A DNA stretch of 47,632 nt from Acetobacteraceae bacterium. GTDB lineage: Bacteria > Pseudomonadota > Alphaproteobacteria > Acetobacterales > Acetobacteraceae. Positions 1-47,632 of this stretch are shown here, one piece after another; position 1 is the first letter of the stretch, and every line of letters begins with the position of its first letter. The notes under the pieces were generated by a model that saw nothing but the letters and a program-made list of their open reading frames with translations, did no database searches and was not told the origin of the DNA. The position numbers and the translations under genes are program-made. The stretch spans positions 1 to 47,632 of the forward strand of contig JADLHF010000077.1 in the NCBI GenBank assembly GCA_020848935.1, in the 5' to 3' direction.

Positions 1-1233
1 GGGCACGCCATCGACCATCACCTGGTCGTTGGCCGCGTCGTGGCCGACCGGCAGGGCGGTGCGCGCGATGGTCGGCATCACCAGCATGTCGTACTGCGCG
101 AACAACCCCTGCACGGCGCGGAACAGGATGGTGCGGGCCCATTCCGCTTCGCGCCATTCGGCCAGGGTGAAGCGGGCGCCGCGCTGCGCGAATGCCAGGG
201 TCACCGGGTCCATATGGTTCTGCCATTGCGGCAGGTATTTCGCCATGCCGACGGCGATGCCGGCCTGGTACAGCACGCGGCCGGGCGGCTCGGCCCAGTC
301 GAACGGCGCGGTGACTTCCTCGATGTCGGCGCCGAGCGCGGCCAGGTCGGCCAGCATCGCCTGGGTGTTGGCGGTGACGTCGGCGGCCACGCGCGGGTTG
401 GCGCAACGCGCGAAATAGCCCACGCGCAGCCCGTGCGCCTCGGCGCCGATCAGCAACGGGCGCACCCTTCCCTGCGGCGCCGGCGTGATCGCCCAGGGGT
501 CCCGGCTGAGCGGGGCGGGGCTGCCGTCGCCGGCCAGTACGGCGTGCATCAGGGCGGCGTCGGTGACGGTGCGGGTGATCGGCCCGGCATAGGAGGTGTT
601 GCCCAGCGCGTCGGCCGCGTCCTCGCGCGCCACCACGCCCAGGGTTGGTTTCAGTCCGACCAGGCCGCAGCAGGCAGCGGGGCCGCGGATGGAGCCGGCG
701 CCGTCGGTGCCCAGGCCCAGCGGGCCCAGCCCGGCCGCCACCGCCGCGGCGGCGCCGCCGGAGGAGCCGCCGGGCGTGTGCTCGGGGTTCCACGGGTTGC
801 GGGTGATGCCGAAGCTCGGCCCGTCGGTCAGTGCCTTGACGCCGAATTCCGGCGTGGTGGTCTTGCCGATGACGATGGCGCCGGCAGCGCGCAGGCGCTG
901 CACGGTGATGTCGTCCTTCTCGCCGACGGCATCGGCGAAGATCGCGCTGCCGCGGCGGAACGGCACGCCTTCCACCTCCACCAGGTCCTTGATGCTGACC
1001 GGCACGCCGTGCAGCGGGCCGAGCGGGTCGCCCCGGCGCACCGCCTGTTCGGCGGCGGTGGCGCTGCGCCGGGCATGGTTGGCCATGACGTGGCTGAAGG
1101 CGTTCAGCCGAGGGTTGGCGCGCTCGATGCCGTCCAGCACGGCGTTGACATACGCCACCGGGGAGAGCTTTGCGCCGCGGATCAGGGCGGCGGCGCGGGC
1201 GGCGGACATGAACAGCAGGTCGGCATCGGTCAT
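1..1233 (-). CDS. Amidase (amidase-signature family), partial at its C-terminus
   Basis: Amidase-signature serine hydrolase, probably cleaving a carboxamide (or a GatA-like protein). The reading frame is open for 411 codons from ATG at 1233 and runs off the left edge, so the C-terminus is missing. The triad is visible: Lys82 in VSIKD, cis-Ser in GGSSGG (155-160) and the nucleophile Ser181 in DGAGSIR, where most family members have DGGGS. The block TPGGSSGGAAAAVAAG is diagnostic. It lies 18 nt downstream of the crcB stop on the same strand, so the two may share a transcript. Substrate cannot be read from the sequence. Stand-alone amidase is more likely than GatA because no gatB or gatC is nearby. 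Confidence 0.9.
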   Translation of the reverse strand, partial: MTDADLLFMSAARAAALIRGAKLSPVAYVNAVLDGIERANPRLNAFSHVMANHARRSATAAEQAVRRGDPLGPLHGVPVSIKDLVEVEGVPFRRGSAIFADAVGEKDDITVQRLRAAGAIVIGKTTTPEFGVKALTDGPSFGITRNPWNPEHTPGGSSGGAAAAVAAGLGPLGLGTDGAGSIRGPAACCGLVGLKPTLGVVAREDAADALGNTSYAGPITRTVTDAALMHAVLAGDGSPAPLSRDPWAITPAPQGRVRPLLIGAEAHGLRVGYFARCANPRVAADVTANTQAMLADLAALGADIEEVTAPFDWAEPPGRVLYQAGIAVGMAKYLPQWQNHMDPVTLAFAQRGARFTLAEWREAEWARTILFRAVQGLFAQYDMLVMPTIARTALPVGHDAANDQVMVDGVP

Positions 1234-1251
1234 CGCGGGGGCTCCGGGGCT

Positions 1252-1629
1252 TCAGGGGGCCGCCGTCCAATGGCCCAGGGCGGCGGCGGCGAGGCACAGC
1301 ACGACGGACAGCAGAACATTGGCGGCCGCCGCGGTCCAGTCGCCGGTGCGCGCGAGGTCGATTGTTTGCAGGCTGAAGGCGGAGAAGGTGGTGAAGCCGC
1401 CGCACAGCCCGGTCATCACCAGCAGCCGGGTCTCGTGGCTGGCCGGGCTGGGGCCGCCGGGCAGGGTGGCGGTGGCGAACCAGCCGATCAGGAAGCTGCC
1501 GGCGATGTTGATCGCGATGGTGCTCCACGGGAAATACGCGCCCCCCAGCCGGGCGGCGAGCAGCGTGGCCCAGTAGCGCAGCAGGCTGCCGGCCGCGCCG
1601 CCGGCGGCCACCGCCAGGGTGCCTAGCAT
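1252..1629 (-). CDS. crcB: Fluoride channel CrcB/Fluc
   Basis: Small four-helix membrane protein (125 aa) that forms a dimeric fluoride exporter. Family motifs are present in order: GAAGSLLRYW near the N-terminus, STIAINIAGSFLIGW in helix 2, and GLCGGFTTFSAF in helix 3, which carries the Phe-box and Na+ site residues. Two ATGs lie side by side (1632 and 1629). The ribosome binding site GGAGG ends 3 nt before the first and 6 nt before the second, which favours the second. No fluoride riboswitch is evident in the short leader, because the divergent SDR gene starts only about 70 nt away. Length is typical for the family. Confidence 0.93.
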   Translation of the reverse strand: MLGTLAVAAGGAAGSLLRYWATLLAARLGGAYFPWSTIAINIAGSFLIGWFATATLPGGPSPASHETRLLVMTGLCGGFTTFSAFSLQTIDLARTGDWTAAAANVLLSVVLCLAAAALGHWTAAP

Positions 1630-1698
1630 CATTGTCCTCCGGTTCGCGGCGCGCGCCGGGCGTGCCATCATCGCCACTGCACATCGGGGGAGGCAAAC

Positions 1699-2445
1699 AT
1701 GCAACTGGCAGGACAGGTGGCGCTGGTCACCGGGGGCTCGCGCGGCATCGGCCGGGCGACGGCATTGGCGTTCGCTGCCGCGGGTGCCGATATCGGCTTC
1801 TGCCATCTGGCCGACGACGCCAAGGCGGCTGAGACGGCGGCGGAGATCGTGGGGCTGGGCCGGCGCGTGGTGCAGCGCGGCTGCGATGTCTCGGACCTTG
1901 CGGCCGGGCGCGGGTTTGCCGCCTGGGTGGCCGACCAGCTCGGGCCGGTCGATATCCTGTTCAACAACGCAGGCAGCAATGTCCGAAAACCCTTTGAGGA
2001 CATGACGGAAGCCGATTACGACTTCATCCTGGACACGCATCTGAAGGGCATGTTCTTCATGGCCCAGAACGTCTATCCCGCGATGGTCGCGCGCGGGCGC
2101 GGCTGCATCATCAACGTCGCCAGCCAGCTGGGCATCAAGGGCGGGCCGGAGATCGCGCCGTACTGCGCTGCCAAGGCGGGGATCGCCGGCTTCACCCGGG
2201 CGCTGGCGTGGGAGGCGGCGCCGAAGGGGATCAGGGTGAACGCGATCGCGCCGGGACCGATCGACACCGACCTGGTGGCGCGCAACAGCGCGGAATGGCG
2301 CCGGGCGTTCGAGGCGCGGCTGCCGGCCGGGCGGTTCGGCACCGCCGAGGAGATTGCGGCGACCGCCCTGCTGCTGGCGGGGCCGCAGGGCGGCTTCTAT
2401 GTCGGTGCCACGCTGTCACCGAATGGCGGGGACGTGATGCACTGA
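1699..2445 (+). CDS. SDR-family NAD(P)-dependent oxidoreductase
   Basis: Classical short-chain dehydrogenase of 248 aa. Cofactor motif TGGSRGIG at 11-18, NNAG at 89-92, catalytic Ser142, Tyr155 and Lys159 in PYCAAK, and the C-terminal NAIAPGPIDT (181-190). The usual Asn of the catalytic tetrad (N-x-KG in helix alpha-4) appears as His114 in THLKG, a mild deviation. It resembles FabG and glucose or 3-oxoacyl reductases, but the substrate cannot be told. It is divergent from crcB and stands alone; cydD starts 51 nt downstream on the same strand. Confidence 0.9.
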   Translation: MQLAGQVALVTGGSRGIGRATALAFAAAGADIGFCHLADDAKAAETAAEIVGLGRRVVQRGCDVSDLAAGRGFAAWVADQLGPVDILFNNAGSNVRKPFEDMTEADYDFILDTHLKGMFFMAQNVYPAMVARGRGCIINVASQLGIKGGPEIAPYCAAKAGIAGFTRALAWEAAPKGIRVNAIAPGPIDTDLVARNSAEWRRAFEARLPAGRFGTAEEIAATALLLAGPQGGFYVGATLSPNGGDVMH

Positions 2446-2496
2446 CCGGCCGCCCTGGTTCCAAACGCCGCCGCTTGGGCTAAACCCCTGTCCGGC

Positions 2497-4215
2497 ATGG
2501 ACGACTCCGAACATCGGCCGCCGCCTGCGGGCGCGCGCGCGACACAGGCGCCAACGCGCGATTGGCTGGGCGAACGCATGCGCGCGGCGCGGCGCGAGGC
2601 GGGGCCCGCCGTGGCGCTGGGCCTGCTGGCGGCGATGGCGGGGATCGGCCAGGCGATCTGCGCCGCGCTGGCGTTGCAGGCGGCGCTGTCCGGGGCGGCG
2701 CCGCGCGCGGCACTGTGGCCGCTGGTGGTGTTCGCCGGGCTGGCGCTGCTGCGGGCGGGGCTGGGCGTGCTGATGGAGCGGGTGGCCTTCGATACCGGGG
2801 CGGCGGCGCGGCGGCGGCTGCGCAGCGCGGCGCTGGGGCGCATCCTGGCGGCCGGGCCGGCGATGCTGCGCCGCCACCATTCCGCCGAGCTGGCCAGCGT
2901 GGTGGTGGACCGGGTGGAGGCGCTGGAGGGATTGTTCGCGCGCTGGATTCCCGCGGCGATCCTGGCCGTGCTGGGGCCGGCGCTGGTGCTGCTGGTGGTG
3001 CTGTGGGTCGATCCCGTGGCCGCGGCAGTGCTGGCGGGCGCCGGGCTGCTGGTGCCGGCGGCGATGGCGCTGTCCGGCCTCGGCGCGGCGGCGGCGGCGC
3101 ATCGGCAACTGGCGGCGATGACCCGGTTGCAGGCGCGCTTCGTCGATCGGGTGCGCGGGATCGCCACCATCGTGCTGGACGGCCATGCCGAGGCCGAGGC
3201 GCGGGCGCTGGGCCGCAGCGCCGACGAGTTGCGCCGCCGCACCATGCGGGTGCTGGCGATGGCCTTCCTGTCCTCGGCGGCGTTGGACGGCGCGCTGGCG
3301 GTGGCGATCGTGGTGCTGGCGCTGCGCTACGTCGCTGCCCTGGCCGGCGGCACGCTGGAGATGCCCGGCCATGCCTTGATGGTGCTGCTGCTGGTGCCGG
3401 AGTTCTTCGCCCCGCTGCGCGGCTTCGCGGCGGCGTACCAGGACCGCAGCCATGCCGGCCCGGCCGCCGAGGCGCTGGCCGCCCTGCCGGAGCCGCCGCT
3501 CGCGCCGCCGGCACTGCCGGTGCGCAACGTGGCCGCGCGCGGGGTGGCGATCGCCTTCGAGGATGTCCGCTTCACCTGGGATGCCGCGCGCGGCCCGGCG
3601 CTGGACGGGCTGTCGTTCCGGGTGCCGGCGGGCGAGACGCTGATCCTCAGCGGTCCGTCGGGGGCCGGGAAATCGACGGTGCTGGAGATCCTGCTGGGCT
3701 TCGTGCGCCCCGATAGCGGGCGGGTGACGCTGAACGGCGCCGATATCGCCACCCTGGTGCCTTCCGCCCAGGCGCGGCTGGTCGGCTGGATCGGCCAGCG
3801 CCCGGTGCTGTTCGCCGGCACCATCCGCGACAACATCCGCTTCGCCCGGCCGGAAGCCAGCGACGCCGAGGTGGAGGATGCCGCGCATTTCGCCCGGCTG
3901 GACAGCGTGGCCGCGATCCTGCCGCAGGGGCTGGACACGCCGGTGGGCGAGGGCGGATACGGCCTGTCCGGCGGCCAGGCGCAGCGCGTGGCGATCGCGC
4001 GCGCCTTCCTGAAGAACGCGCCGCTGCTGCTGCTGGACGAGCCCACCGCCCATCTGGACCCCGCCACCGAGGCCGAGGTGCTGGACGGGCTGAAGCGGCT
4101 GGCGATCGGGCGCACCGTGGTGCTGGCCAGCCACGCCGCCGCTGCGCATGTCTTCGCCGGGCGGCGGCTGGACCTGCGCGACGGCCGGGCGGCACCGGCG
4201 CGGGGGGTGGCATGA
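2497..4215 (+). CDS. cydD: Thiol reductant ABC exporter subunit CydD
   Basis: Half of the heterodimeric CydDC ABC exporter, which moves glutathione/cysteine to the periplasm and supports assembly of cytochrome bd. 572 aa with an N-terminal six-helix exporter domain (about 25-330) and a C-terminal ATPase: Walker A GPSGAGKST at 386-394, signature LSGGQ at 490-494, Walker B LLLLDEP at 510-516. The last four bases (ATGA, 4212-4215) overlap the start of the next ABC gene, so the pair is translationally coupled. No cydAB is within the window. Assignment to CydD rather than a generic exporter rests on gene order and sequence style. Confidence 0.85.
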   Translation: MDDSEHRPPPAGARATQAPTRDWLGERMRAARREAGPAVALGLLAAMAGIGQAICAALALQAALSGAAPRAALWPLVVFAGLALLRAGLGVLMERVAFDTGAAARRRLRSAALGRILAAGPAMLRRHHSAELASVVVDRVEALEGLFARWIPAAILAVLGPALVLLVVLWVDPVAAAVLAGAGLLVPAAMALSGLGAAAAAHRQLAAMTRLQARFVDRVRGIATIVLDGHAEAEARALGRSADELRRRTMRVLAMAFLSSAALDGALAVAIVVLALRYVAALAGGTLEMPGHALMVLLLVPEFFAPLRGFAAAYQDRSHAGPAAEALAALPEPPLAPPALPVRNVAARGVAIAFEDVRFTWDAARGPALDGLSFRVPAGETLILSGPSGAGKSTVLEILLGFVRPDSGRVTLNGADIATLVPSAQARLVGWIGQRPVLFAGTIRDNIRFARPEASDAEVEDAAHFARLDSVAAILPQGLDTPVGEGGYGLSGGQAQRVAIARAFLKNAPLLLLDEPTAHLDPATEAEVLDGLKRLAIGRTVVLASHAAAAHVFAGRRLDLRDGRAAPARGVA

Positions 4216-5846
4216 CGGCGCTGTGGCGCATCGTCGTGCTGTGGCGGCCGCAGGCGGGCTGGTTGCTGGCCGGCGTGGCGGTGTCGCTGGCGGCGCTGGC
4301 GGCGGCGCTGCTGCTGATGGCGCAGTCCGGCCAGATGGTGGCGGCCGCCGCGCTGGGCGCCGGGCTTGCCGCCCCGCTGGTGCTGCGCGGCCTGGGTCTG
4401 GCGCGGATCGTGCTGCGCTACGGCGAGCGGATGGCCACCCATGACGCGCTGTTCCGGGCGCTGGCGGCGCTGCGGGTGTGGTTCTTCCGCGGGCTGGCGG
4501 TGCGCGCCGCCGGGGGGTTGGGCTTCCGCCGGGCGGGCGACGTGCTGTCCCGCCTGGTGGGCGATATCGAGGCGCTGGACATCCTGTATATCCGCATCGT
4601 GGTGCCGCTGGCCGGCGCGCTGGTGCTGTTGCCGGTGCTGGTCTGGTGGATCGCGCGCAGCAATGTGTGGCTGGCGCTGGTGGTGGGCGTGCTGTTCGCG
4701 CTGGCCGCGTTTGCGCTGCCGCTGCTGGCCGCGCGGGCGAGCTGGCGCCAGGGCGGGCGGATCGCCGGGGCCTTTGCCGCGCTGCGCATCGCCTGCCTGG
4801 ACACGCTGACCGGGCTGCGCGAGGTGCGGGCGTTTGGCGCCGAGGGGCGCATGCTGGCGATCGTGCAGGGCCGCGAGGCCGGGCTGCTGGCGGCGCAGCA
4901 CGAGGTGGCCGGGCGCGCCGCGCTGGCCGGTGCCGCGGCCTTCCTGGCCGGCCAGGCGGCGTTGCTGGCGGTGCTGGTGGCGCTGCTGTTCCAGGGCGAC
5001 GCCGCGCTGGCCGGCATCGCCTTCCTGGTGGTGGCGGCGTTCGAGGCGGCCGCGGTGCTGCCGCGGGTGGCGGCGGCGGCCGGCCATGCCGCACAGGCCG
5101 CCGGGCGGGTGCTGGAACTCGCCGATGCGCCGATGCCGGCCACACACACAACGTCGGTCATGCCCTCCGGCAGTGCGATCCGTTTCGACAGCGTGCATTT
5201 CGCCTGGTCGCCGGACCGGCCGGCGGTGTTCGACGGGCTGACGCTGGACATCCCGCAGGGCAGCCGCGTCGCCCTGCTGGGGCCGTCGGGCAGCGGCAAA
5301 TCGACCCTGGCGGCGCTGCTGCTGAAGGTGGCCCATCCCGGCGCCGGGCGCATCCTGCTGGGCGGCAGCGACATCGCCGCGCTGGACGACAGCGCGGTGC
5401 GCGCGCGCTGCGCCTGGCTGGGCCAGGCGACGCACCTGTTCCGCGACACCATCCGCGCCAACCTGCTGCTGGGCGCGCCGCCGGGCACCGCGGTGACCGA
5501 TGACCGGCTGTGGGCGGCACTGGCGGCGGCGCGCATCGATGAGGTGGTGCGCGCCCTGCCGGACGGGCTGGACGGCTGGGTTGGCGAGGGCGGGCAGGGG
5601 TTTTCCGGCGGCCAGGGGCGGCGGCTGGCGCTGGCCCGCGCGCTGCTGTCCGACGCGCCGGTGCTGATCCTGGACGAACCCTGCGCCGGGCTGGACGCGA
5701 CCACCGAGCGCGAATTCCACCTGGCATTGAACGAAGCCGCCGCCGGGCGCACCGTGGTGCTGATCGCCCACCGGCTGGTCGGCGTGGAGCGGCTGGACCG
5801 CATTTGGCGCCTGTCCGGCGGGCGGGCGGTGGCGGCGGCGGGATAG
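4212..5846 (+). CDS. cydC: Thiol reductant ABC exporter subunit CydC
   Basis: Second half-transporter (544 aa) of the CydDC heterodimer. N-terminal membrane domain to about residue 310, then ATPase with Walker A GPSGSGKST at 357-365, a signature reading FSGGQ at 464-468 (Leu replaced by Phe) and Walker B VLILDEP at 484-490. The N-terminus is short and begins right at the first helix (ALWRIVVLWRPQAGW). Starts inside the cydD stop (ATGA overlap). Slightly different signature sequences in the two subunits are usual in heterodimeric exporters. Confidence 0.85.
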   Translation: MTALWRIVVLWRPQAGWLLAGVAVSLAALAAALLLMAQSGQMVAAAALGAGLAAPLVLRGLGLARIVLRYGERMATHDALFRALAALRVWFFRGLAVRAAGGLGFRRAGDVLSRLVGDIEALDILYIRIVVPLAGALVLLPVLVWWIARSNVWLALVVGVLFALAAFALPLLAARASWRQGGRIAGAFAALRIACLDTLTGLREVRAFGAEGRMLAIVQGREAGLLAAQHEVAGRAALAGAAAFLAGQAALLAVLVALLFQGDAALAGIAFLVVAAFEAAAVLPRVAAAAGHAAQAAGRVLELADAPMPATHTTSVMPSGSAIRFDSVHFAWSPDRPAVFDGLTLDIPQGSRVALLGPSGSGKSTLAALLLKVAHPGAGRILLGGSDIAALDDSAVRARCAWLGQATHLFRDTIRANLLLGAPPGTAVTDDRLWAALAAARIDEVVRALPDGLDGWVGEGGQGFSGGQGRRLALARALLSDAPVLILDEPCAGLDATTEREFHLALNEAAAGRTVVLIAHRLVGVERLDRIWRLSGGRAVAAAG

Positions 5847-5919
5847 TGCGGCTTGGCGATTGACGCGGCGGCGCCGGCTGGCGCACCTACTGCGACATCC
5901 CCGCTCGGAGAATCGGACC

Positions 5920-6312
5920 ATGCGCCGCCGCCTGACCATCGTGCCCATCCTGCTTGCCGCGGCGCTGGTGCTTTCGTTGCAACCGGCGCGCGCGCAGCAG
6001 ACGTTCTTCGTGTTCTTCTCCACCTGGTCGTCGGAGCTCGACCCTGCGGCGCGCGACGTGATCAAGGCCGCCGCCGCCTATGCAAGGGCCAACCCCGCGC
6101 TGCGCATCGACGTCACCGGCACCGCCAACACCAACGGCAGCGCGAAGGCCAATCTCTATCTCTCGCTGCTGCGCGCCCAGCTGGTGAGCGATATGCTGGT
6201 GGAGGCCGGCATCGATCCCGCGCGCATCACCCGTGTGGGCGAGGGTGAGGTGACGGCGATCGGCGGCGAAGAGGAGTCGCGCCGGGTCGGGATCAGGTTC
6301 CGGACCCGCTAA
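5920..6312 (+). CDS. OmpA-domain periplasmic protein
   Basis: Short protein (130 aa) with a signal peptide (MRRRL, hydrophobic core, cut near PARAQQ at about 26) followed by a single OmpA/MotB-like peptidoglycan-binding domain: a Ser-x-x-Leu-Asp segment near residue 38, the pattern N-LYLSLLRAQLVSDML and GIDPARI in the second half. The ATG at 5920 is chosen because it directly precedes the signal peptide and has GGAG upstream; an in-frame ATG at 5860 would add 20 residues of non-signal sequence. recQ begins 8 nt after its stop, but a functional link is not obvious. Confidence 0.8.
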   Translation: MRRRLTIVPILLAAALVLSLQPARAQQTFFVFFSTWSSELDPAARDVIKAAAAYARANPALRIDVTGTANTNGSAKANLYLSLLRAQLVSDMLVEAGIDPARITRVGEGEVTAIGGEEESRRVGIRFRTR

Positions 6313-6320
6313 CCGCGACC

Positions 6321-8156
6321 ATGGACGCTGCCCCGCACCTGCCGGAGGACGCGGCGCGCGAGGTCTTGCGCCGGGTGTTCGGCTTCCCCAGCTTCCGCGG
6401 GCTGCAGGAACAGGTGATCGCCCAGGTGATGGCCGGCGGCGACGCGCTGGTGCTGATGCCCACCGGCGGCGGCAAGTCGGTGTGCTACCAGATCCCCGCG
6501 CTGTGCCGGCATGGCACCGCCATCGTGATCTCGCCGCTGATCGCGCTGATGGACGACCAGGTGGCCGCCCTGCGCCAGCTTGGCGTGGCCGCCGCGGCGC
6601 TGCATTCCGAGCTGGAGCCCGACGAGCACCGCCGCATCGGCCGCGAACTGGATGGCGGCATGCTGGACCTGCTGTACGTCTCGCCCGAACGCCTGCTGTC
6701 GCCCGGCACGCTGGAGCGGTTGCAGCGCCAGGAAATCGCCCTGGTGGCGATCGACGAGGCGCATTGCGTCAGCCAGTGGGGCCACGAGTTCCGGCCGGAA
6801 TACCGCGACCTCGCCCGGCTGGCGCAGCTTTTCCCCGGCGTGCCGCGCCTGGCGCTGACCGCGACGGCCGATCCGCGCACCCGCGACGACATCCTGGCCG
6901 CCCTGGACATGCCGGCGGCCGAGGTGTTCACCGCCAGCTTCCACCGGCCGAACCTGCACATCGCCGCCGAGGCCAAGTCCAGCGAGACCCAGCAGTTGCT
7001 GTCCCTGCTGGCCCGGCATGCCGGCGAGGCCGGCATCGTCTATTGCGGCAGCCGCAACAAGACCGAGCGGACCGCGGCCTCGCTGGCGGCCAAGGGCATT
7101 CCGGCGGTGGCCTTCCACGCCGGGCTGGCGCCGCAGGTCAAGCGCGATGCCGCCGGGCGCTTCCGCTCCGGCGAGCCGGTGGTGGTGGTGGCCACCATCG
7201 CCTTCGGCATGGGCATCGACCGGCCCGACGTGCGTTTCGTCGTCCATCTCGACATGCCGGACAGCCCGGAAGCCTACTACCAGCAGATCGGCCGCGCCGG
7301 GCGCGACGGCGAGGCCAGCGAGACGCTGCTGCTGTATGGCGGCGAGGACATCGCGCGCGCCCGCTACTGGTTGAACAGTTCCGCCGCCCCCGAGGCGCAG
7401 AAACGCGCCATGCGCACGCGGCTGGAGGCGATGATCTCGCTGACCGAGACCACGCAGTGCCGCACGAAGCAATTGCTGGCCTGCTTCGGCGAGGAGCTCA
7501 CCGAGCCCTGCGGCCATTGCGACACCTGCCGGAATCCGGTCGGCCGGTTCGACGGCACGATCGACGCGCAGAAGGCGCTGTCGGCGGTGTACCGCACCGG
7601 CCAGCGCTTCGGCGCACTGCATGTGATCGCGGTGCTCATGGGCAAGACCTCCGATGCCATCGTCCAATGGGGACATGACCGGCTGCCGACCTTCGGCGTG
7701 GGCGCCGAGCGCACCCGCGAATTCTGGCGCGGCGTGATCCGCCAGTTGATCGCCCGTGGCGCGCTGGCGGTGGACAGCGGCGAGTTCGCCTCGCTCAGCC
7801 TGGTGGAGGACAAGGCGCGGCCGATCCTCAGGGGCCAGGAGGTGGTGATGCTGCGCGAGGATATTCTCGCGGCACCCCGCCCGCGGGCCCGCGCCCAGCG
7901 CGCCGCCGCGACGCTGGCGGCCTCCGGCTCATCCGAGGCGGCGGGGCTGTTCGAGGCGCTGCGCCAGTGGCGGGCCGGCGAGGCCAAGGCGCAGGGCGTG
8001 CCGCCCTATGTCATCTTCCACGACACCACGCTGCGCGAGCTTGCCGCGGTGCGGCCGCGCGACATGGATGAGCTTGGCGAGGTGAAGGGGGTGGGCGCGT
8101 CCAAGCTCACCCGCTACGGGGCAGCGGTCCTGGCGGTGGTGCGGGACTCGCAATAG
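6321..8156 (+). CDS. recQ: ATP-dependent DNA helicase RecQ
   Basis: 3'-5' DNA helicase of 611 aa for recombinational repair and fork processing. Walker A MPTGGGKS at 46-53, DEAH at 145-148, the aromatic-rich loop QWGHEFRPEY at 152-161, and helicase C-terminal motifs (AFGMGIDRPDV, QQIGRAGRDG). The zinc-binding cysteines fall at 380, 397, 400 and 403, the same numbers as I recall for E. coli RecQ. A winged-helix region follows and an HRDC domain closes the protein (about 530-605, ending KGVGASKLTRYG). Complete and intact. Confidence 0.97.
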   Translation: MDAAPHLPEDAAREVLRRVFGFPSFRGLQEQVIAQVMAGGDALVLMPTGGGKSVCYQIPALCRHGTAIVISPLIALMDDQVAALRQLGVAAAALHSELEPDEHRRIGRELDGGMLDLLYVSPERLLSPGTLERLQRQEIALVAIDEAHCVSQWGHEFRPEYRDLARLAQLFPGVPRLALTATADPRTRDDILAALDMPAAEVFTASFHRPNLHIAAEAKSSETQQLLSLLARHAGEAGIVYCGSRNKTERTAASLAAKGIPAVAFHAGLAPQVKRDAAGRFRSGEPVVVVATIAFGMGIDRPDVRFVVHLDMPDSPEAYYQQIGRAGRDGEASETLLLYGGEDIARARYWLNSSAAPEAQKRAMRTRLEAMISLTETTQCRTKQLLACFGEELTEPCGHCDTCRNPVGRFDGTIDAQKALSAVYRTGQRFGALHVIAVLMGKTSDAIVQWGHDRLPTFGVGAERTREFWRGVIRQLIARGALAVDSGEFASLSLVEDKARPILRGQEVVMLREDILAAPRPRARAQRAAATLAASGSSEAAGLFEALRQWRAGEAKAQGVPPYVIFHDTTLRELAAVRPRDMDELGEVKGVGASKLTRYGAAVLAVVRDSQ

Positions 8157-8256
8157 CGGAAATGCCGACAGGAATGATGTTCCATCCCATGGACTCAACA
8201 AAACCGCACTGATTATCCTTTACGCGCCCGCGCTCGTGCCAAAGACTCCAGCGAAC

Positions 8257-8300
8257 GGAAGTTTTTTGGTTCTTTTTTCAAAAAAGAACATGCTTTCTTG
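8257..8300 (-). repeat. A/T hairpin module, subtype 1, single (locus A)
   Basis: Begins directly after the stop codon of the DUF1499 gene (minus strand) and separates it from convergent recQ. Arms GTTCTTTTTT (8269-8278) and AAAAAAGAAC (8280-8289) are perfect 10-mers around one base. Read from the DUF1499 side it gives GCAAGAAAGCAT, hairpin, CCAAAAAACTT. Same module as at 18.4, 42.7 and 45.1 kb. Probably a 3'-end or terminator-type structure. Confidence 0.85.
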
Positions 8301-8765
8301 CTACGGACCCGCGAGCGCCGCCGGCAGGGCCGCCAGCCAGGCTGCCAGCCGCGCCCGGTTGACGCCGAAATCCGACCGTCCATGGACGCTGCGCGACCAC
8401 AGGACCAGGCCGGATTCCGGCGTCACCTGCACGGCGATCAGGTCGGGAAAGTTCAGCAGCGCGCTGCGGGCGACGAAATGCGCCTGGCGAAGCTGCGGGA
8501 AGGTGCCGTGGACGAAGACGCGCGGCTGCGCCAGGGCCACCGCCTGGATGGCGGCGAACAGCCGGTCGGGATCGGCGGCGTAGCGCGGGGTGATGATGTC
8601 CGGCACCGGCGCGAAGCCTTCCGGGGCGGCCAGGGCGGTGTTCGGTGTGGCGGGGCGGACCAGCCGGGTCATGTCGATCACCGTCGCCGGGGCGATGCCG
8701 TCCGCGCCATGATCGCGACAGGCAGGCAGCAACAGGGCCAGCAGCAGCGGCAACAGCCGCCTCAT
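8301..8765 (-). CDS. DUF1499 family lipoprotein
   Basis: 154 aa. The N-terminus is a lipoprotein signal (MRRLLPLLLALLLPAC, lipobox LPAC with Cys16), then the DUF1499 domain with its typical elements: TPNTALAAPEG, YAADPDRLFAAI, ARSALLNFPD, and the C-terminal SRSVHGRSDFGVNRAR. Biochemical function of the family is unknown. Its ATG lies inside the stop of the upstream DUF3253 gene (ATGA), so it is the last gene of the EAL - DUF3253 - DUF1499 operon. Its stop codon is followed immediately by an A/T hairpin module. Confidence 0.85.
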   Translation of the reverse strand: MRRLLPLLLALLLPACRDHGADGIAPATVIDMTRLVRPATPNTALAAPEGFAPVPDIITPRYAADPDRLFAAIQAVALAQPRVFVHGTFPQLRQAHFVARSALLNFPDLIAVQVTPESGLVLWSRSVHGRSDFGVNRARLAAWLAALPAALAGP

Positions 8766-9043
8766 GGCGCCTCGTCGGGCGCCAGGCGCAGGCGGATCAC
8801 CCCGCGCGCCTGTTCCGGCGGCACCTTCTTGCCCTTGCGCAGCAGGTCGATGCGGCCCTCGCCGGCCAGCCGCAGCGCGCCGCGCCGCACGGCGGACAAA
8901 TGGCGGTGCCAGGCATCGGGGTCGCGGTCGTCGGGCCGGGTTGCCGCCTGGAAGGCGCGCGCCACCGCCACCGGGTCGGCCGAGCCCGGCGCGCAGGCGC
9001 GCAGGTGATCCAGCAGGAAGGCTTCGAGCGGGGATATGTTCAC
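8762..9043 (-). CDS. DUF3253 domain protein (winged-helix-like)
   Basis: Small protein (93 aa) starting at GTG 9043; the only ATGs in this frame lie far upstream inside the EAL gene. The pattern matches DUF3253: an N-terminal helix (ISPLEAFLLDHL), PVAVARAF, W-x-x-HLSAVRRGALRLAGEG, and a C-terminal strand ending RGVIRLRL. Such proteins look like small winged helices, but no function is established. Starts 7 nt after the EAL stop and overlaps the DUF1499 start by 4 nt. Confidence 0.8.
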   Translation of the reverse strand: MNISPLEAFLLDHLRACAPGSADPVAVARAFQAATRPDDRDPDAWHRHLSAVRRGALRLAGEGRIDLLRKGKKVPPEQARGVIRLRLAPDEAP

Positions 9044-9050
9044 CCGCCCT

Positions 9051-9926
9051 CTATGCCGCCGCGCCCCCTGCCACCGCAAGGGCGCCGAGGCGCAGGTGGA
9101 ACTGTTCCTCGGGCAGCGGCTGGCTGAACAGGTAGCCCTGGGCATGGTCGCAGCCCATCGCGGCCAGCAGGCAGCGCTGCGCCTCGGTCTCCACCCCCTC
9201 GGCCACCACGCCGAGGCCCAGCGCGTGGCCGATATCGACGATCGCCTGCGCGATCGCCACGTCCTCGGCGTCGTCCGGCAGGGTACGCACCAGGGCGCGG
9301 TCCAGCTTGATCTGCTCCAGCGGCAGGCGCTTGAGCATGTCCAGGCTGGCCAGCCCGGCGCCGAAATCGTCCAGCGTGATGCCAACACCGAGGTCGCGGA
9401 TGGCCGACAGCGCCAACAGCGTGTCCAGGTTGTCATCCATCAGGATCGCCTCGGACAGCTCGATCTCCAGCCGCTCCGGCGCCAGCCCCGATCCTTCCAG
9501 GGATCCGCCGATCTGGCGCAGCAGTTCCTGGTCGTGCAATTGCCGCGCCGAGACGTTGACCGCCACGCGCACCCCTGCCGGCCATGTCATCGCCGCCAGG
9601 CAGGCCGCCCGCATCACCCAGGCGCCGATATCGGTGATCAGCCCGGACTGCTCGGCCACCGGGATGAACGAACCGGCGGCCATCAGCCCGCGCCGGCGAT
9701 GCGGCCAGCGGATCAGCGCCTCGCCGCCGGTGATCTCCCCGCTGCCCAGCGCGATGCGCGGCTGGTAGTGCAGCACGAAGCTTTCCTGCGCGGTGGCCTC
9801 GCTGAGGTCACGCCGCAGGCGCCGCAGATGGGCGCGCTCGGCTGGGGATTCGGCATATGCCACGCGGCCAGCCAGGCGGCGAGGACGGGCCTCGCGGGGT
9901 GGGTCGGAAAACAGGGCAGGGCGCAT
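9051..9926 (-). CDS. EAL-domain cyclic-di-GMP phosphodiesterase
   Basis: 291 aa, essentially one EAL domain (about 45-285) with a short basic N-terminus and no GGDEF, PAS or membrane segment. Residues needed for c-di-GMP hydrolysis are present: EAL at 69-71, Asn124, Glu156/Glu159, DDFG at 186-189, Lys207, Glu243 and Glu246 in AEGVET, and Gln263 in QGY. It should therefore be an active, soluble phosphodiesterase. First gene of a three-gene minus-strand unit; the upstream region (9927-10122) is shared with a divergent hypothetical gene. Confidence 0.9.
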   Translation of the reverse strand: MRPALFSDPPREARPRRLAGRVAYAESPAERAHLRRLRRDLSEATAQESFVLHYQPRIALGSGEITGGEALIRWPHRRRGLMAAGSFIPVAEQSGLITDIGAWVMRAACLAAMTWPAGVRVAVNVSARQLHDQELLRQIGGSLEGSGLAPERLEIELSEAILMDDNLDTLLALSAIRDLGVGITLDDFGAGLASLDMLKRLPLEQIKLDRALVRTLPDDAEDVAIAQAIVDIGHALGLGVVAEGVETEAQRCLLAAMGCDHAQGYLFSQPLPEEQFHLRLGALAVAGGAAA

Positions 9927-10122
9927 GAACGTCTCATCATATGGAACCGTCTCGTTTTACGGGCTGTTCCTTGCTGATTCCTTTAGCGCCCTGTCGCCGC
10001 GTCACGATTGCCTCAACAGGCGAGACGGGCGCGATAGGTGGAGACGGATGAGCGCGCGACGGGCGGCGTTCACCCGACCTTAAGCCGCAGCGCCGAGACT
10101 GTTGACACGCGACGAGGCGAGC

Positions 10123-11118
10123 ATGACCAACGACGACGACGAACGTCCTCCCGATCGCTGCGTGTTGCAGCACCAGGTGTTCACCATGCTGGGTGCGGTC
10201 AGCTTCCGCCGCGCCCGTGCCGACGGCACGCCGGTGATGGTGGTCACCCTGGGCGAGCGCGAGGCGGTGATGCCGCTGCGCGCCCTGCAACGCGAATTCG
10301 CCATCAGCGACTCCAGCCCGGACGGGCGCATGCTGGGCCTGATCGCCGAAAGCCTGGACTATGTCTGCGGGCTCAGCCTGGGCGACATGCTGCCCAGCGA
10401 GGTGCTGACCGGGCGCGCCAGCTGGGTGCCCTCGGCCGAGCACCTGCGGCGGGCCCACAGCATCGTGCGCATGCAATTGCTGTCCTGGATCGACCCCATG
10501 GCCGCCGACCCGGCGCGCGGCGACCCGATGCTGCGGTTGGAGGCGGAGCCGGAACTGCGCCAGCAGGTGCAGAAGGCGTTCGAGCGCGCCGCGGCCGAGC
10601 TGGACCTCGCCGACGGGAATGACGTGGTGCAACGGGTCGGCGAACTGGCCGGCGAGCTCGCCTATATCGAGGCGTTGCGCGACCGCCTGTTGCGCCCGGT
10701 CCAGAGCATCGCCGCCCGCCTGGAACACCTCGTCCAGACCCAGCGCGGCGACAGCCAGCGCCAGGAGACGCTGAACCGCGTGCTGCGCCTGTCCACCACC
10801 GCGCGCCAGCAGTTCCAGGCCCGCTTCGAGGAGATTGCTGCGCAGACCGGCGAGGTGATGAGCGCGCTGCGCAACATGGAGAGCCAGCAGGCCTTCATCC
10901 GCTCCAACCGCGACCAGCTGTATCGCGCCCAGCGCGCCTGGCAGCCGATCCTGGACGGCTGGGCGGGCTGCGAGCCCAGCGAGGAAGTGCCGTGGGAGCT
11001 GATCTCGCGCACCTACCAGTTCCTCGCGCCGCGCTACATGCCGTTCACCGAATGGACCGCCGCCGCCGGCCGCCAGGCCCGCGCCGCGCCGCAACAGGTG
11101 CAGTCGATGGCGTGGTAG
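10123..11118 (+). CDS. Hypothetical protein with central helical region
   Basis: 331 aa, not recognised. No signal peptide or membrane helix. The N-terminal part is mixed (VFTMLGAVSFRRARADG, VMVVTLGEREAVMPLRAL); residues about 140-270 are strongly helical and probably coiled coil (repeated RLEHLVQ, FQARFEEIAAQ, LRNMES patterns); the end is Trp-rich (RAWQPILDGWAG). I chose ATG 10123, preceded by GAGG, over a TTG seven codons upstream. Divergent from the EAL gene, and followed 74 nt later by an HD hydrolase. High GC at third positions supports real coding. Confidence 0.75.
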   Translation: MTNDDDERPPDRCVLQHQVFTMLGAVSFRRARADGTPVMVVTLGEREAVMPLRALQREFAISDSSPDGRMLGLIAESLDYVCGLSLGDMLPSEVLTGRASWVPSAEHLRRAHSIVRMQLLSWIDPMAADPARGDPMLRLEAEPELRQQVQKAFERAAAELDLADGNDVVQRVGELAGELAYIEALRDRLLRPVQSIAARLEHLVQTQRGDSQRQETLNRVLRLSTTARQQFQARFEEIAAQTGEVMSALRNMESQQAFIRSNRDQLYRAQRAWQPILDGWAGCEPSEEVPWELISRTYQFLAPRYMPFTEWTAAAGRQARAAPQQVQSMAW

Positions 11119-11192
11119 CCGGCGATCCGCTCGGCGGCGACCTGGCAGGCGCGCGCACTGGCGGCGGCGGCCGATGCCGGCCAGAATGGCGC

Positions 11193-11834
11193 ATGCGCTT
11201 TGCCCCCTTCGACGACCTCGCCGCCCGCCTGCTGCCCCATGTCGCCGCCGGCGATGACGGATCGCACGATGCCAGCCACCTTGCCCGCGTCTGGGCCAAT
11301 GCCCGCACCATCGCCGCCGAGGCGGGCGGGGACGACGAAGTGCTGGCCGCCGCGGTGCTGCTGCACGACTGCGTGGCGGTGGAGAAGTCCTCGCCGCTGC
11401 GCCCGCAGGCTTCGCGCCTGGCCGCCGAACGGGCGCGCGACGTGCTGTCCGGCCTGGGCTGGCCGGCGCCGCGCATCGATGCGGTGGCCCACGCCATCGC
11501 GGCGCACAGCTTCTCGGCCGGCATCGCGCCGCAAACCGTGGAGGCGCGGATCCTGCAGGATGCCGACCGGCTGGAGGCGATCGGCGCCATCGGCATCGCC
11601 CGCTGCTTCTATACCGCCGGGCGGATGGGTTCGGCACTGTACGACCCCGCCGACCCCGCGGCGGCACGTCGTGCGCTGGACGACCGCGTCTTTGCCATCG
11701 ACCATTTCCGCACCAAGCTGCTGACCCTGGAGGGCGGCTTCCAGACCGCGGCCGGCGCCCGGCTCGCCCGGCAGCGGACGCAGCTGGTGGCCGAGTTCCT
11801 GGCCGCCTTCGAGGACGAGATCGGCCTCGGCTGA
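11193..11834 (+). CDS. HD-domain phosphohydrolase
   Basis: 213 aa protein of the HD superfamily, similar in layout to YedJ-type predicted metal-dependent phosphohydrolases. Metal ligands seen: His29 in ASHLARV, His58-Asp59 in LLHDCV, and the downstream D-x-x-R-L segment DADRLEAIG near residue 125. Substrate unknown; family members act on nucleotides or similar phosphoesters. ATG at 11193 begins immediately before the conserved region. The final codon is 55 nt from the end of a decayed gene on the other strand. Confidence 0.85.
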   Translation: MRFAPFDDLAARLLPHVAAGDDGSHDASHLARVWANARTIAAEAGGDDEVLAAAVLLHDCVAVEKSSPLRPQASRLAAERARDVLSGLGWPAPRIDAVAHAIAAHSFSAGIAPQTVEARILQDADRLEAIGAIGIARCFYTAGRMGSALYDPADPAAARRALDDRVFAIDHFRTKLLTLEGGFQTAAGARLARQRTQLVAEFLAAFEDEIGLG

Positions 11835-11889
11835 GCGCCACGCGCCCGCCGCCTCACCCGTGGCCGGCCGCCGGTTTTGCGCGCGGTGG

Positions 11890-12063
11890 TCAGCCAGCCG
11901 GTTGCCGTCGAACGGCGCGCGGCGGCCATCCGCCCGTCAAGCCAAAGGCCGGCGCGGCGCGATGCCGCCGCGTCCAGCACGCGCTGGCAGGGGGAGCCGG
12001 CACCGCGCGGCCGATGCCGTCGCCGGGCAGCACGGCGATGTGGAGGCGCTGGTTGGGCGGCAT
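11890..12063 (-). pseudogene. Remnant of an isocitrate/isopropylmalate dehydrogenase-family gene
   Basis: The ATG at 12063, 11 nt after the DUF924 stop, starts MPPNQRLHIAVLPGDGIG, the N-terminal signature of the isocitrate/isopropylmalate/tartrate dehydrogenase family. Homology then jumps to another frame (CQRVLDAAASR) and back (AFGLTGGW), and the frame stops at 11890. The remaining ~300 residues are absent because the HD gene follows. This is a frameshifted, truncated 5' fragment. The match is by eye. Confidence 0.55.
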
Positions 12064-12074
12064 GGGACGGACCT

Positions 12075-12647
12075 TCAGAACCCGCCGCCAGCGGCCAGCC
12101 AGACCTCCTCGGCCGGCGTGCTGGCACGGCCGAGGGCGGCATTGCGATGCGGGAAGCGGCCGAACTCGCGGATCACGTCGCGGTGGCGGTGGGCATAATC
12201 CACCACGCCGTCGCGCCAGCCGGCCGGCGGCAACGACTCGAACAGCCGCACCGACAGGTCCTGGTCCGCCATGTCCTCGGAATGTTCGAACGGCAGGTAG
12301 ACGAAAACGCGCTGTACCGGAGTCAGGGTCGCCTCGATCAAGCCGTCGATGGCCACGCGCGCGATGTGCCGCGCATGGGCATCGCCGGCGAAGGACAGGT
12401 GGGAGCCGCGATGGATGTTGCGCGCGAACTGGTCCAGCACCAGCAGCAGGGCCAGCGTGCCGTCGGGCGTGGCCGTCCAGCCGTCCAGCACGCCGTCCTG
12501 TGCCGCGGTCACCGCCAGGGCGAAGCGGTCGCGGATCGTGGCGTCGAACGCATCGCTCTTGCGGAACCACGGGTCGGTGCGCCAGATGTCTGGGTCGCCC
12601 TGGAACCAGAACCCGAGTACATCCTGCGCCGTCACGCTGCTGGTCAT
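12075..12647 (-). CDS. DUF924 family protein
   Basis: 190 aa. Recognisable by the family order: VLGFWFQGDPDIW...W at the N-terminus, FDATIRDRF, LALLLVLDQFARNIHRG, FVYLPFEHSEDMADQD, and RFPHRNAALGR near the end. The fold is an all-helical TPR-like bundle; function is unestablished. Intact and sandwiched between two gene remnants on the same strand: the end of a signal-peptidase remnant overlaps its ATG, and a dehydrogenase remnant begins just after its stop. This suggests it is the survivor of a decaying operon. Confidence 0.85.
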   Translation of the reverse strand: MTSSVTAQDVLGFWFQGDPDIWRTDPWFRKSDAFDATIRDRFALAVTAAQDGVLDGWTATPDGTLALLLVLDQFARNIHRGSHLSFAGDAHARHIARVAIDGLIEATLTPVQRVFVYLPFEHSEDMADQDLSVRLFESLPPAGWRDGVVDYAHRHRDVIREFGRFPHRNAALGRASTPAEEVWLAAGGGF

Positions 12648-12963
12648 CGGATCATCCTGGCAAAATGGCCGCTGATGGACGGCCAGTAGATGATGGCGGC
12701 GCGGCCGACAAGGTCAGCCATCGGCACACAGCGCAACCGGGGTTCCGCCGGCTGTCGTAGCTGCTGTCCATGTTGCCGCCGATCACGAAGCCATGCCACG
12801 CCGGCACGGGCGTGCCGCTCGGCATCGGCATGCCGCGGGCCATGCGCACCCGGTCGCCCGCCATTGCCACCGCCATCCAGCCGGAAGCGGCGACCTTCAG
12901 CAGCGGGGTTGCCGCATCGCGCCCCTGCATCGCCGCGAACCGCCCCTGCCGCGCCGGCGCCAT
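12644..12963 (-). pseudogene. Remnant of an S26-family signal peptidase
   Basis: From ATG 12963 one frame reads AGDRVRMARG and then GFVIGGNMDSSYDSR, clearly the C-terminal GD-N-x-D-S-x-D-S-R block of type I signal peptidases (LepB/TraF). Right after DSR (about 12745-12750) homology shifts frame and continues VPMADLVGRAAIIYWPS, ending at a TGA that overlaps the DUF924 start. The Ser nucleophile region and the catalytic Lys are missing, so it cannot be active. It lies between the Fe-S oxidoreductase and DUF924. This accounts for the 329-nt gap there. Confidence 0.65.
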
Positions 12964-12976
12964 CCCGGAGCCCCCA

Positions 12977-15850
12977 CTATTCCAAAGCCTGGGCCAGCAC
13001 CTGCACCGAATGCACCGCCCGGCGCCCCGCCAGGTCGGCGATCTGGTGGCGGCAGGAGGTACCGTCGGCGACGATGATGTCATCCGCCCCTGCCGCGCGC
13101 ACCGCCGGCAACAGCCCGGCCTCGGCCATGGCGCGGGATTCCGCCTGCGTCTCGCTCTGGTAGCCGAAGGCGCCGGCCATGCCGCAGCAGGAGGAGGCGA
13201 TCGGCTTCACCACCAGCCCCGGCACCGCGCGCAACGCCGTCAGCCCCGGCAGGAACGCGCCGAAGCTTTTCGCGTGGCAGTGGCCATGGACATGCGCCGT
13301 CGCCGCCAGCGGCTTGAACGCCAGCTTCGGCGCCTCGGCGGCGAGGAATTCGCCGAGCAGCACGGCCCGCTTCGCCAACCCCTCGGCCGCGGCACCCGGC
13401 AGCAGGGCGGCGAATTCGTCCTTCAGCGTGAACAGGCAGGACGGCTCCAGCCCGATCACCGGCCGGTCGCCGGCCAGCGCCGCCAGGGTGCGGGATGCCT
13501 CCGCCCGCGCCCGCGCGACCATGCCGGCCGACAGATAGGTGCGTCCGCAGCACAGCGGCCGTCCGCTGCCGCCGGCCACTTCCACCCGATGCCCGGCCGC
13601 GCGCAGCACCCGCACCGCGGCGCGCAGGATCTCCGGCTCGAAATAGCGGTTAAAGGTGTCGGCCAGCAGCAGCACGTCGCCTTTTGCATCGGCTTCGTCG
13701 TCGCGGAACGGATTGCCGACGAACGCCGGCAGGTCGCGCGCCGCCGAAAACCCGATCCGCTCGCCCAGGCGGCGCAGCGCCGGCACCCGGTTGCGCAGGT
13801 TGGCCAGGGCGGGGACGCGCGCCGCCCAGGGGCCAAGGCGGGGCAGGGCGGCCACCAGCCGCTCCCGCCATGCCACCCCGTGGCGGTCGGCGCGCGCCGC
13901 CAGCACCTCGATCTTCATCTTCGCCATATCGACCCCGGTCGGGCATTCCCGCCGGCAGCCCTTGCACGACACGCACAGCTTCAGCGCGTCGGCCACCTCC
14001 TCGCCCACCAGCGCGTCCGGTCCCAACTGGCCGGTCAGCGCCAGGCGCAGGGTGTTGGCCCGCCCGCGGGTGACATGTTTTTCGTCGCGCGTGGCCCGGT
14101 AGCTCGGGCACATCACCCCGGCATCGAAGGCGCGGCAGGTGCCGTTGTTGTTGCACATCTCGACCGCCCCCAGCATGCCGCCAAGCGGCCCGGGATGCGC
14201 CGACCAGTCCAGTTTCGGGGTGAAGCCGGGTGCCGCCGCGTAGCCGGGCGGGTAGCGCAGCAGCGTGCGGTCATCCATGCGCGGCGGATCGACGATGCGG
14301 TGCGGGTTCAGCATCGCCGAAGGATCGAACGCCGCCTTCACCCGCCCGAAGGCATCCACGATCCGCGCGCCGAACATCGGTTGGTGAAACTCGCTGCGCA
14401 CGATGCCGTCGCCATGCTCGCCGGAATGCGAGCCCTTGTACTCCCGCACCAGCGCAAAACACTCTTCGGCAATGGCACGCATCTTCGCGAGGTCGGAAGA
14501 ATCCTTCATGTTCAGCACCGGGCGGACATGCAGGCAGCCGACCGAGGCATGGGCGTACCAGGTGCCCTTGGTGCCGTGCCGGGCGAAGACCTCGTTCAGC
14601 CGCTCGGTGTAGTCGGCGAGGTCCGCCAGCGGCACCGCGCAATCCTCGATGAACGAGACCGGTTTCCCGTCGCCCTTCATCGACATCATGATGTTCAGCC
14701 CGGCCTCGCGCACGCTGGCGATATCGGCCTGGAACCCGGCCTCGGTTGCCCGCACCACGGCGCCGGGATAGCCGAGATCGGCCATCATCGTGTCCAGTTC
14801 CCCCAGCTTGGCCAGCAGCGGCGCGTCCTCGTGGCCGTGGAACTCCACGATCAGCACCGAATCCGGCTCGCCGATCAGCATCCGGTCGATGGTGGCGCGG
14901 TAGATCGGGATGGCGCGGCCGAGGTCGATCATGGTGCGGTCCACCAGCTCCACCGCCTCGGGGTCGAGGGTGACCAGGTGCTGGCTCGCCGCCATCGCCG
15001 CGCGGAAGCTGGGGAACTGGCAGATGCCGAGCATTTTTCGCGGCTTGATCGGGTGCAGCACCAGTTCCAGCGCCGCCGAGAAGGCCAGCGTGCCCTCGCT
15101 GCCCACCAGCAGCCGCGCCAGGTTCTCCCGCCCCTCGGCCCGCGCCGCCGGCGTCAGGGTCTCGATGTTGTAGCCGCCGACCCGGCGCAATTCCTTCGGG
15201 AACCGCGCGGCGATCTCCTCGGCCTCCGCCGCGCCCAGGCTGCGAAGGTCCTGGATCAGGGCGGCCACCCGCGCCGGCACCTCGGCGCCGAGATTGTCGG
15301 GCAGTGCGCCGAAACGATGCCGCGTGCCATCGGCCAGGATCGCATCGATCGCCGCGGTGTTGTCCGCCATCAGCCCGTAGCGGATCGATTTCGAGCCGCA
15401 GGAATTGTTCCCCGCCATCCCCCCGATGGTGCAGCGCGCATGGGTGGAGGGATCGACCGGAAAGAACAGCCCGTGCTGGCGGATCGCCGCGTTCAACTGC
15501 CCCAGCACGATGCCCGGCTCCACCCAGGCCCGCCCCGCCGCCGCATCCACCTCCAGCACCCGGCGCAGGTGCTTGGAGCAGTCGATCACCAGCGCCCGGT
15601 TCACCGTCTGCCCGCACTGGCTGGTGCCGCCGCCGCGGGCCAGCACCGGCACGCCCCCCTCGCGGCAGATCGCCAGCGCGGCCACCACGTCCTCGATCCG
15701 CCGCGGCACCAGCACGCCCAGCGGTTCCATCTGGTAGATCGAGGCATCGGTGGCATAGCGCCCACGGTCGCCGGGCGCGAACAGCACCTCGCCCTCCGTC
15801 TCACGGCGCAGGCGGTCAGCGAGGGCGGCGGTGGCAAAGGGCGCGTTCAT
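12977..15850 (-). CDS. FAD-binding and Fe-S-binding D-2-hydroxyacid dehydrogenase (YdiJ/D-2-hydroxyglutarate type)
   Basis: 957 aa fusion protein. The N-terminal half is an FAD_binding_4/FAD-oxidase-C flavoprotein (RGGGTSQCGQTVN for the FAD pyrophosphate, IGGMAGNNSCGSKSIRYG). The C-terminal half holds ferredoxin-like cysteines (CNNNGTCR...MCPSY near 565-585 and CVSCKGCRRECPTG near 622-638) and two cysteine-rich CCG-type segments (LCCGRTY and SSCCGMAGAFGY). This is the GlcD/GlpC-type architecture of membrane-associated D-lactate or D-2-hydroxyglutarate dehydrogenases. ATG 15850 is chosen; the open frame extends upstream to 16150 but that part lies antisense to the next gene and has no homology. 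Confidence 0.88.
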   Translation of the reverse strand: MNAPFATAALADRLRRETEGEVLFAPGDRGRYATDASIYQMEPLGVLVPRRIEDVVAALAICREGGVPVLARGGGTSQCGQTVNRALVIDCSKHLRRVLEVDAAAGRAWVEPGIVLGQLNAAIRQHGLFFPVDPSTHARCTIGGMAGNNSCGSKSIRYGLMADNTAAIDAILADGTRHRFGALPDNLGAEVPARVAALIQDLRSLGAAEAEEIAARFPKELRRVGGYNIETLTPAARAEGRENLARLLVGSEGTLAFSAALELVLHPIKPRKMLGICQFPSFRAAMAASQHLVTLDPEAVELVDRTMIDLGRAIPIYRATIDRMLIGEPDSVLIVEFHGHEDAPLLAKLGELDTMMADLGYPGAVVRATEAGFQADIASVREAGLNIMMSMKGDGKPVSFIEDCAVPLADLADYTERLNEVFARHGTKGTWYAHASVGCLHVRPVLNMKDSSDLAKMRAIAEECFALVREYKGSHSGEHGDGIVRSEFHQPMFGARIVDAFGRVKAAFDPSAMLNPHRIVDPPRMDDRTLLRYPPGYAAAPGFTPKLDWSAHPGPLGGMLGAVEMCNNNGTCRAFDAGVMCPSYRATRDEKHVTRGRANTLRLALTGQLGPDALVGEEVADALKLCVSCKGCRRECPTGVDMAKMKIEVLAARADRHGVAWRERLVAALPRLGPWAARVPALANLRNRVPALRRLGERIGFSAARDLPAFVGNPFRDDEADAKGDVLLLADTFNRYFEPEILRAAVRVLRAAGHRVEVAGGSGRPLCCGRTYLSAGMVARARAEASRTLAALAGDRPVIGLEPSCLFTLKDEFAALLPGAAAEGLAKRAVLLGEFLAAEAPKLAFKPLAATAHVHGHCHAKSFGAFLPGLTALRAVPGLVVKPIASSCCGMAGAFGYQSETQAESRAMAEAGLLPAVRAAGADDIIVADGTSCRHQIADLAGRRAVHSVQVLAQALE

Positions 15851-15965
15851 CCCGCACGATAGGCCGTCGACCACGCCGCTTGGCAAGTGCCCGCTCCGAC
15901 CGGCGCCGGCTTGCCACCCCGGTGCGGATTGGACAACGATTTCCAATTCCACCGGGAGCCCGAAG

Positions 15966-16364
15966 ATGTTCCTCGCCCCCCTGCTCGCCGCCCCCGCCGT
16001 GATCCAGGCGCACGCCTTCGCCGCCATGGCCGCCTTCCTGATCGGACTGGTCCAGTTCGCCGCCCCCAAGGGCACGCTGCCGCACCGCAGCCTCGGCTGG
16101 ATCTGGGTGCTGCTGATGGCCGGCGTCGCGCTGTCGAGCTTCTGGATCACCGGCGTGGCCGGCGCGGGGCATTTCTCGTGGATTCACGCCCTGTCAGTGG
16201 TGACCCTGGTCGCCCTGGTGCTTGCCGTGCGGGCCGCCCGTGGGGGGCGCATCCGCGCGCACCAGCGTGCCATGACCATCATCTTCCTCGGCGCGCTCAT
16301 GCTGGCCGGGGTCTTCACCCTGCTGCCCGGCCGGATCATGCACCGGGTCCTGTTCGGCAACTGA
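15966..16364 (+). CDS. DUF2306-like small membrane protein
   Basis: 132 aa with about four hydrophobic segments (IQAHAFAAMAAFLIGLVQF, WIWVLLMAGVALSSFWI, FSWIHALSVVTLVALVLAV, AMTIIFLGALMLAGVFTLL). Conserved-looking His residues at HAFAA, HRSLGWIW, WIHALS and HQRAM match the DUF2306 pattern. Function unknown. The ATG at 15966 has GGGAG upstream; earlier in-frame codons overlap the divergent oxidoreductase start. It is followed by a double-hairpin repeat. Confidence 0.75.
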   Translation: MFLAPLLAAPAVIQAHAFAAMAAFLIGLVQFAAPKGTLPHRSLGWIWVLLMAGVALSSFWITGVAGAGHFSWIHALSVVTLVALVLAVRAARGGRIRAHQRAMTIIFLGALMLAGVFTLLPGRIMHRVLFGN

Positions 16365-16388
16365 GAGTCCGAGGCGGAGTAAGTGAGG

Positions 16389-16429
16389 CCAGGGCTCCGC
16401 CCTGGACCCGCCAGAGGCGGGGCCTCTGG
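16389..16429 (+). repeat. GC-rich double-hairpin repeat, copy 1
   Basis: Two perfect hairpins in series: CCAGGGC/GCCCTGG (16389-16405, loop TCC) and CCAGAGGC/GCCTCTGG (16411-16429, loop GGG), joined by ACCCG. Sits between convergent genes. The same plan occurs inverted at 36452-36493. Nearby are a 14-nt palindrome at 16470-16483 and a GGGGCGACGCCCC stem near 16511, so this gap (16365-16546) is full of dyads and is probably a bidirectional transcription end. Confidence 0.85.
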
Positions 16430-16546
16430 ACTCCATTCGTTTAAGTAACACTCAAGTATAGGGTTCCGCCCGTCGCGCGACGGCGCGCGCCGGACTTGGT
16501 GGGGTCGAGGGGCGACGCCCCCGCCTTGCTTATTGCACCTCAATCC

Positions 16547-17548
16547 CTAAACCACCCCGGCCGCCGCCCGCTCGAAGGCCATCAGCCCCTCCAGCACCGT
16601 CTCGCGCGACAGGTCGCGGGTGATGAACACGATCCGGCTGGTCCGCTTATCGCCCGCCGGCCAGGCCGGCAGCAGGGTCGGCTCGTGGAACATGTGCTGC
16701 ACGCCGTGGATCGCCACCGGCCGGTCCTGGCCGACCAGGTTCAGGATGCCCTTCACCCGCAGCAGATTCTCGCCGCGCGTGCCGATCAGCATCTCCAGGC
16801 ACATGCCGATCCCCGACCAGTGCAGCGGTTCGTCGAAGGTCAGGCAGAAGCTGTGAATGCGCCCGTCATGCGCGCCCCCCTTGCCCCAGGCCGCATCGTT
16901 CAACCATTCGCGCACGTCCGCGATCTTGCCGCCGGCGTCATACAGCCCGCATTCCAGGATGGCATCCGGCTCGATCTCGCCCCGCTGCGCCACCACCACC
17001 GGCGCCCCCGGATTGAGCGCCGCGATTCGCTGAAGCAAGGCATCGTCCGCCGGCGCCAGGTCGGTCTTGCTCAGCACGATCCGATCGGCCATCGCCACCT
17101 GGCGCACCGCCTCCTCATGGGTATCCAGGTTGGCCAGCGCGTTCACCGTATCGACCACGGTGACAATCCCGTCCATCCGGTAATGCCGCGCCAGCATCAC
17201 ATCGGCCAGCAACGCGTGGACCACCGGGGCGGGATCGGCCAATCCCGTGGTCTCCACCACCACCCGCTTCACCTCGCCGGCCTTCACCCGTGGCACCAGG
17301 ACGGCCAGCGCGCGCGCCAGGTCGCCGCTGACCGAACAACACAGGCAGCCCGACGGCAGCAGCACCGTGGTGTCGTCCAGCTTCTCCACCAGCAGATGAT
17401 CGATGCCGATCTCGCCGAACTCGTTGACCAGCACCGCCGTGCCCGCCATCGCCGGCTTCGGCAGCAACCGGTTCAGCAGGGTCGTCTTGCCGGCGCCGAG
17501 AAACCCGGTCAGGACGGTGACGGGAACCGCGCTAATGGTTGTGGCCAT
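16547..17548 (-). CDS. COG0523/CobW-family GTP-dependent metallochaperone
   Basis: 333 aa G3E GTPase. Walker A GFLGAGKT at 15-22, the metal-binding Cys motif GCLCC (68-71), TTGLADP switch region, and a base-recognition motif reading SKTDL instead of NKxD. A CobW C-terminal domain follows (about 235-330). Family members deliver Zn, Co or Fe to client enzymes. Here the zinc subclass (ZNG1/ZigA/YeiR-like) is favoured because it overlaps hisI by 17 nt and a Fur/Zur regulator is divergent from the pair; a cobalamin role is not suggested, as no cob genes are near. ATG 17548 precedes the conserved region. Confidence 0.88.
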
Positions 17549-17927
17549 ACAGCGCCTCCGGCGACACCAGGGGATCGGCGATCTCCACCAGCGCCCCATC
17601 CCGCGCTGCCCGGTAGAAGCAGTCCCGCCGCCCGGTGTGGCACGCCACCCCCTGCTGGTCGACCAGCAGCAGCACCGTGTCCCCGTCGCAATCCAGCCGC
17701 AATTCCACCAGGCGCTGCTGCTGCCCGGAGCTTTCGCCCTTGCGCCACAGCTTTCCCCGGCTGCGGCTGAAATAGCACACCCGCCCGGTGGCCAGGGTCT
17801 CGGCCACCGACTCGCGGTTCATCCACGCCATCATCAGCACCTCGCCGGTGTCGTGCTGCTGGGCAATGGCGGGCACCAGCCCGTTGGCGTCGAACGACAT
17901 CGCGGCGAGGATGCTGGTACTGTCCAT
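17532..17927 (-). CDS. hisI: Phosphoribosyl-AMP cyclohydrolase HisI
   Basis: 131 aa. Catalyses opening of the purine ring of phosphoribosyl-AMP, the third step of histidine synthesis; a Zn enzyme. Motifs [39 protein letters not shown], and [10 protein letters not shown] are all present, with Zn-ligand cysteines 80, 96 and 103 intact. It is not in a his operon: it is coupled to a COG0523 GTPase (17-nt overlap) and divergent from a Fur-type regulator 18 nt away. HisI duplicates in such surroundings are known to belong to zinc-limitation responses. The hisE part is absent. A second ATG nine codons in is possible. Confidence 0.93.
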
Positions 17928-17945
17928 GAATGCTATGTTGCACGG

Positions 17946-18416
17946 ATGCCGCCGGATTTCACCCCCGCCACCACCGCCAAGCTCGCCCACGCCACCGCCC
18001 TGTGCGACCGCCGTGGCAGCCGCCTGACCGAACTGCGCCGCCTCGTGCTCGGCCTGATCCTGGACGCCGAAGCGCCCACCGGCGCCTACGACCTGCTGGA
18101 ACGCCTGCGCGCCCACCGTGGCGCCGCCGCCCCGCCGACCGTCTATCGCGCGCTGGATTTCTTGCAAGAACAAGGCTTCGTCCACCGCATCGAGCGCCTC
18201 TCGGCCTTCGTCGGCTGCATCGAGGCGCACGACCACGAGGCCGGTCACCATCACGCCGCCCAGTTCCTGATCTGCCGCACCTGCGGCCAGGCGACCGAAC
18301 TCGACGACCACGCCCTCGCCCATGCCCTGAGCGACGCCGCTGCGGCGGTTGGCTTCAAGGTGACCGGGGCGACGATCGAGGCGGAGGGGACTTGTGCGAA
18401 GTGCCAGGAAGAATAA
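17946..18416 (+). CDS. zur: Fur-family transcriptional regulator, probably Zur
   Basis: 156 aa. Winged-helix N-terminus ([42 protein letters not shown]), then the dimerisation domain with [19 protein letters not shown] and a terminal CAKC; the two CxxC pairs form the structural zinc site. The LC-RG-LT-RR pattern and the shortness of the loop are typical of Zur rather than Fur. Divergent from hisI and the COG0523 gene, which it probably represses when zinc is sufficient. Only 18 nt separate the two start codons, so promoters must lie within coding sequence or give nearly leaderless messages; I see no clear canonical Zur box there. Confidence 0.88.
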
Positions 18417-18420
18417 AGGT

Positions 18421-18548
18421 AAGGATGTTCTTTTTTGAAAAAAAGAACCAAAAAACTTTCATTCACTTGGCCGTCGCCGGATGATCCACGGGAAACGAAC
18501 GAAAAGTCTTTTTGCTTCTTTTTCTTCAGAAAAAGAAGATCTTTCTTG
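18421..18548. repeat. Paired A/T hairpin modules, subtypes 1 and 2 face to face (locus B)
   Basis: Fills the gap between convergent zur and purC. Subtype 1 (arms GTTCTTTTTT 18427-18436 and AAAAAAGAAC 18439-18448) follows the zur stop; subtype 2 (arms CTTCTTTTTCT 18515-18525 and AGAAAAAGAAG 18528-18538) follows the purC stop on the other strand. Between them are CTTTCATTC and GAACGAAAAG, weakly complementary, leading into T-runs in both directions. Looks like a bidirectional terminator. Confidence 0.85.
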
Positions 18549-19514
18549 TTAGAAATACCTGACCAAATGTCCCCGCACCCGCTCCAGCACGGGCAGAGCG
18601 GGATCGGGCAAGGCGAATTCCTGCCCGGTGATCGCCTCGAACACACGAACATAGATGCTTGCCGCCGCCAGCACGATCTCGGCGGGGATCTCCGGGATCG
18701 CATCGCGATAGGGATCGCACCGCGCCACCACCCAGGACCGCACGAAATCCTTGTCGAAACTTTCGGGCGCCGCGCCGGCGGCAAAGCGTTCGGGGTAGCT
18801 GGCGGCGAACCAGTAGCGGCTGGAATCCGGCGTATGGATTTCGTCCGCCAGCACGATGGCGCCGTCGGGCGCGAGGCCGAACTCGTATTTCGTATCCACC
18901 AGGATCAGCCCGCGCGTTGCCGCCACCGCCTTCCCGCGCGCGAATAGCGCCAGCGCCAGCCGGCTCACCGCGTCCCACTGCGCCTGGGTCAACAGCCCGC
19001 CATCGACGATCTGCGCCGGGGTCAACTCCTCGTCATGCCCGGCATCGAAAGCCTTGCTGGTCGGCGTGAGGATGGTCTCCGGCAGCTTCTGGTTCGGCTT
19101 CATCCCATCGGCGAAGCGATGGCCGTACATCTCCCGCCGCCCGGCCTTGTACATCGACAGGATCGAGGTGGAGGTGGTGCCGGCCAGGTAATCCCGCACC
19201 ACCACCTCCACCGGCATGATCTCCAGCCGCCGGCACACCAGCACGTTGGGATCGGGGTATTCGATCACATGGTTGGCGCAGATATCGGCGGTGCGCTCGA
19301 ACCAGAACCGCGCCAGTTGCGTCAGCACCTGCCCCTTCAGCGGCACGGCGGTCAGGATACGGTCGAACGCCGACAGCCGATCGGTGGCGATGATGATCCG
19401 CCGCCCGTCCGCCAGGTCGTAATTCTCCCGCACCTTGCCGCGGTAGTGGTTCGGCAGTTCAGGGATCACCGCATCGGTCAACGCATAGCCGGCATAGCGG
19501 GTGAGATCGGCCAT
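18549..19514 (-). CDS. purC: Phosphoribosylaminoimidazole-succinocarboxamide synthase
   Basis: 321 aa SAICAR synthetase, ATP-dependent ligation of aspartate to CAIR in purine synthesis. It is the long form (yeast Ade1-like), not the ~240-aa form usual beside purSQL in alphaproteobacteria. Motifs: GKVRENYDL near 26-34, [28 protein letters not shown] and the C-terminal [11 protein letters not shown]. No other pur genes are nearby. Its stop is followed immediately by a subtype 2 hairpin module; a long inverted repeat lies upstream of its start. Confidence 0.95.
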
Positions 19515-19530
19515 GTGGAACGGCCTTCAG

Positions 19531-19655
19531 GAAGAAAGCGGACACGGAGGCACAAAGGCACGGAGAAACAAGACAAGGCGAGACTCCGTCAGCCATGATC
19601 TCCTCCCTTGCCTTGCTCCTCCGTGCCTTTGTGCCTCTGTGTCCATTTTCTTTCC
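19531..19655. repeat. Long inverted repeat of the ACACGGAGGCAC type
   Basis: Arms at 19540-19565 and 19619-19644 are complementary over 26 nt with one mismatch (core ACGGAGGCACAAAGGCACGG). Pairing continues outward (GGAAGAAA against TTTTCTTTCC) and inward (CAAGACAAGG against CCTTGCCTTG), giving a hairpin of about 125 nt. It fills the gap between the metC 3' end and the purC start. Similar Cx-TGTGCC tandem sequences are seen scattered in many unrelated genomes; no ORF is inside. Confidence 0.9.
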
Positions 19656-19659
19656 AACC

Positions 19660-20874
19660 TCACCGCCGCGCGTTCAGCACCGCCAGCCCCTGCTCCAGGT
19701 CGGCCTTGAGGTCATCGACATCCTCCAGCCCGACATGCAGCCGCATCATCTCGCCGCCGAACTGCCCGCTCCCTGCGGTGCGGGTCACCGACCCTCCGGT
19801 TGGCAGCGCCAGGCTCTCGAACCCACCCCAGGACGCGCCCTTGCCGAACAGCTGCAACGCATTGGCCATGGCATGCACCGACTCGCGCGCGATGTCGTCG
19901 CGGAACACCACGCCGAACAGCGAGCAGGCGCCGGTGAAGTCGCGCTTCCACAGCTCATGGCCGGGCGTGCCGGGCAGGGCAGGGTGCAGCACCATCTTCA
20001 CCTCCGGCCGCGTCGCCAGCCAGGCCGCCACCGCCACCGCCGACTTCTCCTGCCGCTCCATCCGCACGCCCATGGTCCGCGCCCCGCGCAGCGCCAGCCA
20101 GCAATCGTCGGGGCTGGCATACTGGCCCAGGATCACCGAGGTGGCCCGCACCCGCTCCCAGTCCTCGCGCGTGTTCACCGTGATCGAGCCCAGCAGCACG
20201 TCGGAATGCCCGACGACGTATTTGGTCAGCGCCTGGATCGACACATCCACGCCGTGCTTGAATGGCTGGAAATGGTGAATGCCCCAGGTGTTGTCCATCA
20301 GCACCTTGGCGCCCTTGCCTCGCGCAACGGCTGAAAGCGCCGGAACGTCCTGCACCTCGAAGGTATGGCTGCCGGGGCTCTCCAGGTACAGCACCGTCGT
20401 ATTGGGCTGAAACAGCGCCGCGATCGCCGCGCCGGTGATGGTGGGATCGTAGTAGGTGGTGGAAATCCCCATCCTGGTCAGGAAGTTGTCGCAGAAACTG
20501 CGCGCCGGGCCGTAGCAGCTATCGGGCATCAGCACGTGCTCGCCCGCCTTCAGATAGGCCAGCAGCGGCACGGTCACCGCGGCCAGCCCGGTGGAGACGA
20601 TCTGGCAGCGCGTGCCGCCCTCGATCTCGGCGACCACGTTCTCCAGCGCCCAATGCGTCGCGCTGCCGCCGGTGCCGTAATGCGGCTTCTGCTCGAAGCG
20701 ATCCTGTGACGCCGCGGTGCGCTCGGCCATGCTGCCGTACAGCATGGTGGAGCCGCGATGCACCGGCACGTTGACGAAGCCGCGCACATTGGTGCCGGCG
20801 CGCCCGCCATGGGACAGCCGGGTGTAGTAGCCCCGGCCTCCATGCTTGTCGTTCTCCACCGTCTTGTCGTTCAT
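19660..20874 (-). CDS. metC: Cystathionine beta-lyase-type PLP enzyme
   Basis: 404 aa Cys/Met metabolism PLP-dependent enzyme. The PLP lysine is Lys218 in ALTKYVVGHSD, the pyridine-N Asp is Asp194 in LMDNTW, and the substrate-binding loop YLESPGS is present. MetC-type is favoured over MetB or MetZ by the EQKPHYGTGGSATHWALE N-terminal block. It cleaves cystathionine to homocysteine, pyruvate and ammonia, and may desulfhydrate cysteine. Stop of sseA is 2 nt before its ATG, so both enzymes are made together: thiosulfur handling and transsulfuration in one unit. Confidence 0.9.
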   Translation of the reverse strand: MNDKTVENDKHGGRGYYTRLSHGGRAGTNVRGFVNVPVHRGSTMLYGSMAERTAASQDRFEQKPHYGTGGSATHWALENVVAEIEGGTRCQIVSTGLAAVTVPLLAYLKAGEHVLMPDSCYGPARSFCDNFLTRMGISTTYYDPTITGAAIAALFQPNTTVLYLESPGSHTFEVQDVPALSAVARGKGAKVLMDNTWGIHHFQPFKHGVDVSIQALTKYVVGHSDVLLGSITVNTREDWERVRATSVILGQYASPDDCWLALRGARTMGVRMERQEKSAVAVAAWLATRPEVKMVLHPALPGTPGHELWKRDFTGACSLFGVVFRDDIARESVHAMANALQLFGKGASWGGFESLALPTGGSVTRTAGSGQFGGEMMRLHVGLEDVDDLKADLEQGLAVLNARR

Positions 20875-20876
20875 CT

Positions 20877-21722
20877 TCAGTTGCTTTCCACAGGAGTATC
20901 GGGGCGCCCGCCCCATTCGGTCCAGGACCCGTCATAGACCGCCCCCGCCGGCAGCCCGGCGAGCACCAGACCAAGGGTCAGGATGCAGGCCGTCACCCCG
21001 CTGCCGCAGGACGTCACCAGCGGCCGGCTGCCATCCGCACCCGCGGCCAGGAAGCGCGCGCGCAGTGCGTCCGGCGGCAACAGCGTCTGGTCCGGTGCGA
21101 GCAGGTCGGTGTACGGCAGGTTCGCCGCCCCCGGCATATGGCCGCTGCGCATGCCGGCCCGCGGCTCCGGGGTGGCGCCGGTGAAGCGCCCGGCGGCGCG
21201 GGCATCCAGCACCAGCTCGGCCTGGCGCGTCACATTGGCCAGGATGTCGCCCACCCCGCGCAGCCGCGTGGCGCGCAGGTCCGGGCGGAACTCCGCCACT
21301 TCCACCGGTGCCGGCGCGCCTTCCTCCACCGCACGCCCCTCGGCGCGCCACTTCGGCAACCCGCCATCCAGCACCGCGGCGCGGTCATGGCCGAACAGCC
21401 CCATCATCCACCAGCCGCGCGCCGCCGAGGCCAGGCCCTTCTGGTCGTAGAACACCACCGTGCTGTCGTTCGCCACGCCGAGGGCCGCCATCTTCTGCGC
21501 GAACCGCCCGGCCGTCGGCACCATGTGCGGCAGCGCGGTGTCGGGATCGGCGATATCGTCGATGTCGAAGAACCGCGCGCCGGGGATATGCGCGGCACGG
21601 AATTCCGTCAGCCCGTCCTTCGGCTCGTTCGGCAGGTATTTGGTGGTGTCGAACACCAGGATGCCCGGACGGCCCAGCCGCTCGGCGAGCCAGTTGGTGG
21701 AGACCAGCGGGTGCTTTGCCAA
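20877..21722 (-). CDS. sseA: 3-mercaptopyruvate sulfurtransferase
   Basis: 281 aa, two rhodanese domains. The second carries the catalytic loop CGSGVTA (239-245) with Cys239; this sequence distinguishes mercaptopyruvate sulfurtransferases from thiosulfate sulfurtransferases. The start is a TTG at 21722, preceded by GAGGGA at a spacing of 8 nt; no ATG or GTG in this frame fits the family N-terminus (AKHPLVSTNWLAERL). It lies between alaX and metC in a three-gene minus-strand operon. Confidence 0.92.
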   Translation of the reverse strand: MAKHPLVSTNWLAERLGRPGILVFDTTKYLPNEPKDGLTEFRAAHIPGARFFDIDDIADPDTALPHMVPTAGRFAQKMAALGVANDSTVVFYDQKGLASAARGWWMMGLFGHDRAAVLDGGLPKWRAEGRAVEEGAPAPVEVAEFRPDLRATRLRGVGDILANVTRQAELVLDARAAGRFTGATPEPRAGMRSGHMPGAANLPYTDLLAPDQTLLPPDALRARFLAAGADGSRPLVTSCGSGVTACILTLGLVLAGLPAGAVYDGSWTEWGGRPDTPVESN

Positions 21723-21747
21723 GTGTGTTTCCCTCGTGATCAGCCGG

Positions 21748-22461
21748 TTACGCCGGCACGATGATGATGCGCCGGTTCTGCTTGCCCTTGTTCTCGATCT
21801 TCTGCACGGCGACGGGTCCGATCTCGCCGGTCCGCGCCACATGGGTGCCGCCGCAGGGTTGCAGGTCGATCGGCGCCGCCTCCGCGCCGATCCGAACCAG
21901 CCGCAGCCGCCCGTTGCCGCGCGGCGGCTGCACCGACAGCGTGCGCACCAGGGCAGGATTGGCGTCCAGCACCGACTCCTCCACCCAAAGGTGGGAAACC
22001 GGATGGTCGGCGGCGACCAGCGCGTTCAGCGCCGCCTCGATCGCCGCCTTGTCCGGCGCCTCCGGCAGGTTGAAGTCCAGGCGCGAGCGGTCCGCGCCCA
22101 CCGACCCGCCGGTCACCGCGATGCCCGGCAGCACCGCGCACATCAGGTGCATGGCGGTGTGCATCCGCATCAGCGCATGGCGCGGTGCCCAGTCGATCTC
22201 GCCCACCACCTCGGCGCCAACGGGGGGAAGCACCACGCCCTCGGCCGGCACATGCAGGATCGCCTCGCCCTCGCCCTTGGTCGCCTCGGTGATGCGCGCC
22301 TCGCCGCCATCCCAGCGCAGCACGCCGGCATCGCCGGGCTGGCCGCCGGAGCGCGCGTAGAACACGGTGCGGTCCAGCACGATGCCGGCCGCATCGGCGC
22401 GCAGCACGCGCGCGCTGGCCTGGCGCAGATAGGCATCTTCCAGGAACAGGCGTTCGGTCAT
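21748..22461 (-). CDS. Alanyl-tRNA editing protein AlaX
   Basis: 237 aa free-standing editing domain homologous to the AlaRS editing and C-Ala linker. Zn ligands His101 and His105 (MHTAMH), Cys203 and His207 (CGGTHV) are intact, as is the N-terminal FYARSGGQPGD. It deacylates Ser- or Gly-tRNA(Ala). It is the medium-length type (AlaX-M like). First gene of the operon with sseA and metC; the gap to the sseA TTG is 25 nt. Confidence 0.92.
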   Translation of the reverse strand: MTERLFLEDAYLRQASARVLRADAAGIVLDRTVFYARSGGQPGDAGVLRWDGGEARITEATKGEGEAILHVPAEGVVLPPVGAEVVGEIDWAPRHALMRMHTAMHLMCAVLPGIAVTGGSVGADRSRLDFNLPEAPDKAAIEAALNALVAADHPVSHLWVEESVLDANPALVRTLSVQPPRGNGRLRLVRIGAEAAPIDLQPCGGTHVARTGEIGPVAVQKIENKGKQNRRIIIVPA

Positions 22462-22538
22462 GCGTCACCCCGCAATGGCGCACGGAGAATAGGCCTGCCG
22501 CGCGGCTTTGCCCACAAGCGGGGCGCGCGCAACAGCCA

Positions 22539-23420
22539 TCAGCGCAGCTTGGCCGCCTCGATCAGCCGGCGCACCTCGGCCGCCGCCGTAGCCCCCTTGG
22601 TCGCCTCGCGCCATTGCGTCTCGGCCACCCGCTGATGGGCGGCAATCGCCTCGTCGGCGGCGGTGATCATCGCCACGCCCGGCGCGCCGAACGGGCTGGC
22701 ATCCGGCGCGAACGGGTTCATCGCCAGGGTTGCGCGGTCCCGCGCGCGCAGGATCTCGAAGCCGCCATTCAGGTCCGCGGCCTGCACCAGGCCGAATTGC
22801 AGCCCCATCGGCTCGGTCTCCATCAGGGTGGCGATCTGCGCCACCTCGCCGGCGGCCACCTCGCGGCACATGCGCCGCGTGCGCTCGGACACCGGCAGGC
22901 TCGGGGCAATGCCCAGTTCCAGCAGCATCCGCAGCCGCCCCACCGGCACCATGGCGATGATCCCCGGCCGGCGCATGCCATACATCCGCTTGCGCGCCGC
23001 CAGGATGCCCAGCACCTGCTCGGCCGCCACCCGCGCTGCATTGCGGTCGCTTCCGGCGGTCTCGGCCGCCTCCTCGAACACGGCGGCCATCGCCTGGTCA
23101 TAGGCATCCGTGGTGGTCAGGTAGCACAGCGGGCCACTCACCATCAGCACCTGATCGGCGGTCTCCTCCACCTGGCGGATGCGCTCCAGGTAGCCGACCG
23201 GCCGGTTGTAGTACTCGACGCCGATGCCCAGCAGCGACAGCGGCGAAATCTTCAGCAGTTCCGCCAGCCGCTTGATGGTGTCGAGCTTGATCACCTCGCC
23301 CTTCTCGTAGCGATACAGTGCGGCGCGGGAGACGCCGAGGCGGGCGGCGATCTCCTCGGCGCGCAGGCCGGATTCCAGTCGATAGGCCCGCAGTTGCTGG
23401 CCGATTTCCGTGAAGCGCAT
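22539..23420 (-). CDS. XRE-family transcriptional regulator with C-terminal ligand domain
   Basis: 293 aa. Helix-turn-helix at about 5-62 (RLESGLRAEEIAARLGVSRAALYRYEKGE). The rest (70-293) is a mostly helical effector domain of unknown ligand, similar in style to the large alphaproteobacterial XRE regulators beside catabolic genes. ATG 23420 has AGGAGG 9 nt upstream. It lies downstream of, and on the same strand as, the beta-hydroxyacid dehydrogenase and isomerase genes and may control them. An 11-bp inverted repeat in its leader (23484-23518) could be its own operator. Confidence 0.85.
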   Translation of the reverse strand: MRFTEIGQQLRAYRLESGLRAEEIAARLGVSRAALYRYEKGEVIKLDTIKRLAELLKISPLSLLGIGVEYYNRPVGYLERIRQVEETADQVLMVSGPLCYLTTTDAYDQAMAAVFEEAAETAGSDRNAARVAAEQVLGILAARKRMYGMRRPGIIAMVPVGRLRMLLELGIAPSLPVSERTRRMCREVAAGEVAQIATLMETEPMGLQFGLVQAADLNGGFEILRARDRATLAMNPFAPDASPFGAPGVAMITAADEAIAAHQRVAETQWREATKGATAAAEVRRLIEAAKLR

Positions 23421-23483
23421 GGGCGGATCGCCTCCTTGTCCAATGGCATGCCGCTCACGATTGGCACCACGGCACCAACGGAA

Positions 23484-23518
23484 ACGGGTCAGCGTCTCAT
23501 GGCGAGTCGCTGACCCGT
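23484..23518. promoter_or_regulatory. Inverted repeat upstream of the XRE regulator gene
   Basis: Perfect 11-bp arms ACGGGTCAGCG (23484-23494) and CGCTGACCCGT (23508-23518) with a 13-nt spacer, about 65 nt before the regulator start, in the 200-nt gap after the dehydrogenase gene. It may be an autoregulatory operator or an attenuating hairpin; the following TTT is too short for a convincing intrinsic terminator. Confidence 0.6.
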
Positions 23519-23621
23519 GATATTCTTGCCGATGGGTTAATTCAAGTCCGATTCGCGCCAAGCGAGACGATGTCCCGATTGTCGTGACACAATCATTAAT
23601 TCAACGGTGATTCCATGCCAA

Positions 23622-24497
23622 TCAGGGCTTCACCCCGGACATGATCTCCACCGCCTGCACCAGCGCGGAATGATCCAGGTCGGCCCCGCCGGCGGCGGCC
23701 ACCACCGAGAACATCTGCTGGGCGATTGCCGTGTTCGGCAGCGCCATGTCCATCTCCTTGGCCGCGGACAGCGCCAGGTTCAGGTCCTTCTGGTGCAGCC
23801 GCACGCGGAAGCCCGGCGCGAAGGTGCGGTTGATCATCCGCTCGGCATGCACCTCCAGGATGCGCGACGACGCGAATCCGCCCATCAGCGCCGCGCGCAC
23901 CTTCGCCGGATCGGCGCCGGCCTTGCGCGCGAAGGTCAGCGCCTCCGATACCGCCTGGATGTTCAGCGCCACGATGATCTGGTTGCACACCTTGCAGGTC
24001 TGCCCGGCGCCGTTCTCCGGCCCGACATGGGTGATGTTCTTGCCCATCGCCTCGAACAGCGGCAACGCCCGCTCGAACGCGCTGTCCGGCCCGCCCACCA
24101 TGATGGTCAGCGCCGCGTTCTTGGCGCCGACCTCGCCGCCCGAGACCGGCGCATCCAGGTACTCGCAGCCCAGCGCATTGATCCGCGCCGCGAAATCCTT
24201 GGTGGCGATCGGCGAGATCGACGACATGTCGATCACCAGCTTGCCCTTCGCCAGCCCCTCGGCCACGCCGTGATGGCCGAACAGCACGCCCTCCACATCC
24301 GGCGTGTCCGGCACCATCACGATGATCACGTCGGCCTGCTCGGCCACATGGGCGCCGTCGCCCACCACGCTGGCGGCCGCGCGCACCTCCTGGGTCAGGC
24401 TGCGCCGCTCCGGCACGATCAGCTCGTGGCCGGCGGCGCGCAGGTTCAGCGCCATCGGGCGGCCCATGATGCCCAGGCCGATGAATCCGATTTTCAT
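23622..24497 (-). CDS. Beta-hydroxyacid dehydrogenase (tartronate semialdehyde reductase / threonate dehydrogenase type)
   Basis: 291 aa NAD(P)-dependent enzyme: cofactor motif GLGIMGRPMA at 7-16, substrate-binding DAPVSGG at 115-121, catalytic Lys169 in GQTCKVCNQ, and a final all-helical domain. GlxR/GarR (2-hydroxy-3-oxopropionate reductase) is the closest reading; L-threonate 2-dehydrogenase (LtnD) is of the same family. The upstream gene is of the Hyi/OtnI isomerase family, consistent with either glyoxylate or tetronate catabolism. otnC and otnK about 18 kb away tip the balance somewhat to the latter. Confidence 0.85.
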   Translation of the reverse strand: MKIGFIGLGIMGRPMALNLRAAGHELIVPERRSLTQEVRAAASVVGDGAHVAEQADVIIVMVPDTPDVEGVLFGHHGVAEGLAKGKLVIDMSSISPIATKDFAARINALGCEYLDAPVSGGEVGAKNAALTIMVGGPDSAFERALPLFEAMGKNITHVGPENGAGQTCKVCNQIIVALNIQAVSEALTFARKAGADPAKVRAALMGGFASSRILEVHAERMINRTFAPGFRVRLHQKDLNLALSAAKEMDMALPNTAIAQQMFSVVAAAGGADLDHSALVQAVEIMSGVKP

Positions 24498-24531
24498 GGG
24501 GTCGTCTCCCGATTGGGTTGCAGAAGGGGTG

Positions 24532-25311
24532 TTAGACCCCGAATCGCCCGCGCCACGCCAGCCCCGCCACCGTGTCGCCCGCCGGGCGGTATTCGCAGCC
24601 GACCCAGCCGGTGTAGCCCAGCTCGTCGATCCGCCGCAGCACGAACTCCCAGCCGATCTCCCCGGTCCCCGGCTCGTTGCGCGCCGGCACGTCGGCGATC
24701 TGCATGTGCACGATCCGCCCGAACAGCGCCTCCATCCGCTTGGTCACGTCGCCCTCGGTGGTCTGGCAGTGGTAGACGTCGAATTGCAGCCCCACCCGGT
24801 CGATCCCCAGCGCATCCACCACCGCAGCGCCCTGCGCCATGGTGTTCAGGTGATAGCCCGGCATGTCGCGATGGTTGATCGGCTCCAGCGCCAGCCGCCG
24901 CCCGGCCTTCTGCGCCTGCTCCGCGGCCCAGGCGACATTGCTGGCGAACAGTGCGGCCGCGGTCACCGGATGCGTGCCCGCCGGCGGAATCCCGGCCATG
25001 CAATGCACCAGCTTGCAGTCCAGGATTTCCGCATAATCAAGCGCCTTGGCCACGCTGTCGCGAAACTCCTGCACCCGCCCCGGCAGCGAGGCCAGCCCGC
25101 GCTCACCGCCCGCCCAGTCGCCCGGGGCCATGTTGAACAGCGCCTGGGTCAGCCCGTTGGCCGCCAGCCGCCGCTTCAGCTCCGCCGCCGGCCATTCATA
25201 GGGAAACAGGAACTCCACCGCCGTGAACCCGGCCTTCGCCGCCGCGTCGAAGCGGTCCAGGAACGGCACCTCGTTGAACATCATCGACAGGTTGGCGGCC
25301 AGCTTCGGCAT
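24532..25311 (-). CDS. Hydroxypyruvate isomerase / 2-oxo-tetronate isomerase family protein
   Basis: 259 aa TIM-barrel xylose-isomerase-like enzyme. Recognisable segments: ANLSMMFNEVPFLDRFDAAAKAGFTAVEFLFPYE at the N-terminus, LEPINHRDMPGYHL (metal-ligand Glu), QFDVYHCQ, and IADVPARNEPGTGEI near the end. These are the Hyi/OtnI hallmarks. It interconverts hydroxypyruvate and tartronate semialdehyde, or 2-oxo- and 3-oxo-tetronate. It is 34 nt upstream of the beta-hydroxyacid dehydrogenase in the same operon and divergent from the AI-2E-type permease. Confidence 0.85.
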   Translation of the reverse strand: MPKLAANLSMMFNEVPFLDRFDAAAKAGFTAVEFLFPYEWPAAELKRRLAANGLTQALFNMAPGDWAGGERGLASLPGRVQEFRDSVAKALDYAEILDCKLVHCMAGIPPAGTHPVTAAALFASNVAWAAEQAQKAGRRLALEPINHRDMPGYHLNTMAQGAAVVDALGIDRVGLQFDVYHCQTTEGDVTKRMEALFGRIVHMQIADVPARNEPGTGEIGWEFVLRRIDELGYTGWVGCEYRPAGDTVAGLAWRGRFGV

Positions 25312-25389
25312 CGGCGGTTTCTCCCCGGTTGCCCCCAGGCTAGTCTCCACCGCCGGGCCGGTCCATACGGTGGACCAAAGGGGGACCGC

Positions 25390-26442
25390 ATGCTCGCCGA
25401 ACGCATCCTGATGGGCCTGCTGCTGGGCGGCGTGGCACTGGGCTGTGCCATGGTCCTGGCACCGTTCCTGTCCGCCATCCTGTGGGCCTCGATCCTGGCC
25501 TTCACCACCTGGCCGCTCTACGCCGCCCTGCGCGACCGCCTGCGCATCGGCCAGCTCGCCGCCGCCGGGGTGATGGTGACGATCACCGCGGTGGTGGTGG
25601 TGCTGCCCCTGGCGCTGGCCGCCCCCAGCGGCACCGGCGACGTCCAGCAGATCGAGCGCGCGCTGAACGAGGCGCTCAGCACCGGCCTGCCGCCGGCGCC
25701 CGACTGGCTGTTCACCCTGCCGCTGCTGGGCCCGATCCTGAGCGAGCAATGGAGCAACTGGGCACGCGACCTCGCCGCGATGGCCACGTTCTTCCGGCCC
25801 TATTTCGGTATCGGCGTGCAGTTTGGCCTGCGCCTGCTGCTGGGCCTGGCCAACGGCGTGCTGGAGTTCGTGCTCGCCCTGTTCGTCGCCTTCTTCCTGT
25901 ACCTCTCGGGCGAGACCATCGCCGCCCGCCTGGTGGGCATCCTGCACCGCATCGCCGGCCCCCAGGCCGAACGGCTGATCAAGGTCACCGGCGAGACGGT
26001 GCGCGGCGTGGTCTTCGGCATCCTCGGCACCGCGGTGGTCCAGGGCATGCTGACCTTCCTCGGCCTGTGGCTGGCCGGCGTGCCGCGCCCGGCGCTGCTG
26101 GCAGTGGTGGCCGGCGGGCTGTCGGTGCTGCCGGTCGGCGCACCCCTGGTCTGGCTGCCGGCCGCGCTGTGGCTGCTGTCGACCGGGCAGACCGGCTGGG
26201 GCATCTTCATGCTGGCCTGGGGCGCCGGCGTGATCAGCATGTCGGACAATTTCGTCCGCCCCTACTTCATCGCCCGCGGCGCCAAGCTGCCGTTCCTGCT
26301 GACCATGCTCGGCGTGCTCGGCGGCGCGCTCGCCTTCGGGCTGCTCGGCGTGTTCGTCGGCCCCGTGCTGCTGGCCGTCGGCTTCACCCTGGTGGCGGAA
26401 TGGGGCATCCGGCCGGCGCCGCCCACCGATGAGGCTTCGTGA
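25390..26442 (+). CDS. AI-2E family transporter
   Basis: 350 aa membrane protein of the AI-2E exporter (TqsA/PerM) family, with about eight hydrophobic helices: two near the N-terminus, one at about 60-75, then a soluble loop (85-150), and a C-terminal bundle. The segments FLYLSGE, GETVRGVVFGILGTAVVQG, GLSVLPVGAPLVWLPAALWLL and DNFVRPYFI are typical. Some relatives are Na+/H+ antiporters, so substrate is open. ATG 25390 has GGGGG close upstream. An A/T hairpin module begins about 24 nt after the stop. Confidence 0.85.
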   Translation: MLAERILMGLLLGGVALGCAMVLAPFLSAILWASILAFTTWPLYAALRDRLRIGQLAAAGVMVTITAVVVVLPLALAAPSGTGDVQQIERALNEALSTGLPPAPDWLFTLPLLGPILSEQWSNWARDLAAMATFFRPYFGIGVQFGLRLLLGLANGVLEFVLALFVAFFLYLSGETIAARLVGILHRIAGPQAERLIKVTGETVRGVVFGILGTAVVQGMLTFLGLWLAGVPRPALLAVVAGGLSVLPVGAPLVWLPAALWLLSTGQTGWGIFMLAWGAGVISMSDNFVRPYFIARGAKLPFLLTMLGVLGGALAFGLLGVFVGPVLLAVGFTLVAEWGIRPAPPTDEAS

Positions 26443-26464
26443 TGGGGGCGGCGTAAGATAGGGA

Positions 26465-26509
26465 AGCAAGCCCTTCTTTTTGTGAACAAAAAGAAGCAAA
26501 AAAACTTTG
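26465..26509 (+). repeat. A/T hairpin module, subtype 2 variant, single (locus C)
   Basis: Downstream of the AI-2E gene, same orientation. Arms CTTCTTTTTGT (26473-26483) and ACAAAAAGAAG (26486-26496) are perfect 11-mers; flanks are GCAAGC on the left and CAAAAAAACTTTG on the right. Its centre (GTGAAC) differs from the loci B, E and F modules but matches the module at 36.6 kb. Confidence 0.85.
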
Positions 26510-26630
26510 TCCGTTCGCACCGGGACCAGGCCTCATGCGGATGATCGGGGCGGCGCGTTTCCGAGCGGGGGGCTTGCCATCGGCGCCGCGTTGCGCTGAA
26601 ACCCGCGGCCCTTCAGACCGGACCCGCACC

Positions 26631-27908
26631 ATGCCCCCCGTGCTCGGTATCGACTTCGGTACCACCAATACCGTGCTGGCGCTGCTGCACCCCGACGGCA
26701 CCACCACCACCGCCCGCTTCGGCACGCAGGAGGTGTTCCGCTCGGTGCTGTGCTTTTGGGCCGAGAACTACGGCAGCGGCACCGCCCAGGGCAGTCGTCT
26801 GCGCCAGGAAGCCGGACCCGCCGCCATCGAGGCCTATCTCGACGACCCCCTGGACTCCCGCCTGATCATGTCGATGAAGACCTACCTGGCGCAGCGCAGC
26901 TTCACCGATACCCGCATCTTTGGCCGCCGCTTCACGCTGGAGGCGCTGATCGCCACCTTCCTGCGCAGCTTCCTCGCCGCCGCCCAGGTGGATCCCGCCG
27001 GCCTGCGCATCATCGCCGGCCGCCCGGTGCGCTTCGCCGGCGAGCGCACCGACGATGATTTCGGCGAGACCCGCCTGCGCGCCGCCTTCGCCGAGGCCGG
27101 CATGGTGGGCATCGACGTGGCGCTGGAGCCGGAAGGCGCCGGCTACCGCTTCGCCCGCACCCTGACCGCGCCCGCCACCGTGCTGATCGGCGATTTCGGC
27201 GGCGGCACCAGCGATTTCTCCCTGCTGCGCTTCGTGCCCGGCCAAGGGGTGGAGCCGCTCGGCCATTCCGGCGTCGGCATCGCTGGCGACGTGTTCGACT
27301 ACCGCATCATCGACCAGGTGATCTCGCCGCGCCTGGGCAAGGGCATGACGTATCGCGTGATGGGCGGGGCGGAGCTGCCGGTGCCGCCGGATTGGTATTC
27401 CTCCTTCGCCCGCTGGCATCGCCTGTCGCTGATGCGCAACCCGAAAACCCTGCGCGAAATGCGCGAGGTGATGCGCGGCGCCCGCGACCCCCACCGGCTG
27501 GGCAACCTGGTCGACCTGATCGAGGACGAGATGGGCTATCGCCTCTACCAGACCGTCTCGGCGGCCAAGGCGGCCTTGTCGGACTCCGCCACCACCCGTC
27601 TTTCCTTCCACCACAAGGAGCTGGGCCTGGACATCGCCATCACCCGCGCGGATTTCGAGGCCTGGATCGCGGCCGACCTCGCCCAGTTCGCCGCCGCCAT
27701 CGACCAGGTGATGCGGCAATCCGGCGTGACGGCTGTCGATCACGTCTTCCTCACCGGCGGCACCAGCTTCGTGCCCGCCGTGCGCCGCCTGTTCGATGAC
27801 CGCTTCGGCGCCGCGCGGGTCAGCACCGGCGGCGAATTCGTCTCGGTGGCCGAGGGGCTGGCGCTGATCGGGCGCGACCGCGCGGCCGGCTTCGCGTCGC
27901 ATGGCTGA
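26631..27908 (+). CDS. Hsp70 family protein (YegD-like)
   Basis: 425 aa actin/Hsp70-fold ATPase without the substrate-binding domain, like E. coli YegD. Phosphate 1 motif GIDFGTTNTVLAL near 5-17, phosphate 2 LIGDFGGGTSDFSLLRF near 184, adenosine motif FLTGGTSFVPAVRRLF near 375. Function is unknown; a chaperone-like role is only inferred. ATG 26631 directly precedes the motif. The last 8 bases overlap the start of yraN, so the genes are translationally coupled. Confidence 0.88.
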   Translation: MPPVLGIDFGTTNTVLALLHPDGTTTTARFGTQEVFRSVLCFWAENYGSGTAQGSRLRQEAGPAAIEAYLDDPLDSRLIMSMKTYLAQRSFTDTRIFGRRFTLEALIATFLRSFLAAAQVDPAGLRIIAGRPVRFAGERTDDDFGETRLRAAFAEAGMVGIDVALEPEGAGYRFARTLTAPATVLIGDFGGGTSDFSLLRFVPGQGVEPLGHSGVGIAGDVFDYRIIDQVISPRLGKGMTYRVMGGAELPVPPDWYSSFARWHRLSLMRNPKTLREMREVMRGARDPHRLGNLVDLIEDEMGYRLYQTVSAAKAALSDSATTRLSFHHKELGLDIAITRADFEAWIAADLAQFAAAIDQVMRQSGVTAVDHVFLTGGTSFVPAVRRLFDDRFGAARVSTGGEFVSVAEGLALIGRDRAAGFASHG

Positions 27909-28281
27909 CACCCGCCGCTCCCTGCGCGGCCGCGCCAACCAGGCCGGCGGCGTGGCGGCGGAGGCGGCGGTGGCGGCGGCGCTGGCACGCGAAGGCTGGA
28001 CCGTGCTCGGCCAGCGGCTGCGCACCCCGGCCGGCGAGATCGACCTGGTGGCCGAACGCTGCGGCCTGCTGGCCTTCGTCGAGGTCAAGCGCCGCGCCCG
28101 CCTCGCCCAGGCCGCCTTCGCCCTGGGGCCGCGCCAGCGCGCCCGGCTGATCGCGGCGGCCGGGATCGTGCTGGCGCAGAATCCCGGCTGGGGGGCGGCC
28201 GGCGTGCGCTTCGACGTGGTGCTGGTCGATGCCCAGGGCACGGTGCGCCGCATCGCCGATGCGTTCCGCGTCGAGGAATGA
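27901..28281 (+). CDS. YraN family protein (UPF0102)
   Basis: 126 aa restriction-endonuclease-like fold. The catalytic pattern is present: Glu in the N-terminal helix (GGVAAEAAVAAAL), GEIDLVAE, and FVEVKRR (D-ExK). Family members act in Holliday-junction or DNA end processing in some bacteria, but the physiological role is unclear. Usually found with a methyltransferase (RsmI) gene; here it overlaps an Hsp70-like gene instead. Confidence 0.9.
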   Translation: MADTRRSLRGRANQAGGVAAEAAVAAALAREGWTVLGQRLRTPAGEIDLVAERCGLLAFVEVKRRARLAQAAFALGPRQRARLIAAAGIVLAQNPGWGAAGVRFDVVLVDAQGTVRRIADAFRVEE

Positions 28282-28343
28282 CCGCGCATGGCAACCGGCG
28301 ACCGGGCGCACCAAATAGGGACGGCAACGTTCGGAGTCGTGCC

Positions 28344-28733
28344 ATGAAACCATATCTTCCGCTCGCCCTGCTGCTGTGCACCGCCCTTCCCGCCGTGGCG
28401 CAACCGCCCCCCTCGGCCGGGCCCGTGCCGAAGGCGCGCCTGCCCGCTCCGCCGGTGGCCGACGAGGCGCCGCCCAGCGCCTTCGTCACCGCCGCCCGCT
28501 CTGCCATTGCCGCCGGCCGCACGGGCGAGGCGATCGAGGCGATCGAGCGCGCCGAAAGCCGGGTGCTGGTCCGCTCGGTGCGGCCTTCCCGCGCGGAGAT
28601 TCCCAGTGAACAGGCGCCGGTCCGCCTGCTGACCGAAGCGCGCCAGGCGCTGGGGCAGGGCGATCGCGCCACGGCGCTGGCGAAGCTGGCCGAGGCGCTT
28701 GCGAACCCGACGCTGGATTCGCCGGTGGAGTAG
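28344..28733 (+). CDS. Small secreted hypothetical protein
   Basis: 129 aa. Signal peptide MKPYLPLALLLCTALPAVAQ (cut after AVA), then a Pro-rich linker, an Ala-rich helical stretch with two helical repeats (FVTAARSAIAAGRTGEAIEAIERAESR and LLTEARQALGQGDRATALAKLAEAL). It looks like a minimal TPR-like periplasmic protein. I recognise the style from alphaproteobacterial genomes but know no function. ATG 28344 begins the signal peptide and has GGAG upstream. Convergent with dedA. Confidence 0.75.
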   Translation: MKPYLPLALLLCTALPAVAQPPPSAGPVPKARLPAPPVADEAPPSAFVTAARSAIAAGRTGEAIEAIERAESRVLVRSVRPSRAEIPSEQAPVRLLTEARQALGQGDRATALAKLAEALANPTLDSPVE

Positions 28734-28811
28734 CCAGGCGGGGCGGTCCTGGTCGCCCCCCTATCGCTGTTGCCGCCGGCCTTCGGCGCGCCCGCGGAAT
28801 GCCGGGTGGGT

Positions 28812-29387
28812 TCAGGCGGAGCTGGCCGCGTCGGCACGGCGTCGGGCGGCACGGGCACGGTAGATCAGGCCGCCGATGACGAACAGGCCGATGCCGCCCA
28901 GCGCCCACCCGACATTATGCGCGCCGAACGCTTCGGCCAGGAACCAGCCGGCGGCGACGAAACTGGCCGCCCAGACGCCGGCGGCAACGAAGTTCAGCGC
29001 GGCGAAATAGCCGTAATTCATCGTCGTCATGCCGCAGGCGACGGAGGCGACGTTGCGGATGCCATAGGCGAAACGGAAGCTCAGGATGAACGCGGCCCCG
29101 AATCGCTCGATGAAGTCGATCGCGCGCGCCACCCGTGCCTCGGCCCCCGGAATGCGGCGCACCACGCGCACGCCGAAGCGCCGGCCCAACAGGAACCAGC
29201 ACTGATCGCCCAGGAACGAGCCCGCCCAGACCGACAACAACAGCACCCACGGATCGACGATGCCGGTGGCATGGCCCAGTGCCGCTGCCATCAGAACGAA
29301 GGACTCGCCTTCGAAGAACGACCATAGGAAAGCGCCGAGATAGGCGAGGTGGCCCCACTCGTTCCAGATTTCAGCCAGCTCGGCCAA
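28812..29387 (-). CDS. DedA family membrane protein
   Basis: 191 aa with the DedA/SNARE-associated domain: FFEGESFVLMAAALGHATG (Glu motif), GDQCWFLLGRRFG, FIERFGAAFILSFRFAYGIRNVASVACGMT, then two more membrane helices. The F-R-x-x-x-G-x-R motif in the amphipathic segment is present (FRFAYGIR). Members flip polyprenyl-phosphate or phospholipid. Single gene, about 95 nt after mtnA, with a hairpin between. Confidence 0.9.
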   Translation of the reverse strand: MAELAEIWNEWGHLAYLGAFLWSFFEGESFVLMAAALGHATGIVDPWVLLLSVWAGSFLGDQCWFLLGRRFGVRVVRRIPGAEARVARAIDFIERFGAAFILSFRFAYGIRNVASVACGMTTMNYGYFAALNFVAAGVWAASFVAAGWFLAEAFGAHNVGWALGGIGLFVIGGLIYRARAARRRADAASSA

Positions 29388-29409
29388 ATGCGGCGTTCCC
29401 CCTGACGGC

Positions 29410-29439
29410 TCGTGCGGTCACAATGGTCATTGCCCGCAC
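29410..29439. terminator. Hairpin between mtnA and dedA
   Basis: Nested dyad: CGTGCGG against CCCGCAC outside and the 12-nt palindrome CAATGGTCATTG (29421-29432) inside. It lies about 45 nt past the mtnA stop and 22 nt before the dedA start. Without a T-run it is a weak terminator candidate; it could equally be a leader structure of dedA. Confidence 0.45.
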
Positions 29440-29483
29440 CCGCCGGCAAGTGATGTTTTGCTCATCCGCAGCGCGGGGGCCGC

Positions 29484-30575
<1,092 letters not shown>

Positions 30576-30595
30576 GCGGGTCGGCTCCTGACGGG

Positions 30596-31084
30596 TCAGA
30601 TGCGCTGGTGCAGAACGCAGACCAGGGTGAAAAGCCGCCTTCCGGTGGCGAAATCAATGGCAATCTTGCCAGCCAATCGGTCAATCAGCAGTTGCGCGCC
30701 CTCGTTGTGCAGTCCGCGGCGGCCCATGTCGATGGCCTGGATGCGCGCCTCCCGCCCCTCCTGCACCGCCAGGACGTGGCTGTCCACCAGCATTTGATAG
30801 TCCTTGATCAGCCGCCGGAACGGGCCCAGCGCCAGGGCGACGACATGCAGCCTGCGGTCATCGGTGGCGCGGATGTCGAAGGCCAGCCGGCCCTCGGCAA
30901 TCGACAGGCGCAGCGCGAAGGGGCCGTCGCCCGGGGCACGGACGGGGGTGAAGCGGTTCTCGGCCAGCAGGTCTTCCACCGCCTGGGCGCGATCGGCCTC
31001 CAGCAGCGGGGACAGGCGGGTCAGCGCCTCGCCCTCCAGCACCAACCGGCCCAGCCGCCCGTGCTTCAGCGCGGTGTCAGGCAT
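30596..31084 (-). CDS. UPF0262 family protein
   Basis: 162 aa. Alphaproteobacterial family with the hallmarks LKDY-type segment FRRLIKDYQMLVDSHVLAV, EARIQAIDMGRRGLHNEGAQLL and FTLVCVLH at the end. No known activity. Its ATG overlaps the end of the DUF983 gene by 8 nt, so the two are coupled; this pairing of small proteins is part of what suggests an alphaproteobacterial host. Confidence 0.88.
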   Translation of the reverse strand: MPDTALKHGRLGRLVLEGEALTRLSPLLEADRAQAVEDLLAENRFTPVRAPGDGPFALRLSIAEGRLAFDIRATDDRRLHVVALALGPFRRLIKDYQMLVDSHVLAVQEGREARIQAIDMGRRGLHNEGAQLLIDRLAGKIAIDFATGRRLFTLVCVLHQRI

Positions 31085-31508
31085 GATGGTCCGGCTGGCC
31101 GAACCCGAGCTTGAGCATCAACCCGATGGTCGCCCCCTTGACCGGCCGCATCAGCGCCAGCGACAGGGCGATGGTCAGCGGCACCCAGATCGCGGTGTGC
31201 ACCCAAAGGTCCGGTGTCTGTGCCTTCTCCAGCACCAGCATGCCTGGCACCACGATGTGGCCGACGGCGAAGATGGTGACATAGGGCGGCAGGTCGTCGG
31301 CGCGCACCCGGCCCAGCGGGGCGTCGCACTGCGCGCAGCTGCCGGCCACGCGCAGCCAGCCGGCGAACAGGCGGGCCTTGCCGCAGCACGGGCAGATGCC
31401 GCGCAGGCCGCGCAGCAGGGCGGTGGGCATGTCCGGCATCGCTGCCGCCGGCGCAGGTGTGGCGACGTCGGCGGAAGGCCAGCGGACGGGGGCAACGGAG
31501 TCGGGCAC
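31077..31508 (-). CDS. DUF983 membrane protein with zinc ribbon
   Basis: 143 aa. After a Pro/Ala-rich leader of about 30 residues comes LRGICPCCGKARLFAGW and GSCAQCDAPLG, a four-cysteine ribbon, then two membrane helices (TIFAVGHIVVPGMLVL and AIWVPLTIALSLALMRPVKG). Start is GTG 31508 with GGAGG 8 nt upstream. Function unknown. Divergent from the racemase gene; the 114-nt gap contains an AT-rich TATATA stretch near 31581 that could hold both promoters. Confidence 0.85.
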   Translation of the reverse strand: MPDSVAPVRWPSADVATPAPAAAMPDMPTALLRGLRGICPCCGKARLFAGWLRVAGSCAQCDAPLGRVRADDLPPYVTIFAVGHIVVPGMLVLEKAQTPDLWVHTAIWVPLTIALSLALMRPVKGATIGLMLKLGFGQPDHHA

Positions 31509-31622
31509 GGGGCTATCCTCCGGCGGGGCCAGCGGCTAAGCCGGAAGCGGCGAGCAGCGGGCGGCCATGGTGCGGTGCAATATATACCGCCTCGGCGGCC
31601 ATTTGGCGAAGCGGAGATTTTC

Positions 31623-32318
31623 ATGCCAGGAAATGCAGTGCCGCGCATCCTGTTGGTGAACCCGAATTCGAGCACGGCGTGCAGTGCCGGGATCGACGCG
31701 GCGGTGGCCGGTTTGCGCCATCCCGGCGGCCCGATGATCGAGGTCGCCACCGTGGCGGACGGGCCGCCAGGCATCTATTCCTGGCGCGACTGGCATGCCG
31801 CCGTGGCGCCGCTGTGCGCGGTGGTGGCGGGCGAGGCGGCGGATGTGTTCGTCATCGCCTGCGCCTCCGACCCCGGAATCGAGGCGGTGCGCGAAGTGAC
31901 CGGGCGGCCGGTGCTGGGCATGTTCCGCTGCGCGGTGGCCGCGGCGATGCTGCGCGCCGAGCGGTTCGGGGTGATCGCGCTGGCCGATGCGTCGGTCGGC
32001 CGCCATGCGCTGGCGTTGCGGGCAATGGGGGTGCAGGGCCGGCTGGCCGGCGAGATCGCCATGAACACCAGCATCGACGCACTGCTGGATCCCGTGGCGA
32101 CCGGTGGTGCGCTGCTGGCGGCGGGGCGGGGGCTGGTGGCGCAGGGTGCCGGGGCGGTGGTGCTGGGGTGCACCGGCATGGCCGGGCATCGCGCGGCCCT
32201 GGCCGCGGCGTTGGGGGTGCCGGTGATCGAGCCGTGCCAGGCGGCGGCGGCGCAGGCGCTGGGGCTGCTGGCGGGCGGGGCGGAACCAGCCGCGCGGGAC
32301 GGCCGCGCGGCTGGTTGA
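31623..32318 (+). CDS. Hydantoin/aspartate-glutamate racemase family protein
   Basis: 231 aa. NPNSS (13-17) and two catalytic cysteines, Cys80 in ACASDPG and Cys183 in GCTGMAG, are the signature of hydantoin racemase and related Asp/Glu racemases. The ACxSDPG motif favours hydantoin racemase (HyuA). Two N-carbamoyl-D-amino-acid amidohydrolases and a cyclic amidohydrolase lie 2-6 kb downstream, so together a hydantoin route is plausible, though they are on the other strand. Frame supported to the stop; the end is Ala/Gly-rich. Confidence 0.85.
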   Translation: MPGNAVPRILLVNPNSSTACSAGIDAAVAGLRHPGGPMIEVATVADGPPGIYSWRDWHAAVAPLCAVVAGEAADVFVIACASDPGIEAVREVTGRPVLGMFRCAVAAAMLRAERFGVIALADASVGRHALALRAMGVQGRLAGEIAMNTSIDALLDPVATGGALLAAGRGLVAQGAGAVVLGCTGMAGHRAALAAALGVPVIEPCQAAAAQALGLLAGGAEPAARDGRAAG

Positions 32319-32502
32319 ACGCGGTGGCGATGGCCTGGCCGCCCGCTTGGGAACGGGCGCCGGGGCGGCGGCGTTTTGCCGCATCGGCGCCCACCATCGC
32401 GGCGCAAGTGTTACCCTGGCGACTCCTAACAAGGTATGAACGACCGGTGGCGATGGGCGAACGGATACGATTTTTTTACCCCCCGGCGCGGCTGGGACGG
32501 CG

Positions 32503-33597
32503 ATGAGCGGGCGGGTGCGGCGGTTCCTGGGCCGGGTGACGCGCGGCGTTGCCTGGCGGCTGGGCTTCATGCCGATCCCCGCATCCGCCCGCAAGCTGCC
32601 GGCCTGGGGCGGGCGGCCGGGCGGGCCGATCGTGGCGCTGGACATGGACGAGTGCCAGGCCTTCTTCGGCTACCTGCGCATCCACGCCTATGCCGTTCTG
32701 GACCGGGCCGAGGCGCACGGCCATGACGCCCTGCTGGCCGGGCTGTTCGTGGCGCTGGAGATCGACGGCGCGCGGCCGGTGCAGCGTGGGCGGGCGGTCT
32801 CGGTGCAGCCCAGCCTTGCCGTCGAGTTCGAGCTGGACGCGCTGGTGGAGAGGAACGTGCCGATGGACCGCGCCGTGCTGGTGGTGGGGTTCGGCGACGG
32901 GGAGTCGCGGTTTCCGATGAACGCGGTGCTGCCCTATGCCCGGGCGCGCGATTTGCGCAGCCAGCTGGTGGAGTTCCGGGCCATGACCCGCGCGCTGGCC
33001 GAGGCGGAGGGGCGGCGGCCGACGCTGCTGGATGTCGGCGGGCGGGCGCGCAGCTACGTCCAGAAGAGCGAGGAGTTCCCGCATTGCGATGTCACCGTGT
33101 TCGATATCCATCCCGACCCCGGGGTGGATGTGGTGGGGGACGCCCATGAGATGAGCCGGCTGCTGCCGGCCGAGAGTTTCGATTTCGCCCAGAGCCTGGC
33201 GGTGTTCGAGCATCTGCTGATGCCGTGGAAGGTGGCGGTGGAACTCAACCGGGTGCTGAAGCCGGGCGGGGTCTGCTACATCTGGGCGCCGCAGACCCAT
33301 GCGCTGCATGACCTGCCGTGGGATTTCTTCCGGTTTTCCGATGCCGCCTGGCATGCGCTGTTCAATGCCCATACCGGGTTCGAGATTCTCGGCACCGACA
33401 TGTCGCTGCAGGTGCATGTGGTGCCGCGGGTCTATCCGGAGACGCCGGCCGATGCCGAGCATAGCGCGGGGTTCATGGCCTGCGGGGTGATCGCGCGCAA
33501 GATCGGGCCGGCGCGGGTGGACTGGGCGGTGCCGTTGGGCGAGGTGATCGATACCTCCTATCCGCTGGACGCGCCGGGCGTGCATCCCGGTGGGTGA
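32503..33597 (+). CDS. Class I SAM-dependent methyltransferase with N-terminal extension
   Basis: 364 aa. The C-terminal half is a Methyltransf_11-like domain: motif I LLDVGGRARSYV (near 164), FDIHPDPGVDVVGDAHE, FDFAQSLAVFEHLLMPW and LKPGG. Motif I reads DVGGRA rather than DxGxGxG, so cofactor binding may be altered. The first ~150 residues form a separate region (MDECQAFFGYLRIHAYAVLDRAEAHGHD...) that I do not recognise. Similar proteins occur among polysaccharide and glycan modification genes. Stands alone; the 184-nt leader holds nothing definite beyond a run of seven T. Confidence 0.78.
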   Translation: MSGRVRRFLGRVTRGVAWRLGFMPIPASARKLPAWGGRPGGPIVALDMDECQAFFGYLRIHAYAVLDRAEAHGHDALLAGLFVALEIDGARPVQRGRAVSVQPSLAVEFELDALVERNVPMDRAVLVVGFGDGESRFPMNAVLPYARARDLRSQLVEFRAMTRALAEAEGRRPTLLDVGGRARSYVQKSEEFPHCDVTVFDIHPDPGVDVVGDAHEMSRLLPAESFDFAQSLAVFEHLLMPWKVAVELNRVLKPGGVCYIWAPQTHALHDLPWDFFRFSDAAWHALFNAHTGFEILGTDMSLQVHVVPRVYPETPADAEHSAGFMACGVIARKIGPARVDWAVPLGEVIDTSYPLDAPGVHPGG

Positions 33598-33651
33598 CAG
33601 GACCGGCGGCGGAGGCTAGACCGTCGCGGAATCAGGACCAGGAGCGACGCC

Positions 33652-33882
33652 GTGAAGGAAACCGATATTGCCCGCGTGCAGGCCTATCTTCGGGCCACGC
33701 TGGGCAACAGCCGCATCCATATCGACGTGCCCAAGCGCAAGGGCGGCAGCGTGGAGGTGCTGGTGGGCGAGGAGTTCATCGGCACGCTGCATCGTGACGA
33801 CGACGATGGCGAGGTGAGCTTCACCTTGACCATCTCGATCCTGGAGGAGGACCTGCCGAAGGTGGCGGTGGTGCGGAAATAG
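33652..33882 (+). CDS. DUF3126 family protein
   Basis: 76 aa, start GTG 33652 with AGGAG 8 nt upstream. The pattern ARVQAYLRATLGN, IHIDVPKRKGGSVEVLVGEEFIGTLHRDDDDGEVSF and LEEDLP is the DUF3126 family, common in alphaproteobacteria. No biochemical function known. Its stop codon is directly adjacent to the convergent amidohydrolase stop (33883) with no spacer. Confidence 0.88.
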   Translation: MKETDIARVQAYLRATLGNSRIHIDVPKRKGGSVEVLVGEEFIGTLHRDDDDGEVSFTLTISILEEDLPKVAVVRK

Positions 33883-34845
33883 TCACGGTTTCTGCCAGGT
33901 CGGCGGATCGACCGCGCCGACCTGGCCGGTGATGCGGGCGTAGGCTTCCGGGCGGCGGTGCTTTTCGAAGGCGAAGATGGTGGTGCGGCCGAGTTCGCAC
34001 TGGGCGAGGTCGAGGTCGGCGGTGACGAGTTCGTCGTCCCATGAGGTGGCCATGGCGACGATCTCGCCCTGGGGATTGGCGATGATGGAGTGGCCGAAGA
34101 GCTCGCAGCCGTCCTCGGTGCCGGCCTTGGCGGTGGCGATGGCGAAGGTGGCGTTCTGGTAGGCGCCGGATTGCACGGACAGGTGGCTGTGGAAGACGCG
34201 CAGGTGATGCGCCTCGAAGCCGGCGGCGGCCATGTTCAGGCTGGGGGTGTTGTAGCCGACCATCACCAGCTCGACCCTCTGCAGGCCGAGGACGCGCCAG
34301 GCCTCGGGCCAGCGGCGGTCGTTGCAGATCATCATGCCCATGTTGAGGGCGGGTAGGCGGCCCATGGGCGCGCGGATGACGGGGAAGCCGAGATCGCCGA
34401 CCTCGAAATAGCGCTTTTCCAGGTGCTGGACGCTGCGCTTGGGGTCGAACTCGGCGTGGCCGGGCAGGTGGATTTTTCGGTATTTCAACAGGATGTCGCC
34501 CTCGGCCGAGACGAGGATGGCGGTGTTGAAGTGGCGGCCCTCCGGCGTGCGCTCGGCGTAGCCGAGGTGGAAGCCGATGCCGTATTTCTTCGCGGCGGCG
34601 AAGAGGGGCGCGGTTTCGTTGCTGGGCATGGCGGATTCGAACCAGCGGTCGGCCTCGGCGCGGTCCTCGTGGTAGTGGCGCGGGAAGAAGGTGGTGAGCG
34701 CGAGTTCGGGGAAGACGACGAGTTCGACGCCGCGGGCGTGGGCGCGTTCCAGCAGGCGGACCATTCTTGCGACTGCGATGTCGCGGCCTTCGGCGCGTTG
34801 GATGGGGCCGAGCTGGGCGGCGGCGACGGTGAGTGTGCGAGTCAT
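33883..34845 (-). CDS. N-carbamoyl-D-amino-acid amidohydrolase, paralogue 1
   Basis: 320 aa nitrilase-superfamily enzyme closely matching the Agrobacterium D-carbamoylase layout: FPELALTTFFPR, KYRKIHLPG, HLEKRYFEVGDLGFPV, and CNDRRWPEAWRV. The triad Glu47, Lys124 and Cys174 is intact. Family chemistry releases a D-amino acid, CO2 and ammonia from the N-carbamoyl form. It starts inside the stop of paralogue 2 (ATGA), so both are made together. The C-terminus replaces the usual end with VGAVDPPTWQKP. Confidence 0.87.
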   Translation of the reverse strand: MTRTLTVAAAQLGPIQRAEGRDIAVARMVRLLERAHARGVELVVFPELALTTFFPRHYHEDRAEADRWFESAMPSNETAPLFAAAKKYGIGFHLGYAERTPEGRHFNTAILVSAEGDILLKYRKIHLPGHAEFDPKRSVQHLEKRYFEVGDLGFPVIRAPMGRLPALNMGMMICNDRRWPEAWRVLGLQRVELVMVGYNTPSLNMAAAGFEAHHLRVFHSHLSVQSGAYQNATFAIATAKAGTEDGCELFGHSIIANPQGEIVAMATSWDDELVTADLDLAQCELGRTTIFAFEKHRRPEAYARITGQVGAVDPPTWQKP

Positions 34846-35783
34846 TTCGGGGGTTCGGCTCCGATCTGAGAGGTGATGGGGCCGTACCATTGCGGGCGGC
34901 GGTGCTGGGCGAAGTTGAACATCTTTTCGCGGCCCTGGCGGCAGGCGTCGAGGTCGATGTCGGCGGTGATGAGTTCGTCGCCGAGGGTTTTGGCAACGGC
35001 CACGATGTGGCCGTTGGGATCGACGATGCAGGAGCCGCCGATCAGGCCGGAGCCGTCCTCGTCGCCGGCTTTGGCCACGGTGATGGCCCAGGTGGCGTTC
35101 ATGTAGGCGTTGGCGCGGGCGGCGAGCTGGCTGTGTTCGGTGCGGCTGGCTGGGGTTTCGCTGTCGCCGCCGTTGGGGTCGTAGGCGGCCGAGTTGTAGC
35201 CGATGACCACCAACTCGGCGCCGCGCAGGGCCAGCACGCGCCAGGCTTCGGGCCAGCGGCGGTCGTTGCAGATCAGCATGCCGAGGACGCCATTGGCGAA
35301 GTGCGGGGCGCGGAAGGTGGGGAAGCCGAGGTCGCCGTATTCGAAGTAGCGTTTTTCGAGTTGCTGGAAGCGGGCGCCGGGACGGGGTTCGACGGAGCCG
35401 GGGAGGTGGATCTTGCGGTATTTTCCGAGCAGGGAGCCGTCGGGGTTGGTGATGATGCTGGTGTTGAAGCGTTTTCCCTCGGGGGTGAGCTCGGCGTAGC
35501 CGATGTTGAGGCCGATCTTCAGTTCGCGGGCGCGGGTGAACAGGGGCTGGGTGTTGGGGTTGGGCATTTCGCGCTCGAAATACGTGTCCAGCTCCTGGGT
35601 GGTGGGCAAGAGCCAGCGCGGGAAGAAGGTGGTGAAGGCGAGTTCGGGGAAGACGACCAGCGACGCCCGGTCGGCGGCGGCGGCTTCGAGCAGGGCGATC
35701 AGGCGGGCGAGCGTGTGGGGGCGGGTGTCGGATTTCTGGATGCCGGCCATCTGGGCGCCGGCGACGCGAAGGATTCGGGACAT
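34842..35783 (-). CDS. N-carbamoyl-D-amino-acid amidohydrolase, paralogue 2
   Basis: 313 aa, same family as the downstream gene, with Glu47, Lys124 and Cys172 intact (FPELAFTTFFPRW, KYRKIHLPG, CNDRRWPEAWRV). It is first in the two-gene operon. The active-site blocks are shared but the substrate-facing region after the Cys (GYNSAAYDPNGGDSETPAS here, GYNTPSLNMAAAGFEAHH in paralogue 1) differs, suggesting different substrates or a heteromeric enzyme. Upstream is a -10-like CATAAT with a 16-nt palindrome just behind it. Confidence 0.87.
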   Translation of the reverse strand: MSRILRVAGAQMAGIQKSDTRPHTLARLIALLEAAAADRASLVVFPELAFTTFFPRWLLPTTQELDTYFEREMPNPNTQPLFTRARELKIGLNIGYAELTPEGKRFNTSIITNPDGSLLGKYRKIHLPGSVEPRPGARFQQLEKRYFEYGDLGFPTFRAPHFANGVLGMLICNDRRWPEAWRVLALRGAELVVIGYNSAAYDPNGGDSETPASRTEHSQLAARANAYMNATWAITVAKAGDEDGSGLIGGSCIVDPNGHIVAVAKTLGDELITADIDLDACRQGREKMFNFAQHRRPQWYGPITSQIGAEPPK

Positions 35784-35844
35784 GGGGGCTCCTGCTTGGC
35801 GCCGGAGAGAATGCCTGGGTGGGGGGCGGTTTCCAAGCCGTTGG

Positions 35845-35866
35845 ATTATGTTACGATATCGCAACA
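35845..35866 (-). promoter_or_regulatory. Promoter and palindromic operator of the carbamoylase operon
   Basis: On the minus strand CATAAT (35845-35850) fits a -10 box about 60 nt before the start codon. Immediately upstream is GTTGCGATATCGTAAC (35850-35865), symmetric at 14 of 16 positions, in the spacer between the -35 and -10, a classic repressor position. The same bases encode the last codons of the hypothetical gene 35851-36387. The regulator is unknown. Confidence 0.6.
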
Positions 35867-36387
35867 ATAAACACATGCGAAGGTGATGCGGTCCAGGAGG
35901 ATTTTTGAAGATTGGGGTGTGCGGGACAGCGTGGGGTGCGGCCGCCGGGGATGGGTGCCGGCAGGGGGGATTGGAAGAGCGCGACTCTCCGCGCGGCCTC
36001 GGCGGCTTGCCGTGTGGATTTCTGCCCGTGATGCCACGGCAGCAGGGATGAAGCGGACGGCGACGAGGTGGCGGGTTGGCTGACGGCAGGCGGAGTTCCG
36101 GTTTGCGGCCTGGACATGGTGGCGCGCGCGCGGCTGGCGCGGCGGCGGTCCGTCGCGTGGCGGGGCGTGGCTGCCCGCGCGGTATGGGAGGGATGGGCGG
36201 CGCGCTGGGGGGGCGGGAGGGGGAGTTCACCGGCGCGCCAGGCCTGGAGGAGGGCCTCGAAACGGGCGATGAGGTCGCGGAGGCGGCGGCGGATGAGGAT
36301 GAGCAGCAGCGCGCAGGCGACCGCGTCGGCCGCATGGCGGACCATGCGGCGCGGCGCGTGCGCGGGGTGGATGGTTGCTGCGTTCAT
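35851..36387 (-). CDS. Hypothetical protein, helical N-terminus and disordered Pro/Arg/Ala tail
   Basis: 178 aa. The first ~50 residues (VRHAADAVACALLLILIRRRLRDLIARFEALLQAWRAGELP) look like an amphipathic or membrane-associated helix; the rest is Pro/Arg/Ala/Ser-rich and presumably disordered, ending SHVFIVAIS. Third codon positions are nearly all G/C for the first ~95 codons, as in real genes here, then the bias fades, so the true protein may be shorter or the gene partly decayed. It appears to have a good promoter exactly placed for a leaderless message. I believe related ORFs exist in Acetobacteraceae but cannot verify this. Function unknown. Confidence 0.45.
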   Translation of the reverse strand: MNAATIHPAHAPRRMVRHAADAVACALLLILIRRRLRDLIARFEALLQAWRAGELPLPPPQRAAHPSHTARAATPRHATDRRRASRARATMSRPQTGTPPAVSQPATSSPSASSLLPWHHGQKSTRQAAEAARRVALFQSPLPAPIPGGRTPRCPAHPNLQKSSWTASPSHVFIVAIS

Positions 36388-36423
36388 GTTAGTGAATATA
36401 ATTCACCCATTGAATCGCGGCAA
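36387..36423 (-). promoter_or_regulatory. Strong sigma70-type promoter with dyad, probably leaderless
   Basis: Minus strand: -35 TTGCCG (36418-36423), exactly 17 nt spacer, -10 TATATT (36395-36400), then 7 nt to the ATG at 36387. Transcription should begin at or within a base or two of the A of ATG, giving a leaderless mRNA; no ribosome binding site is present. The -10 lies in a perfect dyad GTGAAT-TAT-ATTCAC (36392-36406), a possible operator. Confidence 0.6.
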
Positions 36424-36451
36424 GGGTTTTTTTGGCTTACCCCCATGGGGT

Positions 36452-36493
36452 CTGGGGGCCACTGCCCCCAGCGGGTGCAGGGCAGGGCCCTGC
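36452..36493 (-). repeat. GC-rich double-hairpin repeat, copy 2 (inverted)
   Basis: Perfect hairpins CTGGGGGC/GCCCCCAG (36452-36471, loop CACT) and GCAGGGC/GCCCTGC (36477-36493, loop AGG) joined by CGGGT. Compared with copy 1 the order 7 bp - ACCCG - 8 bp is exactly reversed (8 bp - CGGGT - 7 bp), while several stem bases differ on both sides, so pairing is kept. Confidence 0.85.
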
Positions 36494-36593
36494 GCTTGCC
36501 TGTCTTGTTGGGGGGGACGCGTCGAGACTCCGTGAGCGCCCCCCTCCGGCTCCCCCCGTAAAGCACGGGGGGAGAGAAGGTGAAAAGAGTGAA

Positions 36594-36640
36594 GTTTTTT
36601 TGCTTCTTTTTGTTCACAAAAAGAAGGCCTTCTTGTTTAT
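36594..36640 (-). repeat. A/T hairpin module, subtype 2 variant, single (locus D)
   Basis: Arms CTTCTTTTTGT (36603-36613) and ACAAAAAGAAG (36616-36626), preceded by AAGTTTTTTTG. Overlaps a second, 14-nt palindrome AAGAAGGCCTTCTT (36621-36634), so two alternative hairpins compete. Oriented as the 3' element of the cyclic amidohydrolase gene, about 75 nt past its stop. Confidence 0.85.
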
Positions 36641-36670
36641 TTAATTGGCGCGCACCGATCCTGTGGCTAC

Positions 36671-36706
36671 CCCTCACCCCAACCCTCTCCCCCAAGGGGA
36701 GAGGGA
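36671..36706 (-). terminator. CCCTCTCCCC-type repetitive hairpin after the cyclic amidohydrolase gene
   Basis: Perfect 10-bp stem CCCTCTCCCC (36683-36692) and GGGGAGAGGG (36696-36705) with loop CAA, plus CCCTCACCCCAA on the left. This GGGAGAGGGTTGGGGTGAGGG sequence is a widespread REP-like element in proteobacteria. It starts 10 nt after the amidohydrolase stop and could terminate it. Confidence 0.75.
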
Positions 36707-36715
36707 GTCAATTGT

Positions 36716-38089
36716 TCATGTGGATTGGCGTTTGATGAACTGGCCGTCGCCGGGGTGGCCGGTGACTTGGGTGCCGTTCCAGATGGTTTGGCCGCGCAGG
36801 ATGGTTTCGGCGACGCGGGCGCGCATGGGGCGGCCGTGGTAGGGGGACCAGCGGGTTTCGGGCCGGTCCACGATGATGGCTTCGTCGAAGGTGTAGTCGG
36901 CCGGTTCCATGACGAGGATGTCGGCGTCGAAGCCGAGTTTGAGCGCGCCTTTCCGGGGCCAGAGGCCGTGGAGCCTGGCGGTGCGTTCGGCGCAGTACAG
37001 CGCCATCAGCGTGGGCGGGAGCCCGCGTTCCTCCAGCAGGGTGAACATCAGGGGGGCGAAGGATTGCAGGCCGGTGAGGCCGGCGCCGCAGGCGAAGATG
37101 TCGGGGTCGGTCTTGCGGTCGAGCGGCCAGGGGGCGTGGTCGGTGGAGACGTAGGCGATCTTGTCGGCCAGCAGGGCGGCCCACATGCGCTCGACCTCGG
37201 CGGCGGTGCGGAAGGGGGGGTTGCACTTGCCCTTGCCGGCGAGGCGGATGATGTCGTCCTCGGTCATGCAGAGGTACTGGATGCAGGCCTCCCCGGTGGC
37301 TTGTCCGCCCTGGGCGCGGAAGTCTTCGGCGATGGCGAAGCCGCGGGCGACGGAGGAATGGGCGATGTGGACGTGGGCGCCGGTTTCCAGGCCGATTTCG
37401 AAGATCTCCAGGTCGGCCATGGTCTCGGCGAGCGGGGGGCGGGTGCGGCAGTGCCAGATGGGGGAGGTGTCGCCGCGCGCGCGGGCCTGGTCGGTGAGTT
37501 TCTCGACCAGTTCCTGGTCCTCGTTGTGGATGGCCACCGGCAGGCCGGTCTTGGCGATCTCGCGGAAGGCGGCGAGCATGGTGGGGTGGTCGATGCGGGG
37601 GAAGCGGACGGCGTCGTATTCGTAGGTGGAGAGCTTGAAGGCGGAGATGCCGGCGGCGGCGAGGCCCGCGATGGCGTCGAGCCCGCCGGTCTTCTTGATG
37701 GTACCGTAGAGCGCCATGTCGACATGGGCGGTGCGTTCGACCCAGCCGATCTTCTCGGCCAGGACCTCGGCGGAGGTGACGGCCTGGGGGCTGTCGTAGG
37801 GCATGTCGACGACGGTGGTGACGCCGCCGGCCGCCGCACTGCGGGTGGCGCCCTCGATGCCGGGCCAGCCGAGGGCGGAGGAGGTGTGCATGTGGCCGTC
37901 GACCAGGCCGGGCAGGATGTATTTGCCGGTGTGGTCGGTGGTGGCGGCGGCGGGCGGCGGGGCGCCGGTGCCGATGGCGGCGATGGTTTCGCCCCGGATG
38001 GCGACGTAGCCGCCGCGGATCACTTCGGTGGCGGTGACGATGTCGCCGAGGACGATGCGGTCGAAGGGTGTTGACATGGCTGCTTTCAT
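36716..38089 (-). CDS. Cyclic amidohydrolase (allantoinase/hydantoinase/dihydroorotase family)
   Basis: 457 aa metal-dependent hydrolase of the D-hydantoinase/allantoinase group. Metal ligands are all visible: His66 and His68 (DGHMH), the Lys152 that is carbamylated (AFKLSTYEY), His188 (AIHNED), His244 (HIAHSS) and Asp317 (STDHAPW). Allantoinase is the closest reading; hydantoinase is possible given the two downstream D-carbamoylases. The start may be Met1 (38089) or Met5 (38077). It is divergent from prpD with a 163-nt intergenic region. Confidence 0.87.
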   Translation of the reverse strand: MKAAMSTPFDRIVLGDIVTATEVIRGGYVAIRGETIAAIGTGAPPPAAATTDHTGKYILPGLVDGHMHTSSALGWPGIEGATRSAAAGGVTTVVDMPYDSPQAVTSAEVLAEKIGWVERTAHVDMALYGTIKKTGGLDAIAGLAAAGISAFKLSTYEYDAVRFPRIDHPTMLAAFREIAKTGLPVAIHNEDQELVEKLTDQARARGDTSPIWHCRTRPPLAETMADLEIFEIGLETGAHVHIAHSSVARGFAIAEDFRAQGGQATGEACIQYLCMTEDDIIRLAGKGKCNPPFRTAAEVERMWAALLADKIAYVSTDHAPWPLDRKTDPDIFACGAGLTGLQSFAPLMFTLLEERGLPPTLMALYCAERTARLHGLWPRKGALKLGFDADILVMEPADYTFDEAIIVDRPETRWSPYHGRPMRARVAETILRGQTIWNGTQVTGHPGDGQFIKRQST

Positions 38090-38252
38090 CCGGTGCTGGA
38101 GGCGGGGCAGGCTTGCCGGCGGGCGCGCGCGCTCTTACGAAGGTCCGATTCTGGATTGACGCTAGCCGTTGCGCCGCCGCCCGCCAATCCCGCGCCGGGA
38201 GGCCGGGGGCCGAGGCGCCCACCGCCACGACGACAAGCACGGAGACGCCCCG

Positions 38253-39791
38253 ATGAAGCTGCATGACGTGAAGGTCTATCCCTCGAAGGTGGCGCTGGCG
38301 CGCGAGGACCAGCTGGCCTGGAAGATGGCCGGTGTCGCCACCGACAAGGTTGCGGTCCCTCGGGACACGGCGGAGATGATCATCAACCGGGTGATCGACA
38401 ATGCGGCCGTGGCGATCGCGGCGGTCAACCGGCGGCCGGTGGTCTCGGCGCGCGGGATGGCGCTGGGCCATCCGCTGCCCAAGGCGAGCGCGTCCGAGGG
38501 CGCCACCGTGTTCGGGGTGGCAGCGGCGCGGCGGTTCAGCCCGGAATGGGCGGCGTGGGCGAACGGGACGGCGGTGCGCGAGCTGGACATGCACGACACG
38601 TTCCTGGCGGCGGATTACTCGCATCCCGGCGACAATATTCCGCCGATTCTGGCGGTGGCGCAGCACATGGGGCGGTCGGGCAAGGATCTGATCCGCGGGC
38701 TGGCGACGGGGTATGAGATCCACATCGACCTGGTGCGGGCGATCTGCCTGCATGAGCACAAGATCGACCATATCGCGCATCTGTGCCCGGCGGCGGCGGC
38801 GGGGATCGGGACGCTGCTGGGGCTGAAGCAGGAGGTGGTGTACCAGGCGGTGCAGCAGGCGGTGCATGTGAGCTTTTCCACGCGGCAGAGCCGCAAGGGC
38901 GAGATCAGCTCCTGGAAGGCGTATGCGCCGGCGCATGCGGGCAAGCTGGCGGTGGAGGCGGTGGACCGGGCGATGCGCGGGGAGGGGGCGCCGAGCCCGA
39001 TCTATGAAGGCGAGGACAGCGTGATCGCGTGGATGCTGTCGGGGCGGACGGCGCGCGACAAGGGGTTGGCGGAGCATGTCTATCACGTGCCGCTGCCGGA
39101 GCCGGGCGAGGCCAAGCGGTCGATCCTGGACAGCTACACCAAGGAGCATTCGGCGGAGTACCAGAGCCAGGCGCTGATCGACCTGGCGTTCCGGATGCGC
39201 GAGAAGATCGCGGATCTGGAGGCGGTGGCGAAGATCATCCTGCACACCTCGCACCATACGCATTATGTGATCGGCACCGGGGCGAACGATCCGCAGAAGA
39301 TGGACCCGAAGGCGAGCCGGGAGACGCTGGATCATTCGATCATGTACATCCTGGCTGTGGCCTTGCAGGACGGGCGCTGGCACCACGTGGACAGCTATGC
39401 GCCGAAGCGGGCGCAGCGGAAGGATACCGTGGCGCTGTGGCACAAGATCGAGACGCGGGAGGACCCGGCGTGGACCAGGCGGTACCATGCCACCGATCCC
39501 AACGAGCTGGCGTTCGGCGGGCGGCTGGAGGTGATCATGAAGGACGGCACGACGCTGGTGGACGAGATGGCGGTGGCCAATGCGCATCCGCTGGGGGCCA
39601 AGCCGTTCGCGCGGGAGGACTATATCCGGAAGTTCCGCATCCTGACGGAGGGGATCATCACCACGCGCGAGGCGAACCGGTTCATCGAGGCGGCGCAGAA
39701 CCTGGCCAACCTGCCGGCCGGGGAGTTGCACCAGCTGGGCGTGGCGCTGCCGGCGGGGCAGCTGGCCGAGAGCAAGCCGGGCATTTTCTGA
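38253..39791 (+). CDS. prpD: MmgE/PrpD family protein, probable 2-methylcitrate dehydratase
   Basis: 512 aa. Typical PrpD segments: FMARG-like [64 protein letters not shown], and [34 protein letters not shown]. It dehydrates 2-methylcitrate in propionate breakdown. ATG 38253 has GGAG 8 nt upstream; earlier codons in the frame lack homology. prpC follows after 13 nt, so the two form an operon. A prpB or an acnD is not in the window. Confidence 0.9.
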
Positions 39792-39804
39792 AGGGAACAC
39801 GACC

Positions 39805-40950
39805 ATGAGCGAGAGCAACTTCAAGCCGAAGAAATCGGTGGCGCTGTCGGGCGTGCCGGCGGGGAATACGGCGCTGTGCACGGTGGGGCGCAGCGGCAAC
39901 GATTTGAATTATCGCGGCTACGATATCCTGGATATCGCGGAGACCTGCGAGTTCGAGGAGCTGGCGCATCTGCTGGTGCATGGCGCGCTGCCGAACGTGG
40001 CGGAGCTGGCGGGGTACAAGGCGAAGTTGCGCGCATTGCGGGGCATTCCGGCGAGCGTGCGCACGGTGCTGGAGGCGATTCCGGCGGCGGCGCATCCGAT
40101 GGATGTGATGCGCACCGGGGTCTCCGCCCTGGGCTGCGCGCTGCCGGAGAAGGACGACCACAATGCCGCCGGCGCGCGCGATATCGCCGACCGGCTGATG
40201 GCGTCCTTGGGTTCGATGCTGCTGTACTGGCACCATTTCGCGCAGAACGGGCGGCGGATCGAGGTGGAGACGGATGACGACACGATCGCGGCGCATTTCC
40301 TGCATCTGTTGCATGGGGTGCCGGCGCGGGCTTCGTGGGTGCGGGCGATGCATACTTCGCTGAACCTGTATGCCGAACATGAGTTCAACGCCTCGACCTT
40401 TGCCTGTCGCGTGGTGGCGGGGACGGGGGCGGACATGCACTCGGCGATCACCGGGGGGATCGGGGCGCTGCGCGGGCCGAAGCATGGCGGGGCGAACGAG
40501 GTGGCGTTCGAGATCCAGAGCCGCTACGCGACGCCGGACGAGGCGGAGGCCGATATTCGCGCGCGGGTGGCGGCGAAGGAGGTGATCATCGGCTTTGGCC
40601 ATCCTGTCTATACGATCGCCGATCCGCGCAACAAGATCATCAAGGAGGTGGCGCGGCGGCTGTCGGCCGAGGCGGGGTCGATGAAGCTGTTCGACATCGC
40701 CGACCGCATCGAATCGGTGATGATGGATGCCAAGCGGATGTTCGCGAACCTGGATTGGCACAGCGCGGTCTCGTACTACCGGATGGGGGTGCCGACGGCG
40801 ATGTTCACGCCGCTTTTCGTGATCGCGCGGACCGCGGGGTGGAGTGCCCACATCATGGAACAGCGAGTTGACAACAAGATCATTCGGCCGACGGCGAATT
40901 ACGTCGGGCCGGATGACCAGAAGTTCGTGCCGCTGGCGCAACGCCCCTGA
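39805..40950 (+). CDS. prpC: 2-methylcitrate synthase / citrate synthase
   Basis: 381 aa, the short type I citrate-synthase fold used by PrpC. Catalytic residues: His227 in GPKHGGANE, His266 in FGHPVYT and Asp317 in ANLDWHS. The N-terminus [26 protein letters not shown] is the PrpC form (GV-AG-T-I-TVG-G-LRGYDI). It condenses propionyl-CoA with oxaloacetate. Coupled to prpD; ends at an intrinsic terminator at 40974-41007. Confidence 0.92.
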
Positions 40951-40973
40951 GGCGGTCCTGCCGGGCTTGAAAC

Positions 40974-41007
40974 GGGCGTCGCGACCGGTGGTTGCGGCGC
41001 CCTTTTT
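40974..41007 (+). terminator. Rho-independent terminator after prpC
   Basis: Stem GGGCGTCGC (40974-40982) with GCGGCGCCC (40994-41002, one T-G wobble), loop of 11 nt, then TTTTT. About 24 nt after the stop codon; the best intrinsic terminator in the window. Confidence 0.8.
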
Positions 41008-41381
41008 CATGGCGATCGGCAAGTAATGATCGCTTTTTGTTGACATGGTGTCGTGCGGCGGCGGATAGCGTTTGCAGGCATTCGTGCAACACGATTCGCA
41101 GTGGCAATCAGCGCTCGTGCACATGGATGCATCAGGGAAGGTTTCGGTCGATGGACCGCTGTCTCGCCACTGGCCCGCAGACCCCGATTGGGGACGAAAC
41201 GTTCAGCGTTGCGGTTGCACGCGGGCGTGGCGAAGGGCCGCGCGGGGGGCTGGGGCGCGGGTCGGCCGGGTTTCCCCGAATCCCGGTTTCGGAGCGCGGC
41301 GTGGAGCCGCATGCCGGACAGGACGCCGACCCCATGACTGGCTTTGCCCACTACCCACCGGCAGACAAGGAGTGCCACGAA
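41008..41381. promoter_or_regulatory. Long leader of the histone-like gene
   Basis: A consensus -35 TTGACA at 41040-41045 with GATAGC 18 nt later is a plausible promoter, which would give a 5' leader of about 300 nt. I find no convincing gene, riboswitch or RNA fold in the remaining sequence, though the space (374 nt) is large for this compact genome. Confidence 0.45.
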
Positions 41382-41903
41382 GTGACCGACGAGTCCAAGC
41401 GTGCCCAGGCGCTGGCCATGAAGGCTGGCGCCACGAAGAAGGCCGCCGCGCCCGCCAAGGCGGCGGCGAAAAAGCCGGCAGCGGCAAAGAAGGCGGCGGC
41501 GCCGAAGAAGGCGGCGGTTGCGGCCACGGCGGCGATGCCGACAAAGGCCGCGGCGCCGAAGAAGGCCGCGGCGCCCAAGGCGGCGGCAAAGGCTGCTGCG
41601 CCGAAGGCGGCTGCTCCGAAGGCGGCGGCGCCGAAGAAGGCCGCGGCACCGAAGAAGGCGGCGGTCAAGCCCGCGGCGGCGAAGGCGGCGGCACCGGCCA
41701 AGAAGGCCGCCGCGCCGAAGAAGGTTGCGGCCAAGGCGGCGGCACCGAAGACGGCCGCACCCAAGGCGGCAAAGGCTGCGGCCCCGAAGGCTGCTGCTGC
41801 GAAGGCTGCGACCCCGAAGGCGGCGGCCCCCAAGGCTGCGGCTGCGAAGGCTGCGGCCCCGAAGAAGGCGGCTGCGAAGCGGGCTGCTGCGCCGCCGGCG
41901 TGA
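41382..41903 (+). CDS. Histone H1-like Lys/Ala/Pro-rich DNA-binding protein
   Basis: 173 aa: a short N-terminus (TDESKRAQALAMKAG) followed by about 150 residues of AAAPKKAAA-type repeats, resembling the C-terminal tails of eukaryotic H1 and bacterial HC1/HC2, AlgP and related proteins. Expected to bind DNA non-specifically. Start GTG 41382, chosen because AAGGAG precedes it by 9 nt; in-frame ATG 41336 upstream is less likely. The coding DNA is highly repetitive and its length probably varies between strains. Confidence 0.85.
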   Translation: MTDESKRAQALAMKAGATKKAAAPAKAAAKKPAAAKKAAAPKKAAVAATAAMPTKAAAPKKAAAPKAAAKAAAPKAAAPKAAAPKKAAAPKKAAVKPAAAKAAAPAKKAAAPKKVAAKAAAPKTAAPKAAKAAAPKAAAAKAATPKAAAPKAAAAKAAAPKKAAAKRAAAPPA

Positions 41904-41968
41904 TGCCTGGACCAGGGGCGCCACCACGGCGAGGTGGCGCCTGCCTTGGCTTCTAGCGCGCCGGCATG

Positions 41969-42601
41969 TCAGCCGAAGGTGCGGAGCAGGTCTTCCACCT
42001 GGAGGGCCGTGAGGGTGCGCGTGGCCTGACCGCGCAGCAGCAGGTAGAGCTTGGCGGCTTCTTCCAGTTCCTCGGCGGCATGGACGGCGTCGCGCAGGTT
42101 GGCGCCGGAGACGACGGGGCCGTGATTGGCCAGCAGGATCGCGCGCGCGCCCTTGGCCGCGGCGTGGATGGCCGGCTCCATGGCAGCGTCGCCGGGGCGG
42201 TAATACGGCACCACCGGCATGCTGCGGCCGATGCGCATGACGAAATACGGCGTCAGCGGCGGGATCGGGTTGGCGGGATCGACATCCTCCAGGCAGGCCA
42301 CCGCAGTGGCCATGGTGGAGTGCAGGTGCACGACGGCGCCGGCATCGGGGCGCGCCCGGTAGAAGGCGCGGTGCATGAACACCTCCTTGGACGGCTTGTC
42401 GCCGGCGAGGTGGGTGAAGTTGTCGTCGAGCTTTGAGAGGCGCGCGGCATCCAGGCGGCCGAGCGAGGAATTGGTGGGGGTCATCAGGTAGCCGTCGGGC
42501 AGGCGGGCGCTGATGTTGCCGGCCGAGCCCACGGAGAAGCCGCGGGCGAAGAGGGAGGCCGAGAGTTCGACCAGTTGGCCGCGCAGTTCAGCTTCGGTCA
42601 T
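41969..42601 (-). CDS. otnC: Class II aldolase family protein, probable 3-oxo-tetronate 4-phosphate decarboxylase
   Basis: 210 aa. Zn ligands His92 and His94 (HLHST), His160 (ANHG) and catalytic Glu73 are present, with SAGNIS near 26-31. OtnC is favoured over FucA or AraD by the otnK gene immediately upstream on the same strand. The reaction releases CO2 and dihydroxyacetone phosphate. A double A/T hairpin module lies between the two genes. Confidence 0.85.
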   Translation of the reverse strand: MTEAELRGQLVELSASLFARGFSVGSAGNISARLPDGYLMTPTNSSLGRLDAARLSKLDDNFTHLAGDKPSKEVFMHRAFYRARPDAGAVVHLHSTMATAVACLEDVDPANPIPPLTPYFVMRIGRSMPVVPYYRPGDAAMEPAIHAAAKGARAILLANHGPVVSGANLRDAVHAAEELEEAAKLYLLLRGQATRTLTALQVEDLLRTFG

Positions 42602-42631
42602 GGCACGTTCCTGTTGCCGAGGCGGGATCAG

Positions 42632-42765
42632 TCAGAAGGAAGGTCTTCTTTTTCTGCAGAAAAAGAAGCAAAAAGACTTTATTCATTTCAGGCAGCCGTA
42701 TGACGTGCTGATGATTGAAAGTTTTTTGGTTCTTTTTTTCAAAAAAGAACATGCTTTCTTGCTCC
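42632..42765. repeat. Paired A/T hairpin modules, subtypes 2 and 1 (locus E)
   Basis: Lies inside the otnK-otnC unit. Subtype 2 is a perfect 24-nt palindrome (42645-42668, centre CTGCAG). Subtype 1 has arms GTTCTTTTTT (42729-42738) and AAAAAAGAAC (42741-42750) and follows the otnK stop. Between them CAGC-CGT and ACG-TGCTG form a central stem, flanked by ACTTTATTCAT and ATGATTGAAAGT. Confidence 0.88.
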
Positions 42766-42777
42766 CTCAGGCACCCG

Positions 42778-44052
42778 TCAGGCGGCGCCTGTACTGGCGA
42801 ATGCCTTGAGGAAGAAATCCGGCGCGCCGAAATTGCCGCTTTTCAGTGCCAGTTTCATGGTGGGACCGCTGCCTTCGGCCAGGGTCCAGGGCACGCCGGG
42901 GTCGATCTCGGCGCCGATGCGCAGGCTGCGCACGCCCAGCTTCATCGCCACGGCGCCCGAGGTTTCGCCGCCGGCGACGACCAGGTTGCGCACGCCGCGC
43001 GCGACGAGGCCTTCGGCGATGGCGGCCATGGCGGTTTCGATCAGCGTGCCGGCGGCCTCGCGGCCCAGCTTCGCCTGCAGGGCGGCGACCTGTTCGGGCG
43101 GGGCGGAGGCGGCGATCAGCACCGGCACGGCGCCCAGCTTGCCGTCGGCCCAGGCCAGTGCCTGTTGCGCCAGGGCGGCGGCGTCTGGCGTGGCGAGGGC
43201 GTCGAGCTGGAGGGTGGGAACCACCTCGCGCGCGCGGCCGATCTGGAACAGGGTGGCGCGCGAGCAGGAGCCGGCGAGGACGGCGGCGTGGCCTGCGATG
43301 TCGGGCAGGGCGCCGGGGTTGGCCTGGACCGCGAGTTTGCCGGCGCGGCGGAAATTCTCCGGCAGGCCGATGGCGATGCCGGAGCCGCCGGTGAGCAGGG
43401 CGTGGCTTTCGGCGGCCTCACCGATGGCGCGCAGGTTGGCGTCGGTGACGGCATCGGTGATGGCGTAGCGGTGGCCCTGTTCCTTCAGCGCGGTCATGGC
43501 GCGGCGGGTGGCGACGGCACCTTGCTCGACGGTGGCGAAGGGGACGAGGCCGACGGTGCCGGAGGTCTGGCGGCCGAGGACGCGGACAAGGTTGGCATCC
43601 GTCATCGGGGTGAGCGGGTGGTTCTGCATGCCGCTTTCGTTGAGCAGCACGTTTCCGACGAAGAGATGGCCCATGTAGATGCTGCGGCCGTTGACCGGGA
43701 AGGCGGGGCAGGCGAGCGCGAAGCCGCAACCCAGCGCGGCGACCAGGGCGTCGGCGACCGGGCCGATATTGCCTTCGTCGGTGCTGTCGAAGGTGGAGCA
43801 GTATTTGAAGAAGAACTGCGCGCAGCCGGCGGATTTCAGCCAGTCCAGTGCGGCGAGGCTTTCGGATACCGCCTGGGCGACCGGGGCGGTGCGGGATTTC
43901 AGGGCGACGATGATGGCGTCGGCATCCGGTACCGGGTCGCCGGGAGCCGGCGCGCCGATCACCTGGACGGTGCGCATGCCGTTGCGGACCAGGGTGGAGG
44001 CGAGGTCGGTGGCGCCGGTGAAGTCGTCGGCGATGCATCCCAGAAGGGGCAT
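42778..44052 (-). CDS. otnK: 3-oxo-tetronate kinase (DUF1537 family)
   Basis: 424 aa four-carbon acid sugar kinase. N-terminal sugar-binding domain starts GCIADDFTGATDLAS; the middle has KYCSTFDSTDEGNIGPV and CPAFPVNGR; the nucleotide-binding C-terminal domain has VAGGETSGAVAMKLG and GAEIDPGVPW. It phosphorylates 3-oxo-tetronate for OtnC. ATG 44052 follows the methyltransferase stop by one nt. The substrate side of the pathway (dehydrogenase and isomerase) may be the pair at 23.6-25.3 kb. Confidence 0.88.
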   Translation of the reverse strand: MPLLGCIADDFTGATDLASTLVRNGMRTVQVIGAPAPGDPVPDADAIIVALKSRTAPVAQAVSESLAALDWLKSAGCAQFFFKYCSTFDSTDEGNIGPVADALVAALGCGFALACPAFPVNGRSIYMGHLFVGNVLLNESGMQNHPLTPMTDANLVRVLGRQTSGTVGLVPFATVEQGAVATRRAMTALKEQGHRYAITDAVTDANLRAIGEAAESHALLTGGSGIAIGLPENFRRAGKLAVQANPGALPDIAGHAAVLAGSCSRATLFQIGRAREVVPTLQLDALATPDAAALAQQALAWADGKLGAVPVLIAASAPPEQVAALQAKLGREAAGTLIETAMAAIAEGLVARGVRNLVVAGGETSGAVAMKLGVRSLRIGAEIDPGVPWTLAEGSGPTMKLALKSGNFGAPDFFLKAFASTGAA

Positions 44053-44053
44053 G

Positions 44054-44932
44054 TCAGGTCTCCTCGGGCCAGGCCGTGCCGGGCGGCAAGGCGAGACTGT
44101 CGCGGTGGCCGATGCGCATGGCAAGTCGGCCCCGGTCGATCTGGCGGGCGCGCAGGGCGGCCCAGGTGCGGATGGCCGCACGGCGGTCGGGGATGCGGCA
44201 GGCGGCGACCTCGGCGTGGCTGGCCACCAGCATGTCGAGCATATCGGCGGAGATGGGCGAAATGCGCCAGTCGCTGGCGGCGCTGCGCAGGGTGAAGCCG
44301 CGCGCGGTGAAGGCGGCGTGCAGGGCGGCCGGCGCGTGTGGGCCGAGGGCGACGCCCAGGCCCTTGGCGCGCTGTTGATCCCGGCGAAAGCCGGCGAAGA
44401 CGGTGCGGTCGAGCGGGTGGGCGGGGCGGAGCACGTCGCGGCCATCGACGGAGAGGCAGGCGAGCAGGGGCTTCTTCAGCGTCGCGGCGAGGCGGGCCAG
44501 CCAGTCGGCGGACACCAGGTCGAGCAGGGCACTGCACACCACCGCGTCGTGGCGGTTCAGGCGCAGCCCGGCGAGCGGGGCGGCGAGGTCGACGATCTCG
44601 GCCTCGACGCGCCAGGCGCCTTGCGTGGTGTGGACCAGCAGGGCGTCGCCGGAGATGGTGGTGGCAAGGCCGCGTGCGGCGGCCCAGGCGGCGATCGCGG
44701 TGAAGGCGCGGGCCAGCAGGGCGGGGTCGGCGTCGGCCAGGGTCCAGCGCTGCGGGCCGCGCAGGATGGGGGCCAGCCAGCGGAACAGGCTGCCGGTGCC
44801 GGCGCCGAGGTCGATCAACGCCGGGCGCGGGGGCAGGGCGCGGGCGAGGGTGTGCGCGAGCGCGCGGCTGCGGGCGGCGGCGTCGTGGGGTTCGCGCAGG
44901 GCGAGCCAGTCGGCGTCGAAGTGCTCGGGCAT
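44054..44932 (-). CDS. Class I SAM-dependent methyltransferase-like protein
   Basis: 292 aa. SAM motif I is LIDLGAGTGSLFRWL (39-53), motif II contains TLADADPALL, and DAVVCSALLDLVS lies at motif IV. The C-terminal ~100 residues are an additional region (SDWRISP, RTWAALRARQID). Not attributable to a known substrate. It comes after the glycosyltransferase on the same strand, separated by a double hairpin, and touches otnK; it may belong functionally to the pterin-like cluster. No RNA-methyltransferase motifs are seen. Confidence 0.8.
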   Translation of the reverse strand: MPEHFDADWLALREPHDAAARSRALAHTLARALPPRPALIDLGAGTGSLFRWLAPILRGPQRWTLADADPALLARAFTAIAAWAAARGLATTISGDALLVHTTQGAWRVEAEIVDLAAPLAGLRLNRHDAVVCSALLDLVSADWLARLAATLKKPLLACLSVDGRDVLRPAHPLDRTVFAGFRRDQQRAKGLGVALGPHAPAALHAAFTARGFTLRSAASDWRISPISADMLDMLVASHAEVAACRIPDRRAAIRTWAALRARQIDRGRLAMRIGHRDSLALPPGTAWPEET

Positions 44933-44952
44933 TCAGGATAGGGGAAAGGGAA

Positions 44953-45090
44953 GGGAAGAATCTTCTTTTTCTGAAGAAAAAGAAGCAAAAAGACTTTTAT
45001 TCATTTTCTTGGTGTGGCGCCGGCCTACGCCCACACTCCAATGAATGAAAGTTTTTTGGTTCTTTTTTTCAAAAAAGAACACCTTCCTAC
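44953..45090. repeat. Paired A/T hairpin modules, subtypes 2 and 1 (locus F)
   Basis: Between the glycosyltransferase and methyltransferase genes (same strand). Subtype 2 arms CTTCTTTTTCT (44962-44972) and AGAAAAAGAAG (44975-44985); subtype 1 at 45059-45080. The centre is a stem: ATTCATT (44999-45005) with AATGAAT (45040-45046), and inside it GTGTGG (45012-45017) with CCACAC (45031-45036). T-runs follow on both sides, as in bidirectional terminators. The 126-nt gap is fully explained by it. Confidence 0.9.
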
Positions 45091-46130
45091 CCCTTGCCTT
45101 CACTGAGCCGTATCACTGCCGCGGCAAACTCCGCCCCCTGGGTGGACCAGTCGGGCAGGGCCTGGCCAGCCTCGAACGCGGCCTGGGCCATGTCGGCGCG
45201 CAGCTCGGTGTCGAAGATCACCCGGCGCAGGGCCTTGGAGTAGGTGACGAGGTCGCCGACGTCGCAGGCGATGCCGGCCTCGTCGGGCACCAGCGCGCCG
45301 GCGGCGCCGCCCTTGGTGATGGCGACGGGCAGGCCGCGCTTGAGGGCTTCGGCGATGACCATGCCGTAGCCCTCGTATTCGGTGGCCAGGGCGAAGATGT
45401 CGGAATTCTGCCAGAGGGTTTCCAGGGCATCGCCGGTGAGGGTGCCGACGAAGCGGACGCGCTGGATGATTTTCAGCTCCTCGGCGAGGTTGGTCAGTGT
45501 CTGGGCGTAGACCGGGTCCGGCGTGCCGCCGGCGATGGTGAGATGCCAGTCGAGGTCGAACAGGCGGGCCAGGGCGCGCAGCAGGAGTTCGTGGCCCTTG
45601 CGCGGGATGAGGGCGCCGACGGACAGGATGTGGCAGGTGGGGGAGCCGGAACCGGGGGAGCGGGGGGCGGGGTCGGTGCCGGGGGCCACGGTGGCGATGC
45701 GCCCGGGGGCGACGGCGAAGTCCTTCGCCAGGGTTTCCGCGGTGGTGTCGCTGGTGACGATGCAGCCGGACAGCGCGGGGAACATCCGCGCCTCGATTTC
45801 GGCCAGGGCGGCGCGGTCGGCGTCCGGGGTGCCGGCTTCCAATGACGTTGGGTGGTGGATCAGGCCGAGGGTGGGGCGGTCGTCGATAAGGCCGTCGAAG
45901 GCGGGCAGGCCGAGGCCGTCGATCAGCGGCAGGGCATCGGGGGGGAGGGCGGCCCAGGCGTCGCGGGCGGATTGCCTTGCGGTGGCGTCGGGGAGCGGAT
46001 GGCGGCCGGCGAGTTCGAGAACATCGACGGTGTGGCCGGCGGCGCGCAATTCGGCGATCACGCGCCGGTCGTAGCCGTAGCCGCCGGAGATGGTGGCCAG
46101 CGGGGCGGGGACCAGGAGGGTGAGGCGCAT
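45087..46130 (-). CDS. GT4-family glycosyltransferase
   Basis: 347 aa GT-B glycosyltransferase. The N-terminal domain starts LTLLVPAPLATISGGYGYDRRVI, with YGYDRR unlike the usual GG-rich start; the C-terminal domain has LSVGALIPRKGHELLLRAL and the E-x7-E-like donor site YEGYGMVIAEALKRGLPVAIT near 270-290. Donor and acceptor are unknown. Its ATG overlaps the stop of the PTPS-like gene (TGATG), so the two are translationally coupled and it probably glycosylates the product of that pathway. No signal peptide or membrane segment. Confidence 0.87.
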   Translation of the reverse strand: MRLTLLVPAPLATISGGYGYDRRVIAELRAAGHTVDVLELAGRHPLPDATARQSARDAWAALPPDALPLIDGLGLPAFDGLIDDRPTLGLIHHPTSLEAGTPDADRAALAEIEARMFPALSGCIVTSDTTAETLAKDFAVAPGRIATVAPGTDPAPRSPGSGSPTCHILSVGALIPRKGHELLLRALARLFDLDWHLTIAGGTPDPVYAQTLTNLAEELKIIQRVRFVGTLTGDALETLWQNSDIFALATEYEGYGMVIAEALKRGLPVAITKGGAAGALVPDEAGIACDVGDLVTYSKALRRVIFDTELRADMAQAAFEAGQALPDWSTQGAEFAAAVIRLSEGKG

Positions 46131-46531
46131 CAGTAGAGTGGGGCTTCGTAGGCGGCCCAGGCGGTGGGGGCCTCGCGCAGCAGCACTTTCAGCCCGGTGG
46201 CGGCCTGACCGCCGGCGCCGAGGGTGCCGGCCTTCAGGGCGGCGGCGAGCAGGGTCCAGATGTGGTGGGCCATGTGTTCCGTGGTGGTGTTCTGGCCGGC
46301 GAACTGCGGCAGGGTGTCGAGGTTGTGGTAGTCCACCGTGTCGAGGATCCGTCGCAGCTCGGTCTTGGCCAGGCCGATGTCGATCAGCAGGTTGTGCGGG
46401 TCGAGTTTCGGTGCGCGGAACTCGGCCTCGACGGCGTAGGTGGCGCCGTGCAGGCGCTGGGCGGGGCCGAACTCCTCGCCGTGGAAACTGTGGGCGATCA
46501 TGATGTGGTCGCAGACGGTCAGGCTGAACAT
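46130..46531 (-). CDS. Divergent 6-pyruvoyl-tetrahydropterin synthase / QueD homologue
   Basis: 133 aa T-fold protein. Related to PTPS/QueD by DHIMIAHSF, LHGATY, YHNLDTL and TTTEHMAHHIW, in the expected order. However the catalytic Cys region (usually C-x-x-x-HGH) reads AQRLHGA: the Cys is absent and the second zinc His is Ala30. The acidic residue of TTTE is kept. So the classical reaction on dihydroneopterin triphosphate is doubtful. ATG 46531 overlaps the dehydrogenase gene by 13 nt. It lies between a dehydrogenase and a glycosyltransferase. Confidence 0.82.
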   Translation of the reverse strand: MFSLTVCDHIMIAHSFHGEEFGPAQRLHGATYAVEAEFRAPKLDPHNLLIDIGLAKTELRRILDTVDYHNLDTLPQFAGQNTTTEHMAHHIWTLLAAALKAGTLGAGGQAATGLKVLLREAPTAWAAYEAPLY

Positions 46532-47484
46532 GATTCCGCGTTCCCATAGGTGACGACGTGGCAGAGACCGCCGGCCAGCAGGCGCGGCATGGCGGTGGGC
46601 AGATCCTCGAACGCGGTCGCCGGTTCGAGAAGGGCGTCGTATGCGGGATCGGCGAGCAGGTCCAGGGCGAGGGCGAGGCGCTGGGCGTGGGTTCGCCGGC
46701 CGCGCATGGCGGGGGCGATGCTGCCGACCTGGGTGGAGAGCAGGCGCAGGCGGCGGGCGTGGAAGGCTTCGCCGAGCGGGAGCGCGGGGGCGCGGTCGCC
46801 GAACCAGCTGGCCTCGATGATGCGGGCCTCGAAGGCGGCGTGGGCGAGGGCGGCGCGCAGGCCGGATTCGGTGGCCGAAGCGTGGACGATCAGCTCCTGG
46901 TCGCCCGGTGCGTCGGCGGGCAGGGCGAAGCGGCAGCCGAGGCGAACGGCGAGGGCTGCGCGGGTGGGGTCGATATCGACCAGGGTGACGGTGGCGGCCG
47001 GCGTGCGGGCGAGCAGGCTGGCGGCGAGCAGGCCGACGACGCCGGCGCCGACCACCAGGATGCGCTCGCCGGCCAGGGGGGCGGCGTCCCAGGCGATGTT
47101 GAGCGCGGTTTCCATGTTGGCGGCCAGGGTGGCGCGCCGGGTGGGGAGTGCGGCGGGGACCGGGATGCACATGGCGGTGGGGGCGTTGAAGCGGTCCTGG
47201 TGCGGGTGGAGCACGAAGACGCGGCGGCCTTCGGGGTCGGTGGCGACGGCGCTGTAGCCGTATTTCACCGGGAAGGGGAAGGCGCCCGCCATCAGGGGGG
47301 CGGCCATGGTGGCGAACTGGCTGGGCGGCACGCGGCCGGCGAAGACCAGGGATTCCGTGCCGCGGGATATTCCGGTGGCCAGGGTGGCCAAGCGGGTCTG
47401 GCCGGGTGCGGGGGCGGGCAGGGGCTCGGGGCGGATTTCGCCGCGGCCGGGGGCGACGGTCCAGAAGGCGCGGGCGGTTGTCAT
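46519..47484 (-). CDS. Medium-chain dehydrogenase lacking the catalytic zinc site
   Basis: 321 aa of the MDR/zinc-type alcohol dehydrogenase superfamily. Nucleotide motif GAGVVG at 146-151 and Asp170 at the end of strand 2 suggest NAD. The usual catalytic Cys is replaced in ISRGTES (40-45), similar to zincless members such as the BchC bacteriochlorophyllide dehydrogenase group, and the structural zinc lobe is absent. Substrate unknown. Overlaps the PTPS-like gene and follows the RibD-C-like gene by 13 nt, all on the minus strand. Confidence 0.83.
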   Translation of the reverse strand: MTTARAFWTVAPGRGEIRPEPLPAPAPGQTRLATLATGISRGTESLVFAGRVPPSQFATMAAPLMAGAFPFPVKYGYSAVATDPEGRRVFVLHPHQDRFNAPTAMCIPVPAALPTRRATLAANMETALNIAWDAAPLAGERILVVGAGVVGLLAASLLARTPAATVTLVDIDPTRAALAVRLGCRFALPADAPGDQELIVHASATESGLRAALAHAAFEARIIEASWFGDRAPALPLGEAFHARRLRLLSTQVGSIAPAMRGRRTHAQRLALALDLLADPAYDALLEPATAFEDLPTAMPRLLAGGLCHVVTYGNAESCSA

Positions 47485-47497
47485 GTGCCGGTGGGGG

Positions 47498-47632
47498 TCA
47501 TGTGCGCGCCAGGGGGATGTCGAACAGCAGGTCTTCGCCGAGGTGGTGCACCTGCCAGTCCAGCCGCAGGCCGTCTTCCGGGCGGGCGACGCCGGGCAAA
47601 GTGAAGGCGGGGATGCCGGAGCCCAGCAGCAA
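47498..47632 (-). CDS. RibD C-terminal-domain (pyrimidine reductase) family protein, partial
   Basis: Only the last 44 residues are in the window (LLLGSGIPAFTLPGVARPED ... GEDLLFDIPLART, then TGA at 47498). The LLLGSGIPAF block followed by an HHLGEDLLFDI strand is typical of the RibD C-terminal/dihydrofolate-reductase-like fold, which reduces a pyrimidine intermediate in riboflavin synthesis. Because only a fragment is visible, the assignment is moderate. It is the most upstream gene seen of the cluster; further genes probably lie beyond the edge. Confidence 0.6.
   Translation of the reverse strand: MLLGSGIPAFTLPGVARPEDGLRLDWQVHHLGEDLLFDIPLART

Follow-up and report, generated by a model that had tools for sequence, protein, structure and literature searches.

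A conserved gene unit around a PTPS-IV protein in Acetobacteraceae probably makes a sugar-bearing product out of a pyrimidine or pterin that stems from GTP

Introduction

At the end of a 47,632-nucleotide stretch of DNA from an Acetobacteraceae bacterium (contig JADLHF010000077.1, assembly GCA_020848935.1; this whole stretch is referred to as the window), genes for a RibD_C-type reductase, a zinc-less medium-chain dehydrogenase (MDR), a PTPS-IV protein, a GT4 glycosyltransferase and a methyltransferase lie together, raising the questions of whether they form a unit and what such a unit might make. PTPS-IV is a subfamily of COG0720 with an FGPAQ motif (PMC5041015; PMC5445326), recognised for about 10 years, whose members are filed as 6-pyruvoyl or 6-carboxytetrahydropterin synthase. 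The original prediction called the cluster undescribed, which goes too far: PTPS-IV neighbourhoods with PF00925 (GTP cyclohydrolase II) and PF01872 were published in 2017, with PTPS-IV as cluster node 62 of 561 sequences (PMC5445326), and a crystal structure of the PTPS-IV protein SCO6650 exists. Searching the literature for combinations of the gene families, and for SCO numbers, retrieved no product. What is added here is the MDR-GT4-methyltransferase core, the optional lipid-type genes and a test of the F420 proposal.

Gene layout of the locus

The 3' end of the RibD_C-type reductase gene occupies positions 47498..47632 on the minus strand, as an ORF that runs through an overlap between contigs: the end of the window and contig C235 share 127 identical bases. 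The operon runs on into C235, where the remainder of the gene is found (G000:C235/L009 9171-9782), giving a whole protein of 248 aa, and the RibD-MDR junction in relatives is the same as across this join. Beyond the reductase, C235 carries only flagellar, transport-type and dksA-like genes. After the RibD_C stop at 47498 and a 13-nt gap, the minus strand continues with the MDR gene (46519..47484, 321 aa), the PTPS-IV gene (46130..46531, 133 aa), which overlaps the MDR gene by 13 nt, and the GT4 gene (45087..46130, 347 aa), which overlaps the PTPS-IV gene by 1 nt. Re-measuring this one-strand arrangement returned the gap and overlaps originally given, and the original family assignments of all five proteins, including the class I SAM methyltransferase (44054..44932, minus strand, 292 aa), agree with domain searches and alignments. 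The "hairpin pair" described before the methyltransferase is indeed an element between the GT4 and methyltransferase genes, but it is actually a copy of a repeat (44933..45086, unstranded) that is interspersed between genes and matches this genome about 50 times, with further copies both in the window and in relatives. An Rfam search of the window matched no element, this repeat included.

A gene for 3-oxo-tetronate kinase (OtnK; 42778..44052, minus strand; NF043035, 615 bits over cut-off) starts 1 nt after the methyltransferase gene, with a class II aldolase family gene (OtnC-like; 41969..42601, minus strand; PF00596, 170 bits) beyond it. These neighbours are clade-specific: OtnK occurs in 37/44 Acetobacteraceae-type loci vs 0/36 other loci, and the aldolase is conserved together with it. 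Because the flgI, citrate synthase and prpD-like genes around them are also conserved in Acetobacteraceae-type loci, lineage synteny accounts for this conservation equally well; OtnK and OtnC were considered as pathway members but are not counted among them here.

Co-occurrence and spread of the cluster

Co-occurrence was measured in 142 alphaproteobacterial genomes, 14 PTPS-positive and 128 PTPS-negative. The MDR family was found in 14/14 of the former and 0/128 of the latter (Fisher p ~1e-19), and the cluster's methyltransferase family is present only in PTPS-IV genomes of this sample. The MDR, GT4 and methyltransferase genes each adjoin PTPS in 12 of the 13 other PTPS-positive alphaproteobacteria, with the exceptions at contig ends. 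The genes around the PTPS homologue thus do co-occur in other genomes, and similar sets exist in other alphaproteobacteria as originally noted, although their spread reaches far outside that class: the same block is found in Actinobacteria, Beta-, Gamma- and Deltaproteobacteria, Gemmatimonadales and Acidobacteria, with its order kept in several phyla. Such exact co-occurrence and gene order refute a chance neighbourhood of unrelated genes, to which we assign practically no weight, and we regard the RibD_C-MDR-PTPS-IV-GT4-methyltransferase core as almost certainly a dedicated unit. Counting against a pathway reading, the methyltransferase is absent from some loci, and two of these (L065 and L067) are also without MDR and RibD_C nearby.

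The RibD_C reductase and the source of its substrate

With the 5' part from C235 added, the reductase matches PF01872 (RibD_C) with 133 bits, and the domain search detected this domain alone, with no deaminase domain. The family profile is closest to the stand-alone diaminopyrimidine reductases 6p8c and 2azn (167 and 141 bits), while chains named RibD reach at most 120 bits with the same profile.

A GTP cyclohydrolase gene had been anticipated to the right of the window, yet none lies on the C235 side; an intact ribA, with its zinc cysteines, is instead on contig C87 of the same genome. RibA adjoins the set in 4/13 other PTPS-positive alphaproteobacteria and in 12/28 diverse loci with full flanks. 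In the window's clade it does so in 0/34 full-flank loci, which counts against the pathway reading. Nevertheless, we consider the RibA product the likely starting substrate.

The protein families are common to riboflavin, folate, queuosine and biopterin synthesis, and the set could on that ground be a second copy of one of these canonical pathways. This is highly improbable: the cluster does not combine a deaminase-reductase RibD with RibE, RibB and RibA functions as a riboflavin operon would, a full riboflavin gene set stands as a separate operon on another contig (C162), and a motif test contradicts a canonical copy, as the PTPS motifs of types I-III are absent. As originally stated, the set has no neighbouring operon for riboflavin, folate or queuosine synthesis, and a search for que and fol genes beside it returned none.

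The PTPS-IV protein

The PTPS-IV protein matches PF01242 with 85.6 bits, and its best PDB match is 3d7j, SCO6650 of Streptomyces coelicolor (E 1.9e-61). In an alignment of 30 diverse homologues, F21, G22, A24 and Q25 of the FGPAQ signature are invariant and P23 is kept in 29/30. The position of the catalytic Cys of PTPS and QueD is Ala in 30/30 sequences, and the zinc motif HGH reads HGA in 30/30, so that the three-His zinc site is incomplete, with one ligand gone. The catalytic Asp-His positions are mostly Asn-Tyr or Asp-Tyr, and the His position is never His. With these catalytic residues lost, PTPS or QueD activity is not expected of the window protein, and a PTPS/QueD-type function, as the original prediction could be read, is not supported.

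The pterin-pocket residues T82, T84, E85 and E120, on the other hand, are invariant in 30/30 sequences. The Glu at the E120 position anchors the pterin ring in PTPS enzymes. This pattern, in which the Cys, the Asp-His pair and a zinc ligand are lost while the pterin anchor is kept in all 30 sequences, would also suit a non-catalytic binder or carrier of a pathway intermediate, with the chemistry left to the MDR, RibD_C, GT4 and methyltransferase proteins, as would the absence of both zinc and PTPS activity that the structure paper reportedly describes for SCO6650. Against a binder, the polar residues Q25, N70, D72 and N81 are very strongly conserved in PTPS-IV, suggesting a working active site, and we hold the binder to be the rather unlikely option.

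The dehydrogenase, glycosyltransferase and methyltransferase

The MDR protein was assigned by family alignments and by an AlphaFold2 model (pLDDT 92.7) with a polyol-dehydrogenase-like fold, for which Foldseek gave RspB and sorbitol/iditol dehydrogenases as best matches; fold likeness alone does not fix the substrate. Where the first zinc-ligand Cys would stand, 32/32 sequences carry Ser, in a region reading SRGTE, and the His-Glu ligand region, positioned by eye, reads YGY. The MDR is thus without the catalytic zinc ligands of zinc-dependent alcohol dehydrogenases.

The GT4 protein matches PF00534 (Glycos_transf_1) with 96 bits, and its best PDB matches are 3c4q/3c48 (MshA), an inositol-phosphate glycosyltransferase; against the NCBIfam MshA model it scores 70 bits, under the family cut-off. 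The methyltransferase was recognised by alignments and by Methyltransf_25 at 27.6 bits, barely above cut-off. Its model is confident (pLDDT 96.4), but a structure search with it returned generic class I relatives and no close neighbour, which again counts against the pathway reading.

The F420 proposal

PTPS-IV has been placed in F420 synthesis as an unpublished statement (PMC5041015). We weighed this proposal for the cluster seriously because the window's genome carries cofD, along with cofE, and cofD is also present in 11/11 tested actinobacterial genomes with the cluster. Across phyla, however, cofD occurs in 11/22 cluster genomes, and 11/11 non-actinobacterial genomes with an intact cluster are without it. 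Among alphaproteobacteria, 4/14 cluster-bearing vs 19/128 cluster-less genomes have cofD (Fisher p 0.24). Since intact clusters exist in cofD-less genomes, the suggestion is not supported; we rejected it on cofD co-occurrence and judge a role in F420 synthesis very improbable.

Lipid-type neighbours

Lipid-type enzymes accompany the cluster in many lineages, the window's lineage excepted. A specific CDP-alcohol phosphatidyltransferase family with intact catalytic motif is found in 22/28 diverse full-flank loci, and in 7/14 PTPS-IV vs 1/128 other genomes (p 1e-7); Marinobacter and Salinicola are among its carriers. Of 36 diverse loci, 17 have LPG_synthase_TM, while YceI and sulfatase-type genes are less frequent. 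The product could then be lipid-linked, with the phosphatidyltransferase attaching a polyol-pyrimidine, either as such or glycosylated, to a lipid and a flippase-like protein and YceI then handling it. As the phosphatidyltransferase family is absent from the window's genome and from the flanks of its relatives (0/34), a lipid link cannot be general, and we consider it doubtful as the explanation of the cluster.

Proposed pathway

We propose that the cluster probably turns a pyrimidine or pterin derived from GTP into a molecule that carries a sugar. The originally suggested glycosylated, perhaps methylated GTP-derived product is a fair reading. That the route leads from the GTP cyclohydrolase II product by way of a ribityl-pyrimidine, and ends in a pyrimidine or pterin that is glycosylated and in most cases methylated, seems to us an evenly balanced proposition. 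Its five steps are given by falling support, from RibD_C to the methyltransferase. RibA, encoded elsewhere in the genome, would supply 2,5-diamino-6-ribosylamino-pyrimidinone phosphate, whose ribosyl chain RibD_C would reduce to ribityl without the riboflavin-type deamination, so that the 2-amino-4-oxo ring would be kept. The conserved Glu of PTPS-IV may grip this ribityl-pyrimidine, or a pterin made from it, for a step that would be unlike the side-chain chemistry which PTPS or QueD carries out with zinc, Cys and His. The zinc-less, polyol-type MDR may act on the polyol side chain, GT4 may add a sugar to the polyol or polyol phosphate, and the methyltransferase, where present, may cap the product. 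The whole chain as written, chemistry included, is tentative.

More speculatively, the cluster might define a new class of bacterial metabolite, a 2-amino-4-oxopyrimidine or pterin whose ribityl-type polyol chain bears glycosyl and methyl groups. A PTPS-fold enzyme free of zinc would make it by new chemistry, and many lineages would anchor it in membrane lipid through a dedicated CDP-alcohol phosphatidyltransferase. With the partners fixed, the lost active-site residues named and F420 weighed against, the product is directly testable in genera that are amenable to laboratory work, such as Streptomyces, Marinobacter and Salinicola, and, once found, would account for hundreds of genes across several phyla.

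Comparison with known systems

The window protein shares the T-fold family, the pterin-binding Glu and the HG motif with QueD (PTPS-I) and PTPS (PTPS-II), but is without their Cys, the second His of HGH and the Asp-His pair. SCO6650 (3d7j) belongs to the same subfamily along its full length, although it comes from another phylum and was deposited as uncharacterised; actinobacterial relatives have an adjoining CDP-alcohol phosphatidyltransferase and often RibA too. The RibD_C protein shares its stand-alone fold with its best profile matches, the 2,5-diamino-6-ribosylamino-4(3H)-pyrimidinone 5'-phosphate reductases 6p8c and 2azn; those reductases serve riboflavin synthesis, whereas the window's stands apart from riboflavin genes. 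MshA and other polyol-phosphate GT4 enzymes are the best solved relatives of the glycosyltransferase, yet similarity is low. The published PTPS-IV neighbourhood has FGPAQ and the RibD_C and GTP cyclohydrolase II neighbours in common with the present cluster set; the PTPS-IV papers give no product, and the window's clade differs in having RibA elsewhere in the genome.

Co-occurrence and spread of the gene set

The original prediction proposed that the genes at the right end of the window could form a pathway cluster. An evenly drawn sample of 142 alphaproteobacterial genomes supports their being more than chance neighbours. The PTPS search matched 15 of them; the match in one genome (G066) was weak and came from a canonical-type protein with no cluster present. 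The other 14 genomes, the window's own counted, carry a PTPS-IV-type protein, and in the 13 besides the window's genome the core is present around it, with gaps solely at contig ends; a RibD_C gene lies near PTPS in 9 of these 13. At E 1e-30, the profile of the zinc-less medium-chain dehydrogenase (MDR) matches exactly the 14 PTPS-IV genomes and 0/128 others (Fisher p ~1e-19), and the methyltransferase profile matches 13/14 and none of the rest (Fisher p ~2e-17); both profiles were built from the cluster loci themselves, and the Fisher test thus probes absence elsewhere.

PTPS-IV is found in 35/80 genomes of the window's family, and a scan of species genomes yielded at least 588 confirmed relatives. 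Among the 80 loci listed, MDR lies nearby at 78, the GT4 glycosyltransferase at 76, the methyltransferase at 68, and a RibD_C protein at 66. The closest named relatives among these matches are Acetobacteraceae-type genomes; the others include Streptomyces, Actinomadura, Amycolatopsis, Actinoplanes, Marinobacter, Salinicola, Kushneria, and Zoogloea, as well as Gemmatimonadales, one acidobacterium, and one deltaproteobacterium.

Gene layout

The window corresponds to C77, one of the 301 contigs of an alphaproteobacterial genome (4.6 Mb, completeness 95%). All core genes lie on the minus strand: first in transcription order is the RibD_C-type reductase (stop at 47498), followed by MDR (46519-47484), the PTPS-fold protein (46130-46531), GT4 (45087-46130), and, after a repeat (44933-45086), the methyltransferase (44054-44932). 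The previously described 13-nt gap, 13-nt overlap, and 1-nt overlap proved exact. The repeat is one of ~50 matches in this genome to an interspersed intergenic element of ~150 bp with T-rich inverted arms, found in both orientations, also carried by two close relatives, and without a match in Rfam. Further copies in the window lie at 42644-42751 and 18421-18540, with partial ones at 8245-8290, 26473-26508, and 36592-36626; on contig C235 (locus L009), copies lie at 2831-2948 and 8987-9107.

The 3-oxo-tetronate kinase gene (OtnK) starts 1 nt past the methyltransferase stop, with a class II aldolase next (41969-44052 together). Most of the 44 loci from the window's clade have this pair behind the cluster, and no locus outside the clade does; OtnK itself follows the core in 37/44 versus 0/36 others, and in 8 of these 37 the methyltransferase was not detected and OtnK lies close behind GT4. 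Since the surrounding region keeps its gene order in this clade as well, a functional link between OtnK and the core is at most possible.

GTP cyclohydrolase II

Over 127 bases, the right end of the window and the end of C235 are identical, and the reductase is completed on C235 (248 aa in all). This join is supported because relatives share the reductase-MDR junction, often with flgI upstream. Past the reductase, C235 carries another copy of the repeat and then genes for a weak match to FlgN, for FlgI, a DksA-family protein, two solute-binding proteins, FlgH, and a FlgA-type chaperone. Neither in the window nor in this extension is the set adjoined by a gene for a cyclohydrolase or for riboflavin, queuosine, or folate synthesis; the expected absence of canonical pathways was borne out, and the cyclohydrolase gene anticipated to the right did not appear.

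A GTP cyclohydrolase II domain is present in two proteins elsewhere in the genome. One, RibBA (contig C162, locus L123, 7233-8351), carries it as its second domain, without the zinc cysteines, and is grouped with RibD and riboflavin synthase in a riboflavin operon. The other, RibA (contig C87, locus L122, 2743-3996), is intact, with the zinc cysteines present. As the sole apparently intact RibA of the genome, it presumably serves riboflavin synthesis, and it could also feed the PTPS-IV cluster pathway. A response-regulator family (c8) is found beside this RibA (L122 1767-2483), and three other genomes (loci L027, L031, and L035) have a member of it downstream of their methyltransferase gene.

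The PTPS-IV protein and the F420 question

The best solved relative of the PTPS protein is SCO6650 of Streptomyces coelicolor (3d7j, E 1.9e-61), which reportedly lacks both zinc and PTPS activity. In an alignment with canonical PTPS (2g64), the catalytic Cys is replaced by Ala, HGH by HGA, and the Asp-His pair by Asn-Tyr or similar. Across 30 diverse homologues, A24, A30, T82, T84, E85, and E120 are invariant, the last four of which correspond to the ring-binding region. Judged from its FGPAQ motif, a PTPS-IV marker (PMC5445326), the protein is PTPS-IV.

PTPS-IV has been placed in F420 synthesis, with unpublished work cited (PMC5041015), and cofD is present in the window's genome. Among alphaproteobacteria, cofD occurs in 4/14 cluster-positive versus 19/128 cluster-negative genomes (p 0.24), and among 22 cluster-positive genomes of several phyla it occurs in 11/11 actinobacteria and 0/11 others. 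On this distribution, the cluster is not a general F420 component. On contig C79 (locus L124, ~7400-11100), CofD and CofE-type F420 genes adjoin proteins that by eye resemble luciferase-type F420-dependent oxidoreductases.

Accessory genes

Diverse full-flank loci encode, in 22/28 cases, a CDP-alcohol phosphatidyltransferase whose catalytic motif is intact and, in 12/28, RibA; an LPG_synthase_TM flippase-like protein occurs at 17/36 diverse loci and a sulfatase-type protein at 6/36, and YceI is rarer. The phosphatidyltransferase family is present in 7/14 PTPS-IV alphaproteobacteria versus 1/128 others, and a family search did not find it in the window's genome. If there is indeed a lipid side to the pathway, it is thus optional, and the window's genome lacks it. 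A cluster-type CDP-alcohol phosphatidyltransferase (G127:C71:9974-10606, locus L131) also occurs in one genome, 74% complete, in which PTPS-IV was not found.

Comparison with known enzymes and neighbourhoods

With the RibD_C profile, stand-alone diaminopyrimidine reductases (167 and 141 bits) score above chains named RibD. The MDR model (pLDDT 92.7) is nearest to polyol dehydrogenases and has Ser at the position of the zinc-ligand Cys, while the nearest solved relative of GT4 is MshA, whose substrate is inositol phosphate. Taken together, these likenesses hint weakly at a polyol side chain, e.g., ribityl. For the methyltransferase, model confidence is high (pLDDT 96.4), and the structural relatives are generic only.

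A literature search, which covered few subscription journals, found no paper that assigns a product or reports a core of MDR, PTPS, GT4, and methyltransferase. Contrary to the original proposal, the cluster is nevertheless not wholly undescribed: GTP cyclohydrolase II and RibD_C had been listed as neighbours of PTPS-IV by AGeNNT (PMC5445326).
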